Below, piece by piece: positions 1-64,000 of a stretch of 64,000 nucleotides of DNA (positions are counted from its first letter, which is position 1; each line of letters starts with the position of its first letter). Origin of the DNA: Stutzerimonas stutzeri (GTDB taxonomy: Bacteria; Pseudomonadota; Gammaproteobacteria; Pseudomonadales; Pseudomonadaceae); contig NZ_JAMOIC010000016.1 in NCBI RefSeq assembly GCF_024448895.1, positions 1 through 64,000 on the forward strand, written 5' to 3'. Both the position numbers and the translations under genes were made by a program. The notes below the pieces were generated by a model. It was not told where the DNA came from and did not search any database. It saw nothing but the letters and a program-made list of their open reading frames with translations.

Positions 1-1
1 G

Positions 2-55
2 GCAGACGTCCGCTTCGGCCAGGGTCTCGAATACCGGTTCGGGGCTTACCGATGA
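2..55 (+). CDS. C-terminal end of an unidentified protein (partial)
   Basis: An open frame enters from the left edge and stops with TGA at 53-55. The 17 visible residues alternate aromatic and small residues (FGQGLEYRFGAYR), which resembles the last strand of an outer-membrane beta-barrel. This is too short to identify. It would converge on the DUF4832 gene, and the GGGGCTT/AAGCCCC inverted repeat at 41-61 lies between the two ends. The reading could be fortuitous. Confidence 0.25.
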   Translation, partial: ADVRFGQGLEYRFGAYR

Positions 56-81
56 AGCCCCATTGCCTCCGATAAATGCAC

Positions 82-1395
82 TTACGGCGTCGACGCGTTG
101 AACTGGATGCGCTGGCCTGGCACCAGGCGATCGCTTTCTATGCTGATGTCCAGTGCCGCCCGCGCATGCGGGCCAATGCATGTCGCGGCGGTCCGTTCCG
201 CACCGGGCAGCAACCCCTTTAAAGAAGTGCTCATGCGCTGACCATCCGCGGCTGGCCAGGCGTCGTGATAGATCGGCGCCACGCCTTCGTTGCGCACCGT
301 CAGACGCACGCACTCGCCATTGCTGGAGAGCGCCGTGATCCGGAACGCGTAGCCGGTCGCCATCGACGCCTCGCGAATCCGCCAGCGCGGCTGGTAACCG
401 GGCTGATCGTTTCCGAGCATGTAGCTGATGTGATACTGCGCCGCGAAGGATTCGAAGCTCCGTCCCCAGGGACCGTTCGGGGCCAGCACATGCTCCTGAT
501 CGTAATCGCTGTAGTAGTTGAATTCGCCGCCTGCGGGGCTGTGGTGATAGCGCGTGCTGCCGAAGAACAGCCAGGAGGCGCGGTTGTATTCCTGATTGTT
601 CTCCGAATGCGTCTCGTGCATGAAGGAATCGTCGAACAGGCCGAAGCGCAGCTGCCGCAGGGCCGGTACCGCCGAGAACGGCGTGTACTTGGTGCTGGCG
701 GCGTCGATCGACAGCGACCACGGCGTTTCTACGAATGTGTCGCCCAGGTGCGCCAGAAACTGCTGCTGGAAGGCCTTCGACGGAAACGTGGTGCCGAGCT
801 TCAACGGTCCGTCCCAGAGGTGGTACTCGGCATAGGACCCGAAACCGACCTGCAGGAAGGCAAGACGTGAATCGCGGTCGTAGCGCTGCGCAAACCGGCT
901 GTAGAACTGGAGGATGAACGCCTGTAGCGTGGGTGAACGCCAGTCCGGCACGAACGTCCGCTGGCCCTCAATTTTGTGGTAGCTCAGCGTGTGATCGGGC
1001 GCACCTGCGACGTGGGCAGGAATCGAGACCTTTGTTTGCCCGGGATAAGTGTCGTGAAAGCGCAAAATCATCTGGTGACCACGCCCCGCCGAGGACGCCA
1101 GCGCGGCATCGACCCGTGACCAGTCGTAGACGCCTGACTCGGTGACGACATCGCTGTACTTGAAGTAGGCGAACTCCAGTTGCACGTCTTCGCCGAGCGC
1201 GGCGAGGTCACTGGTGTTGTCGCTCCACAACACGATGCCGGTCATAGGTTGCACCCGGTCGATCGAAGAATGCAGCGGTACCGGAACATAGTCCGCAACA
1301 CTCGAGCGTTGCGCAGCGTCGGCCTGCGATGCGCCCGCGACCGTTAACAGCGTGGCGGTGATGAACCCGTGCAGCAGGGTGCGGCATATCTGCAT
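82..1395 (-). CDS. DUF4832 domain secreted protein
   Basis: A 437-residue protein with an N-terminal signal peptide ending near ASQADA, so it is predicted to be exported. The mature part has features typical of DUF4832 proteins: GIVLWSDN, a YDWSRVD segment, the FLQVGFGSYAEYHLWDG block and FGLFDDSF. These proteins look like TIM-barrel glycoside hydrolases and are presumed carbohydrate-active, but no reaction is established. I chose the ATG at 1395 over the upstream TTG at 1428 because AGAAGAGA precedes it at a suitable distance and the signal peptide then starts normally. The gene stands alone and converges on the partial frame at the left edge. Confidence 0.8.
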   Translation of the reverse strand: MQICRTLLHGFITATLLTVAGASQADAAQRSSVADYVPVPLHSSIDRVQPMTGIVLWSDNTSDLAALGEDVQLEFAYFKYSDVVTESGVYDWSRVDAALASSAGRGHQMILRFHDTYPGQTKVSIPAHVAGAPDHTLSYHKIEGQRTFVPDWRSPTLQAFILQFYSRFAQRYDRDSRLAFLQVGFGSYAEYHLWDGPLKLGTTFPSKAFQQQFLAHLGDTFVETPWSLSIDAASTKYTPFSAVPALRQLRFGLFDDSFMHETHSENNQEYNRASWLFFGSTRYHHSPAGGEFNYYSDYDQEHVLAPNGPWGRSFESFAAQYHISYMLGNDQPGYQPRWRIREASMATGYAFRITALSSNGECVRLTVRNEGVAPIYHDAWPAADGQRMSTSLKGLLPGAERTAATCIGPHARAALDISIESDRLVPGQRIQFNASTP

Positions 1396-1594
1396 GACAT
1401 ATCTCTTCTGTCGTGGATGCGGAGCCAAAGTCTAGTCAGCAAGCGTCCCATGACGGTAGAAGATCAAGGTGACAGATTTGATTAATGTGCTGAATGTTCG
1501 CTTTTGGGCCGGTGGCAGCCAATCTCCGATGCCGCGTTAAGCATCAGGTCAAACGGGCCTCGCCGGTGGAGAGCTCGCGCGTCCAGGCGATGGA

Positions 1595-1848
1595 TTAGCC
1601 GGCAATGGCCGTGAGCTTGGCCAACTGGTCGAGGTCGGTCTGCATGCCTGACGTCTCCCTGATGCGTTTCAGAATCTCGCGTTTCAGTGCGGTGAATTCA
1701 GGCGATAACTTCATGTCCTGGTCGCGCTGCGTAGGCAACGGAACGTCATAGATCGAATCGATCCTGCCCGGGCGCGGCGCCATCAGCACCACGCGGCCGC
1801 CGAGGTAGATGGCTTCTTCGACGTCATGGGTGACGGACAAAATGGTGG
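1595..1848 (-). pseudogene. 3' remnant of an ABC transporter ATPase (SsuB/TauB type)
   Basis: About 82 codons survive. The frame starts abruptly at the REP array and reads ILSVTHDVEEA, the H-loop region of nitrate/sulfonate/taurine-type importer ATPases. It continues with RVVLMAPRPGRI and a normal C-terminal tail. The Walker A, signature and Walker B regions are missing. The in-frame ATG at 1840 falls inside the H-loop motif and cannot be a true start. The break coincides with the first base pairs of the REP array at 1847, so the array or a deletion ending in it removed the 5' two thirds. The source transporter is unknown. Confidence 0.75.
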
Positions 1849-2090
1849 TCGAATAAATTCGACCCTACAGTGCTGCGGTAGGTTTGTAGGGCTGAACTTG
1901 TTCGGCCGAGGTCTGCACGCGTCTTGGCGGCGCAGGTCGAATAAATTCGACCCTACGGTGCTGCGGCAGGTTGTAGGGCTGAACTTGTTCGGCCGGGTTG
2001 CATGCCGTCTTGGAAGCGCAGGTCGAATAAATTCGACCCTACGGTGATGCGGCAGATTGTAGGGCTGAACTTGTTCGGCCGAGGGCTGCA
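1847..2090. repeat. Tandem array of three REP-doublet (REPIN-like) units
   Basis: Three units of about 86-88 bp start at 1847, 1935 and 2021. Each opens with GGTCGAATAAATTCGACCC, itself a palindrome. Each closes with the partly inverted arm TGTAGGGCTGAACTTG followed by TTCGGCC. The arms are variants of the REP arms at 7017 and 63765. The array fills the gap between the ATPase remnant and the end of the aldo/keto reductase gene, which begins 4 bp after the last arm. Confidence 0.9.
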
Positions 2091-2094
2091 GGTG

Positions 2095-3072
2095 TCAGCG
2101 TTGCGCTGGCACCGGTACGTCTTCTGGCAGAAGTTCTTTTATCTTCAATGCGCGCCAGAACTCAGCGGGGATCTCGGCTTCGAACTGCTGCACATATTGC
2201 GCCGGGCGCTTGGGGTTGCTGGTGCCGGGAATGGCCGACAGCACTGCTGGATGAGCCAGACAGAACTGCAACGCGGCAGCGCGGATGTCGACATCGAACT
2301 CTTGGCACACCGCTTCGATTTGCTGGGTTCTCTGACGAATCTCGTCCGGTGCCTGGGCATAGTCATAGTGCTCACCGCCGGCCAGTACGCCGGAGTTGAA
2401 CGGCCCGCCGACAACGATTCCTACACCACGCTCTAAGCACTGTGGAAACAAGGTATCCAGGGCTTCGCGGTGGTCGAGGAGTGAATAGCGACCGGCCAGC
2501 AGAAACACATCCGGGTCGGACTGTTCGAGGGCCATGCGACACGGCTCGACGAGATTCACGCCCAGACCCCAGCCGCGAATCATTCCCTCTTCACGCATCT
2601 GCGTCAGCGCTTTCGCCGCGCCCTGCATGGCTTGCTGGAAATACTCGGTCCACTGCGGGCCCCACTGATCTTCGGACACGTCGTGAATGAAGGCGACATC
2701 GATGCGGTCGACGCCCATGCGCTCCAGGCTGTCCTCGATAGAGCGACGCGCGCCGTCAGCGGAATAGTCGACGACACGCTTGTTGGGCAGCTCGTCGACA
2801 AAGGGTTTGGCGTTCTCCGGCGCATTCGCAGCTTGGAGCAAACGACCGACCTTGGTGCTCAGCACAAACTCGTCGCGCGGTTTGTTGCTGAGCAGGCGAC
2901 CGAAGCGTTGCTCCGCCAGCCCGGCGCCGTAATGGGGCGAGGTGTCGTAGTAGCGGATACCGGCTTGCCAGGCGGCTTTTAGCGTGGCGTCAGCGGTGGC
3001 CTCATCGAGCGGGGTGAACATGTTGCCCAGTGGGGCCCCGCCAAAACCAAGACGCGGAAGTGTGATGCGCAT
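2095..3072 (-). CDS. Aldo/keto reductase family oxidoreductase
   Basis: A 325-residue NADP-dependent oxidoreductase with a TIM-barrel fold. The catalytic tetrad is visible as Asp43 and Tyr48 (YYDTSPHYG), Lys74 (LSTKVGR) and His130 (AFIHDV). The sequence is of the D-threo-aldose 1-dehydrogenase / L-fucose dehydrogenase / pyridoxal dehydrogenase branch, but the substrate cannot be told from sequence. A strong GAGGAGG ribosome binding site precedes the ATG at 3072. It lies downstream of the guanidine operon on the same strand, 340 bp away, and nothing ties it to that pathway. Confidence 0.85.
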   Translation of the reverse strand: MRITLPRLGFGGAPLGNMFTPLDEATADATLKAAWQAGIRYYDTSPHYGAGLAEQRFGRLLSNKPRDEFVLSTKVGRLLQAANAPENAKPFVDELPNKRVVDYSADGARRSIEDSLERMGVDRIDVAFIHDVSEDQWGPQWTEYFQQAMQGAAKALTQMREEGMIRGWGLGVNLVEPCRMALEQSDPDVFLLAGRYSLLDHREALDTLFPQCLERGVGIVVGGPFNSGVLAGGEHYDYAQAPDEIRQRTQQIEAVCQEFDVDIRAAALQFCLAHPAVLSAIPGTSNPKRPAQYVQQFEAEIPAEFWRALKIKELLPEDVPVPAQR

Positions 3073-3411
3073 GTAACCTCCTCAGATTCAGAATCGAGCC
3101 GAGAAACCGGCGTGGCGTTTCATGGGAGGGCGTGGGGGAAGGGATGTTCCGATGATCTAAGCAAAGGGCCCCGGGCATCAGCAGTCGTCCGATTCGTGTT
3201 CAGCGGGAAATTCAGCGGTGGGGCGGTGAGTAAGGGGGTAGCCGTAACTACCGGGATCGTCTGTGCGCTATTCGCCGGCGTGTTGAACTGAACAGCCACG
3301 GGAAACGATGACTGCGGTGTCGTTCAAGCTCGACGCCAGCTTGCCGCCTCTGACGCCTCTGTGGCCGCACGCACTTGGCGGCGACCAACAAAGGCGTACA
3401 GCCTGTTCCGG
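3073..3411. other. Intergenic region, no feature recognised
   Basis: This gap lies between allophanate hydrolase and the aldo/keto reductase. I found no convincing coding frame, RNA gene or strong terminator hairpin. The open frames here lack ribosome binding sites and family resemblance. Confidence 0.6.
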
Positions 3412-5214
3412 CTACTGGCGCTGCGCCAACCAGTTTTTCCAACCGCCGAACCCGGTGATATCAGCCGCGCCTTCCAAACCGTAGGGCTCGCAGATGAAGC
3501 CGGTTTCCCAGCGGCCATCGGCCAGTTGCACTTTGCCCAGACCAAGCGGCGCTGGAATACCCGTTAAGAAAGAGCCTAATTCGCTGCTCGGAATTTCCCA
3601 GACTTCCACGTCGATGGCCGCGCCGCCTTGATCGACACGTACCATTCCAGGACGGAATGGCGGTCCGCCGGCCAATGCCCAGAGCTGGTAGTGCGGGGCG
3701 CTCCGTGTGGCTTCAAGCAATCGTCCGCCGCGCTGCTGGAGCTGCCAGTTAAGGGGAAGTCCGTCGAGGTGCGCGCCGCATACGACCACGCGGGCGCGGT
3801 CGTTGCGGGCTGCGTTCTGCGGCGCAGGTGTAGCGGCTGACTGCCCGCCTATCAGGGTGAGTCCCGTCTGATGCTGCAGAGCACCGGCGAGGCTCAGCAG
3901 GTATTGATCGGTGAACACGCGGCCGAACAGTGTGATGCCCCACGGCAGGCCGTTCTGCATGACGGCGGCTGGCACCGCGACGGCGGCGTAGTCCAGCATG
4001 TTCATGAAGTTCGTGTAGTAGCCAAGGTCCGAATTGCGCTTGACGGGTTCGGCATGCAGTTCGTCCAGCGTGACCGGGCGCGGATAGGCCGGCGTTAGTA
4101 CGCAATCGACATCGGCCATGGTCCGATCGCAGACCGCCTTGAGTTGCTGCAGACGGTACTGAGCGCGAAACAACCCCACGGCTGTGGTTCCCGGGGCTTT
4201 TTCCAGCACCGCTTTGATGACGGGTAACACGGCATCGGGCTGCTGCTCGATCAAGTCACCCGCGACGCTGTAGCGTTCGGCGACCCACGGCCCCTCATAG
4301 AGCAGCCGTGCGGCTTCTAGGAAGGGGTTGAAGTCGATCTCGACCGGCTCGCCGCCGATGGCCTTCAGCTGCTCGATTGTTGCTGAAAAGAGTTGCGGGC
4401 TTTCGGGGCAGCCAAGGAATTCCAGCTGCTTAGGCACACCGAAACGGAATGCCGCGGCCTTGCCGAAGGCGGAACCGTCGTTCCAAAGCGGGTTGGCACG
4501 GCTGTACTCGTCTCGCGGGTCGAGCCTGGCGGTCAGCGCCAGCAACATGCTGGCCTCCGCAGCGGTCGATGAAAGAAAGGTGACGCAATCAAGCGTGCGG
4601 CAGGCCGGCACTACGCCTGCGGTAGAGATCAGCCCCTTGCTGGCTTTGAGCCCGATCAGGTTATTCAGCGCGGCCGGTACGCGGCCAGAGCCGGCGGTGT
4701 CTGTACCCAGGGCGAAGCTGCAAATGCCTAACGCAACGGCAAGGGACGAGCCGGCACTTGAGCCGCCGGACGGGTAGTCCGGGTGCACGCTGTTGCGGCA
4801 TTCGCCGTAGGGCGAGCGCGTACCGTTGAGGCCTGTGGCGAACTGGTCGAGGTTGGTCTTGCCCATCGGAACCGCGCCGAGGGCAATCAATTGCGCGACG
4901 ATGGTCGCGCTGGTCGCAGGCGTATAGGCAAAGGCCGGGCAGGCAGCGGTGGTGGGTATTCCGGCCAGGTCGATGTTGTCCTTGATAGCGAAGGGGATGC
5001 CGTAGAGCGGCAGCTCGGCTGGGGATTTGTCGTCCAGCGAGGTGAGGTAGGGCTCCAGCTCGTCGGCGCTGAGCAAATGGATGAAGGCGTTGAATTCGCC
5101 GTTGAGCTCGGCGGCCTTGTCGCGCAGGGCTAGGATCACCTGGCGCGGGGTGATCGCGCCGGTTTCATAGGCGCTGCGCAACGTGGAGAGGTGCAGATCG
5201 AAATCAGTCGTCAT
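3412..5214 (-). CDS. atzF: Allophanate hydrolase
   Basis: A 600-residue amidase-signature enzyme that hydrolyses allophanate to ammonia and CO2, the last step of the guanidine/urea carboxylase pathway. The Ser-cisSer-Lys machinery is visible: Lys in FAIKDNID near residue 76, GGSSAGSSLA near 153 and the nucleophile region GTDTAGSGR near 172. The C-terminal ~125 residues (from VVVCGAHLDGLPLN) form the extra AtzF domain. I chose the ATG at 5214, preceded by GAGGAAG; an in-frame extension to 5280 runs into the upstream repeat and lacks a start signal. It is the last gene of the riboswitch operon, but 553 bp of repeats separate it from the carboxylase gene. Confidence 0.95.
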   Translation of the reverse strand: MTTDFDLHLSTLRSAYETGAITPRQVILALRDKAAELNGEFNAFIHLLSADELEPYLTSLDDKSPAELPLYGIPFAIKDNIDLAGIPTTAACPAFAYTPATSATIVAQLIALGAVPMGKTNLDQFATGLNGTRSPYGECRNSVHPDYPSGGSSAGSSLAVALGICSFALGTDTAGSGRVPAALNNLIGLKASKGLISTAGVVPACRTLDCVTFLSSTAAEASMLLALTARLDPRDEYSRANPLWNDGSAFGKAAAFRFGVPKQLEFLGCPESPQLFSATIEQLKAIGGEPVEIDFNPFLEAARLLYEGPWVAERYSVAGDLIEQQPDAVLPVIKAVLEKAPGTTAVGLFRAQYRLQQLKAVCDRTMADVDCVLTPAYPRPVTLDELHAEPVKRNSDLGYYTNFMNMLDYAAVAVPAAVMQNGLPWGITLFGRVFTDQYLLSLAGALQHQTGLTLIGGQSAATPAPQNAARNDRARVVVCGAHLDGLPLNWQLQQRGGRLLEATRSAPHYQLWALAGGPPFRPGMVRVDQGGAAIDVEVWEIPSSELGSFLTGIPAPLGLGKVQLADGRWETGFICEPYGLEGAADITGFGGWKNWLAQRQ

Positions 5215-5282
5215 GGTTGGCTTCCTCTGTAACGGGCCTGGTCTGTTTGATGTTGGGATCAGGGTGCGGAGTTGCGGCACCG

Positions 5283-5686
5283 CCCCTCACCCCAGCCCTC
5301 TCCCCAAAGGGGCGAGGGGGCTTGTCCGATGTTGCTGCTGACTGCTCGCATGGGCATAGCCGTGATGTACTGGGCGCTGCGTGCTTCCCGTTATCCGAAG
5401 TTTGGTCTGGCAACGGCCCCCACGGCACGCACGATCCGGTCCCCTCTCCCTGAGGGAGAGGGCTAGGGTGAGGGGGAGGCCCCGGTGGCCAGCTACGCTG
5501 CCTAGCCCAATCTCCAGAGGGGAGAGTGGGTTTATCTGATGCAGCTGCGGGCCCTCCGTGTTGGGATCGCCTGGATATGCTTGGCGCCGCGTGCTTTCCG
5601 TTATTCGAAGTTGCGTCTGGCAGCGGTCTCCACGGCACCCACGCTCCAGTCCCCTCTCCCTGAGGGAGAGGGCTAGGGTGAGGGGG
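5283..5686. repeat. Tandem pair of ~200-bp MITE-like elements
   Basis: The first copy (5283-5476) is bounded by inverted repeats: CCCCTCACCCCAGCCCTCTC on the left and, at 5454-5476, the complementary arm GAGAGGGCTAGGGTGAGGGG. A second, more worn copy (5503-5686) repeats the interior at an offset of 210 bp: GTGCTTCCCGTTATCCGAAG at 5381 against GTGCTTTCCGTTATTCGAAG at 5591. It ends in the same right arm. The pair occupies the gap between atzF and the carboxylase gene inside the operon. No transposase is present, so it is a non-autonomous element or an extragenic repeat family. Open frames read through it are not genes. Confidence 0.85.
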
Positions 5687-5767
5687 AAAGATGCGTTGAC
5701 GAATCGCGCTCGGCAAGACAGCGGTCGAAGGCGTGCACCGTTCATGGAACCGTTATAGGGCATGGGC

Positions 5768-8700
5768 TCACTCTGCCTCGATCACCACCACCCGCTGACC
5801 AGCGCGCACGGGCGAGCCGGGCTGCACGCGAACTTCCTTGATCACACCGGCTACCGGCGCGATGAGCGGGATTTCCATCTTCATGCTCTCGAGGATCACC
5901 AGCACGTCGCCGGCTTCGACGCGTTCGCCTTCAGCCACCGAGACCTGCCAGAGATTGCCGGCGATATGGCTTTCGATGCCGTGCTGGCCGTCACCCAGCG
6001 GGGCGTCTTCGCCGAGGTCGGCGGCCACTTCCTCGCTCTCGAAATGCGCCTGGCCTGATGCGATCCAGCGCTGGCGTTCGGCGTCGAAGGCGGCGCGTTG
6101 CTGCTGGCGGAAGGCGTCGATGCCGTCAGCTTCCTGGTCCAGGAATGCCTGGTAATCGGACAGGCGAAGCTCGGTTTCTTCGATGCGCAGCGGGTAGCGC
6201 CCTAGCGGGAAGTCGCGGCGAATCGTCATCAGCTCCTCAGCCGAGACCGGATAGAAACGGATCTGATCGAAGAAGCGCAGCAGCCAGGGCTGGCCGCCGA
6301 AAGCCTCCACCGCGCGGTAGCGGTTCCACATCTGCAGCGTGCGGCCGACGAACTGGTAGCCACCCGGGCCTTCCATGCCGTAGACGCACATGTAAGCGCC
6401 TCCTATGCCTACCGAGTTTTCCGCCGTCCAGGTGCGCGCCGGGTTGTACTTGGTGGTGACCAGGCGGTGACGCGGATCCAGTGGAGTAGCCACCGGGGCG
6501 CCGAGGTAGACGTCGCCCAGGCCCATGACCAGATAGCTGGCCTCGAACACCGTGCGGTACACCTCATCCAGGTTCGGCAGGTCGTTGATGCGACGAATGA
6601 ACTCCAGATTGCTGGGGCACCAGGGCGCGTCCTTGCGCACCGTGGTCATGTACTTCTCGATGGCCAGCTGGCATGCCGGGTCGTCCCAGGAAAGCGGCAG
6701 ATGGACGATGCGCGAGGGCACCTTCAGGTCCCGCGCAGCGCAGACGGCATCCCATTCGCCAGCCACGATCTTAAGTAGCGAATCCAGTGGCAGCGTTTCC
6801 GGTTGGTAGTGGACTTGCAGGGAGCGGATGCCTGGAGTGAGGTCGATGACGCCATCCAGTTGCTTGGCCTCTAGCGCCTGCATCAGCGCATGCCCGCGAA
6901 AGCGCAGTACCAGATCGAGTTCCGGCTCGCCAATCTCCAGCAATAGGTGAGTGTCACCGGCGAGGCGGGCTACCAGGCGGGTGTCGGCGGAACCGAGATC
7001 GAGGACGATGGGGGACGTAGGGGCGAATTTATTCGCCTGTTTTATCGTCTCTGGTCTGGCAGATGAATTCGCCCCTAGATGTAATTCCTCTTGCTGCCTG
7101 ATTGCCAATGCTCGCGCGGTACCGATATCGACCGCCACGAAACGCACCTTATCGCCGGCCTTCAGTTGCCCCAGTTGCCAGAGGTCCGCCTCGATGATGG
7201 TCACCGGGCAGACGAAGCCGCCGAGGCTTGGGCCGTCCGGTCCGAGGATTACCGGCATGTCGCCCGTGAAGTCCACCGCGCCGATGGCGTAAGGGTTGTC
7301 GTGAATGTTCGAGGGATGCAAGCCGGCTTCGCCGCCGCTCTCGCGTACCCATTCAGGTTTCGGTCCGATGAGTCGCACGCCGGTGCGGCTGGAGTTGAAG
7401 TGGACTTCCCAGTCGGTCGCGAAGAATGTCCCGATATAGGCATCAGTGAAGTATTCCGGCGCGCCATGGGGGCCGTAGATCACGCGGATCTCACGTACTG
7501 CAGGCAATGCCGTACGCAGCTCTAGTGGCAGCCTCGCACCCACGCTATCGTCGGCGAGAACGGGAAGGTGCAGCACGTCGCCTGCTCGTAGCGCTCGGCC
7601 AGCGTGCCCGCCGAACTGGCCCAGGGTGAAGGTGCTCCGGCTACCCAGGTAGTCGGGAACCTGAACACCACCGCGGATGCAGAGATAACTGCGCGCACCA
7701 GCCCCGGCAATGGTGCCAAGGGTCAACGTGCTACCAGCCTTGACGAGCGTAGCCGTGTTCATCGGCAGTTCGGCGTCATCGAGTTTCAGTGGGATCTCGG
7801 CACCGGTCACCGCCACCACAGCATCGGTGTTGAAGCGCAGAGTCGGCCCGCTCATGGTGATTTCCAGACTGGCCGCATCGGTCGCATTGCCGAGCAAGCT
7901 GTTGCCCAGGCGCAGCGCACGACTGTCCATTGGACCGGATGGTGGTACGCCGACCGCCCAGTAACCGATTCGGCCGGGATAGTCCTGCACAGTGGTTTGG
8001 GTGCCGGCGCTGATTACCTCGAAGGTGGTGGCGCGGTAGGTCAGGCTTTCGAGGCAGCGGGTCCAGGGAGTGCCTTCGGCGAACGGCGCGTAGGCGAGGA
8101 TCTGGCGCAGGTAATCGCGGTTGGTTTCTACGCCGTACAGCAGGGACTCACCCAGCGCCTTGTCCAGCGAATGACGGGCGGTTTCGCGGTCCGGCTCCCA
8201 GCAGATGACCTTTGCGATCATCGGATCGAAGTAGGGCGGAATCTCACATCCAGCCTCGACCCAGGTGTCGATGCGAAGCGCCTTGCCGTCCGCTGATGGG
8301 AAGGTCACTGCAGTCAACAGGCCTGGGCTCGGTTGGAAGTCCCTACCCGGATCCTCAGCGTAGAGACGCGCCTGAATCGCGTGGCCGCTGGGCTTCAAGT
8401 CCCTGGACAGTTCTGCCAGCGGTGGTAGATCACCGGCTGCCAGCTCGATCATCCAGCGCACCAGATCCACACCCCAGACCTGTTCGGTGACGCCGTGCTC
8501 GACTTGCAGGCGCGTGTTTACTTCTAGGAAGTAAAACTGTTCGGCTTCTGCGTCATAGACGAATTCGACGGTGCCGGCGCTGCGGTAGCGCACCGCCTTG
8601 GCCAACTTGATCGCTGCGTCGCACAGTTGATCGGCCATGCCTGCGGGGAGGTTAGGCGCCGGGGTTTCCTCCAGCACCTTCTGGTTGCGCCGCTGCACCG

Positions 8701-9385
8701 AGCAGTCGCGCACGCCAAGGGCGATTACCTCACCGGTGCCATCGCCGAATACCTGCACTTCGAGGTGGCGGGCGCGCTGGATGTATTTCTCGATGAACAC
8801 GCCCGAGTCGCTGAAGTTGTTCTGGCCAAGGCGTTTGACCGCCTCGAAAGCGTCCGACAGCTCTTCGGCCGAGCGGCAGACACGCATGCCAATGCCGCCA
8901 CCGCCGGCAGTGCTTTTCAGCATCACCGGGTAGCCGACTTCGTCACCGGCCTTCAGCGCGGCGTCGAGATTTTCCAGCAGTTCAGTCCCTTCGAGCATCG
9001 GTACGCCGTGTTGCTTGGCCAGCGCCCGGGCGGTGTGCTTGAGACCAAACACCCTCAGTTGCTCAGGGGTTGGGCCAACAAATGCAATCCCGGCGGCCTC
9101 ACAGGCTTCGGCAAAGGCTGCGTTTTCGGAGAGAAAACCGTAGCCAGTGTGGATGGCTTTTGCGCCGGTTTGCCGGGCGATGCCGAGGATCTTCTCCACG
9201 GCGAGATAGGTATTGGCAGCCGGACCCTCACCCAGGCTATGGGCCTCATCAGCTTGTTGGATATGCAGGCTGGCGGCGTCGGCCTCCGAGTACACGGTCA
9301 CGCCCCGGCAGTCGAGCGCCTTGAGGGTACGCAGGATGCGGCAGGCGATAGCGCCGCGGTTGGCGATCAGCAGTTTGTCGAACAT
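5768..9385 (-). CDS. Biotin-dependent guanidine (urea) carboxylase
   Basis: A 1205-residue ATP- and biotin-dependent carboxylase. An N-terminal biotin carboxylase domain (LLIANRGAIACRI; ATP-grasp loop GGGGIGMR near residue 160) is followed from about 455 by the two carboxyltransferase halves of KipA/KipI (AHS2/AHS1) type. The biotinyl domain ends the protein, with the carrier lysine in ESMKME near residue 1168. Annotated members are called urea carboxylase. Those in riboswitch operons with DUF1989 proteins act on guanidine, so I infer carboxyguanidine as product. The ATG at 9385, with GAGGG upstream, is preferred over a TTG two codons earlier. Residues ~769-789 are encoded by an inserted REPIN (7017-7078) at a linker before the second carboxyltransferase half. 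Confidence 0.93.
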   Translation of the reverse strand: MFDKLLIANRGAIACRILRTLKALDCRGVTVYSEADAASLHIQQADEAHSLGEGPAANTYLAVEKILGIARQTGAKAIHTGYGFLSENAAFAEACEAAGIAFVGPTPEQLRVFGLKHTARALAKQHGVPMLEGTELLENLDAALKAGDEVGYPVMLKSTAGGGGIGMRVCRSAEELSDAFEAVKRLGQNNFSDSGVFIEKYIQRARHLEVQVFGDGTGEVIALGVRDCSVQRRNQKVLEETPAPNLPAGMADQLCDAAIKLAKAVRYRSAGTVEFVYDAEAEQFYFLEVNTRLQVEHGVTEQVWGVDLVRWMIELAAGDLPPLAELSRDLKPSGHAIQARLYAEDPGRDFQPSPGLLTAVTFPSADGKALRIDTWVEAGCEIPPYFDPMIAKVICWEPDRETARHSLDKALGESLLYGVETNRDYLRQILAYAPFAEGTPWTRCLESLTYRATTFEVISAGTQTTVQDYPGRIGYWAVGVPPSGPMDSRALRLGNSLLGNATDAASLEITMSGPTLRFNTDAVVAVTGAEIPLKLDDAELPMNTATLVKAGSTLTLGTIAGAGARSYLCIRGGVQVPDYLGSRSTFTLGQFGGHAGRALRAGDVLHLPVLADDSVGARLPLELRTALPAVREIRVIYGPHGAPEYFTDAYIGTFFATDWEVHFNSSRTGVRLIGPKPEWVRESGGEAGLHPSNIHDNPYAIGAVDFTGDMPVILGPDGPSLGGFVCPVTIIEADLWQLGQLKAGDKVRFVAVDIGTARALAIRQQEELHLGANSSARPETIKQANKFAPTSPIVLDLGSADTRLVARLAGDTHLLLEIGEPELDLVLRFRGHALMQALEAKQLDGVIDLTPGIRSLQVHYQPETLPLDSLLKIVAGEWDAVCAARDLKVPSRIVHLPLSWDDPACQLAIEKYMTTVRKDAPWCPSNLEFIRRINDLPNLDEVYRTVFEASYLVMGLGDVYLGAPVATPLDPRHRLVTTKYNPARTWTAENSVGIGGAYMCVYGMEGPGGYQFVGRTLQMWNRYRAVEAFGGQPWLLRFFDQIRFYPVSAEELMTIRRDFPLGRYPLRIEETELRLSDYQAFLDQEADGIDAFRQQQRAAFDAERQRWIASGQAHFESEEVAADLGEDAPLGDGQHGIESHIAGNLWQVSVAEGERVEAGDVLVILESMKMEIPLIAPVAGVIKEVRVQPGSPVRAGQRVVVIEAE
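7017..7078. repeat. REPIN inside the carboxylase coding sequence
   Basis: The 62-bp segment starts GTAGGGGCGAATTTATTCGCC and ends GGCAGATGAATTCGCCCC followed by TAG, an inverted copy of the first arm with about 17 of 21 matching positions. The first arm is nearly identical to the intergenic REPIN arms at 63765 and 63819. The carboxylase frame stays open through it, adding about 20 residues (HLGANSSARPETIKQANKFA). Confidence 0.85.
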
Positions 9386-9614
9386 CGTCAAATCCCTCAG
9401 GGGGGAGGCGGGCCGTCCCGCTTTTATTCATTCGAAGCCACGGTCGTCCGTGGTGAGGCGTTGTGTGCCCGGAGGTGAACGGCTGAGCTGTGCCGCATCA
9501 CTTTCCGAGAGGACCGAGAGGTCAATGGCCTTCAGGCCGGTCCATCTGCTGCAGCTCGATCTCCTGCGAGTGAGCGATCACGGAGGGCAGCGCCCTGGGC
9601 GAGGGCTGGAGCGC

Positions 9615-10250
9615 TCAATCCCACACCAGCACCTCAGCGGGCGTCGGATTCCAGCCATTGCACGGGTTGTTCAGCTGCGGGCAGTTGGAGATCAGCACGA
9701 TTACGTCCTGCTCGGCTTTGAGTTCAACGTACTTGCCGGGGGCGGAGATGCCGTCCTCGAAGGTCAGGCCACCATCAACGGTGACGGGCACGTTCATGAA
9801 GAAGTTGATGTTGGCGCCGATATCGCGCTTCTCCAGACGACCATCGTGCAGGCTGGCGCGCAGGAAGTTGTCGCGGCAGCTGTGCATATAGCGCTTGTCC
9901 AGCGCATAGCGGACCACATTGCTCTCCTGGGCGCAGGCGCCGCCGAGCGTATCGTGGCGCCCACAGGTGTCCGCCGTGATGGTCAGGAGCGGGTTGCCCA
10001 GGTTCGAATACAGCACCGTGCCGGCGGTGAGGTAGACCTTGTTCTGCTTGCGCAGGGTGCGCTGCGGGTCGAAGCGTTCGCGCGGGTTGCGAGCACTGAA
10101 GAACAGGGTGTCGATTGCCTGATTACCCTCCATGTCCAACAGGCGCAGGGTCTGGCCTGCGCTCACTTCGAACAGGTAGGGCTCACCTGCCGGAATGACA
10201 TGACGGAAAACGGCGGTTTCAGGGTGCAGCTGGCTTTCAAGAATGGTCAT
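9615..10250 (-). CDS. DUF1989 protein, urea carboxylase-associated protein 2 (carboxyguanidine deiminase subunit)
   Basis: A 211-residue member of the DUF1989 family, long called urea amidolyase-associated protein. In guanidine-degrading bacteria the two DUF1989 proteins together (CgdAB) deiminate carboxyguanidine to allophanate, bridging the carboxylase and AtzF. Family features include the PAGEPYLFEVSAGQTLRLLD start and the TADTCGRHDTLGG motif, whose Cys and His are candidate metal ligands. A strong AGGAGGTG precedes the ATG at 10250. It follows its paralogue by 11 bp. Which of the two corresponds to CgdA or CgdB I cannot say. Confidence 0.88.
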   Translation of the reverse strand: MTILESQLHPETAVFRHVIPAGEPYLFEVSAGQTLRLLDMEGNQAIDTLFFSARNPRERFDPQRTLRKQNKVYLTAGTVLYSNLGNPLLTITADTCGRHDTLGGACAQESNVVRYALDKRYMHSCRDNFLRASLHDGRLEKRDIGANINFFMNVPVTVDGGLTFEDGISAPGKYVELKAEQDVIVLISNCPQLNNPCNGWNPTPAEVLVWD

Positions 10251-10261
10251 GGGGCACCTCC

Positions 10262-10990
10262 TCAGATATAGAGCCGTTCAGTGTTATGGAAGGCGCGGCC
10301 GTTCTCCGGGCGCGAGGTACGGCAGAGCACGCTGATGCCGTCGCTGTCCACACGCTGCCAGCTGAGCTGGACGGGTTTCGGCGCATAGACCGGGCTTGGA
10401 TCCATTGGGTGCTGCAGGGCGGTGAGTACCACCAGCGTATCCATCGGCGCATAAAGCTCGACGTAGCTGCCAGCCGTGGAATTGTCGGGGTGAAAAGCGA
10501 AGCCGCCGTCGGCGTCCACGGTAACCTTGCTGAACAGGTTGAGCGTCATCAGCAAGTCCTGCAGGTTCAGGTTCCACTTGCCCATTTCCACCAGCAGGTT
10601 ATCGACGCCGTTACGGAAAAAGCCGTTGCGCAGCTCCTGATAGCGACCCTGGCCGTACTTCTCGGCGACTTCATCGGCGTTCAGTACGCCGCCAAAGCTG
10701 TCGTGCCAGCCGCAGGTGTCGGCGGTGATGCAGGCCAGTACGCGGCCCATGTCCGAATACAGGCAATGGCCGGCTGATAGCTTGGCGGTGTGCTGGCCTT
10801 TGAGCGAATCCGGCAGGTTAAGGCGCTCGCTTTTTTCGGCTGCGTTGAACAGCATCAGGCTGACGTTAGCGCCGCCTTCAATGTCGGTGAAACGCAGCAG
10901 CTGCCCACGCTTGAGCACGAAAGAGGTATGGCCGCCGCCTGGAAGGGTTTCTTCGTAAAGCGTCGGGCGGATGGCGAGTGAAGCGCTCAT
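10262..10990 (-). CDS. DUF1989 protein, urea carboxylase-associated protein 1 (carboxyguanidine deiminase subunit)
   Basis: A 242-residue paralogue of the next gene, sharing the TADTCGWHDSFGG motif and the GGHTSFVLKRGQLLRFTD opening. It is likely the partner subunit of the carboxyguanidine deiminase. The ATG at 10990 is chosen over an upstream in-frame start at 11047 because AAGGAG precedes it and the longer form would overlap the ATPase gene. It begins one base after the ATPase stop codon, so translation is probably coupled. Confidence 0.88.
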   Translation of the reverse strand: MSASLAIRPTLYEETLPGGGHTSFVLKRGQLLRFTDIEGGANVSLMLFNAAEKSERLNLPDSLKGQHTAKLSAGHCLYSDMGRVLACITADTCGWHDSFGGVLNADEVAEKYGQGRYQELRNGFFRNGVDNLLVEMGKWNLNLQDLLMTLNLFSKVTVDADGGFAFHPDNSTAGSYVELYAPMDTLVVLTALQHPMDPSPVYAPKPVQLSWQRVDSDGISVLCRTSRPENGRAFHNTERLYI

Positions 10991-10991
10991 G

Positions 10992-11831
10992 TCAGGCTCC
11001 TTGATTGACTGTATGCAGAGCGCCGAGCTGGGTAGGCAGGTCGCCAATGGCGGCGCGTGCGACCCGGCGTTCGGAGTTCAGCGGGATGTCATAGGTCACC
11101 CGTGCGCCGTAAGCGCCGGGTGCGTGCGGGTCGAGACGAGTCTTGTCGAATACCAAGATGCGGGTGCCGAGGGTGAAGCCTTCGGACAGGTCGTGAGTGA
11201 CCATGAACACCGTCAGCCGGGTCTCCTGCCAGAGCTGCAGCAGCAGCTCGTGCATATCCTTGCGTATGCCCGGGTCTAGCGCCCCGAATGGCTCGTCGAG
11301 CAGCAGCACGCGAGGCTTCATGATCAGCGCCTGGGCGATGGCCAACCGTTGTTGCATGCCGCCGGAGAGCTGCGCGGGGTATTTGTCCAGCGAGTGGGCA
11401 AGTCCGACATTACGCAGGATCATTTCTGCCTGTTCGCGCGCATCACGCTTACGGCTACCGAACAGGCGGCCCAACAACGGCGCCCTGGGCAGCTCCAGCC
11501 CGAGGGCGACGTTGTCCAGCACGGTCAGGTGGGGGAATACCGAGTAGCGCTGAAACACGACGCCACGGCTGGCATCCGGTTCGTTGGCGATCGGCGTGCC
11601 ATCGAGCAAAATCTCGCCGCGACTGGCTCGTTCCTGACCCAATAGCAATCTCAGAAAGGTAGATTTGCCACAGCCTGACGCGCCCACCAGCGTGCAGAAC
11701 TCACCTTCGTTGACGCTCAGATTCAGCCTTTCCAGCACGACCTGGTCACCGTATTCCTGCCAGACGTTGTTGACTTGGATGAAGGGGCTGGGCGACTGCT
11801 CGACGGCTTGGCTCACGATGATCTCACTCAT
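10992..11831 (-). CDS. ABC transporter ATPase (NitT/TauT type), putative guanidine importer
   Basis: A 279-residue importer ATPase. Walker A is GASGCGKST near residue 40, the signature is LSGGMQQR, Walker B is VLLLDEPFGALD and the H-loop is FMVTHDL. It belongs to the nitrate/sulfonate/taurine family that accompanies riboswitch-controlled guanidine carboxylase genes. Its start overlaps the permease stop by four bases (ATGA). The substrate is inferred from the operon. The remnant ATPase at 1595 is a different protein with a different C-terminus. Confidence 0.93.
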   Translation of the reverse strand: MSEIIVSQAVEQSPSPFIQVNNVWQEYGDQVVLERLNLSVNEGEFCTLVGASGCGKSTFLRLLLGQERASRGEILLDGTPIANEPDASRGVVFQRYSVFPHLTVLDNVALGLELPRAPLLGRLFGSRKRDAREQAEMILRNVGLAHSLDKYPAQLSGGMQQRLAIAQALIMKPRVLLLDEPFGALDPGIRKDMHELLLQLWQETRLTVFMVTHDLSEGFTLGTRILVFDKTRLDPHAPGAYGARVTYDIPLNSERRVARAAIGDLPTQLGALHTVNQGA

Positions 11832-12643
11832 GACTTGGCCCCCTCGTACCAGGGGAAGGCCAGCTGGGTGAGCTTGCGCAGGCCGAAATCCATGCTCCAG
11901 GCGAGCAGGGTGATCCAGGCTACGTAGGGCAGGATCACGTCCATCGCCAGGTAGCGCCGTACCAGAAAAATTCGATAGCCCAGCCCATCGGTGGACGCGA
12001 TGGCCTCTGCTGCGATGAGGAACAGCCAGGCGGAACCGAGCACCAGTCGGAGTGCGATCAGCAACCGCGGCATTAGCTGTGGCAGAACCACGCGAAGAAT
12101 CAGCGTCCAGGTGTTGGCGCCCAGTGTTTGCGCCTTGATCAAGAGTTCCGGCGGCAATTCACGGGCCCGCTGTTCGAGGTCGCGGGCCAGTACCGGCGTG
12201 ACGCCAATTACGATGAGCATCACCTTGGATAGCTCGCCAAGTCCGAACACGATGAACAAAATCGGCAGAATCGCCAGTGGCGGTACCATCGACAGCACCG
12301 TCAGCAAGGGCGACAGCGGCGCACTGAGCAGCGGCAGGGTGCCGGCAGCCACGCCCAGGCACAGCCCGGCAATCGCGGCGATACCGAGCCCGATGCCCAG
12401 ACGTTTGAGGCTGGAGGCGGTGTCCTGCCAGAACAGGTAGTCGCCGCTGCGCTTGTCTGGCGTGAAGGCCAATCGCTCCACCGCGCTGGACATCTGGGTG
12501 AAGCTGGGCAGGAGTTTGTCGTTTGGGTTGGTTTCCAGTCGCTGCGCGGAACTGGTCAGGTAGGCGAAAAGCAGAAGGGCGAAGGGCAGGATTACCAGCA
12601 GCGTCCAGCCGGTACGACCTGGCACACGATTGATCAAACGCAT
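11828..12643 (-). CDS. ABC transporter permease (NitT/TauT type), putative guanidine importer
   Basis: A 271-residue integral membrane protein with about six hydrophobic segments. The cytoplasmic EAA loop that contacts the ATPase is visible (EQRARELPPELLIKAQTLGA). I prefer the ATG at 12643 (MRLINRVPGRTGW), which fits family N-termini; the ATG at 12673 would add ten polar residues. Neither has a strong ribosome binding site. It is the first gene after the riboswitch. No periplasmic binding protein gene lies in the operon, although importers of this family normally need one. Confidence 0.9.
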   Translation of the reverse strand: MRLINRVPGRTGWTLLVILPFALLLFAYLTSSAQRLETNPNDKLLPSFTQMSSAVERLAFTPDKRSGDYLFWQDTASSLKRLGIGLGIAAIAGLCLGVAAGTLPLLSAPLSPLLTVLSMVPPLAILPILFIVFGLGELSKVMLIVIGVTPVLARDLEQRARELPPELLIKAQTLGANTWTLILRVVLPQLMPRLLIALRLVLGSAWLFLIAAEAIASTDGLGYRIFLVRRYLAMDVILPYVAWITLLAWSMDFGLRKLTQLAFPWYEGAKS

Positions 12644-12718
12644 GGGGAGAGCCCCCGCGCTATCGGGGAGCATTGCCGTGGATCGGTCTTATGAAATCCG
12701 AGCGATGGCATAAAAGAG

Positions 12719-12803
12719 CCTCCAGTGAGTGGACATGGCAAAGGAGCTGCGTATCAAACGCCGTCTCCCGGGCTTTTATCCCGCCGTGTAACCTCACTGG
12801 AGG
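12719..12803 (-). terminator. Riboswitch-controlled terminator/antiterminator
   Basis: In the minus-strand transcript, CCTCCAGTGAG inside the aptamer (12803-12793) is an exact 11-base complement of CTCACTGGAGG (12729-12719), which is followed at once by CUCUUUUAU. The pairing would disrupt the aptamer and form a terminator with a ~63-nt loop. Ligand-bound aptamer would sequester the first strand and allow read-through. This is the ON-switch logic known for guanidine-I riboswitches that control transcription. Confidence 0.75.
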
Positions 12804-12850
12804 TCGCCAACTCTCGGACCAGCCACTCGCATTGCGAGCCGGAACCCTAG
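12764..12850 (-). ncRNA. Guanidine-I riboswitch (ykkC) aptamer
   Basis: The minus strand reads CTAGGGTTCCG, GGTCCGAGAG, GACCTCC, ACACGGCGGGATAAAAGCCC and GGGAGA in the order and spacing of the ykkC class. A short variable hairpin (GGCTCGCAATGCGAG) follows the first block. The class binds guanidinium and typically controls guanidine carboxylases, DUF1989 proteins and exporters. Here it lies about 120 nt before the permease gene, so it should control the whole downstream operon. Confidence 0.97.
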
Positions 12851-12906
12851 TCAGCTATTTCTGAATTTTCTCGTCCGTGAGCCGCAGCTTCCTGGCAAAG
12901 AAGTAT

Positions 12907-12924
12907 TAGCAAGAGGGGTGCCAG
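12907..12924 (-). promoter_or_regulatory. Sigma-54 promoter of the guanidine operon
   Basis: The minus strand reads CTGGCACCCCTCTTGCTA. GG at -24 and GC at -12 are 12 bases apart, matching TGGCAC-N5-TTGC exactly. Transcription would start near 12897, giving about 47 nt before the riboswitch. RpoN use implies an enhancer-binding activator, as expected for a nitrogen-scavenging operon. Confidence 0.8.
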
Positions 12925-12989
12925 GTGATTTCAGCCCCCGTATTACTGGCTGCACGCCGGGATCTGTCACTGACCTGAGACGAGTTCTA

Positions 12990-13004
12990 GCGCCTTGATG
13001 GTGC
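12990..13004. promoter_or_regulatory. Candidate NtrC enhancer site
   Basis: GCGCC-TTGAT-GGTGC is a near-palindrome with one mismatch to the GCACC-N5-GGTGC core of NtrC sites. It lies about 100 bp upstream of the predicted sigma-54 start, a usual enhancer distance. Only one site was seen, so this is tentative. Confidence 0.4.
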
Positions 13005-13102
13005 GCAATACATGGCGATGCCCCCTAATGGATCAAACTGGTCCCAGGTCGGGGCATCTCGGCAAGAGCGTCAGTGACTAGCAGCGCACCGAGAGGCGGT
13101 AA

Positions 13103-13969
<867 letters not shown>

Positions 13970-13984
13970 AACGTGCAATCACAA

Positions 13985-14014
13985 CCGGTGCGATCCGGAT
14001 TCGCACCGGCTTTT
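13985..14014 (+). terminator. Rho-independent terminator of the SDR gene
   Basis: CCGGTGCGA and TCGCACCGG form a perfect 9-bp stem around the loop TCCGGAT, followed by CTTTT. It lies 15 bases after the stop codon. Confidence 0.85.
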
Positions 14015-14258
14015 GCCGGCTGGTCTCGCCCTAGGTATTGCGGATTGTTCGAGCCGATGTAAGCGCATTGCTTGCGCTTAGGGGCACTTAGAGATGCGAG
14101 GTAGCCACACACAGCGAGAAGACTGGTCTGCGCGATAGGCTTGCTCAGGGAGGGAATCGACCGTATGAATTGGTCGAGGAGGGAGAAGGGAGGCTGGGAG
14201 TAAGCAGGCGCTGCGTCCGCAAGGGACGTCAGCGGCCCGGTGTTCGGATGCGGGTGAC

Positions 14259-14531
14259 TTAGTTCACCGCGTCCTTGAGCGACTTGCCTGGCTTGAAGCC
14301 TGGCAGTTTGGCAGCGGAGATCTTGATCGTAGCGCCGGTCTGCGGGTTGCGACCATCGCGAGCAGCGCGCTCCTTGACGGCAAAAGTGCCGAAGCCGACT
14401 AGCGTCACGCTGTCGCCGCTTTGCAGGGTGTTGGTCACGCTTTCGGTGAAGGCATCCAACACGCGGGTTGCGGTGCTCTTCGGGACATCGGCGGAGGCGG
14501 CGATCGCTTCAATCAACTCGGCTTTATTCAC
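14259..14531 (-). CDS. HU family DNA-binding protein
   Basis: A 90-residue histone-like nucleoid protein. It has the canonical HU features: [10 protein letters not shown] start, the DNA-binding arm with RNPQTG, and [13 protein letters not shown] at the end. The start is GTG at 14531 (CTGGAG upstream), not an ATG; longer frames upstream carry no family sequence. It is close to HU-beta (HupB), but pseudomonads carry several HU paralogues and this one is not next to lon, so I do not assign a symbol. Confidence 0.93.
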
Positions 14532-14561
14532 GGGTGTGGCTCCAGATTGGGATGGGTGGTC

Positions 14562-14567
14562 AGTATA
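14562..14567 (-). promoter_or_regulatory. Candidate -10 box for the HU gene
   Basis: The minus strand reads TATACT about 30 bases upstream of the GTG start, giving a leader of roughly 24 nt. No good -35 hexamer is seen at 16-18 bases. Confidence 0.45.
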
Positions 14568-14918
14568 AGCAGCGTCTTGCTCTGTCGCCTGCGGCAAATT
14601 TCCTCTTTTTTGAAAAATATCCCGCTCAGGCCGACTATTCGCTCGTTTTTTGGCTGATCCAGACGCATTTGTCTGGACAGCTGCAATCCGGCTTCGGTTC
14701 ATTGATGCTCCGACTACCGGCAGCCAGGGATGCAGCCTGTGACGTGAAACCTCAGTGCGAAACTGCGCTGCGCACCAGAACATGGCTGGATAGATTCAAA
14801 GCCAGATCCGCTAGCTGCTTGAATCGGCAAAGCTTATCGGTACAAAAGCGGCGGAATAATCGGGCATTTGCCCAGGCGACCTGCTCGGCAGGCCTAGCTC
14901 GTTGGCTTGCATTCGACT
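14568..14918. other. Intergenic region, no gene recognised
   Basis: This holds upstream sequence of the HU gene and the 3' side of the DUF2141 gene. Open frames here have no ribosome binding site or family resemblance. Confidence 0.6.
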
Positions 14919-15350
14919 TTAGTAGCGTATATCGATGTCGATCTCGCTCGGCTTGTCGCCGGGCACTTCGAATTGGCTGTCTTTGAACGACGGCGGCCCC
15001 ATGACCTTGGGGTTGTTGGACAGACCATAGCCCTCGATGGGCATCATGCCAAAGCGCAGGTCCAGCTCACCATTACCATTCTCGTCGTGGTAGGCCATTA
15101 CAGCGTACTGGCCGGCTGGCACCTCTTCGAACTCTACCGTGACGGTTCCGGCGCTTGCCGGTACTTCCTTCCCAGCATATGCCTGATCAGCCTTGCGAAA
15201 GGTCTTCGGATCAGAGAACAGAGCAACCCGGACGGTGCCACGGTCGTGTTCAACGCCGTTCAGTCTGACCGTCATCGATTCGCCTTCAGCAACGGCGAAC
15301 CCACTCGTCGTGATTGCGGCTGCTAGAGCCAGCACTGCGCGTAGTGTCAT
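14919..15350 (-). CDS. DUF2141 domain-containing exported protein
   Basis: A 143-residue protein with a signal peptide (MTLRAVLALAAAITTSGFAVA) and a DUF2141 domain. Typical elements are VALFSDPKTFRKAD, FEEVPAGQYAVMAYHDENG and GNGELD, then FGMMPIEGYGLSNN. The family is periplasmic or surface-located and has no established function. The ATG at 15350 is preceded by AAAGGGAG; the longer frame to 15572 has no such signal. It is divergent from the GreA/GreB-like gene. Confidence 0.87.
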   Translation of the reverse strand: MTLRAVLALAAAITTSGFAVAEGESMTVRLNGVEHDRGTVRVALFSDPKTFRKADQAYAGKEVPASAGTVTVEFEEVPAGQYAVMAYHDENGNGELDLRFGMMPIEGYGLSNNPKVMGPPSFKDSQFEVPGDKPSEIDIDIRY

Positions 15351-15564
15351 CAACTCACTCCCTTTTAGACAAAACAGGTGAACCTGGTTACTGGCGCAGT
15401 CGACGCCAGCGGGACTCTGGCTCGCGATAGTGCCGCGCTTTGTCGTTGTCGACCAGCACGAGTGCACGACTGGTAACCTACCAGTGCCCCAGCCAGCGTG
15501 GCGGAAGCCAAACCGTGTAGTTGGACGATGCCAACCGCCACGCCTCAATGCTATTCGAGCCCTC

Positions 15565-16041
15565 ATGAACAAAAGCCTGCTTCACACATTGATCATTGAA
15601 CAGCTGCAGGCCGATCTGAAGATTGCCAAGGATGCCCTGCAGGCGTCTCACGAGGCGGCTACCCATGCCGAGAGCAAAGCCGAGAACAAATACGATACCC
15701 GCGGGCTTGAAGCTGCTTATCTGGCGGATGGGCAGCGTCGGCGGGTTCATGAAATCGAAGTAGCTCTGGCGGGTTTTCGCAACCTGCCGATCCGTGCTCA
15801 CCTGAACGAGCCGATATCTCTTGGCGCTCTGATCGAACTGGAGGGGGATGGTGGCTGCCGGTGGGTGTTTCTGGGCCCGGACGCAGCTGGATTGTGCGTA
15901 GTCATCGATTCAACTGATGTGCTGCTGATCTCGCCCCGTTCACCCCTGGGCCAGGCGCTGATGAATCTGTATGAGGGTGACGAACTGGAAATTTCAGTTA
16001 ACAGCCGAGCGCAACGCTATGCTGTTGTTTCCGTTATCTGA
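15565..16041 (+). CDS. GreA/GreB family elongation factor-like protein
   Basis: A 158-residue protein. The N-terminal ~70 residues are a predicted coiled-coil (LLHTLIIEQLQADLKIAKDA). The C-terminal part is a GreA/GreB-type FKBP-like domain (ISLGALIELE through SPLGQALMNLYEGDELEI). Gre factors bind the RNA polymerase secondary channel and rescue backtracked complexes; this shorter pseudomonad paralogue may act differently. The start at 15565 gives the usual paralogue length, although its ribosome binding site is weak. The frame upstream to 15430 has no family sequence. Confidence 0.8.
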   Translation: MNKSLLHTLIIEQLQADLKIAKDALQASHEAATHAESKAENKYDTRGLEAAYLADGQRRRVHEIEVALAGFRNLPIRAHLNEPISLGALIELEGDGGCRWVFLGPDAAGLCVVIDSTDVLLISPRSPLGQALMNLYEGDELEISVNSRAQRYAVVSVI

Positions 16042-16080
16042 AAATATAGTTTTAAAATCAGTTAGATAGCGATGAATTCT

Positions 16081-16099
16081 CATAATGATTCTAGGTAAC
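16081..16099. promoter_or_regulatory. Candidate upstream Fur box
   Basis: CATAATGATTCTAGGTAAC matches 12 of 19 positions of the GATAATGATAATCATTATC consensus and contains the intact core ATAATGAT. It lies about 290 bp upstream of the siderophore operon in an AT-rich region. The match is weak on one side. Confidence 0.3.
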
Positions 16100-16344
16100 T
16101 GATCTCATTTGGCTGTCCCTGCTCCGCTCAACGGAAGATACTCGAATAAGCATCAATAAAGTTTAATAAACTATTGATCTATATAGTCTATCGCTTGGCC
16201 TGTGCGAGCCTCTGAGAATCGATAAACGCTCTGAGATTAACGCGCCATCTTGGTGCATTCCGGTGTTATCGGATTAGTGCCACTCGGCACTTTCGCCGAG
16301 AAACAATTTGACGCATTCAGCCGAGCTATCTATCTTTCCGCAGC

Positions 16345-16365
16345 AAATGAAAAGCAATCTCATTT
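16345..16365. promoter_or_regulatory. Fur box of the siderophore biosynthesis operon
   Basis: AAATGAAAAGCAATCTCATT plus T matches 17 of 21 positions of the palindrome AAATGAGAAT-T-ATTCTCATTT and is flanked by GC on both sides (GCAAATGA...TCATTTGC). It lies immediately upstream of the ribosome binding site of the first gene, so Fe-Fur binding should block expression. Confidence 0.7.
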
Positions 16366-16383
16366 GCATTTGCGGAGGTGTTG

Positions 16384-17556
16384 GTGAACGCATTGACTCG
16401 CGTCGCCTGTGACGGGCCAGGGCTGGGATACAAATTCCCACCGTCATATCGATTCTATTCCCCGGCTGGTGGCATTGAAGCCAGCGGTTGTTTCAAAGCG
16501 ATAAATACACCAGCCGAAGGAGCGGGGCCGGGCCTGGAACGCGATGTTCAGCGCGCATTCTCCGAAGCCCGAGCTGCCGGGTTGACCAATCCTGTACTGG
16601 TTGGTGTGATTCCCTTCGATAAGCAGCAACCCTCCAGCTTGTTCATTCCGCGACACGTAAGCCATCTATCTCCGGCGTCTCCGCCCACAGCAATTTGCGG
16701 TTTTCCATGCGGTAGCGCCCGGCAGTGCATTGAGCAACCCAATCAGGCGGGCTTTCAGCAGGCCGTCACACGTGCGCTGAGCGCGTTGCGTAATGGGCGT
16801 CTGGACAAGGCAGTGCTGTCCCGCCTGCTGCAGCTTGAATTCGACGAACCGCCGTGTGCCGCGACCATCTTTCAGGGACTGCGCCAGCAAAACCCCGAGG
16901 CCTACCATTTCCTCGCGGACTTGCCGGATGGGGGCGTTCTGATTGGTGCCAGCCCCGAGTTGCTGCTGCGCAAGACAGGGCAACGGCTAGAGACCAATCC
17001 GCTGGCGGGTTCAGCGCGGCGACACGCCGATCCGGCGGCGGACCAAAAGGCTGCGCTTTGCCTGCTGGACTCCGCCAAGGACCAGCACGAACACCGGCTG
17101 GTGATTCGCGACATGGAACGTCAGCTACGACCGTTGTGCCGTGAGCTGCACATACCTACCGCTCCATCACTGATGAGTACGGCCAAGCTGTGGCACCTGT
17201 CGACGCGGATTGAAGGCGAACTGGTAGAGCCTGTCTCCGCCTTGAATCTGGCCTGCCAGCTGCACCCGACTCCAGCCCTGTGCGGCTTTCCCACTGCGGC
17301 CGCCAAACAACTGATTGCCGAGCTGGAGCCCTTTGATCGTGGTGTATTCGGCGGCATCGTCGGATGGTGCGATGCCGCTGGAAACGGCGAATGGGCGGTA
17401 GTGATCCGCTGTGGAGTGATCGACCAGCACAAGGTCCGGCTGTTTGCCGGGGCCGGGTTGGTATCAGCATCCTGTCCCGAATCGGAGTGGCGTGAGACCG
17501 GTACCAAGCTAGGAACCATGCTCGCGGCGTTCGGCCTGGATCGGGAGGCGCTATGA
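16384..17556 (+). CDS. entC: Isochorismate synthase (EntC/DhbC/AmoC)
   Basis: A 390-residue chorismate-utilising enzyme that converts chorismate to isochorismate, the first step to 2,3-dihydroxybenzoate (DHB). It has the conserved [19 protein letters not shown] and [12 protein letters not shown] motifs and the C-terminal [12 protein letters not shown] and [16 protein letters not shown] blocks, where the acidic residues bind magnesium. GTG at 16384 is chosen because GGAGG lies five bases before it; a GTG at 16378 overlaps that site. It is the first gene of the siderophore operon and ends in an ATGA overlap with the next gene. Confidence 0.93.
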
Positions 17557-19178
17557 GTCTGGTTCCGTTCACGCCCTGGCCCGAAGCATTCGTCGAGCGT
17601 TATTGCCGTGGCGGATACTGGCGCGGGGAGCCCTTGAGCCAGATGCTCGTTGATCAGGCAAGCAGCCAACCGGACGCCATCGCCGTGGTGAGTGGCAACC
17701 AGGCGATCAGTTACGCCGAGCTGGACATGGCCTCGTCACATCTGGCGCGGCGGTTGGCTAACCGGGGGCTGGGGCAGGGTGATCGCGCGCTGGTGCAGCT
17801 GGGCAATCAGGCCGAACTCTATATCGTGTTTTTCGCCTTGATGAAGGCCGGGATCGCTCCGGTCAATGCACTGTTCAGTCACAACCGCCTCGAACTGGTG
17901 GCCTATGCCGCCCAGATTCGCCCGCGTTTGTTGATCGCCAGCCGTAGTCACGCGTTATTTGCTGACGATGCATTCGTCGAAGAGTTGGCCGACCTCATTC
18001 CGGGGCTCGATACCGTCGTGCTGCATGACGATCCCCAGTCGGAGTTGCGGCTGCAATGCTGGTTCGAGCCGGTCGAAGCAGGGCGTCCATTCAGCCCGAC
18101 TCCAGCCAGCGAAGTGGCGTTCTTCCAGCTTTCCGGCGGCAGCACCGGCACGCCCAAGCTGATTCCGCGGACCCATGATGATTACCTCTACAGCGTTCGG
18201 CGCAGCGTCGAGATCTGCCAGTTCGATCGCCACACTCGTTACCTCTGCGCGCTTCCCGCTGCGCACAACTTCCCGCTGAGTTCGCCCGGTGCGCTGGGCG
18301 TTTTCCTTGCAGGTGGCCGGGTGGTGCTCAGCCCTGATCCAGGTCCCGCCAGCTGCTTCCCGCTAATTGCGCGGCAGCAGGTCAACGTGACTGCGCTTGT
18401 CCCTTCGGCGCTGTCGTTGTGGCTGCAGGCGGCACCGGCCCATCGGGACGAAATCGCGACGCTTGAATTGATACAGGTGGGCGGCGCCAAACTGCCGGAA
18501 TCGCAGGCCAGGCGCGTGCCTTCTTTGCTGGGCTGCCGGCTGCAGCAGGTGTTTGGCATGGCCGAAGGTCTGGTCAATTACACCCGCCTGGAGGATGACG
18601 ACGCGCGGGTTTACCTCACCCAGGGCCGGCCGATGAGCCCGGATGATGAGCTCAAGGTCGTCGACCGAGACGGCAATCCGGTTGAAACCGGCGAGGTTGG
18701 TGCGCTGATGACCCGTGGGCCCTACACCATCCGTGGTTATTTTCAGAGCCCCGAACACAACGCCAGCGCCTTCGACGCCGAGGGTTTTTATCGCTCCGGT
18801 GATCTGGTGCGTCTGCGTGAGGACGGCTACCTCGTCGTCGTCGGTCGTATCAAGGACCAGATCAACCGTGGCGGGGAAAAGATTGCCGCTGAAGAGGTGG
18901 AAAACCTCCTCATGGCGCACCCGGCCGTGACACAGGTTGCGCTGGTTTCGATCCCCGACGAGGCGATGGGCGAGAAGAGTTGCGCCTACATCGTCAGCTC
19001 CGAACTCAGCCTCAAGGGCATCGCTCTGCGCAAGTTCCTCCGCGGGCTCGGACTTGCTGACTACAAGCTGCCCGATCGTTTCGAGAAACTCGACTCCCTC
19101 CCGATGACCGCCGTAGGCAAGGTGGACAAGAACCGCCTGCGCCGCCGTGCCGCTGAAAAACTGACAGTGAACGAATAA
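17553..19178 (+). CDS. entE: 2,3-dihydroxybenzoate-AMP ligase (EntE/DhbE/AmoE)
   Basis: A 541-residue adenylating enzyme that activates DHB and loads it on the aryl carrier domain of the next protein. Core motifs are in order: [13 protein letters not shown] near residue 195, [40 protein letters not shown] and the C-terminal GKVDKN lysine. It uses an N-terminal [12 protein letters not shown] segment typical of EntE. It starts in a four-base overlap with entC and is followed 12 bases later by the isochorismatase gene, so coupled expression is likely. Confidence 0.95.
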
Positions 19179-19190
19179 GGATCCGTTTCA

Positions 19191-20063
19191 ATGGCTATTC
19201 CCACTCTCACGCCGTACCCGTTGCCTCGCGAATGGCGCGAAAACAAGGTTCAGTGGACGCTGGATCCCGGTCGCGCTGTGCTGCTTATTCACGACATGCA
19301 AGCGTACTTCTGCGATTTCTGGGGCGTGGAGAGCCCCTTCGTTGCCGAGCTGGTCTCGCGTCTGGCGCAAGTTCGCCAGTGCTGCAAGACATTGGGTATT
19401 CCCGTCGTCTACACCGCGCAGCCGGGGCAGCAAGCCGACGCGGATCGTGCGTTGCTTACCGACATGTGGGGGCCAGGCATCACCCAGCATCCCGATCGGC
19501 AAGCCATCACTGCCGGACTCGCACCGGCTGACGACGACACCGTGCTGGTGAAGTGGCGCTATAGCGCGTTTCAGCGTTCACCGCTAGAGCACATGATGGC
19601 CGAGCTCGGGCGTGATCAGCTGATCATCGGCGGCATTTACGGACACATTGGCTGCCTGATGACCGCATGCGACGCCTTCATGCGCGATATCCAGCCCTTC
19701 ATGCTTGCCGATGGCATCGCCGACTTCAGTCAGGCCGAGCATCAGATGGCGCTCGATTACGTGGCGACTCGGTGTGGACGGGTGGTGACCTGTAGTGAAG
19801 TCGTCTCGCTCGGCTCCGCTGCGCAATCATTGCCCACCCGCGACGGCCTAAAGGCGCGATTGCTGACGCTGCTCGACGAGATGGACGAGCCCTTCGACCC
19901 GGATGAGAACCTGCTCGACTACGGCCTCGACTCCATTCAGATGATGACGCTGCTCAGTGAGTGGCGGGAACAAGGCCTTGAGCTCAATTTCACTGATCTG
20001 GCCAAAACCCCGACGCTTAACGGGTGGTGGGCACTCATCGCCGAACAGGGAGGTGCACGATGA
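19191..20063 (+). CDS. entB: Bifunctional isochorismatase / aryl carrier protein (EntB/DhbB/AmoB)
   Basis: A 290-residue two-domain protein. Residues ~1-205 are the isochorismatase that makes 2,3-dihydro-2,3-dihydroxybenzoate ([39 protein letters not shown]). Residues ~215-290 are an aryl carrier domain with the phosphopantetheine serine in [11 protein letters not shown] near residue 245. EntE loads DHB here, and the condensation domain of the next protein takes it over. It overlaps the following NRPS gene by four bases. Confidence 0.95.
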
Positions 20064-23000
20064 GGCCGCTTGGAATCGCCCAGCAAGGGCTCTGGTTCGG
20101 CTACTTGCTGAACGAGGACCGTGCCATGTTCAACACGGCCGAATGCATCGCTTTCGACGGCAAAGTTCAGGCAGCGACTCTGATCGGCTCGGTTCAGCGG
20201 GCGGTCCGTGAGTGCGAGGCACTGTCCGGGCTGTTCGTGGCTGACGAAGACGCGGTGTATTTCAACCCATGTGAGCTGCCGCTGGAGGTGCGCAAGCTGG
20301 CGATTCCGCAGGGTGTCGATGCTGAAAGCTGGGTGCGCGACTGGGCCATGCGCGACATTCGGGAGCCCATGGACCTGGAAAATGAACTGCCGTGCCGTTT
20401 CGTGTTGCTGCAGGGCGAGGCGGGTGACTTCCTGTACAGCTGCATCCACCACATCGCCCTGGACGGTTATGGCACCAACCTGCTGTATCAGCGCATCGCC
20501 GAGCTTTATGGGGCTGCGCTATTTGGCGAAGCGACACCGCCAAACGGTTTCGGCTGCTATGAGGACGTCCTGACCGAAGACGCCGCGCGGCATGCAGATG
20601 GCCGTACAGCAGCGGCATGCGGTTACTGGCTGGAAGCCCTGTCACGCATGCCCGAGCCGGTCAGCTTCAGCGACCGTAGCGCGCCGATTTCAGCCACGTT
20701 CATTCGTCACGGTGCAGCATTCCCGGCACCGCTCTGGCATGCCCTGCAGAACGCTGCCGAGGCCCACGGGATCGGTTGGCCCGATTTGCTGCTCGCCGGT
20801 GTTTCGGCTCAGTTGCGTCAGGTCAGTGGCGCCCGGGCACAGGTACTGGGACTGATGGTGATGAACCGCATCGGTTCAGCATCGTTCAACGTGCCCTGCA
20901 TGCAGATGAACATTGCTCCGTTGTGCCTGGATCTCCCGGATGACGCGGACCTCATAGCCTGCGCCAAAACCATCGGCAAATTACGGCGTAGCAGCCGCAA
21001 GCATCAACATTACCGTTACGAGTCACTGCGTCGTGATCTTGGCCGTGTCGGCGGTGAGCAACGACTGTTCGGCCCGCTGATCAACATCATGCCGTTCGAC
21101 CGGCCGCTGGCGTACGGCAATTGCCCGGCGCGCACGCTGAACCTCAGCGCCGGACCAGTGGAAGACCTGACCCTCGAAGTGCAGATCGGTACTGACGGCG
21201 TGCCGGTGCTGGACTATGACGCCAATCCATCCTGCTACAGCCTTGATCAGGTCCGCAGCCTGCAGGAAGAACTGTTCGATCTGCTCGAATGCTGGCTGGC
21301 CGATCCCCAGCAACCGCGAGATGTAATGCTCGATGAGCTCTACGCGGTTCGACGTGCGTGGCAGGTGATCAAGGCGCCGGGCGTCACAGCCCAGGCGCAG
21401 GCGGCCAGCGTGTTGGAGGCGATTCGTCAGCAGGCACAGGCCCAGCCGGAGCGCATCGCGCTGGTTCAGCATGAACAGGCACTAACCTACGCCGAGGTGC
21501 AGGCGCGTGCCGAAATGGTGGCTGCCGCGCTGGCTGAACAGGGCGTCCAACCGGGCCAGCGGATCGGTGTGATGTTAAGCCGATCGCCACAGGCCATTCT
21601 TGCGCAGCTGGGCGTGTTGCTTGCCGGGGCGGTGTATGTGCCGCTCGATCCGGAGCAGCCTGCCGATCGGCAGCGGCTTATCTGCGAGACCGCAGAGCTG
21701 GCGCTCGTCATCACCGAGGCGGCTTATCGTCACCGATTGGCTGATATTCATGCAGGCCCGATCCAGTTGATCGGCCTGCTGACTTCGGCCAATCGCCTTT
21801 ACAGCCCGTGCGGGGCCGACGATGCCTGCTATCTGATGTTTACTTCGGGCTCGACGGGCACACCCAAAGGTGTCGAAGTGAGCCACCGCGCGCTCTCGCA
21901 TTTCAGCCAGGCCGCCCGGCAGCGTTACGGCATTGACGCTACCGACCGGGTGCTGCAATTCGCCCCGTTCAATTTCGACGCCAGCATCGAAGAAGTCTTC
22001 GTCAGCTTGTCCGCCGGCGCGACACTGGTATCGCGGACCGACGCGCTGCTGCAATCGATGACGGCTTTCGTCGATGGGCTTGAGCAGCTGGCCGTCACGG
22101 TGGTCGATCTGCCTACGGCGTTCTGGAACGAGTGGGTCGTGGCGCTGCGCAGCGGCCAGGTGCGGATCCCCGCAACCCTTACAACGGTGATCATTGGTGG
22201 TGAGGCCGTTTACCCCGAGCAACTGCTCGCCTGGCAGCGCGTTGCGCCTATGGGCATCCGACTGATCAATACCTACGGTCCGACAGAAACCACGGTCGTG
22301 GCCTGCACCAGCGAGCTGCAAGACTTCGATCCGCACGCCGGGCAATTGCCAATCGGCCGCCCTCTGGCAGGCGTCGAGGCATTGGTGCTTGAGCGCGGTA
22401 ACCGTCCGGCGCGCGAAGGCGAGTTGGTGCTCTTGGGCGCCCAACTGGCGAACGGCTATCTGAACAGCGATTCGCCGGCGTTCGCCCATCTGCGTATTGG
22501 CGACGAGACGGAGCGTGTTTACCGGACCGGCGATCGGGTTCGGCTGGTCGATGGCCAGCTGGTTTATCTCGGTCGCGTGGATCACGAGTTCAAGATCAGC
22601 GGCTACCGCATACAGCCTGGCGAGGTGGAGTCGAGGCTGCTTGCGCTGCCCGGTATTGATGAGGCATGCGTGCTCGGCCTTGAGCTTGAAGCCGGCGTGC
22701 GGCGACTGGTTGCGTTCATTGCTGGGCCTCGTGAAGACATTCGGGCGATCAAACGTGAGTTGGCCGAGGTGTTGCCCGCCGCGATGGTGCCCACCGATTA
22801 CCGTCATTTCTCCGCATTGCCCCGTACCGCAAGCAACAAGATCGACCGCAAGCGGTTGCAGCAGAGCTACCTGCAAGGCGCTACCGAACATGTGCTGAAC
22901 GACGAAACACAGCGGCGGGTGAGCGCAATCTGGCAGCAGATTCTTGGCGTCGGTGCCATCGCGCCGGACGATAACTTCTTCGAACTCGGCGGGCAGTCGT

Positions 23001-23155
23001 TGCAGACCATCCAGATCGTGAACCGGCTGGGCGCTGAATTCGGTACCGCTGTGAAAGTCTCGGACGTATTCGATCACCCGCGGCTCGCGGACTTCTGCAG
23101 TTTTCTCGACGCCCGCATGGGGCAGCAAGAAGAGCAGGTTGAACTGGTTTGGTGA
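20060..23155 (+). CDS. amoF: NRPS, C-A-T, predicted lysine module (AmoF-like)
   Basis: A 1031-residue module. A condensation domain (HHIALDG near residue 130) should join the DHB acyl group. An adenylation domain follows ([10 protein letters not shown] near 594, NTYGPTETT), then a carrier domain (FELGGQSLQ near 977). The specificity residues aligned by hand to GrsA read D-A-E-D-I-G-T-V, a lysine-type code. There is no thioesterase, unlike EntF. In amonabactin assembly one Lys module is used repeatedly, because the product contains two lysines and two DHB groups. The ATG at 20060 overlaps the entB stop and has GGGAGGTG upstream; the longer frame to 20024 lies inside entB. Confidence 0.88.
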
Positions 23156-23165
23156 GGACGGGCAG

Positions 23166-23924
23166 ATGAACGATCAGATGAGTTTCACCGGGCAGTGCGT
23201 TTGGGTAACCGGCGCCGGGCAGGGGATTGGCCGTGCAGTTGCTGAGGGGTTTGCGCGGCTGGGCGCGCAGGTCACCGGCTTCGACCGCGCCTTCCCGGAG
23301 CAGGATTACGGCTTCACCGCCTATGTGCTCGATGTCGGTGATGCCGAGGCGGTCAAACACACATGCGCCGAGCTACTCGGTGTGAAACAGCGTGTCGATG
23401 TGTTCGCCAGTGTTGCTGGCATCCTGCGGCTGGGGACGATCGAGGCGCTGAGTTCGGCCGATTGGGACGACACGATGCGGGTCAACGCCTCCGGCCCGTT
23501 TTATTTCCTGCGCGAGCTTATTCCACATTTCAAGGTGCAGGGCAGAGGGGCGGTAGTCGCAGTCAGCAGCAACGCGACCCACGTCCCGCGCATGCAGATG
23601 GCCGCCTACAGCGCTTCAAAAGCGGCACTTTCGAGCCTGATCCGCACCGCTGGCCTCGAACTGGCCGAGCACGGCGTGCGCTGCAATCTGGTCTCGCCGG
23701 GTTCCACCGATACCGCAATGCAGCGAGGCATGTGGCAAACCGAGGACGCTCGTGACCGGACCATCGCCGGCTTTCCTGAGCAGTACAAGCTAGGCATCCC
23801 GCTGCGCAAGATCGCCACACCGGAAGAGATCGCCCGTGCGGTGCTGTTTCTGGCATCGGACCTGGCAAGCCATATCACCCTGCAGGACATCGTCGTCGAT
23901 GGTGGCGCCACCCTGGCGGCTTGA
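23166..23924 (+). CDS. entA: 2,3-dihydro-2,3-dihydroxybenzoate dehydrogenase (EntA/DhbA/AmoA)
   Basis: A 252-residue short-chain dehydrogenase that aromatises the dihydrodiol to DHB. Visible features are VTGAGQGIGRAVA, the acidic FDRAF consistent with NAD use, SVAGILRLG, the catalytic YSASKAA and the EntA-type ending DIVVDGGATL. I chose the ATG at 23166, with GAGG eight bases upstream, over the in-frame ATG at 23139 that overlaps the NRPS gene. It sits between the two NRPS genes exactly as amoA does in the Aeromonas amonabactin operon. Confidence 0.92.
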   Translation: MNDQMSFTGQCVWVTGAGQGIGRAVAEGFARLGAQVTGFDRAFPEQDYGFTAYVLDVGDAEAVKHTCAELLGVKQRVDVFASVAGILRLGTIEALSSADWDDTMRVNASGPFYFLRELIPHFKVQGRGAVVAVSSNATHVPRMQMAAYSASKAALSSLIRTAGLELAEHGVRCNLVSPGSTDTAMQRGMWQTEDARDRTIAGFPEQYKLGIPLRKIATPEEIARAVLFLASDLASHITLQDIVVDGGATLAA

Positions 23925-23943
23925 GCTTTCCGAGAGGTAGCAA

Positions 23944-26900
23944 ATGCACAACAACATAATCGGCCTGCTGAAGCATCTCGCTCAGCAGGGGGTGCAGCTT
24001 GCGCTCAACGATCAGCGACAGCTGGTCTCGCAGGCCCGCAAGGACGCCATCACCCCGGCGCTCGGACAGCAGATTCGCGATAACCGCGACGCCATCATTG
24101 AGTGCCTGCGGGCGCAGCAGGCGTTCGATTCACCCATCACCGCGCAGCGCGGCAGCGTCGGACCGCTGTCCTCATCGCAGAGCGGGCTCTGGTTCATCGA
24201 GCAGTACGAGCAAGGCTCACACCTGTACAACATGCCGGTGTTCTTCCGCCTGACTGGCGAACTGGACGTGGATGCGCTGACGTTCGCATTCGATGCGCTG
24301 GTCGCCCGTCATACCAGCCTGCGCACGCGGTTTCAGCGTAGTGCCGAGGGCCGGGGGGAACAGGAGATCCTGGCCCACACCGAGTTCCATCTTGCGCGCG
24401 AGAACCTGAGTTACCTGGAGCCTCAGGCGCGCGAAGAGCGGGTAGCGCAGCGGGTGCGCGAGGAAATCCTGCAGTCGTTCGATATCACCAGCGGGATGCT
24501 GACCCGGGTCACGCTGCTGGAGCTTGGCGAACGCGAGCACGTGCTGATGATCAACCAGCACCACATCATCTCGGATGGCTGGTCGGTTAAGAACATGTTC
24601 GCCGACCTGAAGGTCGCGTATCTCGCCTATCAGAATCGTCAGCAGCCAAGCTGGGAAGAACCGCGACTGAGCTATATCGACTACGCGCACTGGTTCAATT
24701 CACCCCTGTTCCGCGACTACCACGAACAGTTCAAGGCGTTCTGGGTTGAGCGGCTGGCGGGAATTCCCGATGTACACAGCCTGCCGCTGGATAAGCCTCG
24801 CCCAGCACAGCCGGCGAGTGGCGGTGAAGTCGTGTTCTCGACCATCGACAACTGCCTCTGGGCGCGTTTCAAAGCGCTGTGCCAGCAACACAACACGTCA
24901 CCCTTCATAGGCCTGCACGCGGTGCTCGCGTTGCTGTTGGCGCGCCACTCCGGGGAACGCGACATTGTGATTGGCACGCCGCTGGCGTATCGGGAGCGTC
25001 CTGAAGTCGAGCCGGTGGTGGGTTTTTTCGTCAACACGCTGGTGTTGCGCACGCAACTGCCCGAGCGACAGCGCTTCGTCGACTACCTGATTCAGTGCCG
25101 AACTGAAGACCTTCAGGCATTCGATCATCAGCTGTATCGCTTCGAAGCCTTGAGCGAGGCCCTTGGCATGGACCGCCACACCGCCATCAACCCGATCTTC
25201 CAGATCATGCTGGTCTACCAGGCGCGCGTGGACTTCAATGACCTGATCCCCGGTTGCAATGCGATGGAAGAGACGTCCCCCGTGCTGCCAGCCAAGACGG
25301 ATATCTCGGTCAAGGTCACCGAGCTGGTCGACTCGGTGCGGGTCGATTGGCTTTACGCTACGGCCCTGTTCGAGCGCAGCAGCGTCGAAGGCTATGCGAG
25401 TCGTCTGCTGAATCTGCTGCAGGCGGTGGTGGAGACGCCGGAGCAGGATATCTGGCAGCTTCCGATGCACGATCAGGCGCTGCTGAAGCAGACCGCCGAG
25501 AAGCTTAGCGCGCTGCCCGTTGCCTATCCTGATGGCCTCACCGCGCTTTCGCTGTTCAATGACATAGTCCGGTCCCATGCGAACAGGCCCGCGCTGCGCC
25601 AGAGCAGCAGCTGGATCAGCTACGCAGAATTGGACGCCCGGGCGAACCGGCTGGCCAACTGGCTGCAGGTGCAGGGCTGCACCGATGGTGACCTCGTCGG
25701 CGTGCTTGCCCGGCGTGAGAATGCGTTCGTCACCGCCTTGCTGGCGTGCTGGAAAGTCGGCGCCGCGTACGTTCCGCTGGACCCGGATTATCCGCAGCAG
25801 CGTATTGCACACATCGTGCGCGACGCCGAGCTGCAGCTGATCATCGGCCAGGGTGAGGCACCCTTTGCGCTGGAGGCGGGCCAACATTGGGTCAATCTGC
25901 GCAGCGAGGTGTTACAGGCGCAGCTCGATGCACAATCGCCCGATGCACCGCCGTTGCGGCAAGAGCCCCAGCGACTCGCCCAGGTGATTTACACCTCCGG
26001 TTCGACCGGCACGCCGAAGGGCGTCATGGTGGAACACGGGTCGCTGGTCAATCTGCTGCGCGATCATGGCCGACGGCTGATGGTTGAGCCTGGCGACCGC
26101 ATGCTGGATTGCATGTCGCTGTCCTTTGATGCCGGCAACATGTGCGCCCTTGTGCCGCTGGTTCATGGCGCCTGCCTGCTCTGGGCAGACCCGGGTGAGG
26201 GGCTGCTGGACGAAATCGAACGAACTCAGACCACCCACATGATCTTTGCCACAGCGCTGCTGGCGACCTTGCCCGAGCGGCGATTGCCAGCCATGAAAGC
26301 TGTGGGCTTCGGCGGTGAGGCCTGTCCACCGGCCCTTGCACACCGCTGGGCGCGGCAGTTCCGCCTGATCGACATGTACGGGCCCACAGAAGCCACCGTG
26401 ACGGCGCTGACCAAGACGCTCGTGGTGGGTGCACGCCTGACAATCGGTGAGCCCATCGATGGTCTGCAGGCGGTGGTTCTTGATCGCCATGGCGCGCTGT
26501 GTCCAGCCGGTGTTCCCGGCGAACTCTGTCTGGCCGGTTTGGGGCTTGCCCGAGGCTATCTCAACCAGCCGGAGCGCACCTCGGACGTGTTTCGTGAGCA
26601 TCGTATCGCCGGTGTCACAGTCCGTCTTTATCACACCGGTGATCGTGCTCGGCAGCTCGCCAATGGTGAATACGAGTATCTGGGACGCCTGGATGCGCAG
26701 ATCAAACTGCGCGGCTATCGCATCGAGCCGGGCGAAATCGAAGCACAGCTGCACGCCATCTGCCCAGGCCTGCAGGAGATAAAGGTCATCGTTGCCAGAC
26801 AGGAAACGCGCCAGGCACTGGTGGCCTATGCAACGGTGACCCCAGGCGCAGCGGCCCCTCAGCCGGACGACATATTGCAGCGGGTATCGCGGCGACTGCC

Positions 26901-28506
26901 TGAATACACGGTGCCGCAACGGTTGATCCTGCTCGACAAGATGCCGCTGACCGCCAACGGCAAGCTCGATGTGCGGCAGCTGCCTGCGGTTCGACTGGAT
27001 TCGGATGAGCCGCTTGTGCCGCCGACCGGAGCGCTGGAAAGCGAGGTACTGCGCATCTGGCAGGACGTCCTGCAGCAGCCGCTTGGCGTTGAAAGTGATT
27101 TTTTCCGCTTGGGAGGCGACTCCATCCTGAGCATTCAGCTGGCGACCCGGCTTCGGGACGCGGGCTACCCCTGCAGCGTAAAGGAAGTCTTCGAGGCGAA
27201 AACGGTTCGGCGATTGTGTCGGGTACTCGAAATGCCGCGAGCCGCCGAGACGATCCGCGCCGAGCACGGCCTGCTGACAGGCGAGTTCCCGTTGCAACCG
27301 ATCCAGCAGTGGTTTTACGAACAGCCATTCGCTCAGCCTCAGCACTGGAATCAGGGTGTGGTGCTGCATTTGCCAGAGGCCACAACGACCCCGCAGCTGA
27401 TGGATTACATGCGGCAGCTCCTGGCACATCACGACGCGTTGCGCCTGATCGTCATCCCGTCCGGCCAGTGTTACCAAGCCTTCCTGCCACTGGCCGAGCC
27501 TGCGCGGCTGGACGCAGCCGAACTCGGGCCATCGGGCGTACAGCAGGCGTTGACCGAGCTGCAAGCGCACATGGACCCGGCCAGTGCGCGAACGCTGGCG
27601 TGGGCAGTGATCGAGAACTTGCCGAGCGGCGAGCGTGGCCTGTTCCTGGCGCTCCATCATCTGGTCGTCGATGCGGTGTCCTGGCGCATCCTGATTGAAG
27701 ACATGCAGCGTCTTGCCCGGGGCGAAACCTTGCCGGACAAGAGCAGCAGCTATAGACAGTGGGGTGAGGGTCTTGCCGCTTATGCCAAACGCGCTGAAGC
27801 GCAGCTGCCGTATTGGCGTGAGCAGGTGGGTGCGATGGATATCCGGTGCCCTGCCGACTGGTCCTCGAACGAGCGAGCCGAACCGCAATTGCTGGAGCTT
27901 GACGAGGCCACCACACGGCAGCTGACACAGGTTGCTACCGTGCGACTGCAAAGCGATGTACGTGAAATCCTGCTGGCCGCGCTGACGCGGTCCCTGAGCG
28001 ACCTGGGGTTTGGCGAACAGCAGTGGATCATGCTCGAAGGGCATGGTCGCGAGCACATCGAAGCTGGACTGGACGTCGGCCGCACGGTGGGTTGGTTCAC
28101 CAGCATGTTTCCGGTAAGGGTGTGCAACCAGGCCGACTGGACGGCGCTGCTACGGCAAGCCGCTGACCAGCTGCGCCAGGTCCCCGACAAGGGCGTGGGT
28201 TATCTCCCATTGCGCAACAACCCGGTGCATCGCGATTCGCTGCCATTACCACCTGTGGCGCTGAACTACCTGGGCGTCTACGGCAGTGGAGCAGGGCATT
28301 GGCAGCCCTTGCCAATGCCTGCAGGCAACCCGAGCGGTAAGGGCAACCTGTCCGCAGAGCTGATCAGTCTGCACGGCGGTGTGTTCGACGGGCTGCTGAC
28401 CCTGCGCCAGATCGGCAGCCTGCGTGCGGATCTGAGTGCGCAGCTGCTGACGTCGCTGAAGACGAACCTTCAACGCTTGGCGGCCTTGAATGAGGACGCA
28501 CCATGA
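23944..28506 (+). CDS. amoG: NRPS, docking-C-A-T-E module with epimerase (AmoG-like)
   Basis: A 1520-residue module. The first ~60 residues (LLKHLAQQGVQLALND, IRDNRDAIIECL) look like a TubC-type docking domain. A condensation domain (HHIISDGWS near 205), an adenylation domain ([10 protein letters not shown] near 682, DMYGPTEAT) and a carrier domain (LGGDSILSI near 1056) follow. The C-terminal epimerase has HHLVVDAVSW near 1237, EGHGRE near 1365 and VGWFTSMFP near 1382. The hand-aligned adenylation code D-A-M-F-G-G-M-V is not one I recognise. By position it should correspond to the D-Phe/D-Trp module of amonabactin. No thioesterase follows. It overlaps the next gene by four bases. Confidence 0.88.
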   Translation: MHNNIIGLLKHLAQQGVQLALNDQRQLVSQARKDAITPALGQQIRDNRDAIIECLRAQQAFDSPITAQRGSVGPLSSSQSGLWFIEQYEQGSHLYNMPVFFRLTGELDVDALTFAFDALVARHTSLRTRFQRSAEGRGEQEILAHTEFHLARENLSYLEPQAREERVAQRVREEILQSFDITSGMLTRVTLLELGEREHVLMINQHHIISDGWSVKNMFADLKVAYLAYQNRQQPSWEEPRLSYIDYAHWFNSPLFRDYHEQFKAFWVERLAGIPDVHSLPLDKPRPAQPASGGEVVFSTIDNCLWARFKALCQQHNTSPFIGLHAVLALLLARHSGERDIVIGTPLAYRERPEVEPVVGFFVNTLVLRTQLPERQRFVDYLIQCRTEDLQAFDHQLYRFEALSEALGMDRHTAINPIFQIMLVYQARVDFNDLIPGCNAMEETSPVLPAKTDISVKVTELVDSVRVDWLYATALFERSSVEGYASRLLNLLQAVVETPEQDIWQLPMHDQALLKQTAEKLSALPVAYPDGLTALSLFNDIVRSHANRPALRQSSSWISYAELDARANRLANWLQVQGCTDGDLVGVLARRENAFVTALLACWKVGAAYVPLDPDYPQQRIAHIVRDAELQLIIGQGEAPFALEAGQHWVNLRSEVLQAQLDAQSPDAPPLRQEPQRLAQVIYTSGSTGTPKGVMVEHGSLVNLLRDHGRRLMVEPGDRMLDCMSLSFDAGNMCALVPLVHGACLLWADPGEGLLDEIERTQTTHMIFATALLATLPERRLPAMKAVGFGGEACPPALAHRWARQFRLIDMYGPTEATVTALTKTLVVGARLTIGEPIDGLQAVVLDRHGALCPAGVPGELCLAGLGLARGYLNQPERTSDVFREHRIAGVTVRLYHTGDRARQLANGEYEYLGRLDAQIKLRGYRIEPGEIEAQLHAICPGLQEIKVIVARQETRQALVAYATVTPGAAAPQPDDILQRVSRRLPEYTVPQRLILLDKMPLTANGKLDVRQLPAVRLDSDEPLVPPTGALESEVLRIWQDVLQQPLGVESDFFRLGGDSILSIQLATRLRDAGYPCSVKEVFEAKTVRRLCRVLEMPRAAETIRAEHGLLTGEFPLQPIQQWFYEQPFAQPQHWNQGVVLHLPEATTTPQLMDYMRQLLAHHDALRLIVIPSGQCYQAFLPLAEPARLDAAELGPSGVQQALTELQAHMDPASARTLAWAVIENLPSGERGLFLALHHLVVDAVSWRILIEDMQRLARGETLPDKSSSYRQWGEGLAAYAKRAEAQLPYWREQVGAMDIRCPADWSSNERAEPQLLELDEATTRQLTQVATVRLQSDVREILLAALTRSLSDLGFGEQQWIMLEGHGREHIEAGLDVGRTVGWFTSMFPVRVCNQADWTALLRQAADQLRQVPDKGVGYLPLRNNPVHRDSLPLPPVALNYLGVYGSGAGHWQPLPMPAGNPSGKGNLSAELISLHGGVFDGLLTLRQIGSLRADLSAQLLTSLKTNLQRLAALNEDAP

Positions 28507-29948
28507 CCTCACTCAATTCACGATTCGCCGGTGTTTTTGCCCGTCACCCCGACCAGCCGGCATTGGGATGTATGGGTGCCAGCTTCAGCTATGCCGAACT
28601 GCAGGCGCGGGTGGCGGCCATCGTGCTGCAACTGCGTGCCAAAAGGCTGGTTGCGGGTGATCGCGTCGGTTTGCATCTGAGTCGGGGGCCCGATCTGATC
28701 GCCGCGCTGCTGGCTTGTCTGCATGAAGGTCTGTGCTTTGTGCCACTCGAACCGGACTTTCCGCTCGACCGGCTGCAAGGCATCGCTGACGACGCGCAGG
28801 TGCATTGGGTGATTCAGGATGAGCAGGCTTCACGGTCGCTTTCGCCGTCGCTGCGCCTGAAGCCGGGTATCGCGGACATGCCCGCTTCGCCAGTGCTGAG
28901 TGATGAATTGCCGGCTTACATGATGTTCACCTCCGGCTCCACAGGCAGACCCAAGGGCGTGGTCGTCGGCCGCGCTGCCCTTGCCAATTTTCTCGATGCG
29001 GCGACGCGAAGAGTCGGAGTCGGGCCGCATACGCGTTGGCTGTTCACCACGACCCCGGCTTTCGATATTTCCTTGCTGGAAATGCTAGGGCCGCTCTGGG
29101 CGGGTGGCTATGTCGAGGTGGTCTGTGCTCCTGCTCACAAGGACCCGGTGGCACTGCTGCAGTTACTCGACAGCCGACCGGATCTCAATACGCTGCAAGC
29201 AACCCCTGCGTTTTGGAGGATGCTGCTCAAGGCAGGATGGCAGGGCCGCGCCGGCCTGATCGCGTTGTGCGGTGGAGAAGCCCTGGACACTGCACTCGCG
29301 ACCCGGCTCGGCGCATCGGTTGGCCAACTCTGGAACTGCTACGGCCCCACGGAGGCGACCATCTGGTCAATGATGGCGCCGGTCGACTTGTCGGCTGAGC
29401 AAGGCGTACGCCTCAGGCACTCACTTGATGGGTATCGGCACTGGGTACTGGATGAGGACGGTGATGATGTCGGATCCGGTGGCAAGGGTGAATTGTGTAT
29501 CGAAGGTATTTCACTGGCCCAAGGCTACTGGCAGCGCAGCGAGTTGAGCGATCAGGCTTTCATCAGCTGGCGGGGGCGGCGTCTGTATCGCACCGGTGAC
29601 CGGGTACGCCGAACCGGTGACGACGAGTTCCTGTATCTCGGACGCCAGGACGACCAGATCAAGCTGCGTGGCTTCCGAATCGAGCTGGGGGAGATCGAAG
29701 CGAACCTAAGGCAGATAGACGGGGTTCAGGATGCGGCGGTGCGCTTGCTCGGCGCAGGCGATGATGCCTGTCTGGTGGGCTATGTGGAGGCAGGATGCCA
29801 GGGCGCCCCCAGTCGGGTTCAGATTCGGCGAGCGCTTCATCTGACCCTGCCGCACTACATGATTCCGAGCCGCATCGTGATGATCGACGCGTTACCCAAA
29901 ACTCCCAGTGGAAAGATCGATCGCAAGCGCCTGCCCGAGCCGCTCTGA
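28503..29948 (+). CDS. amoH: Stand-alone adenylation domain, predicted glycine-activating (AmoH-like)
   Basis: A 481-residue single adenylation domain ending directly after the A10 lysine (TPSGKIDRKRLPEPL), without a carrier domain. Core motifs are [28 protein letters not shown] and GRQDDQIKLRGFRIE. The code aligned by hand reads D-I-L-Q-L-G-C-I with W next, one step from the standard glycine code D-I-L-Q-L-G-L-I. Glycine is an optional residue in amonabactins, and AmoH is the last gene of that operon. It must load a carrier domain in trans; which one is unknown. It is the last gene of the plus-strand operon. Confidence 0.85.
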   Translation: MTSLNSRFAGVFARHPDQPALGCMGASFSYAELQARVAAIVLQLRAKRLVAGDRVGLHLSRGPDLIAALLACLHEGLCFVPLEPDFPLDRLQGIADDAQVHWVIQDEQASRSLSPSLRLKPGIADMPASPVLSDELPAYMMFTSGSTGRPKGVVVGRAALANFLDAATRRVGVGPHTRWLFTTTPAFDISLLEMLGPLWAGGYVEVVCAPAHKDPVALLQLLDSRPDLNTLQATPAFWRMLLKAGWQGRAGLIALCGGEALDTALATRLGASVGQLWNCYGPTEATIWSMMAPVDLSAEQGVRLRHSLDGYRHWVLDEDGDDVGSGGKGELCIEGISLAQGYWQRSELSDQAFISWRGRRLYRTGDRVRRTGDDEFLYLGRQDDQIKLRGFRIELGEIEANLRQIDGVQDAAVRLLGAGDDACLVGYVEAGCQGAPSRVQIRRALHLTLPHYMIPSRIVMIDALPKTPSGKIDRKRLPEPL

Positions 29949-29956
29949 GCGATGAG

Positions 29957-29994
29957 GCGGCGAGCCGTGCTAAGCACAGCAACGGGCTCGCCGC
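29957..29994. terminator. Hairpin between convergent siderophore operons
   Basis: GCGGCGAGCC and GGCTCGCCGC form a perfect 10-bp stem around an 18-base loop in the 51-bp gap between the two convergent operons. There is no strong U-run on either strand, so efficiency is uncertain. Confidence 0.5.
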
Positions 29995-29999
29995 ATCGG

Positions 30000-30944
30000 T
30001 CAGTCCCTGGCTACTGGCTCGGCGTCCGCTTTGCCAATGATGGATTCGATGTCCTCAATTACTTGCAGGGCAGCCATCGGGCCACCGAGCGAGGTCCACA
30101 GCGAACCATCCACGGCGGCGAAGCGCTTGGCCTGGATCGCAGATAACTGGCGGAAGGCGGCCGTCTCCTCGGCCTGGTTCAGCGCCTCGACCGCTTCGCC
30201 GCTGGTAGCGAGGGTACCGATTACCAGCCAGTCGCCGTCGAGCAGTTCGAGCGATTCGAGGCTGAGGGCCATCGAATGGGTGTGCCCCGGGTCCTGCTGA
30301 TGGGCCGGGCGCACCAAGCCGACGTCTTCGAGGACGGTGCTGGAGAACGCGTCCTTGAACATGTAGGACGGGCCTTTTGGGTTCCAGCGCACGATGCTGA
30401 ACGTTTCGCCGTGATGATCCTGCAGCCTTTGGCGTGCTTCCGCAGCCCGGGCCTTGTATCGCTCAAGAAAGGCCTGGGCTTCGGCATCCTTGTTCAGCAC
30501 GTGAGCGGTTCGCAACATGCTCTCCTGCCATGGGCGCGCCCAGTTGAAGGTGATGACGGTTGGCGCAATCTCGTTGAGGATGGCGAGCTGCTCCGGCTTT
30601 ACCGGGCCGGTGAGGATCAGGTCTGGCTCGAGCTCAAGCAGCACTTCCAGATTGGGGTTGTCGAGATCTCCGACGACTTTGATGCCCTTTGGCACTTTGC
30701 CTTCAAGGTAACGAGGCGGCGCGGCCTGGCCGCGACCGTTGACGGTGCCGATCGGCGTAACGCCGAGGGTCAAGGCGGTGTCGAGGTCGATCTCGCTGAG
30801 GGTGATGATGCGTTCAGGCGCTGTCGGGATGGTGACGCTGTTGCCAAATGCATCTTCGACCTGACGCGTTTGTGCCTGGGTATTGAGTGTCAGCAGGCCG
30901 GTCAGCAATGCGGCAGTCAGGGTCAGGGGGAATCTCAGGCTCAT
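30000..30944 (-). CDS. Ferric siderophore ABC transporter, periplasmic binding protein (FepB-like)
   Basis: A 314-residue class III binding protein with a cleavable signal peptide (MSLRFPLTLTAALLTG...NTQAQ) and no lipobox. It carries the family signatures PERIITLSEIDLDTALTLG, PNLEVLLELEPDLIL and VDGSLWTSLGGPMAAL. It should deliver the ferric catecholate to the permease pair encoded upstream. Its start overlaps the ATPase stop by four bases. It is the last gene of the minus-strand uptake operon and converges on amoH. Confidence 0.9.
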   Translation of the reverse strand: MSLRFPLTLTAALLTGLLTLNTQAQTRQVEDAFGNSVTIPTAPERIITLSEIDLDTALTLGVTPIGTVNGRGQAAPPRYLEGKVPKGIKVVGDLDNPNLEVLLELEPDLILTGPVKPEQLAILNEIAPTVITFNWARPWQESMLRTAHVLNKDAEAQAFLERYKARAAEARQRLQDHHGETFSIVRWNPKGPSYMFKDAFSSTVLEDVGLVRPAHQQDPGHTHSMALSLESLELLDGDWLVIGTLATSGEAVEALNQAEETAAFRQLSAIQAKRFAAVDGSLWTSLGGPMAALQVIEDIESIIGKADAEPVARD

Positions 30945-31792
30945 AGGGTTTCATCCTGTGGTGCAAGTTCGTAATGGGCACTTGCCTGGAATGCAGGCGC
31001 TAGGGATGGGGTCAGTGGTCGTCGGCGCGGCACGATTACCGGCGCGCCATCCCCAGGTGCCGGGAGGATGTCAACTTCGGTCTGGTAAAGGTGATCCACC
31101 AGCTCCTTGGTGATCACTTGCCGCGCCGGCCCCATGGCCTGAATGCGGCCATCGGCGAGGGCGATCAGTTCGTCGCAATAGCGCGCTGCGATGCCCAGGT
31201 CGTGGATGACGATCAGCACCGTGCGGCCCTCGGTCGCGATTCGATGCACGGCTTCCATGACCTCGGCCTGATGGCCGATATCCAGCGCGCTGGTGGGCTC
31301 ATCCAGCAGGATCAGATCGGTGTTCTGCGCCAGGATCATGCCCAGCCACGCGCGTTGCGCCTGGCCGCCGGAAAGCGAGGACGCCTGCTGCTGCCATATG
31401 GCGTCGAGCTGCATTGCCACTCTGGCTTTTTCAACCTGAGCGGCGTCTTCTTCGCTCCACTGGTTGAACCAGCCTTGATGAGGGTGACGTCCGTATTGCA
31501 CCAGCTGTTCCACGCGAATGCCTTCCGCCATGACCGGCCTTTGCGGCAGAAATGCCAGCTGCCTGGCGAGGCGTTTCAAGGTGAAGCGAGTCAGTGATTC
31601 ACCCTGTACTTCAATGTCGCCACGTTGCAGGGGTAGCTGTCGCGCCAGGAGCTTCAGCAGCGTGGATTTGCCGCTGCCATTCGGGCCGACGATTCCGATC
31701 AGCCGCCCCTTGGGCAGCGAAAAGGACAGGTCTTCGAGCACGACCTTGTCCTGATAGGCGAAGTGCAGGTTCCGCACCTGGAGAACGGTCAT
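30941..31792 (-). CDS. Ferric siderophore ABC transporter, ATPase (FepC-like)
   Basis: A 283-residue ATPase of the iron-siderophore/vitamin B12 class. Walker A is GPNGSGKSTLL near residue 36, the signature is LSGGQAQRAWL, Walker B is LILLDEPTSALD and the H-loop is VIHDLG. It powers inner-membrane import through the two permeases encoded immediately upstream. The start codon overlaps the preceding stop by one base (TGATG). A poorly conserved C-terminal tail of about 40 residues follows the usual EVDILPAPGDGAP end. Confidence 0.93.
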   Translation of the reverse strand: MTVLQVRNLHFAYQDKVVLEDLSFSLPKGRLIGIVGPNGSGKSTLLKLLARQLPLQRGDIEVQGESLTRFTLKRLARQLAFLPQRPVMAEGIRVEQLVQYGRHPHQGWFNQWSEEDAAQVEKARVAMQLDAIWQQQASSLSGGQAQRAWLGMILAQNTDLILLDEPTSALDIGHQAEVMEAVHRIATEGRTVLIVIHDLGIAARYCDELIALADGRIQAMGPARQVITKELVDHLYQTEVDILPAPGDGAPVIVPRRRPLTPSLAPAFQASAHYELAPQDETL

Positions 31793-32835
31793 CAGTCAGC
31801 TCCTCGTCTGTCCTTGATGAGCAGGCCCAGCAGCAGGATGCCACCGAGCAGGCGAGTCATGATTCCCGTAGGAATCTCTTCTGGTTGAGCCAGCACGCGG
31901 ACCAGCGTGTCACTGCCCAGCATCAGCACGGCACCACACATCGCGGCGAGCCAGATAGGCGCAAGGTTGTCCCGCGCCAGCCAGCTCGCGAGTATGGGCG
32001 CGGCCATGGCGATGAAAACCACCGGGCCGGCGATGGCCGTGCCCAGGGACGCCACCAGGATCGCCAGCCCCAGGACGGACAGCTGAATGAGCGGTACACG
32101 AACGCCGAGGTTCTGCGCGGTCGCATCGCCGAAGCGAAGCAATGCCAGTGGGCGGTTGATCAGCGCCATCAGCGGGCAAAGTACCAGCAGCACCAGGGTG
32201 ATGGGCTTCACCGTTTGATAACTGACCCCGGCGAAATGGCCCATCGTCCAGAGGTAAATGCTGCCCAGATGCACCAGCGGTTGGGTGGACATGGCGAAGT
32301 CGCCGATAGCGCCGAGCAACTCGGAGAGTGCGATACCGATGACGATGAACAGATAACCTTGCTCGCCAGGGCGTCGGCAGAGCGTGAACAGCGCCGCGGC
32401 GGCGAAGAGCGCGCCCAGCGGCGACGCCCACCAGGGCCAGCTGCCCAGGGTGAGGTACATGGCAAAGCCGACCACTGCGAGGGAAGCGCCTTCGTTCACC
32501 CCGATCATATCCGGGGTCGCCAGTCGATTTCGTACCAGCGTCTGGATCAGGCAACCCGCCATGCCCATGGCCAAACCCGCCACAACAGCCGCAGCGATGC
32601 GCGGCATGCGGATCTTGAACACCATGATTTCGTGCAGTTTGCTGCCGTTGCCGCCCAGCGTTGCCATGACATCGCGCACGCCCATGTTGCCGGAGCCAAG
32701 GCTGATGGCGACAACGGCGAAACCGGCGAGCAGCGTGGTCAGCAGGCCGAACATCAGCCAGTTTCTCCGGTGCAGCAACACGCTCAGGCTGCCCAGCCGG
32801 ACGGTCCAGAAACCGCTAGGGGTGATGGAGGCCAT
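31792..32835 (-). CDS. Ferric siderophore ABC transporter permease (FepG-like)
   Basis: A 347-residue membrane protein of the FecCD family, with about nine to ten hydrophobic segments. The family motif RMPRIAAAVVAGLAMGMAG lies near residue 80, and GPVVFIAMAAPILA in the second half. It should pair with the product of the next upstream gene as a heterodimeric channel. The two permease genes are two bases apart. Confidence 0.92.
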   Translation of the reverse strand: MASITPSGFWTVRLGSLSVLLHRRNWLMFGLLTTLLAGFAVVAISLGSGNMGVRDVMATLGGNGSKLHEIMVFKIRMPRIAAAVVAGLAMGMAGCLIQTLVRNRLATPDMIGVNEGASLAVVGFAMYLTLGSWPWWASPLGALFAAAALFTLCRRPGEQGYLFIVIGIALSELLGAIGDFAMSTQPLVHLGSIYLWTMGHFAGVSYQTVKPITLVLLVLCPLMALINRPLALLRFGDATAQNLGVRVPLIQLSVLGLAILVASLGTAIAGPVVFIAMAAPILASWLARDNLAPIWLAAMCGAVLMLGSDTLVRVLAQPEEIPTGIMTRLLGGILLLGLLIKDRRGAD

Positions 32836-32837
32836 GT

Positions 32838-33872
32838 CTACCTCACGGTCAGCAGTGAACGAAAACCACCGCGCAGCACGATGGTGATCAAGGCGGGAGC
32901 GCCGATTGCAGCCAGCAGCGTACCCACGGGTAACTCATAGGGCTGCAGCAGCCATCGCGCGAGAACATCCGCGGCAAGCAGGAAAAGCATGCCGAACAGA
33001 GTCGAAAACAGCAGTTGCCGGAGCAGCCCGACGGGTTCGATCAGTCGCGCGCAATAAGCAGCTAGAAAGCCAACAAAGCCTATCGGCCCGGCGATGGAAA
33101 TGGCGCAGGCGGTAAGCAGTGTCGAAGCGACCAATACGCCAACCCGCACCCCGGTGGTATGAATGCCCAGCGCTCTGGCCTGGCTGTCGCCCATCTGCAT
33201 CAACGTCAGCTGCCGGCAGAGCAGGGCGGCCAGCACGATGCCAAGCAGTGCGACCGGAAGGATGGTCCCCAGGGCATCGAGCCTCGAAGCCGACAGTGAA
33301 CCGAGATTCCAGTAACGGAACTGGTCGAGCGCAACGCGGGTGCGCAGCAGCATGAAGTTGGCGAGCCCGCCGAAGATTGCGGCAAGCGCGACCCCGGCGA
33401 GTATCAATTTGAGCGGACTGGCCTGACCCAGCATCAGCCCGATGCCCAGAACGATCACATTGCCCAGCAGGGCACCGCTACCGGACCACAGCAGATAGCC
33501 TCGGGTCGACTCCACGTTGTAGAAGATCAATCCGATTACCAGACCGAGCACGGCGCCAGCGTTGACCCCCAGCAAGCCGGGCTCTGCCAGCGGATTACGG
33601 GTGGCGCTTTGCAATAGCGATGCGGCAACTGCGAGGCTTGCACCCACCACCAATGCGGCCAGGGTTCGCGGCAGACGCAGCGTATCGACCACCATGGCGA
33701 GTTTTTCATCCGCCACCGCCGCAGGATCACCGGTCAGATAGCGAAACACCTCGGCTGCACCGTATACGCCGGCGCCGGTACTCATCGACAGCACCAAAAA
33801 GCCCAGTAAAAGCCCGACGCTTCCCAGCAGTACCGCTTGCTGGAAGGCGGGGAAGGATTCGGTTCGGATCAT
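32838..33872 (-). CDS. Ferric siderophore ABC transporter permease (FepD-like)
   Basis: A 344-residue FecCD-family permease. It has the hallmark segments LRLPRTLAALVVGASLAVA, QSATRNPLAEPGLLGVNAGA and GPIGFVGFLAAYCARLI. It is the first of the ABC genes and follows the TonB receptor gene by 56 bp, a gap holding a terminator-like hairpin that may reduce ABC expression relative to the receptor. No strong ribosome binding site precedes the ATG. Confidence 0.92.
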   Translation of the reverse strand: MIRTESFPAFQQAVLLGSVGLLLGFLVLSMSTGAGVYGAAEVFRYLTGDPAAVADEKLAMVVDTLRLPRTLAALVVGASLAVAASLLQSATRNPLAEPGLLGVNAGAVLGLVIGLIFYNVESTRGYLLWSGSGALLGNVIVLGIGLMLGQASPLKLILAGVALAAIFGGLANFMLLRTRVALDQFRYWNLGSLSASRLDALGTILPVALLGIVLAALLCRQLTLMQMGDSQARALGIHTTGVRVGVLVASTLLTACAISIAGPIGFVGFLAAYCARLIEPVGLLRQLLFSTLFGMLFLLAADVLARWLLQPYELPVGTLLAAIGAPALITIVLRGGFRSLLTVR

Positions 33873-33894
33873 CGAAAGCAGAGAACTCCAAAGG

Positions 33895-33915
33895 CCCGGC
33901 AGCGCGGCTGCCGGG
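33895..33915 (-). terminator. Attenuator-like hairpin between receptor and permease genes
   Basis: CCCGGCAGC and GCTGCCGGG form a perfect 9-bp stem with a three-base loop. On the minus strand it is followed by CCTTTGG, a weak U-run. It probably gives partial termination or protects the receptor mRNA. Confidence 0.5.
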
Positions 33916-33928
33916 GTGTCGTGGTGAA

Positions 33929-35896
33929 TCAGATGTCGTAGCTGAAGCCGACGAACAATGTGCGACCCATGAGAATGTTGTCGACCGATTGAGCGACATC
34001 GTCGCGTTTTTCGTTGGTCAGGTTATTCATCCCAGCCTTGAGCGAGAGCTCGCGGGTGGCTTGATATCTCGCGCCCAGGTTGAGCTGATGAAACGCGCCG
34101 CTCTCGACATTTGGATCCGCCGCCGAGACGTAAAGCAGCTGGCTGCCGGTGTATTGGTAGTCAAGGTTCAGCCCCAGCGCGGGTGCAGCTTGCCAATCGA
34201 AGCCGAGATTGGCGACGTGCTGCGGCGTATTGCGCAGCTGCTCGTCCGTATCGCGGTCCTCTGCATCGGAGTAGGTGTAATTCGCGCGTAGTCCCATGGT
34301 GTCGCTCAGGTTGTAGCGACCAATCAATTCGTAGCCTCTTACCCGAGCCTTGCTGACGTTGCTGTAGGTCATCACAGCGGGTCTATAACCGGCACGCCAG
34401 CTGTCCGTGATGATCATGTCGTCGATGTCGTTGTTGAACAGCATGATGCCGGCTTCGAGTTGTTCGTTCTGGAAGAGCGTACCGATCTCGTAGCTGGTGG
34501 CAGTTTCTGGTTTTAGGTTGGGGTTGCCCACTAGCGTGCACATGCCGCGACAGGCCAGTACGCCGTAGCTGTCGTCAGACTGGTAGATGCTGGGCGCCTT
34601 GAATGAGCGACCGACACCACCCTTGACTACCCAGTTATCGGTGAGGTTGTACACGCCGTATGCGCGCGGGCTGAACTCACTGCCGAAACTGTCGTGATCG
34701 TCCAGCCGGGCGCCAAGGGTGACATCCAGTGCGCCAACGGAGAATTCATCCTGCAAATAGACCGCCTTTTGATCTACCTCCGTTTCGCTGCCCAGGTTCT
34801 GATTATGGGTCAGCTCGGTACGGCGAAATTCACTGCCCAGCGTAACCAGATGATCACCCACAAACGCGGTTACCTGACCATCGACGGTGTGGTTCTTTTG
34901 TTGAATATCGCCCTTCACGCCACGCAGGGTGGTCATGATCTGCGAGTCATCCATCAGGTCAACATCCTCGTAGTAGTAGCGAATCCGGGTATTGAAGCCA
35001 TCCCAGTTGCCCGTATGTCCGAGGCCGAAGCTCCAGCGCTCCATCTCCTGGATGTTCTGAACTACCGCACCGAAGTTGTTCCATTCGGCTTCACGGTCAT
35101 CTTTGCGATGAGTGATGTCCAGGTCGACAGTCTGACGCTCGTCCAGCAACCAGCTCAACGAACCATAAGCTGCGCTGTTCTGGCGTTGCTCGGCCGCGTC
35201 TGTATTGGGGTTGACGGTCTGTTCGCTGAGCCACGCCGCCTGGTCTGTTTTCTCGAGGATGAGATTGCCGCGCAGCTTGTTTTCAATTAACGAGCCGCTG
35301 ATGTAACCGCTGGCCTTGTGGCTGTCGCCGGAGTCACCCTCGGTTGGGTGTTCGTAGGTGTAGGCGATGCCTGCTTTGGTGTCTTCGGTGGGCTGTCGCA
35401 AGATCACGTTGACAACGCCTCCCAGTGCGTCAGCACCGTATAGCGAAGACATCGGCCCACGGATGACTTCGATGCGTTCAACGGCGGCAATCGGAATTGA
35501 CGACAGATCAAAATCGTTGGCGTAGTTGGAACTCAGCGCGTCACGCGAGTTGATGCGGCGGCCGTTGACCAGCAGCAAGGTGTAATCGGAGTCCATGCCG
35601 CGCAGCTTGATCTCCTGGCGCCCGTAGGTCGAAGACGGGTTCAGGTGTACGCCGGGGAGATACTTCACGGCATCGGCGAGGTTATAGACCGGACGTTTCT
35701 CAAGCTCTTCACGGGTCACCACGGACACGCTGGCCGGTGCGCTGAGTTCGCTATGCGCTGTCTGGGTGGCCGTGATGACTTGTTGTTCAAGTGCTACAGG
35801 CTCGTCCGCCAGTGCGGCGAAAGATAAAAGGCTGGCCAGGACGGTCAAGGAAAGGTGACGAGGGCGGCTGATGCCCCGACTGGTTGCGATTTTCAT
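33929..35896 (-). CDS. TonB-dependent catecholate siderophore receptor (FepA/CirA-like)
   Basis: A 655-residue outer-membrane receptor. After the signal peptide (ending ...SFAALA), the plug has a TonB-box-like QQVITATQT and the plug motifs LADAVKYLPGVHL, LRGMDSDYTLLLVNGRR and RIEVIRGPMSSLYGADALGG. A 22-strand barrel follows, with NLKPETATSYEIG and the terminal FVGFSYDI. Length and motifs fit the ferric enterobactin/colicin I receptor group, so it should import the amonabactin-like ferric complex. ACGGAG precedes the ATG. Confidence 0.93.
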   Translation of the reverse strand: MKIATSRGISRPRHLSLTVLASLLSFAALADEPVALEQQVITATQTAHSELSAPASVSVVTREELEKRPVYNLADAVKYLPGVHLNPSSTYGRQEIKLRGMDSDYTLLLVNGRRINSRDALSSNYANDFDLSSIPIAAVERIEVIRGPMSSLYGADALGGVVNVILRQPTEDTKAGIAYTYEHPTEGDSGDSHKASGYISGSLIENKLRGNLILEKTDQAAWLSEQTVNPNTDAAEQRQNSAAYGSLSWLLDERQTVDLDITHRKDDREAEWNNFGAVVQNIQEMERWSFGLGHTGNWDGFNTRIRYYYEDVDLMDDSQIMTTLRGVKGDIQQKNHTVDGQVTAFVGDHLVTLGSEFRRTELTHNQNLGSETEVDQKAVYLQDEFSVGALDVTLGARLDDHDSFGSEFSPRAYGVYNLTDNWVVKGGVGRSFKAPSIYQSDDSYGVLACRGMCTLVGNPNLKPETATSYEIGTLFQNEQLEAGIMLFNNDIDDMIITDSWRAGYRPAVMTYSNVSKARVRGYELIGRYNLSDTMGLRANYTYSDAEDRDTDEQLRNTPQHVANLGFDWQAAPALGLNLDYQYTGSQLLYVSAADPNVESGAFHQLNLGARYQATRELSLKAGMNNLTNEKRDDVAQSVDNILMGRTLFVGFSYDI

Positions 35897-35954
35897 AGCA
35901 TGCTCCGTTGCTGCTCGTTATTTGGAATCGACTCATCACGTTTTCCCGGCGGGT

Positions 35955-37172
35955 TCATCCCGCCTGTTGTTCTGCTGCAAGCGTCTGGCTGGAATCGCGC
36001 TGCCTGATGGCGCGGATCAGATACAGCACACCGGCGCCCGCTACGATGCCGGCGACTGCATAAATGGCGGCCAAGCGCTCGAAGCCAAGCAGCTCGTTCT
36101 GCGCGTCACCCATCAGGTACTGCGCTGAAACGAGGCTGCCAAGCCCCGCGGCGACGTTTGAAACCGTGCCCTGGAAGGCCATGAACGCGGCGCGTTGGTG
36201 AGCAGGCGGCACGCCAGCGGCAATGGTCATGGTGCTGTTGCTGCGCACTGCGCTCAGCGCCATGAACAAGGTGAAGATGATGTAGAGCGATAGCCCGACA
36301 GGCGCGGCGAACCCGAGGAGGGTGACCAGCGCGAGGCCACCGCTGCTGGCCAGCACGACGGTCATGGCGCCGCCACGATCGATCCACGCACCGCCCATGC
36401 GCATGGCCGCAAGGCTTGCAAGGCCGCCGGCCAGGTACAGCATTCCGAGCTGTTCACGGGGGAAATCAAGGTTGAACTGGAAGTACGTCGCGAAGTGCGG
36501 CACCAGCAGGAAGTGCCCGAACATCTGCAGTGACGTGATGGCTAGCGCGATAAGACAAAGCCGCGATGCAAGCAACGCCTTGAGCGTCGCCTTTGGATGG
36601 GCAACTCGCTCTGGAACCGGAAGATAAAGCTGACATAGCAGCGCGAGCGCCAGGCCGGCCCCGCCAAGCAGGAGAAACGGGCTGGCCCAGTCCCAGCGCA
36701 TCGAACATTCAAGGGCTAGTGGAATGATCAGAATGGCGGCAAGTGAAAAGCCCATGCCCACGTAGGCAAGCTGTCGACCGCGCTCGGCGGGTGGAATCAG
36801 GTCGAGCATGGTTGCCATCAGGATCGCACCCATCGGACCGGCGACGAGCCCGGAGAGCACGAAAAGTGTAATCAGCTGTTGTGGTTCGGTCGCCAACGCG
36901 CAACTGAGCAAAAGCGCGAAACGCAGGACAAGCAGCACGACGAGTGCGCGCTTGCGGGCAAAACGATCAAGCCAAGGTGCACTCACAATGGCGCTAAATG
37001 CTGCTGCGAGAGTCGCGCCGCCGCTGATGTAACCGACATGGCTTGGCTCCATGCCAAGGTCGTGAACCAGATCGGGCCCAAGCGGCATGACCATCATCAA
37101 GCTGCCCAGCGACAGCATGTTGATCAGCATCGCAAGGTGAACGGCGATCCTCGACGGTAGGGCAGCTTTCAT
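35955..37172 (-). CDS. MFS transporter, putative siderophore exporter (EntS-like)
   Basis: A 405-residue major facilitator with about 12 hydrophobic segments. The loop motif RFARKRALVVLLVLR follows helix 2. It is likely to export the siderophore across the inner membrane, as EntS does for enterobactin, judged from its place at the head of the uptake operon. The TonB receptor follows after 58 bp. The ATG at 37172 has no strong ribosome binding site but gives a normal first helix. A role in uptake of another compound cannot be excluded. Confidence 0.8.
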   Translation of the reverse strand: MKAALPSRIAVHLAMLINMLSLGSLMMVMPLGPDLVHDLGMEPSHVGYISGGATLAAAFSAIVSAPWLDRFARKRALVVLLVLRFALLLSCALATEPQQLITLFVLSGLVAGPMGAILMATMLDLIPPAERGRQLAYVGMGFSLAAILIIPLALECSMRWDWASPFLLLGGAGLALALLCQLYLPVPERVAHPKATLKALLASRLCLIALAITSLQMFGHFLLVPHFATYFQFNLDFPREQLGMLYLAGGLASLAAMRMGGAWIDRGGAMTVVLASSGGLALVTLLGFAAPVGLSLYIIFTLFMALSAVRSNSTMTIAAGVPPAHQRAAFMAFQGTVSNVAAGLGSLVSAQYLMGDAQNELLGFERLAAIYAVAGIVAGAGVLYLIRAIRQRDSSQTLAAEQQAG

Positions 37173-37233
37173 GGATTGCGGCGCGCTCAGTTGACAGGCG
37201 GCAGCATGCTAAGCCAATCGAGAACCGACATCA

Positions 37234-37252
37234 AATACAAATCGTTCGTATT
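37234..37252. promoter_or_regulatory. Fur-like box upstream of the transport operon
   Basis: On the minus strand AATACGAACGATTTGTATT matches 12 of 19 positions of AATGAGAATTATTCTCATT and has perfect AATAC/GTATT arms. It lies 62 bp upstream of the exporter start, suiting iron control of the exporter-receptor-ABC block. Confidence 0.45.
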
Positions 37253-37411
37253 AAGTCTTGATGACGTGCGGCGTGATGACTCACGTTGAGGCCTATTGCC
37301 GGGTGCTCAACCGAGGATCGAGACACCCATGGCGGCGCCGTTTGCACGTAGCTTGGAGCCAGACGCCCAGGTGATGATCGTCTGACCTGGGGTAGCGCAT
37401 GGGTGTGATTG

Positions 37412-38500
37412 TCAGTGCTTCTCAGGCTCAGGTACGTCAGATGCCTGAACATTTTCCTTGCCGATCTTTTCGTCCGCCTCGCGCTCGTCGTCTTCGTCGC
37501 CGGACAAGCTCTCCTGCTCAGGCGCGGGGTCGTATTGCAACTCGACCAGAACCGGGAAGTGATCGGAGCCGAATTCAGGCAGCCTCTGGATCCACACCAG
37601 CTTAAAGTGGTGGCTGTGAAACAGATGGTCCAGCGGCCAGCGCAGAAACCAGTGCTGAGCATGGAAGCTGTTGACCATGCAGCGTCCAACGCGCGGATCG
37701 AGCAGCCCACTGATCTTGCGAAACAGTCTCGTGTTGGCAGACCAAGCCACATCGTTGAGATCACCCGTGACGATCACCGGCGTGTTTTCGTGGTCGTCCT
37801 GCACACTTTTTGCCACGACCAGCAATTCCACGTCGCGCTCGGTGGACTCGTCATTCTCCGTTGGGCTCGGCGGGGCGGGATGCAAGAAGTGCATGCGTAT
37901 CGCCAACTGATCGTTCAACCGAACGTTGGCGTGCATGGACGGGACGTCATCCTCGACCAGAAAGCAGGTCTCCGGATTCTCCAGCTCCAGCCGTGACCAG
38001 ACGTGCATGCCGTAGAGATTATCCAGCGGGCATCGGATGCTGTGAGGGTACTCATCGGCCAACTCGGCCAGCTGATCTTCCCACCATTGATCAGTTTCAA
38101 GCGTGACCAAAACCTCCGGGCGATGTTCGCGCACCAGTGCTTTGAGCTTGTCGGCCTGGCGATTCGGTGTCAGTACGTTGGCCGCCATGACGCGAATTCG
38201 AGGCCTGTCAGCGCTCGGTTCAGCAGACTTCACTTCGCGGCGCCATAAACGGGTGTAGGGAAAGATCCACCATGCGTGATAGGCGAGGCAGATCGTCGAA
38301 AGGACCGAAATCAGCACTTGCGAGGCATTGGAGTATGAAAGCAGCAGCCCTTGGCCGATCAGCAGTGCGAAGGCCAGTACGCACAGCTGCAAGCGCGGAA
38401 AATCCAATCCTCGAACCCACCAGACCGGGTTTTTCCAAAGCGGCAGAAAGGTCAGTACGACCAGCAGCCCGGTCGCGGCGAGAAGTATTCCTTCCTTCAT
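37412..38500 (-). CDS. Membrane-anchored endonuclease/exonuclease/phosphatase family protein
   Basis: A 362-residue protein. The first ~80 residues hold two to three transmembrane helices. Residues ~100-330 form a DNase I-like fold with AANVLTPNRQADKL, the metal-binding Glu in VLVTLETDQWW, IVTGDLNDVAWS and the catalytic GSDHFPVLVEL. The family includes phosphodiesterases and nucleases, and the substrate is unknown. The last ~35 residues are very acidic and look disordered. It lies upstream of the siderophore exporter gene on the same strand, 240 bp away, and is likely independent. Confidence 0.82.
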   Translation of the reverse strand: MKEGILLAATGLLVVLTFLPLWKNPVWWVRGLDFPRLQLCVLAFALLIGQGLLLSYSNASQVLISVLSTICLAYHAWWIFPYTRLWRREVKSAEPSADRPRIRVMAANVLTPNRQADKLKALVREHRPEVLVTLETDQWWEDQLAELADEYPHSIRCPLDNLYGMHVWSRLELENPETCFLVEDDVPSMHANVRLNDQLAIRMHFLHPAPPSPTENDESTERDVELLVVAKSVQDDHENTPVIVTGDLNDVAWSANTRLFRKISGLLDPRVGRCMVNSFHAQHWFLRWPLDHLFHSHHFKLVWIQRLPEFGSDHFPVLVELQYDPAPEQESLSGDEDDEREADEKIGKENVQASDVPEPEKH

Positions 38501-38641
38501 TCCAATCCTCGGAGTTTATCGGCTGACGTCGTGTCGCCGTTCAGGCGCCTGGAGAAGGCACAAGGAGTTCGTCCTGCCGTACCGATGGTTGGTTCCGTTG
38601 CGATCACATGACATGCATGTTGTGCATCTTTGCGCACAAAC

Positions 38642-38672
38642 AAAAAAGGCCTGACAGGGTCAGGCCTTTTTT
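38642..38672. terminator. Bidirectional rho-independent terminator
   Basis: AAAAAAGGCCTGAC and GTCAGGCCTTTTTT form a 14-bp stem with AGG in the loop, with U-runs on both strands. It lies 16 bases after the GH5 stop codon and separates that gene from the phosphatase-family gene. Confidence 0.95.
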
Positions 38673-38687
38673 GCGGTGTAGCAGGCG

Positions 38688-39839
38688 CTACATTGGCTCG
38701 CCGATAGCCGCGCAGCTGTTAGGCGCGGCGGCATGCTTGCGCAATACCGGCAACTGCGGTTGCTCGGCGCCGCCGGTCACATCCAGGGAAAGAACGTACT
38801 TGCCCCACCAGGGGCCAGCCGCCCAGTAGGTGAGCGGAACGCAGTTGTCATGCAGATAACCGAGCAGATTATCCATCGCAAGGATTGCATCGGGCGCGTA
38901 GTGGGGGACGCCCATCTCGCCAATGAATCCACGCAGGTTATTAGCCCGCAACCAATCCACGAACGGTTTGGCGCGCTTGATGCCTAGGTCCGGCGCGAAA
39001 GTCTCGGTCTTGTCTGCGTACATGCCCGATGTGTCTCGGTCCAGGTACATATGCGCTTCGAATATCAGGTTGTTTGCGGGGTCGCGCATCCACGGGTCGG
39101 CGATCAGCTGGGTATTGGATTGCGGCCAGTGCCAGGCGCTGGAATACCGATCTCCCGCGACGTAGATCCAGTTGGTCTTGTCAATCTTGCGGATCTCCTT
39201 TGCCGCCGCAAGCGCGGTCTCGGGCCAGAGACCCTTGGTGTTCGGTTCATTCATCAGACCATAGCCGCTCAGGGCTGGGTGATGACCGACCTTGAGGGCT
39301 ATGCGCTTCCAGGCATTGGCGAACGACTTTACTGGCACGTTCACCGAGCCAATCGGCTCGCGGTAATAGCGATAGTAGTTGTGCATGTCGAGCACTACCT
39401 TCACGCCATGCTTTTCAGCGAAATCCATCGATTGCATGAGTAAGGCGAGATGCTCGGCATCGAGCTCAGCGTCGAGCTTTGGCTGTAAACGCTCCCAGAG
39501 GAAGGGCAAGCGGACCAGTTTGAGACCTTGCTCGGCGTACTTCTTGTAATACGACTCGGCTGGATAAATGTAATTGGTGCCGTGCTTGCCAGGCAGCGCG
39601 GACGATCCGAACGCCGCACCGGAAAGATTGACGCCCACCAGTTGGACGGGTGCCGCGACCGCCGCGCTGAATGGCGCAGGAACTGCTTTTCCACTCTTCT
39701 GTATTGCCAACTGGCCTGAAGCATTGATGTTGGCTTTGGCCTGGGCACTAGTGACACTTGGAAACCAGCCCAATAGCGTCGAAAGCGCGATCGCGTACAG
39801 AAGCCTTATTGGGCTGCGGGAAAAATTCGAGTCATGCAT
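38688..39839 (-). CDS. Glycoside hydrolase family 5 protein (cellulase-like)
   Basis: A 383-residue secreted protein with a signal peptide (LLYAIALSTLLGWFPSVTSAQA). The GH5 barrel is seen in VGVNLSGAAFG, LVRLPFLWERLQP and VVLDMHNYYRYY, with the proton donor Glu in GLMNEPN and the nucleophile Glu in GFIGEMGVPH. It should cleave beta-1,4-glucans or a related polysaccharide, but the substrate is not readable. I chose ATG at 39839, which starts just before the signal peptide and has GGTGAG upstream. No other polysaccharide genes adjoin it. Confidence 0.87.
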   Translation of the reverse strand: MHDSNFSRSPIRLLYAIALSTLLGWFPSVTSAQAKANINASGQLAIQKSGKAVPAPFSAAVAAPVQLVGVNLSGAAFGSSALPGKHGTNYIYPAESYYKKYAEQGLKLVRLPFLWERLQPKLDAELDAEHLALLMQSMDFAEKHGVKVVLDMHNYYRYYREPIGSVNVPVKSFANAWKRIALKVGHHPALSGYGLMNEPNTKGLWPETALAAAKEIRKIDKTNWIYVAGDRYSSAWHWPQSNTQLIADPWMRDPANNLIFEAHMYLDRDTSGMYADKTETFAPDLGIKRAKPFVDWLRANNLRGFIGEMGVPHYAPDAILAMDNLLGYLHDNCVPLTYWAAGPWWGKYVLSLDVTGGAEQPQLPVLRKHAAAPNSCAAIGEPM

Positions 39840-40239
39840 TGGGCTCACCGTGATCGTGTACATCGACCCGCAGGACGACATAGCTACATGGGAGGTCGGT
39901 CAATAAGCGGTGCTAAGTAAGCAGGTATATCCACGAACAGATCGATCCACTGAGTCGAAACCGCCGCGCATTCCAACGCCGCCGTTTCGGTTGCTGCGGA
40001 TTAATTATTAATTCTGGAAACGAATCAATAATATGCCGACGAAATGCAGGCGTCAGTAAATCGTCTATCTTTGAATTGCCAGTAATCGCTCTGCTGGGGC
40101 ATAGGCTGAAGATCTGCTTGGGGTCAGCAAAACTGGCGAAAGTCGGCTAGTAAGGGACGGCTAAGCGTCATTTTTTTGAAGGATCGAACAGGCCAAGCGG
40201 GCGGCGATCATCATTCTCATCAGACCGACGGTGGATCTC
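39840..40239. other. Divergent intergenic region, no gene recognised
   Basis: This AT-richer region lies between the GH5 and aminotransferase genes and must hold the GH5 promoter. I could not place a convincing -35/-10 pair. Confidence 0.5.
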
Positions 40240-40303
40240 ATACATTACAACCTTGCTCATGAGGGTCCGGCCCAAGCTAGAACAGCTTGCGCTTGTAATG
40301 TAT
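40240..40303. promoter_or_regulatory. Nested inverted repeat upstream of the aminotransferase gene
   Basis: ATACATTACAA (40240-40250) and TTGTAATGTAT (40293-40303) are perfect 11-bp inverted arms whose centres are 53 bp apart, about five helical turns. Between them CAAGCT-AGAAC-AGCTTG forms a second 6-bp hairpin. The right arm lies 49 bp before the ATG. It could be a paired operator for a looping regulator or a structured leader RNA. It resembles no riboswitch I know. Confidence 0.6.
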
Positions 40304-40352
40304 CCAGGCTTCGGGCAGGGTCGATTGAGGCCTCTCGCTGCGGAGTGATTCC

Positions 40353-41486
40353 ATGTCAGAGCTATACCCGGAAGTCGATCCCGATGGGTTGATCGAATAC
40401 TCGGTCGTCTACACCGACCGCTCGCTGAACCATATGTCCAAGTCGTTCCAACGCGTGATGAACGACATTTCTGCCACGCTCAAATCTGTCTACAACGCCC
40501 ACTCCGTCGTAGTGGTGCCCGGGAGCGGTACTTTCGGAATGGAGGCAGTGGCGCGGCAGCTTGCCCATGACAAGAAATGCCTGGTGATTCGAAACGGATG
40601 GTTCAGCTATCGCTGGACTCAGATCTTCGAGATGGGGCGAATCCCGGCAGAGTCGACCGTGCTCAAGGCGCGTACGAAGGGCGCAAACGCCAATGCGGCA
40701 TTTGTCCCGCCTCCAATTGACGAAGTAGTGGCCAGCATCGCGGAGCAAAGGCCTGATGTCGTTTTTGCGCCACATGTAGAGACATCCTCTGGAATGATCC
40801 TGCCGGACGACTACCTGCGGAAGGTCGGAGAAGCCGTACACGCGGTTGGCGGGCTCTTCGTGTTGGACTGCATTGCGTCGGGTGCACTCTGGGTAGATAT
40901 GCAGGCTTACGGCGTCGACGTGCTGATCAGTGCTCCGCAAAAAGGATGGAGCGCGTCACCATGCTGCGCGCTGGTAATGCTCAGCGAGGCTGCTCAATCC
41001 CGGGTTGAGGCGACCCAAAGCAGCAGCTTCGCCTGTGACCTGAAAAAATGGCTGCAGATCATGCAGGCGTACGAGCAGGGCGGTCACGCATACCACGCGA
41101 CCATGCCGAGTGATGCACTGGCGCGTTTCCGCGATGTCATGCTGGAAACCCAGGCGTATGGGTTCGAAAAGGTGCGTGGGCAGCAAGTGGAACTTGGGGA
41201 CTCAGTTAGGCGGCTTCTTGCGGAACGGGGATTTAAAAGCGTTGCCGCGGAAGGTTTCGACGCCCCAGGGGTTGTGGTCTGTTACACCGACGACGCGGGC
41301 ATCAAGAATGGCAGCAAGTTTGCCGATCAGGGCTTGCAGATTGCCGCCGGTGTACCCCTGCAATGCGATGAGCCAGCAGACTTTCAGACATTTCGCGTCG
41401 GTCTTTTCGGCCTGGAGAAACTTAAAAATATAGACCGAACAGTGGATACGCTTCGCCGCGCACTAGAGGCCATCAGAAATTCATGA
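40353..41486 (+). CDS. Class V aminotransferase family protein
   Basis: A 377-residue PLP-dependent enzyme of the alanine-glyoxylate/serine-glyoxylate aminotransferase fold. VVPGSGTFGMEAV binds the cofactor phosphate, VLDCIASGALWVDM carries the Asp that contacts the pyridine, and APQKGWSASPCC holds the Schiff-base Lys near residue 197. The C-terminal domain ends FRVGLFGLEKL. The amino donor and acceptor cannot be inferred, and no pathway genes adjoin it. CGGAGTG precedes the ATG. Confidence 0.88.
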   Translation: MSELYPEVDPDGLIEYSVVYTDRSLNHMSKSFQRVMNDISATLKSVYNAHSVVVVPGSGTFGMEAVARQLAHDKKCLVIRNGWFSYRWTQIFEMGRIPAESTVLKARTKGANANAAFVPPPIDEVVASIAEQRPDVVFAPHVETSSGMILPDDYLRKVGEAVHAVGGLFVLDCIASGALWVDMQAYGVDVLISAPQKGWSASPCCALVMLSEAAQSRVEATQSSSFACDLKKWLQIMQAYEQGGHAYHATMPSDALARFRDVMLETQAYGFEKVRGQQVELGDSVRRLLAERGFKSVAAEGFDAPGVVVCYTDDAGIKNGSKFADQGLQIAAGVPLQCDEPADFQTFRVGLFGLEKLKNIDRTVDTLRRALEAIRNS

Positions 41487-41732
41487 AGAAAATTCGCAGT
41501 ATTGAGTGACCGTTCATCGTAATTTCTGAAGGCGTTTTTTTGGGGGAGCAGGGGGCCCGTTGAAGCTAAACAACAAGCGCATCCCTTGCCACTGCTGTTC
41601 CGAACAACGAAGAAGGGCCCGAAACCTGCGAGATAGACACATTCCTGAAACAAAAATGTGTTTGCACCATCTGTCAGGAGGGCTACTCTCAAGTTGTACA
41701 AAGCTTATTACAACAAGAAAGAGGGGCTAACT

Positions 41733-41951
41733 ATGATCAACAACCAGAATGCTCAGGTCGTTGCACTCGAGTTGTGGCGTTTTTGCGCGCACTGCGTTGC
41801 TGCCATCGTTGTTGTAGGAGCGGTACTGATTGGGTTCCTTGGATCATGGGAGCTGGGCCTCAAGGTTGGCGTACTGCCGTTACTTGCGCTGATTACTGCT
41901 GACATGCTGGCCAGACGTCGGGAGCAGCACATTGAACTAAGGAATTCCTGA
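41733..41951 (+). CDS. Small membrane protein of unknown function
   Basis: A 72-residue protein with two hydrophobic segments (CVAAIVVVGAVLIGFLG and VGVLPLLALITADML) and a charged C-terminus (RRREQHIEL). The ATG at 41733 has GAGGGG upstream; the frame upstream to 41658 has no start signal. I do not recognise the family. A GTTGTA...TACAAC inverted repeat just before the ribosome binding site may be regulatory. Confidence 0.65.
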   Translation: MINNQNAQVVALELWRFCAHCVAAIVVVGAVLIGFLGSWELGLKVGVLPLLALITADMLARRREQHIELRNS

Positions 41952-41962
41952 CCCACTGCCGT

Positions 41963-41992
41963 CCTGCGCTGACGGGTGGAGGTTAGCGCAGG
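41963..41992 (+). terminator. Hairpin after the small membrane protein gene
   Basis: CCTGCGCT and AGCGCAGG form a perfect 8-bp stem with a 14-base loop, 12 bases after the stop codon. No clear U-run follows, so termination is uncertain. Confidence 0.4.
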
Positions 41993-42033
41993 ATATCCCC
42001 TTCTTTTATTGCCGCTCTGTTTGAATGAGTTGG

Positions 42034-43710
42034 CTAGCGATGCATTAACTCGTAACGCGCTGCCCAATCTGCTACCTGGCTCGCCGGCATCGGTGCCGCT
42101 ATCCCGTAACCTTGCGCCAGATAACAGCCCATACCCAGCAACATGCTTTCCTGCAGATCTGTTTCGACGCCCTCGGCTATTACCTCTCGCTCAAACGTGC
42201 GTGAAAGATTGATGATCGCTTCTGACAGGGCAAGATCATCCTTGTCATGCAGGATATCCCGCACGAAGGACTTATCGATCTTTATGGTCTGTGCCGGCAA
42301 GCGTTTCAGATAACTGAGGGAAGAGAAGCCGGTCCCGAAGTCGTCCAGCGAAAAAGTCACGCCCATTTTCTGGCAATCAATCAGACATTGACTCACGTGC
42401 TCGAGATTATCGATAGCCGTGGATTCAACGATCTCGATATCGAGCATTCGCGGCTCCACGTCTGCATGCCTGGCGAGCAGACGCTGTAAGCGATCTACGA
42501 AATCGGGTAGCTGAAAATGCCGAGCCGCGATGTTAACGCTGGTAGGCCAATGATGGCCTTCGGCAGTCCAGAGCCTTATCTGTTGCAGGGTCTGCTCCAT
42601 CACCCAGTCGCCAATGTCGATGATGAGGTCTGTTCGCTCGACGGCCGGCAGGAACGCGTCGGGCGGCAACAACCCCCATTCGGGATGCTCCCAGCGCAGC
42701 AGTGCTTCGAATCCGATAACCATACCGTTGCGCAGGTTGACCTTGGGTTGGTAATGGAGGCGCAGCTCATCCTGCTCCAGCGCGCGTTTGAGTCGTTCGA
42801 TGGTCTTGAAGGTTGCTCGCGTTTTTTTGCTGATGGAAACGTCGAAAAACCGAAATCGGTTGCGTCCGCTCTGCTTGGCTTCGTACATCGCCTGGTCGGC
42901 ATGACGCAACAGGGTGTCCGGGCCTTCGTTATCCTTCGGGTAGATGGTCACGCCGAGCGATCCGGCCACCTTGAGCAGATGACCGTCGACATGAAAAGGC
43001 ACCGCAATCACATCCAGGATCCGCTGTAGCGCAGCGGGGAGCAGCTCTTCATCGACCTCATCGAGCAGCAGGACGAACTCGTCGCCCCCAAGTCTGGCCA
43101 GGAGGTCCTCAGCGCGCAGCTCACGAGTGAGTCGGTTGGCGACTTCTACCAGAAGCAGATCACCTGTTGCATGACCGTAACGGTCGTTGACCGCCTTGAA
43201 ACCATCGAGATCGAGAATGCACACGGCGAGCGAGCGATCATGGCGCTGAGCCGCCGAAATGGCCTGGTGCAGCCGGTCATGGAGATAAACGCGGTTGGGC
43301 AGGGTAGTGAGCACATCGTGCGACGCACGCCACTGCATGGCCTCAAGCAATTCCTGCTTTTCCGTGACATCGAAACGGATGGAAATGTACTTCTCGACGC
43401 GCTGCCCCTTGTCGTCCTTGATCGGCACTATGGTGCTGTTGACCCAGTACAGCGATCCATCCTTTCGGCGATTGCAGATCTCGCCTTTCCAGATTTCACC
43501 GTTCGAAATGGCCTGCCAGAGGTCGCGGAAAAACTCCGGAGGATGTAGACCGGAGTTGAGCAGGCGGTGATTGGCGCCGATCAGCTCTTCCTTGTCATAC
43601 CCGGAAATGGCGCAAAACTGATCGTTGATATGGGTGATGGTCCCGCGCAGATCCGTTTCGGAGTAGATCGCGGCGGCGTCTACAGCAGTCCGGTATTTAT
43701 CGTCAGTCAT
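42034..43710 (-). CDS. PAS-GGDEF-EAL cyclic-di-GMP signalling protein
   Basis: A 558-residue cytoplasmic protein without transmembrane helices. An N-terminal PAS domain (~10-120, AISGYDKEELIGANHRLLNS) is followed by a GGDEF domain with intact ARLGGDEF near residue 208. RAED lies five residues before the signature, the inhibitory I-site for c-di-GMP. The EAL domain has EALLRWEHP near 335 and DDFGTGFSSL. Both catalytic motifs look intact, so it may make or degrade c-di-GMP, with the PAS domain sensing a signal. It is monocistronic. Confidence 0.92.
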   Translation of the reverse strand: MTDDKYRTAVDAAAIYSETDLRGTITHINDQFCAISGYDKEELIGANHRLLNSGLHPPEFFRDLWQAISNGEIWKGEICNRRKDGSLYWVNSTIVPIKDDKGQRVEKYISIRFDVTEKQELLEAMQWRASHDVLTTLPNRVYLHDRLHQAISAAQRHDRSLAVCILDLDGFKAVNDRYGHATGDLLLVEVANRLTRELRAEDLLARLGGDEFVLLLDEVDEELLPAALQRILDVIAVPFHVDGHLLKVAGSLGVTIYPKDNEGPDTLLRHADQAMYEAKQSGRNRFRFFDVSISKKTRATFKTIERLKRALEQDELRLHYQPKVNLRNGMVIGFEALLRWEHPEWGLLPPDAFLPAVERTDLIIDIGDWVMEQTLQQIRLWTAEGHHWPTSVNIAARHFQLPDFVDRLQRLLARHADVEPRMLDIEIVESTAIDNLEHVSQCLIDCQKMGVTFSLDDFGTGFSSLSYLKRLPAQTIKIDKSFVRDILHDKDDLALSEAIINLSRTFEREVIAEGVETDLQESMLLGMGCYLAQGYGIAAPMPASQVADWAARYELMHR

Positions 43711-44011
43711 TGGCTAAACCACGCATAGCGACTACTGGCTTATGGGTGCTAGGAACGATCGCGGCACCGTTGGATTAATACTGACTCGACATCCGAGAAA
43801 AAGTGCAGCGCAACAGTCGGGTATAGGTACACATCCCGAAACAGGATGCCAAACGGTAGGCTGAAGAGGGCGCTAGCCCGGATCCCGGGCAGCAGCGATA
43901 ACGGTCGGAAAATGCGGCTCTAATCCACTGTCGATTTAAGCGCTCTGTGTCCTGGACATCTGTGATGCTGAATGAGTAGTCAATGTCTGTGATGCCGGTG
44001 CGACCAAGCGC
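43711..44011. other. Intergenic region, no feature recognised
   Basis: This gap lies upstream of the c-di-GMP gene. No convincing gene, terminator or operator was seen. Confidence 0.55.
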
Positions 44012-44977
44012 TCATAGCTCGTCCCGGGACTTGCCCCGGTACACACGCAATACGTCGGCCATGACCGAAAGCGCGATCTCAGCGGGCGTTTTGCTACCAA
44101 GATCCAGCCCAATAGGCATGTGGATCCTCTCGATCTGTTCGGTGCTCAAGCCTCCGACGCGTTGAAGCCGCTCAGCTCGTTTCGCTGAGGTCTGCCTGGA
44201 TCCCATGGCGCCAATGTAGAAAGCAGGGGTACGCACCGCTTCCATCAGTGCGAGGTCGTCGATGCGCGGATCGTGCGTGAGGGCGACCACCGCGGTGGCT
44301 TCGTGACAACCGCCTGCCTCGATGAAAACGGATGGTAGAACCGGTCGTACTTCGACGCCTTCGACAAGCATCCCTTGCATTTCCTCACGGGGATCGCAGG
44401 CGATCACTTCGCAGCCAAGCGAACGACCGAAACTCGCGCAGGCTTGCGCCACAGGCGAGACACCGGCGAGCAGCAACCGCAACGCTGGACCAATGCGGAT
44501 TTCGGCTCGTTCGTCCCGAATACGGGTCTGCTCGCCGCCCTGATCAGGCAACAGTTCTGTATTTCCAGTCGTCAGATCAACCCGGCGCAGCAACCTGCGC
44601 TGGCCCTCGAGCGCTGCTTTAAACGTGAGCAAGTGTTCATGCCAAGGCTCGCTCGGGTGATGGTGCTCGACCAGCACTTGAAGAATGCCACCGCACGGTA
44701 GGCGCAGCCGCCGTCTGTCATCGTCGGTTTCACCGTAGCGAACGATCTGCGCCGGCGCCCGCAGATCGCCCTGAGCGAGGCTCGCGAGAAACTCCTCTTC
44801 TACGCAGCCGCCGGACAATGAGCCGGTATAGGCGCCATCAGCTCGTGCGACGAGCAGCGCGCCCGGCGCTCGGGGGGCCGATCCGTAGGTCGACAAGACA
44901 GTGCAGAACCATATGTCCTGTCCATCTGCGACCCATTGCAAAGCCGTGTCGATCACCTGCAGATCGAGTTGTTGCAT
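44012..44977 (-). CDS. XdhC/CoxI family protein
   Basis: A 321-residue protein of the XdhC family, which inserts or sulfurates the molybdenum cofactor for xanthine dehydrogenase and relatives. The N-terminal XdhC domain has STYGSAPRAPGALL and GSLSGGCVEEE. The C-terminal Rossmann part has LLLAGVSPVAQACA, ALTHDPRIDD, FYIGAMGSRQTSAKR and PIGLDLGSKTPAEIA. ATG at 44977 has GGGGAAAG upstream. No molybdoenzyme genes lie in the window, so its partner is encoded elsewhere. Confidence 0.88.
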   Translation of the reverse strand: MQQLDLQVIDTALQWVADGQDIWFCTVLSTYGSAPRAPGALLVARADGAYTGSLSGGCVEEEFLASLAQGDLRAPAQIVRYGETDDDRRRLRLPCGGILQVLVEHHHPSEPWHEHLLTFKAALEGQRRLLRRVDLTTGNTELLPDQGGEQTRIRDERAEIRIGPALRLLLAGVSPVAQACASFGRSLGCEVIACDPREEMQGMLVEGVEVRPVLPSVFIEAGGCHEATAVVALTHDPRIDDLALMEAVRTPAFYIGAMGSRQTSAKRAERLQRVGGLSTEQIERIHMPIGLDLGSKTPAEIALSVMADVLRVYRGKSRDEL

Positions 44978-45269
44978 GTCTGATCTTTCCCCTAGGTGCG
45001 GACTCACAGGTTCCGCAGAAATTGGTATCGGTCGGATTTGACCGGCAGCTCATTGCTCCCCAAGCCGCTGTAACTTGGCGAGGTTCAAGCGTCATGTCCC
45101 TGATCGGACCCACTCGACGGGCGTTCTGCTGCAGGGGGCGCAGCAGATTGGTAGTCAGGTGGCGTTTGCCACCTGTGATTTCGAGGCGGAGATGCGATGG
45201 GCGAGGGCGGGTCGGCATCCCGTTTAATTGATACCAGCTGTTTTCATCAGCGCGCTGGCCGCTCAGCGA

Positions 45270-46736
45270 TCAGACGTTTTTCATCGACCAGTAGGCCGGC
45301 TTGAACAGGTCTCGCTCGCCAAGAATGCCTACGCCGACCGCAAAGGTGATGAGCACCACAAGAATGTACAGGCACAACTGCAGCAGCCCGTGCGGTGCGG
45401 GCACCCAGTGCAGCACGGCAGCAATGCCGAAGGCTGTGCCCAACCAGCGTAGAAGGACGCTTGGCGCAAGCCCCGCCGGGGATGCGCGGTAGACGTAGAG
45501 GCCCATGAACAGGGCCTGTAACGTCGCCCCGGCGGAGAACGCGAAAGCCAAGCCCTCGGCGCCGTAAGGGTCATAGAGCGCTGCGTCCAGGCTGACCGTC
45601 AGTGTGGAGCTGATAAGCGTGATGGCCAGAAACAGCCGCGACTTGTGCTGTGCGAGCAGGACGCGCCCCCATAACAAGGCCAGCCCCATGGCAGGCAGGC
45701 CAAGCGCGTAGCAGACCACGAGCGATGCGGTGGCGCCGGATTGTGCTGCGCCAAATTCGCCGCGTTCCAGCAGGACAGAAACCACCGACTGAGGGAAGGA
45801 ACAGAGCACAACCGCGGCCGGGACCAGGAAGAGCAGGGTTGCCAGCAGCCCTTTGCGGATTACCACCGCGTGAGAGTCAGGGTCTTGGTCGCCCCAGGTG
45901 GAAACGAACCGCGGAAAGAGCACACCCAGCACCGACATGGCGTAGAGCGTGAGCGGGATGGTGACGATCCGGAACGCAAAGGAAAGCATGGAAATACTGC
46001 CTTCATCGAGGAAGGAGGCGAACATCCGCTCAGCGAGAATGCAGCTTTGTTGTGCCCCGGCAGCCAGCAACACCGGAGCCAGGGCCATGCCAAAGTCGCC
46101 ACCACGTCCTTTCCCTGCCGCTTCGGTGGAACCGCCCAGATAACCGAGTCGACGATGGTGGATAATGATGAGCGCCAGTTGAGGCACCAGCATGCCGGCA
46201 AAAATCACTATGCCATTTGGACCGAAAATCAGGATGCCGATAATCGCGCCGGCGTTGAGCAGGACCGTCCGGGACATCGGCAATATGAACACGTTGTCCA
46301 TGTTCAGCAGCGCGCTCTGGCAGTAGAGCACCGCCTGTACCGCAATCAGCAGCGCGCCGACGCAGAACACGAGCTGCCCAGCGTCGAGTTGCTCGACCGT
46401 CCAGCCTGGTGCGAGCAGGCCGAGAATCCAATAACTGCAGAGGATTATCAGCAGCGCCACGCCTGCGCCCGCAAGGCTGATGCGCCAGTAAAGCCAGCCG
46501 GCAACCGCCCTGAACACCTCTTCCGATTCTCTGCGCAACCGCTGCAGATACGGAATCATCGCGTCACGCAATGCCAGTCCGAGGAAGTTTTCAAAAAACA
46601 GCGGAAGGATCAGGGCTACGAATATAAGGTCCGCCTGCCAGCTCAGACCGAACTCTCTGGCGATGAAAATATCCCGCAGGAAACCGAGGAGAAAGCTGGC
46701 GACAGTGAGCGCCAGAATAGCCAATGATGTGTTCAT
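45270..46736 (-). CDS. MurJ-like flippase family protein
   Basis: A 488-residue membrane protein with about 13-14 hydrophobic segments, of the MurJ/MviN branch of the MOP exporter superfamily (FLLGFLRDIFIAREFG start, LFPRFVSTWG, and the paired VSVLLERGEFGA). MurJ flips lipid II. An isolated paralogue such as this may instead move another lipid-linked sugar, and no envelope polysaccharide genes adjoin it. ATG at 46736 is preceded by AAGGATC; the upstream start at 46772 is less suitable. Its promoter region is shared with the divergent efflux operon. Confidence 0.8.
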   Translation of the reverse strand: MNTSLAILALTVASFLLGFLRDIFIAREFGLSWQADLIFVALILPLFFENFLGLALRDAMIPYLQRLRRESEEVFRAVAGWLYWRISLAGAGVALLIILCSYWILGLLAPGWTVEQLDAGQLVFCVGALLIAVQAVLYCQSALLNMDNVFILPMSRTVLLNAGAIIGILIFGPNGIVIFAGMLVPQLALIIIHHRRLGYLGGSTEAAGKGRGGDFGMALAPVLLAAGAQQSCILAERMFASFLDEGSISMLSFAFRIVTIPLTLYAMSVLGVLFPRFVSTWGDQDPDSHAVVIRKGLLATLLFLVPAAVVLCSFPQSVVSVLLERGEFGAAQSGATASLVVCYALGLPAMGLALLWGRVLLAQHKSRLFLAITLISSTLTVSLDAALYDPYGAEGLAFAFSAGATLQALFMGLYVYRASPAGLAPSVLLRWLGTAFGIAAVLHWVPAPHGLLQLCLYILVVLITFAVGVGILGERDLFKPAYWSMKNV

Positions 46737-47005
46737 TCCTTGATCCTTTGGCGGCCATCCAAAAGTGGCCAATTACGACTTGATGTCATCCGGTGAACGG
46801 GCTGGTTGATGATTGACCCTTGGCTTGCAGAAAAAGCCCAGCAAGTCGAATGCGGAATAGACTGGGCGGCCATTCTAATGGTTCCGGGCCGAATAGCTTC
46901 ATGAAGACGATGAAACCCGCCGATACGTAAAAATGCCGTAAATCCTCTTTGCGAGCGGAGCGCGACTGCTTATGGTTCACGCTCATTTTCAGGCGAACCC
47001 AGTTC

Positions 47006-48241
47006 ATGTCCGAGGCGAACACTTCTTCTGCCGGCTCCGTGCGACGCTGGCTGGTCATTGGCGGCTTAATTATTGTGGCTGTGCTGCTGGTCTGGTGGCT
47101 GTGGCCGACAACAACCGATAAGCCTCAGCAACCTGGAGGCGGCAGAGGCGCATTTGGCGGCCCGACGCCCGTACGGGTCGCGACAGTCGAGCAGGGCGTA
47201 TTCGAGGTTTACGCCAAGGCGCTCGGCACCGTTACGCCACTCAACACCGTAAATGTGCGTAGCCGCGTCGCGGGCGAACTGATGGAGATACGTTTCGATG
47301 AAGGCCAGCGGGTGAAGGCTGGTGATTTACTCGCCGTCATCGACCCCCGACCCTACAAAGTGGCGTTGCAACAGGCCGAGGGTACGCTACAGCAGAACCG
47401 CGCCCTGTTGCAGAACGCGCAGGTCGACCTCAAGCGCTATCAAGGATTGTTCGCCGATGACAGCATCGCCAAGCAGACCCTCGATACCCAGCAGGCGCTG
47501 GTGAACCAGTACCAGGGCACGCTTGCCGCCAACCAGGCCGCGGTAAACGAGGCCAAGCTGAATCTGCAGTTCACTGAGATCCGCGCACCTATCGATGGAC
47601 GCGTCGGGCTGCGCCAGCTGGATCAGGGCAACCTTGTCGCTGCCAATGACACCACCCCTCTTGTCGTCATCACCCAGACCCAGCCAATGGCTATTAGCTT
47701 CACGCTGCCGGAAAGCGATCTGCCGCCTGTCATTGCACGTTTCCGTAAGGGCGATGAGCTAGCGGCGTACGCCTGGGATCGGGGTGAGCGCGCGATGCTC
47801 GGTGAGGGCGTTCTGGAAAGCTTCGACAACCTGATCGATGCCACCACCGGGACGTTGAAAATGAAGGCCCGTTTCGATAACGAGGCGGAACTGCTGATCC
47901 CAAACCAGTTCGTCAATGTTCGATTGCGCGTTGAGACGCTCGAAGACGCCGTCCTGATCCCCGCTGCAGCGCTACAGTTCGGCTCGCGCGGCAACTATGC
48001 CTACGTAGTTGGCGAGGATTCCAAAGTCGAACTGCGGGTACTTGAAGTCGGCCCGAGCAACGGTGAACAAGCCGTTATCACCAAGGGTTTGAGCGTTGGT
48101 GAACGAATCGTCATGGAGGGCACGGATCGCCTTCGGGACGGTAGTGAAGTGGAGGTGGTGGACCCGCAGAAACTCGCCGAAGAAGCGGCTGAGAGTCCCA
48201 AGGTCGCGCCACAAGGTCGCGGGGAGCGTCCCGCGCAATGA
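47006..48241 (+). CDS. muxA: RND efflux periplasmic adaptor (MuxA/MdtA)
   Basis: A 411-residue membrane fusion protein that joins the inner-membrane RND pumps to the outer-membrane channel. One N-terminal transmembrane anchor ([19 protein letters not shown]) and a Gly/Pro-rich linker precede the lipoyl and hairpin domains ([32 protein letters not shown]) and the beta-barrel ([15 protein letters not shown]). ATG at 47006 is chosen over an upstream TTG, although its ribosome binding site is weak. It overlaps muxB by four bases. Confidence 0.92.
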
Positions 48242-51200
48242 ACATGTCGCGGCTGTTCATTCTCCGGCCGGTGGCAACCACCCTGACGATGATCGCAATC
48301 CTGCTGGCGGGCCTCATTGCCTATCGCATGCTGCCGGTCTCTGCGTTGCCGCAGGTCGATTACCCCACCATCCGGGTGATGACGCTATATCCCGGCGCGA
48401 GCCCCGAGGTCATGACCAGCGCGGTGACCGCGCCGCTTGAACGACAGTTTGGCCAGATGCCGGGGCTGACCCAGATGTCCTCGACCAGCTCGGGGGGCGC
48501 CTCGGTGATCACCCTGCGTTTTTCGCTCGATGTCGAATTGGATGTCGCCGAGCAGGAAGTGCAAGCCGCGATCAATGCCGGCAGCAATCTACTTCCAAAT
48601 GATCTTCCGGCACCGCCGGTGTACAACAAGGTCAACCCAGCCGATACGCCCGTGATGACACTGGCCGTGACATCCGAAAGCCTTGCACTGCCTGAACTGC
48701 ATGATCTGGTGGACACTCGGATGGCGCAGAAGCTGGCGCAAATCAGTGGCGTCGGCATGGTCAGCATCGCGGGCGGTCAACGACCGGCCGTGCGCATTCG
48801 CATCAACCCGGAAGCGCTTGCGTCGTATGGTTTGTCGCTCGCAGATGTACGCACCCTGGTTACCAGTTCCAACGTCAACCAGCCCAAAGGCAACTTCGAC
48901 GGCCCGACTCGCGTCTCGATGCTCGATGCCAACGACCAGCTGAAAACGCCCGAGGAATACGCTGAACTCATCCTGGCCTACGAGGATGGCGCGACCCTGC
49001 GCCTGAAGGACGTGGCTGAGATCGTCGACGGCGCGGAGAACGAGCGACTCGCTGCCTGGGCCAACGAAAGCCAGGCCGTGTTGCTGAACATCCAGCGCCA
49101 GCCGGGCGCCAATGTGATCGAAGTGGTCGAGCGCATTCAGGCGCTGCTGCCTGAGGTGACCGCCAGCATGCCCACCGGCCTGGACGTGGTGGTGCTCACC
49201 GATCGTACCCAGACAATACGTGCGGCCATTACCGACGTTCAGCACGAATTGCTGTTGGCGACCTTTCTTGTCGTGATGGTCACCTTCGTCTTCCTCAAGC
49301 GACTCTCTGCGACGATCATCCCCTCCATCGCCGTGCCGCTGTCGCTGATTGGCACCTTTGCCGTGATGCATCTGGCTGGGTTCTCGCTGAACAACCTCAC
49401 GCTGATGGCGTTGACCATCGCTACCGGCTTTGTGGTCGACGATGCGATTGTCATGCTCGAGAACATTGCGCGCCATGTGGAGGAGGGCGAGACCCCGCTA
49501 CAGGCCGCACTCAAGGGTGCAAAGCAGATCGGCTTCACCTTGATCTCGCTGACGCTGTCGCTGATCGCCGTATTGATCCCGCTGCTCTTCATGCAGGACG
49601 TGGTGGGCCGTTTGTTCCGCGAATTCGCTATCACTCTGGCGGTCGCGATTCTCATCTCGTTGGTCGTGTCCCTGACACTGACTCCGATGATGTGCGCCAA
49701 ATTGCTCAAGCCAGCCACGCTGGAAAAATCCAAGCCGGACTGGGTCGAGCGGCTGATCGGTGGCTATGCACGCTGGCTGACCTGGGTATTGCGACACCAG
49801 ACGCTGACCCTCCTGGTCGCCGTTCTTACGCTGGGTCTGACGGTCGTTTTGTACCTCGCCGTACCGAAGGGCTTCTTCCCTGTGCAGGATACCGGTGTGA
49901 TTCAGGGCATCAGTGAAGCGCCTCAGGCGATCTCATTCCGGGCCATGAGTGAGCGTCAGCAGTCCTTGTCCCGCGTGATCCTCGCTGATCCTGCCGTTGA
50001 AAGCCTGTCGTCCTATATAGGCGTGGATGGTGACAACGTGACCCTCAACAGCGGGCGGATGCTAATCAACCTCAAAGCCCATGGTGAACGTGACGTCACT
50101 GCCAGCCAGGTCATCGACCGCCTGCGGCCTGAGCTGGCGAAGCTGCCTGGCATCGAATTGTTCATGCAGCCGGTGCAGGACCTTTCCATCGAGGATCGGG
50201 TCAGCCGCACGCAATTCCAGTTCAGCCTCGAGTCACCGAATGGCGCGCTGCTTCAGGAATGGGCGCCGAGGCTGGTCTCCGCACTTCGCGAGCGACCGGA
50301 GCTGACTGATGTGGCCAGTGACCTGCAGAGCAATGGGCTGCAGATCTACCTCGATATCGATCGTGATGCGGCGGCTCGGCTGGGTATCCAGATATCGGCC
50401 ATTACCGACGCGCTGTATGACGCGTTCGGCCAGCGCCAGATTTCGACCATCTTTACCCAGGCCAGCCAGTACCGGGTGGTGATCGAGGCAGACGCAGGCA
50501 GCCGTCTGGGACCGCAGGCGCTGGAACAGTTGTTCGTGCAGAGCGAGGGTGGAACGCCGGTGCGACTGTCGAGCCTGGCGACACTTGAACAGCGCAACGC
50601 ACCGCTATTGATCAATCACATCGGTCAGTTTCCGGCGGTCACGCTCTCATTCAACCTTGCCGACGGTGTTTCGCTGGGCAAGGCGGTTGAGGTCATCGAA
50701 GGCGTCGAAGCGGAGATCGGGCTGCCAGCCGGCATCCAGAGCCGATTCCAGGGCGCCGCTGAAGCGTTTCGCGCGTCGCTGTCTAGCACCTTGCTGCTGA
50801 TCCTGGCGGCAGTGGTGACCATGTATATCGTCCTTGGGGTGCTCTACGAGAGCTATATCCATCCGATAACAATTCTGTCGACCTTGCCGTCGGCAGCGGT
50901 GGGTGCGCTTTTGGCCCTGCTGCTGACTGGAAACGATCTGGGCCTGATTGCCATCATCGGCATCATCCTGCTGATCGGCATCGTCAAGAAGAACGCGATC
51001 ATGATGATCGACTTCGCGCTGGAGGCTGAGCGGCATCAGGGTATGAGCCCTCACGACGCGATCTACCGAGCGGCGTTGTTGCGCTTCCGTCCGATTCTCA
51101 TGACCACCCTGGCCGCGCTGTTCGGCGCCGTGCCGCTGATGCTGGCGTCAGGTTCCGGGGCCGAGCTGCGCCAGCCGCTAGGGCTGGTACTGGTCGGTGG

Positions 51201-51318
51201 GTTGTTGCTCAGCCAGTTGCTGACCTTGTTCACCACGCCAGTCATCTACCTGTTCTTTGATCGGCTCGGGCAGCGGTTTGCCGGCAAGAGTCGCGTAGGG
51301 CAGGAGGCCGAAGTATGA
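48238..51318 (+). CDS. muxB: RND efflux transporter subunit (MuxB/MdtB)
   Basis: A 1026-residue, 12-helix proton-driven pump subunit. The proton-relay Asp pair in helix 4 is in [17 protein letters not shown]. MdtB/MdtC-type systems use two different RND subunits in one trimer, and the next gene encodes the second. The protein starts in a four-base overlap with muxA. After the stop come 133 bp of non-coding sequence before muxC, longer than usual for this operon. Confidence 0.95.
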
Positions 51319-51451
51319 GCCTTGACCCTGGAGCCTGGAGCGGCAAGAGAAAAGCAGAGCATTCTGTAACCTGTAATAGGGCTCATGTTCTTCTGCCCGG
51401 CCAGCTGCGATCCGCCTGCAGCGTTCAGCTTGCGGCTTGCGGCTTCTCGCT

Positions 51452-54400
51452 ATGAACCTGTCCGCTCCGTTCATCGCCCGTCCTGTCGCGACCATGCTGC
51501 TGAGCCTGGCGATCCTGATCCTGGGCGGCGTCAGCTTTGGGATGCTGCCGGTTTCGCCTTTGCCGAATATGGATTTCCCGGTTATCACCGTGCAGGCTAG
51601 CCTGCCTGGGGCGAGCCCCGAAATCATGGCCTCCAGCGTCGCCACGCCGCTGGAGCGATCACTGGGCAGCATCGCTGGCGTCAGCCAAATGAGTAGCCGG
51701 AGCAGTCAGGGCCAGACGCGCATCGTCATTCAGTTCGATCTGAATCGAGAGATCAACGGCGCCGCCCGTGACGTCCAGGCTGCGATCAATGCTTCACGTA
51801 ACCTGCTTCCCAGCGGCATGCGCAGCATGCCGACCTATCGCAAGATCAATCCCGCGCAGGCACCGATCATGGTGCTGTCGCTGACGTCTGAAGTGCTCGA
51901 CAAGGGGCAGCTCTACGACATCGCTTCAACGGTTCTGGCTCAGAAACTGTCCCAGGTGTCCGGGGTGGGCGAAGTACAGGTCGGGGGCAGTTCATTGCCA
52001 GCGGTGCGGGTCGAGCTGCAACCGAAACAGCTGGAACAGTACGGCGTGTCGCTGGACGAGGTCCGCCAGACCATCGCAGGTGCCAACGTCCGGCGGCCAA
52101 AGGGAATGGTCGAAGACGACAATCGGCATTGGCAGGTGCAGGCCAATGATCAGTTGCACGAGGCGGCGGACTACCTTCCGTTGATCATCCGCTATCAGGA
52201 TGGCGCCGCGCTGCGTCTGAGTGACGTGGCCAAGGTCAAGGACGGCGTGGAAGATCGCTACAACGACGGCTTCTTCAACAATGAACGGGCCGTCCTGCTG
52301 GTGATAAACCGCCAGGCCGGCGCCAATATCATCGAAACCATCGAGGGGATCCGCAACGAGCTGCCGGCGCTGCAGGCCATCGTGCTGGGCAGCGTCAATA
52401 TGGCGGTGGCGATGGATCGCTCGCCGGTGATTCGCGCCACCTTGCACGAGGCTGAGCGAACGCTGCTGATTGCTGTGGGGCTGGTGATCATTCTGGTGTT
52501 CCTGTTCCTCGGTAAATTGCGAACCGCGCTGATTCCGGCGCTGGCAGTGCCGGTATCGCTGGTTGGCACATTCGCCGTGATGTACCTGTTCGGCTTCTCC
52601 CTCAATGTACTGTCGTTGATGGCGTTGATCCTGGCTGCGGGTCTGGTGGTGGACGACGCCATCGTGGTGCTGGAGAACATCGCACGGCACATCGACGACG
52701 GTGTGCCGCCGATGCGGGCCGCGTATATCGGCACACGAGAGGTCGGCTTCACGCTGTTATCGATGAACCTCTCGCTGGTGGTGGTATTCGTCTCGATCCT
52801 GTTCATGGGCGGCATCGTCGAGCGGCTGTTTCGCGAGTTCTCCATCACCTTGGCGGCGGCCATTCTCGTTTCGCTGCTGGTTTCGCTGACCCTGACACCC
52901 ATGCTTTGCGCGCGCTGGCTCAAACCGCATCAGCCTGAACGCGACGGCCGCTTGCACCGCTGGAGTCACGACGCCCACCAATGGCTGCTGCGCCACTACG
53001 ACAGGTCGCTGGGATGGGCGCTGCGCCACCATCGGATCACATTGTTCACGCTGCTGGCGACCATCGGGCTGAACGTCTTTCTCTATATTGAGGTGCCCAA
53101 GACCTTCCTTCCCCAGCAGGACACCGGCCAGCTGACCGGCTTTATCCGCGGCGATGACGGACTGTCCTTCCAAGTGATGCAGCCGAAAATGGAAACCTAT
53201 CGCAAGGCGGTGCTGGCCGACCCGGCGGTGGAAAGCGTGGCAGGTTTCATCGGTGGGCAAGGCGGCATCAACAATGCCTTCATGATCGTGCGGCTCAAGC
53301 CGTTGTCGGAGCGCGATATCTCCGCACAAAAGGTGATCGAGCGAATCCGCGAGAATCAGCCGAAGGTGCCTGGCGGGCGTATGTTCCTCATGGCTGATCA
53401 GGATCTGCAGTTTGGTGGCGGCCGGCAGAGCAGCTCAGCCTATTCCTACAATCTGCTTGCCAGTGATCTGGCCGACCTGCGCGTATGGGTGCCGCAGGTC
53501 ACCCGCGCGTTGATGGCCTTGCCGGAGCTAACCAGCATTGACGCCAACGAAGGAGAGGGCGCCCAACAGATCAGCCTCAAGATCGATCGTGATGCTGCCA
53601 AGCGGCTCGGCATTGATATGAGCACCGTGACCACGCTCCTCAACAACGCCTTCAGCCAGCGGCAGATCTCGACGATTTACGAATCGCTCAACCAGTACCG
53701 CGTGGTTATGGAGATCGACCCGAGCTACGCCCAGCACCCGGAAGTGCTCGAGCAGATCCAGGTGATCACCAGCGACGGTCGCCGAGTTCCGCTTGCAGCA
53801 TTCGCCAGTTACGAGCGAAGCCTTGAGGAGGATCGTGTCAGCCACGACGGCCAATTCGCCGCAGAGAGCATCGACTTCGACCTGGCGCCCGACGTGAGCC
53901 TGGAAGAGGCGACACGGGCGATCGAGCGCGCGGTTGCGGCTATCGGGCTGCCAAGCGAGGTACAAGGAAAACTTGGCGGCACCGGTGACGTTTTTCAGTC
54001 GACTCAGGAAAGCCAGCCGTTGATGATCCTGGGCGCACTGCTGCTGGTGTACATCGTGTTGGGCGTCCTTTACGAGAGCTACATACACCCGCTGACGATC
54101 CTCTCGACGCTGCCGTCTGCCGGAGTCGGCGCGCTTCTGACGATCATTCTGATGCGCGAGCAGTTCAGCCTGATTTCACTGCTGGGGCTGTTTCTGCTGA
54201 TCGGGGTGGTCAAGAAGAATGCCATCCTGATGATCGACCTGGCGTTGCAGTTCGAGCGAAACGATGGCCTGTCTCCCGCCGAGTCGATTCGTCGGGCCTG
54301 CCTGTTGCGTTTTCGCCCGATTCTGATGACCACGATGGCTGCCATTCTCGGTGCTATGCCGTTGCTGATGGGGGGCGCAGAAGGCGCTGAAATGCGCCAG

Positions 54401-54556
54401 CCACTCGGCTTGACCATCATCGGAGGCCTGGTCCTGAGCCAGATCCTCACGCTTTACACCACGCCTGTGGTCTATCTGTATCTGGACCGTGCGCGTCATC
54501 GTTTCAACAGCTGGCGCGGTGTACGCACTGACGCCGCCCTGGAAAATCCGCTATGA
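51452..54556 (+). CDS. muxC: RND efflux transporter subunit (MuxC/MdtC)
   Basis: A 1034-residue RND pump, the partner of MuxB. The N-terminal helix reads NLSAPFIARPVATMLLSLA, and the helix-4 relay is in GLVVDDAIVVLENIARH. The C-terminal half has [20 protein letters not shown] as in its partner. I start it at the ATG 51452 rather than the TTG at 51437, because the former aligns with MuxB. No good ribosome binding site is visible. It overlaps the outer-membrane gene by four bases. Confidence 0.94.
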   Translation: MNLSAPFIARPVATMLLSLAILILGGVSFGMLPVSPLPNMDFPVITVQASLPGASPEIMASSVATPLERSLGSIAGVSQMSSRSSQGQTRIVIQFDLNREINGAARDVQAAINASRNLLPSGMRSMPTYRKINPAQAPIMVLSLTSEVLDKGQLYDIASTVLAQKLSQVSGVGEVQVGGSSLPAVRVELQPKQLEQYGVSLDEVRQTIAGANVRRPKGMVEDDNRHWQVQANDQLHEAADYLPLIIRYQDGAALRLSDVAKVKDGVEDRYNDGFFNNERAVLLVINRQAGANIIETIEGIRNELPALQAIVLGSVNMAVAMDRSPVIRATLHEAERTLLIAVGLVIILVFLFLGKLRTALIPALAVPVSLVGTFAVMYLFGFSLNVLSLMALILAAGLVVDDAIVVLENIARHIDDGVPPMRAAYIGTREVGFTLLSMNLSLVVVFVSILFMGGIVERLFREFSITLAAAILVSLLVSLTLTPMLCARWLKPHQPERDGRLHRWSHDAHQWLLRHYDRSLGWALRHHRITLFTLLATIGLNVFLYIEVPKTFLPQQDTGQLTGFIRGDDGLSFQVMQPKMETYRKAVLADPAVESVAGFIGGQGGINNAFMIVRLKPLSERDISAQKVIERIRENQPKVPGGRMFLMADQDLQFGGGRQSSSAYSYNLLASDLADLRVWVPQVTRALMALPELTSIDANEGEGAQQISLKIDRDAAKRLGIDMSTVTTLLNNAFSQRQISTIYESLNQYRVVMEIDPSYAQHPEVLEQIQVITSDGRRVPLAAFASYERSLEEDRVSHDGQFAAESIDFDLAPDVSLEEATRAIERAVAAIGLPSEVQGKLGGTGDVFQSTQESQPLMILGALLLVYIVLGVLYESYIHPLTILSTLPSAGVGALLTIILMREQFSLISLLGLFLLIGVVKKNAILMIDLALQFERNDGLSPAESIRRACLLRFRPILMTTMAAILGAMPLLMGGAEGAEMRQPLGLTIIGGLVLSQILTLYTTPVVYLYLDRARHRFNSWRGVRTDAALENPL

Positions 54557-56025
54557 GTTCGACGTCCCTGAATCATTCGCTGCGCCCAATGACCCTGGTT
54601 GCCATGGCGCTCACATTGAGCGCTTGCACACTTGGCCCGGACTATCAGCGGCCTGAAGTGCCGATTGCCGCTGAGTTCAAGCAGGCTGAAGGCTGGAAAG
54701 TCGCAGCACCTGCCGACTCACTTCAGCGTGGCGAGTGGTGGACGCTGTACGGTGACGCCGAGTTGAATGCGCTGGTGGGGCGGCTGAATGTCTCCAACCA
54801 GAATCTGGCGGCGGCCGAAGCGCAGTATCGCCAGGCTCGCGCACTGGTTCGCGGCGCTCGCTCACAGCAGTTCCCAACGATCGGCGGCAGTGCCGGTGTC
54901 ACTCGCGGCGGGCAGGGCACCTCAAGCAGCCCGACGGTGCAGAGTCAAAGCAGCGGCAGTGGTGTAAGCGAGAGCTACAGTGTCGGGTTGGATGCCTCCT
55001 GGGAGCTGGATATATGGGGCCGGCTGCGGCGTAACCTCGAAGCCAATCAGGCGAACATGCAAGCCAGTGCGGCCGACTTGGCAGCCGTGCGGCTGAGCCT
55101 GCAATCCGAGCTGGTGCAAACCTATCTGCAGCTGCGGGTGCTGGACGAGCAGCAGCGGCTGCTGGACCAGACGGTAGAAGCGTTCGCTCGCTCGCTTCGC
55201 TTGACGGAGAACCAGTATCGCGCCGGCATTGTGCCCAAATCCGACGCGACGCAGGCGCTCACCCAGCTCAGAAGTACCGAGGCGCAGGCCATTGATCTGC
55301 GATGGCAGCGCGCGCAGCTGGAACACGCCATTGCGGTGCTGATCGGAGTGCCGCCATCAGAACTGGACATTGCCGAGCGCAGCGATATTCCAGCGCTTCC
55401 TCAGGTGCCGTTGGCCCTGCCTTCCCAATTGCTTGAACGGCGCCCTGACATTGCATCGGCTGAGCGTCAGGTCAGCGCTGCCAATGCACAGATCGGCGTG
55501 GCGGAAGCGGCCTGGTACCCGGACCTGACCCTGAGTGCCAGCGGGGGGTATCGCAATAGCAGCTTCAGCAATCTGATCAGCGTCCCCAACCGCTTTTGGT
55601 CGCTTGGCCCGCAGCTGGCAATGACCTTGTTGGACTTCGGCGGGAGACGAGCGAGCCTTGAGCAGGCTGAAGCCAGCTACGATCAGACCGTTGCCAATTA
55701 TCGCCAGACCGTGCTCAACAGCTTCCGCGAGGTCGAAGACAATCTGGTCCAATTGCGCGTGCTTGCCGACGAGGCGGTCGTGCAGCAACAGGCGCTGGAA
55801 GCGGCACAGGAGTCGTTGCGACTGATCGAAAACCAGTACCGCGCCGGAACCGTCGACTTCCTCAGTGTTGCCACTGTGCAGACGACCACGCTCAACAACG
55901 AGCGCACCAATCTCACGTTGCTAGGCGACCGACTGGCCGCCAGCGTGCAACTGATTGCGGCGCTGGGTGGCGGCTGGGACGAGGAAGCGCTGCAGACTGA
56001 ACCGGTGATGTCGACCGAGCGATGA
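54553..56025 (+). CDS. opmB: Outer-membrane efflux lipoprotein (OpmB type)
   Basis: A 490-residue TolC-family channel of the NodT lipoprotein group. The lipobox LSAC places the acylated Cys at residue 25. Two repeated outer-membrane efflux domains follow (WELDIWGRLRRN, LLERRPDIASAE, ALEAAQESLRLIENQYRAG). It completes the MuxABC-OpmB efflux machine encoded just upstream. In P. aeruginosa that system affects susceptibility to aztreonam, novobiocin and macrolides; substrates here are untested. Confidence 0.93.
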   Translation: MSSTSLNHSLRPMTLVAMALTLSACTLGPDYQRPEVPIAAEFKQAEGWKVAAPADSLQRGEWWTLYGDAELNALVGRLNVSNQNLAAAEAQYRQARALVRGARSQQFPTIGGSAGVTRGGQGTSSSPTVQSQSSGSGVSESYSVGLDASWELDIWGRLRRNLEANQANMQASAADLAAVRLSLQSELVQTYLQLRVLDEQQRLLDQTVEAFARSLRLTENQYRAGIVPKSDATQALTQLRSTEAQAIDLRWQRAQLEHAIAVLIGVPPSELDIAERSDIPALPQVPLALPSQLLERRPDIASAERQVSAANAQIGVAEAAWYPDLTLSASGGYRNSSFSNLISVPNRFWSLGPQLAMTLLDFGGRRASLEQAEASYDQTVANYRQTVLNSFREVEDNLVQLRVLADEAVVQQQALEAAQESLRLIENQYRAGTVDFLSVATVQTTTLNNERTNLTLLGDRLAASVQLIAALGGGWDEEALQTEPVMSTER

Positions 56026-56053
56026 GCAGTTTTTTGCAGCCGATAGCTGATCG

Positions 56054-56398
56054 CTAAACCTCGGGTCGGCGTTCACCAATATGTCTGCACAGCGTGTCTA
56101 GCAGCAAGAACATGGATAGCGGTGCGGCAACGAATACTCCAGGGATCATCAGGAAAAGGCCGTGCCCGATCAGCGCGGTCATATCTGTTCCGCCTGCGCT
56201 GCAGCCGTGCAGATTTTTCATCCCGCCCAGGCAGTCGAATCGAGTAGCAGCGAGCATTCCGATTTGCGAGCCAATCCAGGTATAGGCAGCGGATAGCGCC
56301 GAGAGCAGGTAACGAAGTGGCCATGCCAGCGTGAGGCGGCGACTCGACAGCAATACCGGCGGCAAAATCATCACCAGCACGAGTAACGCAATCAACAT
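56054..56398 (-). CDS. Small membrane protein of unknown function
   Basis: A 114-residue protein with about three hydrophobic stretches (LIALLVLVMILPPVLL, a middle segment around YLLSALSAAYTWIG, and LFLMIPGVFVAAPLSMFLLLD) and two Cys in CLGGMKNLHGC. I do not recognise the family. No ribosome binding site is obvious. It converges on opmB, whose stop lies 28 bp away, and follows the TRAP binding protein on the same strand beyond a terminator, so it is probably transcribed alone. Confidence 0.55.
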   Translation of the reverse strand: MLIALLVLVMILPPVLLSSRRLTLAWPLRYLLSALSAAYTWIGSQIGMLAATRFDCLGGMKNLHGCSAGGTDMTALIGHGLFLMIPGVFVAAPLSMFLLLDTLCRHIGERRPEV

Positions 56399-56428
56399 GG
56401 CGTGATGGGCTCGTTATACAACTGAATG

Positions 56429-56463
56429 AAAAAACCGCGGTGCATGCTGGGCATGGACCGCGG
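56429..56463 (-). terminator. Rho-independent terminator of the TRAP binding protein gene
   Basis: On the minus strand CCGCGGTCCATGC pairs with GCATGCACCGCGG (one mismatch) around CCA, followed by TTTTTT. It starts 23 bases after the stop codon. Confidence 0.9.
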
Positions 56464-56486
56464 CTGGTTTGTTCGAGGTTCAGCGT

Positions 56487-57629
<1,143 letters not shown>

Positions 57630-57696
57630 TCACACTTTGCCCGCTACAGCCGTACCCTGCCTTGAACTTCGAAGTGGCGGACTAGAGCGATCAGCG

Positions 57697-59100
57697 TTAG
57701 CCAGTCGTGAGCTGCCAGCCTCCGCCCAGCGCTTTGTAAAGCGCAACGATGCCCCGGTACAGCTCAACCTCTGCCTGGGCTTGCGCGTCCTCCGCGGCTA
57801 GGCGCTCACGCTCGGCATCCAGCAAGACGAGAAAGTCCACGGTGCCTTCGCGATAGCGGATCTCTGCCTGTTCGGCGGCGGCTCGGCTGGCGCTTGACTG
57901 ACGCAGCAGGGACAGCAAGCGTTCCTGAGCCCGGGCGTAGTCGCTAAAAGCGTTCTCGGATTCCTCGAGTGCCAGAAGGACCTGCTGCTCGTAGCTCGCC
58001 AGCGCGCCGTCCGCATCTGCTTCGGCACCGCGTAAGCGAGCCCGAACGCTCCCCATGTCGAACGCCGCCCAGGTGATGCTTGGCGCCACGCCCCATGCCT
58101 GCGCGGCGCTGGACCCGATTTGCGAACCGCGGCCGGCTATGAAGCCAAGGAAGCCAGACAGATTTACCCGCGGAAACAGGTCGGCCGTCGCCACGCCGAC
58201 ATTGGCTGTTGCCGCGGCCAGTTGCCGCTCCGCTGCAAGGATGTCCGGGCGACGACGCAGCAGTTCGCCGGGATCCCCTATGGGCAATGCCTTGGCAATG
58301 GCCGGCAGCTCACGGGGCGACAGGTCGACACTGAGCTGGTCGGCGCGCTGGCCGAGCAGGGTGGCGATGCGGTTACGCGAGCGGGTCTGCTGCGCCTGGA
58401 GCAACGGCAGACTGGCCTCGGTAGACGCAAGACGCGCATCGGCGCGCAGTACATCCAGCTCGCTACCGACTCCGGCTTCGCGCAGATGCTCGGTCAATTG
58501 ACGCGAATCAAGCTGGTTCTCCAGGTTTTCCCGTGCGATGCGCTCGCGCAGCTGTGCGCCACGGAGTTGGCCGTACGCATCCACCAGCTCGGCGATGATG
58601 CTCACCTGCAGCTGGTAAAGCTCGGCTTCCACTGCATCGCTCTGGGCTTCGCTGGCTTCGATTCGACGCTGGATACGTCCAAACAGATCAAGCTCCCAAA
58701 CCATGTCGAGGCCCAGATCGTAGCGTTCGCTGTTGACACGCTCCTCACCGAAGCCAGGCTGTTGCGCCTTGCCGATATCCGCACTGGCGCCCGCGGTTAC
58801 GGTGGGGAAGCGATCGTTGGCGTCATCGTCGCGAATCGAGCGAGCCGCACGCAATCGCGCGAAGGCTATGCGTAGCTCGCGGTTTTCCGACAGCGCTTCG
58901 CCAACCAGCGCATCGAGCGTCGGATCCTCGAACTGTCGCCACCATGCAGCCTCGAAGCGCGACCGGTCGAAAGGTGCCGACGCGGCCTGATCGATTTCGG
59001 CTGGGGCCGTCTCGGGCGTCCGATAATCCGGCCCTACGGCACAGGCGCTCAGCGCGAGAAAGGCTGCGAGCAACAGCGGTGTGGTGATCAAGTCCTTCAT
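57697..59100 (-). CDS. oprN: Outer-membrane efflux lipoprotein (OprN type)
   Basis: A 467-residue TolC-family lipoprotein. The lipobox LSAC gives the acylated Cys at residue 20, and two efflux repeats follow (WELDLFGRIQRRIEASEAQ, LLRRRPDILAAERQLAAA). It is the outer channel for the adaptor and pump encoded immediately upstream. Its start overlaps the pump stop by four bases (ATGA). Confidence 0.9.
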   Translation of the reverse strand: MKDLITTPLLLAAFLALSACAVGPDYRTPETAPAEIDQAASAPFDRSRFEAAWWRQFEDPTLDALVGEALSENRELRIAFARLRAARSIRDDDANDRFPTVTAGASADIGKAQQPGFGEERVNSERYDLGLDMVWELDLFGRIQRRIEASEAQSDAVEAELYQLQVSIIAELVDAYGQLRGAQLRERIARENLENQLDSRQLTEHLREAGVGSELDVLRADARLASTEASLPLLQAQQTRSRNRIATLLGQRADQLSVDLSPRELPAIAKALPIGDPGELLRRRPDILAAERQLAAATANVGVATADLFPRVNLSGFLGFIAGRGSQIGSSAAQAWGVAPSITWAAFDMGSVRARLRGAEADADGALASYEQQVLLALEESENAFSDYARAQERLLSLLRQSSASRAAAEQAEIRYREGTVDFLVLLDAERERLAAEDAQAQAEVELYRGIVALYKALGGGWQLTTG

Positions 59101-62100
59101 GCATGTGCCTCCTTAAGTACAGCCTTTTTCTCTTCGCGCTTTTCGACGTAGGCGCGAATGACCAGGTAGAACACCGGTGTCAGCAGCAGCCCGAAGAAGG
59201 TCACGCCGAGCATCCCGCTAAACACCGCAACACCCATGGCGTGGCGCATCTCGGCACCGGCCCCGGAGGAGAGCACCAGCGGCACCACACCCATGATGAA
59301 GGCGAAGCTGGTCATCAGGATCGGGCGCAACCGCAGACGGCAGGCCTCAAGAACCGCGGACAGCCGGTCCATTCCTTCTTCCTGTTTATCCTTGGCGAAC
59401 TCGACGATGAGGATGGCGTTCTTGCATGCCAGGCCGACGAGCACGATCAGGCCGATCTGCGTGAAGACGTTGTTATCGCCACCCGACAGGATTACCCCGA
59501 CGATTGCCGAGAGCAGCGTCATCGGAACGATCAGGATGACCGCCAGCGGCAGGCTCCAGCTTTCGTATTGCGCGGCCAGTACCAGGAAGGCCAGCAGCAC
59601 GCAGAGCGGGAAGACGAACATCGCGGTGTTGCCAGCCAGGATCTGCTGGTAGGTCAGCTCGGTCCATTCGTAGCTCATGCCGTTGGGCAACTCGGCCTTG
59701 AGCAGACGCTCCATGGCATCTTCCGCTTCGCCCGAGCTGTAGCCCGATGCCGCCGCGCCATTGATCTCGGCGGTCAGGAAGCCGTTGTAGTGCATCACCC
59801 GGTCCGGGCCGGCACTGTCGCTGACCTTGACGAAGGTCGACAGCGGCACCATTTCGCCTCTGTTGTTGCGTACCTTCAGTTGACCAATCTGGTCAGGGGT
59901 CAGGCGAAACTTCTGCTCAGCCTGGACGTTGACCTGATAGGTACGGCCGAAGCGGTTGAAGTCATTGGCGTACAGCGAGCCGAGGTAGACCTGCATGGTG
60001 TCGAAGATCTGGTCGATAGGTACGCCATGGGTCTTGGCCTTTTCCCGGTCGATGTCGGCATCGATCTGCGGCACGTTTACCTGATAGCTGGTGAACAGCC
60101 CGGCCAACTCGGGATAGTCGGCGCTCTTGGCGATAACGTTCTGCACCTGCGTGTACAGCTCTTCATAGCCGAGGTTGCCACGATCCTGCACCTGCACCCG
60201 GAAACCACCGATGGTGCCCAGCCCCTGAACCGGCGGCGGCGGGAAGATAGCGAGGTAGGCTTCCTGAATGCCTGAGAACTGACCGTTGAGCTCACCGGCG
60301 ATGGCGCCTGCGGACATGTTCTCTTCCGTGCGCTGGCCAAAGTCTTTCAGGGCGACGAAGACGATGCCGCTGTTCGGACTGTTGGTGAAGCCGTTGATCG
60401 ACAGCCCGGGGAAGGCGATGGTGTTTTCGACGCCCGGGTGCTTGCCAGCGATTTCTGACATTTGCTTGATGACGTCTTCCGTACGGTCCAGCGTCGCGGC
60501 GTCAGGCAGTTGCGCAAAGGCCACCAGGTACTGCTTGTCCTGCGCTGGCACGAAACCGGTTGGTGTGCTGGCGAAGCCCATGTAGCCGAGCCCGACCAGC
60601 CCCACATAGACCACCAGTGCAATGCCGCTGCCGCGCAGAATGCGTTTGACCGCCCCGACGTAACCGTGACTGGCGCGCTCGAACACGCGGTTGAAGGGTG
60701 CGAACAACCAGCCACCGAACAGCTTGTCCAGCAGACGGGAGAATCCGTCTTTTGGCGCGTCGTGAGCACGTAGCAGCACGGCTGCCAGGGCTGGCGAAAG
60801 GGTCAGCGAGTTGAACGCCGAGATCACCGTGGAGATCGCGATGGTCAACGCGAACTGCTGATAGAACTGCCCGGTGAGACCTGAAATGAATGCGGTTGGG
60901 ATGAATACCGCGCACAGGACCAGTGCCGTCGCGATGATCGGTCCGGTCACTTCCTTCATCGCCTGCTTGGTGGCTTCGACTGGGGATTTGCCAAGCCCGA
61001 TATTTCTTTCGACGTTCTCCACCACGACGATGGCGTCGTCCACCACGATGCCAATCGCCAGGACCAGGCCAAACAGCGACAGCGCATTGAGCGAGAAGCC
61101 GAGCATGTGCATCACGGCGAATGTTCCGATCAGCGAAACCGGTACGGCAGCCAGCGGGATGATCGATGCGCGCCAGGTTTGCAGGAACAGGATCACGACC
61201 AATACAACGAGAACGATGGCTTCGAGCAGCGTATGCACCACGGCCTCGATGGAGCCGCGCACGAAGATGGTCGGGTCGTAGACGATTTCGTAGTCCACGC
61301 CTTCGGGAAAGTCCTTCTTCAGTTCGGCCATGCGGGCGCGCACCGAATCGGAAATCTCGATGGCATTCGAGCCAGGGCGTTGGAACACCGGAATGGCAAC
61401 AGCGGGTTGATTGTTGAGCAGCGAGCGCAGGGCGTACTGGCTGGAGCCAAGCTCGATGCGGGCGATATCGCGCAGTCGAGTGATCGAACCGTCTTCACCA
61501 GCGCGGACGATGATGTTCTCGAACTCTTCCTCGGTAACCAGACGGCCCTGGGTGTTGATCGAGAGCTGGAAGTCAGTCGCGCCCGGCGCTGGCGGTGCAC
61601 CCAGCGAACCGGCTGCTACCTGGCGGTTCTGCTCGCGGATCGCATTGACCACGTCCGAGGCAGTGAGATTGCGCGAAGCCACCTTGTTCGGGTCGAGCCA
61701 TACGCGCAGGGAGTAATCACCCATGCCGAACAGTTGTACGTCACCGATGCCGTCCAGTCGCGCCAGTTCGTCTTTGACGTTGAGCGCTGCATAGTTGGAC
61801 AGGTAGAGCATGTCGTAACGCTCGTCGGGCGACGTCAGGTGCACCACCATGGTGAGGTCTGGCGAGGCCTTGTCGACCGTCACACCCAGTCGCTGCACTT
61901 CGGTCGGCAGCGTCGGCTGGGTGCGCGTCACGCGGTTCTGTACCTGCACCTGGGCGTTGTCCAGATCGGTACCCAGCGCGAAGGTGATGGTCAGGGTCAG
62001 CTTGCCGTCGGCAGTGGCTTGGGACGACATATAAAGCATGCCTTCTACGCCGGTGATCGCCTGCTCGAGCGGTGAGGCCACTGTTTCACCGATGACCTTG

Positions 62101-62267
62101 GGGTTGGCGCCGGGGAAGTTGGCGCGGACCACCACGGTCGGCGGTACTACTTCCGGGTATTCACTGATCGGCAGCTGGAAGAGCGAGATCGCGCCGCCGA
62201 TGAGGATCACCAGAGACAGCACCGCTGCGAAGATCGGCCGCTGGATGAAGAATTGAGAGAAATTCAT
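59097..62267 (-). CDS. mexF: Multidrug efflux RND permease (MexF type)
   Basis: A 1056-residue hydrophobe/amphiphile efflux pump. It has 12 predicted helices, with the helix-4 Asp pair in GIVVDDAIVVVENVERN and the family blocks FFIQRPIFAAVLSLVI and GVEGMLYMSSQ. MexEF-OprN exports chloramphenicol, fluoroquinolones and quorum-sensing precursors in P. aeruginosa; the substrate range here is inferred. CCGGAG precedes the ATG. No MexT or MexS regulator gene lies in the window. Confidence 0.93.
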   Translation of the reverse strand: MNFSQFFIQRPIFAAVLSLVILIGGAISLFQLPISEYPEVVPPTVVVRANFPGANPKVIGETVASPLEQAITGVEGMLYMSSQATADGKLTLTITFALGTDLDNAQVQVQNRVTRTQPTLPTEVQRLGVTVDKASPDLTMVVHLTSPDERYDMLYLSNYAALNVKDELARLDGIGDVQLFGMGDYSLRVWLDPNKVASRNLTASDVVNAIREQNRQVAAGSLGAPPAPGATDFQLSINTQGRLVTEEEFENIIVRAGEDGSITRLRDIARIELGSSQYALRSLLNNQPAVAIPVFQRPGSNAIEISDSVRARMAELKKDFPEGVDYEIVYDPTIFVRGSIEAVVHTLLEAIVLVVLVVILFLQTWRASIIPLAAVPVSLIGTFAVMHMLGFSLNALSLFGLVLAIGIVVDDAIVVVENVERNIGLGKSPVEATKQAMKEVTGPIIATALVLCAVFIPTAFISGLTGQFYQQFALTIAISTVISAFNSLTLSPALAAVLLRAHDAPKDGFSRLLDKLFGGWLFAPFNRVFERASHGYVGAVKRILRGSGIALVVYVGLVGLGYMGFASTPTGFVPAQDKQYLVAFAQLPDAATLDRTEDVIKQMSEIAGKHPGVENTIAFPGLSINGFTNSPNSGIVFVALKDFGQRTEENMSAGAIAGELNGQFSGIQEAYLAIFPPPPVQGLGTIGGFRVQVQDRGNLGYEELYTQVQNVIAKSADYPELAGLFTSYQVNVPQIDADIDREKAKTHGVPIDQIFDTMQVYLGSLYANDFNRFGRTYQVNVQAEQKFRLTPDQIGQLKVRNNRGEMVPLSTFVKVSDSAGPDRVMHYNGFLTAEINGAAASGYSSGEAEDAMERLLKAELPNGMSYEWTELTYQQILAGNTAMFVFPLCVLLAFLVLAAQYESWSLPLAVILIVPMTLLSAIVGVILSGGDNNVFTQIGLIVLVGLACKNAILIVEFAKDKQEEGMDRLSAVLEACRLRLRPILMTSFAFIMGVVPLVLSSGAGAEMRHAMGVAVFSGMLGVTFFGLLLTPVFYLVIRAYVEKREEKKAVLKEAHA

Positions 62268-62285
62268 GACGCACTCCGGGGGAGA

Positions 62286-62304
62286 GGGCGCGCATGACGC
62301 GCCC
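62286..62304 (-). other. Intercistronic hairpin between mexE and mexF
   Basis: GGGCGCG and CGCGCCC form a perfect 7-bp stem with a five-base loop in the 97-bp gap. It has no U-run, so it more likely stabilises mRNA or tunes expression than terminates. Confidence 0.45.
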
Positions 62305-62364
62305 TGACGGAATCGGTTTTATGGGTATGCGCCGTGGCGCAGGCTTAGCGGGCTACAGCGGTGC

Positions 62365-63594
62365 TCAGCTGCTCGGGCGACGGGTCACGCTGCGGTCGAC
62401 GACTTCGGTCTTGAACGCGGCGGTGATGGCGCGCTGTTGTTCTTCGAGGGCCGCAAGGGTGTCGGCGTCTGCCATCGGCACTTGTTGTGGCTCGACTGCT
62501 GTGCCAGGGCGAACCCGCTGCAGGCCGTTGACCACGATGGTTTCGCCTTGCTCAAGCCCGTTGCGGACGATGCGCATGCCTTCCAGCTTCGGGCCGAGTT
62601 CGATGGAGCGGTAGGCGACCTTGCCATCATCGCCGAGCACCAGGACGAACTTCTTACCGAGGTCGGTTCCGACGGCAACGTCCTTGATCAGCACGGCTTC
62701 GTAGGTGGCGCTACCGACCAGTTTCAGGCGAGCGTAGAGACCGGGTGTGAAGCTGCCGTCGCGGTTGTCGAACACAGCGCGGCCCCGAATGGTGCCGGTA
62801 CGCGGGTCGACATGGTTGTCGATAAAGTCCATGTGACCAAGGTGTGGATGGCCGTCCTCGCTGGAAAGCCCGAGGTAGACCGGCGTTTCAGCGCCGCGAG
62901 TGCCATTGCGTGCCAGCTCGCGGTACTTGAGGTAGGTGCGCTCGTCCGCTTCGAAGTAGGCGTAGACCTTATCTGTCGAGACCAGCGTGGTCAGCAAGGC
63001 TTCGCCTGCGTTAACCAGGTTGCCTGCGGTGATCAAGGCACTGCCGACGCGACCGTCTATTGGGGCGGTGACGCGGGTGAAGGCCATGTCTAGCTTGGCG
63101 GCGTCGAGCTGCGCCTGGATGGCGGCGACTGCAGACTTGGCTTCACTGGCAGCGCTGACCCGGGCATCAGCCAGTTCAGCGGAAATTGCGTTGTTTGCCC
63201 TCAGCCGCTCGCCGCGCTGGGCTTCGCTGGCGGTGCGCTGCTCGGTGGCGCGGGCTTGTTGTAGCTCGGCCTGCAGGCGTTTGACCTGAGACTCGAAGGG
63301 GCGTGGGTCGATCTGGAACAGCAGATCACCTTTCTTCACCAGTGCGCCCTCATCGAACGCGACCTTGTCGATGAAGCCGGACACACGCGGCCTAATCTCG
63401 ACCGATTCCGGCGCTTCCAGCCTGCCGGTGAGCTCGTCCCACTCCGTGATCCGTTGTTCGATGACCTCCGCGACGCTGACCGCGGGTGCCGGCATGGCTG
63501 CTTCGGTGGCCTCCGGCGCCTGCCCGCATGCGCCGATAAGGGCTGCGGCAACCGCAACCAAAGGGTAACGCAAGGCTTTGAGTGAACGTTCCAT
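62365..63594 (-). CDS. mexE: RND efflux periplasmic adaptor lipoprotein (MexE type)
   Basis: A 409-residue adaptor with a lipobox (LIGAC, acylated Cys at residue 23). The lipoyl/hairpin domains are seen in RPRVSGFIDKVAFDEGALVKK and [17 protein letters not shown], and the barrel in DPRTGTIRGRAVFDN. It connects MexF to OprN. ATG at 63594, with GCGGAG upstream, is chosen; the longer frame to 63714 has no start signal and would push the lipoprotein signal inward. Confidence 0.92.
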   Translation of the reverse strand: MERSLKALRYPLVAVAAALIGACGQAPEATEAAMPAPAVSVAEVIEQRITEWDELTGRLEAPESVEIRPRVSGFIDKVAFDEGALVKKGDLLFQIDPRPFESQVKRLQAELQQARATEQRTASEAQRGERLRANNAISAELADARVSAASEAKSAVAAIQAQLDAAKLDMAFTRVTAPIDGRVGSALITAGNLVNAGEALLTTLVSTDKVYAYFEADERTYLKYRELARNGTRGAETPVYLGLSSEDGHPHLGHMDFIDNHVDPRTGTIRGRAVFDNRDGSFTPGLYARLKLVGSATYEAVLIKDVAVGTDLGKKFVLVLGDDGKVAYRSIELGPKLEGMRIVRNGLEQGETIVVNGLQRVRPGTAVEPQQVPMADADTLAALEEQQRAITAAFKTEVVDRSVTRRPSS

Positions 63595-63764
63595 GCTTGA
63601 CTCCGCAAATCGTTTTTTTATCGATGGCGGGAGTGTGCGTGGCAGCCTTGCAATGCAGAAATCGAACGGGGCGAATGTAAATATCATTCGCGCTGATGTT
63701 GCATGGTGTTTCATCGATGGTGAGCACGGGATTGCGGTGATTGCGGTGTTGGCTTGGAACCCAT

Positions 63765-63841
63765 GGGCGAATAAATTCGCCCCTACAGATGAGCTTCAGT
63801 AATCGCTTCTGAGCTTCATGTAGGGGCGAACTTGTTCGCCC
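63765..63841. repeat. REPIN (REP doublet), first copy
   Basis: The left arm GGGCGAATAAATTCGCCCCT (63765 onward) is the imperfect inverse of the right arm TGTAGGGGCGAACTTGTTCG (63819-63841). Each arm is itself palindromic, and a 31-bp spacer separates them. It lies upstream of mexE. Confidence 0.9.
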
Positions 63842-63905
63842 GCGGCCTAACGGCGGAACGCGGCGCATGGATAATGGAGACGACCGTAGATGTCTCGGAG
63901 CGCTT

Positions 63906-63982
63906 GGGCGAGTAAATTCGCCGCTACAGGTGAGGTTCTGTATTCGCTTCTGAGCTTCATGTAGGGGCGAACTTGTTCGCCC
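63906..63982. repeat. REPIN (REP doublet), second copy
   Basis: This is a direct repeat of the 63765 element, starting 141 bp further on. It has a slightly changed left arm (GGGCGAGTAAATTCGCCGCT), the same right arm and the same spacer ending (CGCTTCTGAGCTTCA). The pair is a tandem REPIN array that runs to the window edge. Confidence 0.9.
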
Positions 63983-64000
63983 GCGGCCTACGGCGGGGTG

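Follow-up and report, generated by a model that had tools for sequence, protein, structure and literature searches.

Gene order and gene identities

The window, a 64 kb stretch of Stutzerimonas stutzeri DNA, was searched for open reading frames (ORFs), with protein profiles and with Rfam models. Its minus strand carries an operon which, as transcribed, runs from an NtrC-type dyad over a -24/-12 element, a Guanidine-I aptamer and a leader ORF to an ABC permease and an ATPase, followed by two DUF1989 genes, a Guanidine-II aptamer, a carboxylase, a pair of repeats and atzF. The features are:

12990-13004, minus: NtrC-type dyad GCACCATCAAGGCGC, one mismatch to GCACC-N5-GGTGC
12908-12923, minus: sigma54-type -24/-12 element TGGCACCCCTCTTGCT
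12763-12861, minus: Guanidine-I aptamer (RF00442), full-length match, 90.7 bits (gathering score 63)
12793-12803, minus: 5' arm of P2, CCTCCAGTGAG, proposed anti-Shine-Dalgarno
12719-12729, minus: CTCACTGGAGG, complement of the P2 arm, holding the Shine-Dalgarno GGAGG
12634-12711, minus: leader ORF of 25 codons, its stop overlapping the permease start
11828-12643, minus: ABC permease (PF00528), start set at the ATG kept in relatives
10992-11831, minus: ABC ATPase (PF00005, Pfam match)
10262-10990, minus: UAAP1, DUF1989, carboxyguanidine deiminase subunit (TIGR03425, 324.5 bits, cut-off 206)
9615-10250, minus: UAAP2, DUF1989, carboxyguanidine deiminase subunit (TIGR03424, 318.4 bits, cut-off 284.7)
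9408-9455, minus: Guanidine-II aptamer (RF01068), 40 bits (gathering score 32)
5768-9385, minus: guanidine carboxylase with D705 and D958 (TIGR02712, 1882 bits)
5291-5687, minus: 187-nt repeat, present twice in the gap from carboxylase to atzF (not a gene)
3412-5214, minus: allophanate hydrolase, atzF (TIGR02713, 778.5 bits, cut-off 511)

The DUF1989 pair was assigned to CgdAB, since it consists of UAAP1 and UAAP2 and both exceed their NCBIfam cut-offs. The carboxylase and the allophanate hydrolase likewise score above the curated cut-offs, so that the enzyme set of the original prediction holds. The locus belongs with good support to an operon type already known, one for guanidine as nitrogen source.

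The original prediction had also placed a complete guanidine-I aptamer at 12764-12850, which the covariance model recovers at 12763-12861. It had overlooked the second aptamer before the carboxylase, which has two hairpins with ACGR loops and scores above threshold, and its list of regulatory parts was to that extent incomplete. Across the 64 kb no Rfam family other than RF00442 and RF01068 reaches its gathering threshold, and the whole genome has one match for each of the two guanidine aptamer classes. By covariance score both are putative guanidine sensors.

The two 187-nt repeat copies have palindromic ends and are mechanically read as a 158-aa ORF. As an accessory enzyme, at the site of mgdH and mgdL in Vreelandella, this ORF was rejected: it has no Pfam or NCBIfam match and no match among the ORFs of 17 congener stretches, and is mostly the two repeats. 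The repeat pair may affect expression of atzF.

Guanidine or urea as substrate

Residues D705 and D958 correspond to K. lactis positions 1330 and 1584 (alignment to 3va7, numbering via 5i8i). According to the accessible text of PMC11410670, Asp at these two positions defines guanidine carboxylases, and the window enzyme combines both with the TIGR02712 match; the K. lactis (yeast) chain has Asn at 1330. Column 705 holds Asp in all 92 loci with a match there, the other five of the 97 searched loci being without one. The genome has a single TIGR02712 match above cut-off. The NCBIfam name of that family, urea_carbox, would fit a true urea carboxylase, but such an enzyme is very improbable here given both diagnostic Asp residues, the two guanidine aptamers, the DUF1989 pair and a urease gene present separately in the genome. 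The aspartates, the aptamers and the DUF1989 pair also bear out the earlier reading of this 'urea carboxylase' operon as a guanidine operon. As judged from sequence, an operon for guanidine, not urea, under control of nitrogen status and guanidine is well supported.

The promoter

The -24/-12 element had been called perfect, and nearly is: GG-N10-GC is intact, with one mismatch to the consensus. It forms a conserved island amid divergent DNA in 23 aligned Stutzerimonas leaders. Upstream lies the dyad, whose pattern GCACC-N5-GGTGC we take to be an NtrC-type motif, and rpoN and ntrC are both encoded in the genome, so that by sequence the parts of a sigma54-NtrC promoter are all present. No sigma70 promoter was found in 12600-13210.

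The named relatives were picked by similarity to the window's UAAP2, as the best 80 of 589. In these 80 loci an aptamer model built from Stutzerimonas gave 101 Guanidine-I matches in 78 loci and the Guanidine-II model matched in 79, both locus counts being tallied by hand from the result tables. Sigma54-type sites were counted if they lay within 120 nt upstream of a Guanidine-I match and had no more than two mismatches. Among these best 80 loci such a site precedes 96 of the 101 matches, compared with 2.06 expected from dinucleotide shuffles; the five without one include an Acetobacter locus (L124) and a Stutzerimonas operon (L088). Of 20000 randomly placed 200-nt windows from these loci, 334 have a site at up to two mismatches when GG and GC are kept fixed. 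The dyad, allowing one mismatch, is found at 45 of the 101 matches from the same best 80 loci (1.99 in shuffles), and 19 controls with reordered half-sites gave 0-7. In one Stutzerimonas subgroup the dyad is GCCCC/GGGGC or weak.

An evenly drawn class sample had Guanidine-I in 29 of 369 genomes, this one included; outside this genome there were 37 matches, and the 29 with loci were scored. The sigma54-type site is present in 23 of these 29 (0.24 in shuffles) and absent in six, and the NtrC-type dyad is present in 12 (0.42 in shuffles). The sigma54-type site is conserved across Pseudomonas, Enterobacterales and Burkholderiales loci.

We take COG3665 to be the DUF1989 family. Within the accessible text of PMC12316311, 102 COG3665 genes are predicted to be under sigma54, 59% of them named urea carboxylase. 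In the accessible text of PMC5491218, a urea carboxylase gene of B. cenocepacia is expressed six-fold less when ntrC is mutated, and two genes adjoining it are marked 'na(m)'. The sigma54 promoter could be real and yet answer to another enhancer-binding protein, without reporting nitrogen limitation, for the dyad goes undetected at one mismatch in 56 of the 101 matches and the genome encodes several NtrC-like activators. The enrichment of the dyad over shuffled and reordered half-sites and the ntrC dependence in B. cenocepacia argue against this, and we regard it as improbable.

Masking or termination by the Guanidine-I platform

The P2 arm at 12803-12793 can form an 11-bp helix with 12729-12719, followed by CTCTTTTA (T4), which is the 'matching terminator' of the original prediction. 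Helix and T-run are present in the window, but the T-run is not conserved in the genus, and GGAG(G)-ATG is conserved instead. The Stutzerimonas leader set (30 loci of 67 matches, giving 26 unique leaders) keeps GGAG(G)-ATG in 26 of 26 and a T-run of at least four in six of 26. Among Enterobacterales leaders 10 of 13 have a run of at least five T, versus one of 74 Pseudomonadaceae rows. A terminator scan, which allows loops of 3-8 only and is blind to the long-range helix, found none. A scan for a 9-bp helix with T-tract was rejected as a general terminator test, being undiscriminating (10 of 78 leaders versus 8 of 78 once the sequence downstream was shuffled).

Pairing between P2 and the ribosome site was scored in 111 unique leaders from the genus, named and class sets. 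The mean helix score is 7.83 for matched partners versus 6.89 for permuted ones (maximum of 50: 7.15) and 5.40 in shuffles; pairing in fixed register gave P = 0.0012 over 26 distinct types from genus and named rows, several of which pair only within the core, the 111 rows there not being made unique and 57 being one type, and kinship among leaders inflates both permutation tests. Because GGAG(G)-ATG is kept, the T-run is not, and matched helices are longer than permuted ones, the Guanidine-I platform of this lineage looks translational, acting by masking of the Shine-Dalgarno.

The window's own CTCTTTTA after the helix counts against masking and could be a weak terminator. Together with the T-runs of the Enterobacterales, and with reviews that give Guanidine-I as usually transcriptional with a terminator as platform (PMC12186494, accessible text), it would suit classical intrinsic termination, with GGAGG merely the ribosome site in the 3' arm of a terminator. 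The scarcity of T-runs in Stutzerimonas and in Pseudomonadaceae at large and the lack of excess in the helix and T-tract scan make this unlikely, though it deserves some weight. We suspect that Enterobacterales Guanidine-I leaders use both masking and termination. Masking might instead work mainly via Rho, an untranslated leader ORF ending the transcript so that guanidine would control the RNA level indirectly. An untranslated leader with a polar layout would suit this, as would the tie between translation and Rho that the accessible text of PMC12508155 cites for riboswitch operons, but judging from the separate Guanidine-II aptamer before the carboxylase, the mRNA seems to extend that far. 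We hold Rho action of this kind to be distinctly unlikely.

The leader ORF and the binding protein

In 25 of the 26 unique Stutzerimonas leaders, the window included, GGAG(G)-ATG opens a leader ORF, and in the remaining one a binding-protein gene. These 25 leader ORFs (30 loci of 67 matches) have 25-42 codons in eight length values with the frame always kept, and in all 25, which are without a binding-protein gene, the stop falls at an identical position within the permease start, ATGCGYYTGA. No clear purifying selection on the leader peptide was found (pooled pS 0.20 versus pN 0.18). Since eight lengths occur with the frame always kept and pS and pN are this close, translation of the leader ORF seems to count more than its peptide sequence.

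By profile search and comparison with congener stretches the operon is without a substrate-binding-protein gene. The 'importer genes' of the original prediction are therefore present as permease and ATPase, but the binding protein is not encoded with them; the sole TIGR03427 match of the genome lies on another contig (C18), where it follows the gene of a type III glutamine synthetase. Among 56 Stutzerimonas genomes 35 have Guanidine-I, one of these with a match below the curated cut-off. A TIGR03427 protein is encoded in 34 of these 35 versus none of the 21 others, a co-occurrence from which we infer that the remote binding protein serves the importer of this operon. Four genomes (G002, G003, G009, G025) have the binding-protein gene directly 3' of a Guanidine-I, and in the three compared for distance (G023, G033, G050) the gene shares a contig with the operon, roughly 23-35 kb away from the operon's head.

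At the remote site, the binding-protein gene and the type III glutamine synthetase gene adjoin (L085 on contig C18, 9776-10867 and 10871-12235), and a TATACA...TGTATA dyad is conserved upstream of this type of binding-protein unit in four of four genomes compared. A sigma54 site is not claimed for it; in four of four stretches even the best candidate departs from the consensus at two positions, one of them in the -12 GC.

Second Guanidine-I units in relatives

Some congeners have a second Guanidine-I unit (L065 12143-18883, L203 680-2409, and also L062), with a sigma54-type site upstream in five of six named Stutzerimonas loci. Its genes encode a binding protein, a fatty-acid-desaturase-like protein, short-chain dehydrogenases, an EamA transporter, a creatininase, an isochorismatase, a beta-lactamase-fold protein, a permease and an ATPase, and it is possibly a route for substituted guanidines. 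In three loci (L092, L093, L097) three Guanidine-I matches lie within about 6 kb with a sigma54-type site at each, and nine other Pseudomonas loci have two matches about 1.4-1.5 kb apart. At 1492-1850 (minus), close to the contig start and next to short repeats, the window contains a remnant that shares about 84-86% identity with the 3' part of the ABC ATPase gene of L203, which lies downstream of that congener's second unit. This genome seems to have lost the second unit, because it has one Guanidine-I match only.

Comparison with known operons

Dual-riboswitch guanidine carboxylase operons are described by Sinn 2021 (via the accessible text of PMC12186494) in the enterobacteria Raoultella, Erwinia and Klebsiella. 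As in the window, Guanidine-I goes there with importer and deiminase genes and Guanidine-II with the carboxylase and the allophanate hydrolase. Their importer genes are together, whereas the window has a leader ORF in place of the binding-protein gene and no conserved T-run in its platform. The gca operon of Vreelandella boliviensis likewise has class I at its head and class II before the carboxylase (PMC12508155, accessible text as before); both aptamers bind guanidine experimentally, class II without discriminating methylguanidine from guanidine. In V. boliviensis mgdH and mgdL lie between gca and atzF, where the window has only the repeat pair, and class I is presumed there to act on a terminator, while we read the window's platform as masking.

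For genes named urea carboxylase, sigma54 regulation is predicted in PMC12316311 and lower expression without intact ntrC is reported in PMC5491218; in their accessible text the latter is without the word 'riboswitch' and the former has it only in a reference. A literature search, mostly short of full text, found no paper joining guanidine riboswitches with sigma54/NtrC and none joining Guanidine-I with a leader ORF. By sequence comparison, the operon has a promoter layer kept far beyond the genus and probably a translational variant of Guanidine-I control.

Proposed control of the operon

With a probability of about 0.6 we read the locus as a guanidine-assimilation operon with three predicted control layers, sigma54/NtrC, masking by Guanidine-I, and Guanidine-II. 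The sites suggest that under nitrogen limitation phosphorylated NtrC, bound at the dyad near 13000, would activate sigma54 polymerase at 12908-12923. When guanidine is lacking, the 5' arm of P2 (CCUCCAGUGAG) would pair with CUCACUGGAGG and hide the Shine-Dalgarno of the leader ORF; guanidine would stabilise P2 and free it. Since the leader ORF overlaps the permease start at its stop, the importer genes would then be opened by translational coupling, and their importer, as co-occurrence suggests, would borrow a binding protein encoded elsewhere. The Guanidine-II class acts on translation, and in the same mRNA it would gate translation of the carboxylase. The carboxylase would act on guanidine first, the DUF1989 pair would deiminate the product to allophanate, and hydrolysis of this would yield ammonia and CO2, a route established in relatives.

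An AND gate of nitrogen limitation and guanidine had been proposed, and sequence supports both inputs; the likely mechanism differs, being translational and having a second sensor. Given the masking platform and Guanidine-II before the carboxylase, the gate probably combines transcription by way of sigma54/NtrC with translation that depends on guanidine at two sites. More broadly, we give slightly better than even odds to the following taken as a whole: that Guanidine-I of Pseudomonadaceae is translational and nitrogen status alone, through sigma54/NtrC, sets transcription; that two unrelated aptamers let guanidine open translation at two places in a single mRNA; that in most Stutzerimonas examined the binding-protein gene formerly opened by Guanidine-I has moved away; and that it left behind a frame-kept leader ORF which carries ribosomes into the permease start.

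If translation of the first cistrons alone is opened by the first aptamer, the carboxylase needs a gate of its own, which would explain two different guanidine riboswitches in one operon. Should a nitrogen-limitation promoter stand before Guanidine-I in many proteobacteria, riboswitch tests in rich medium could miss expression entirely.
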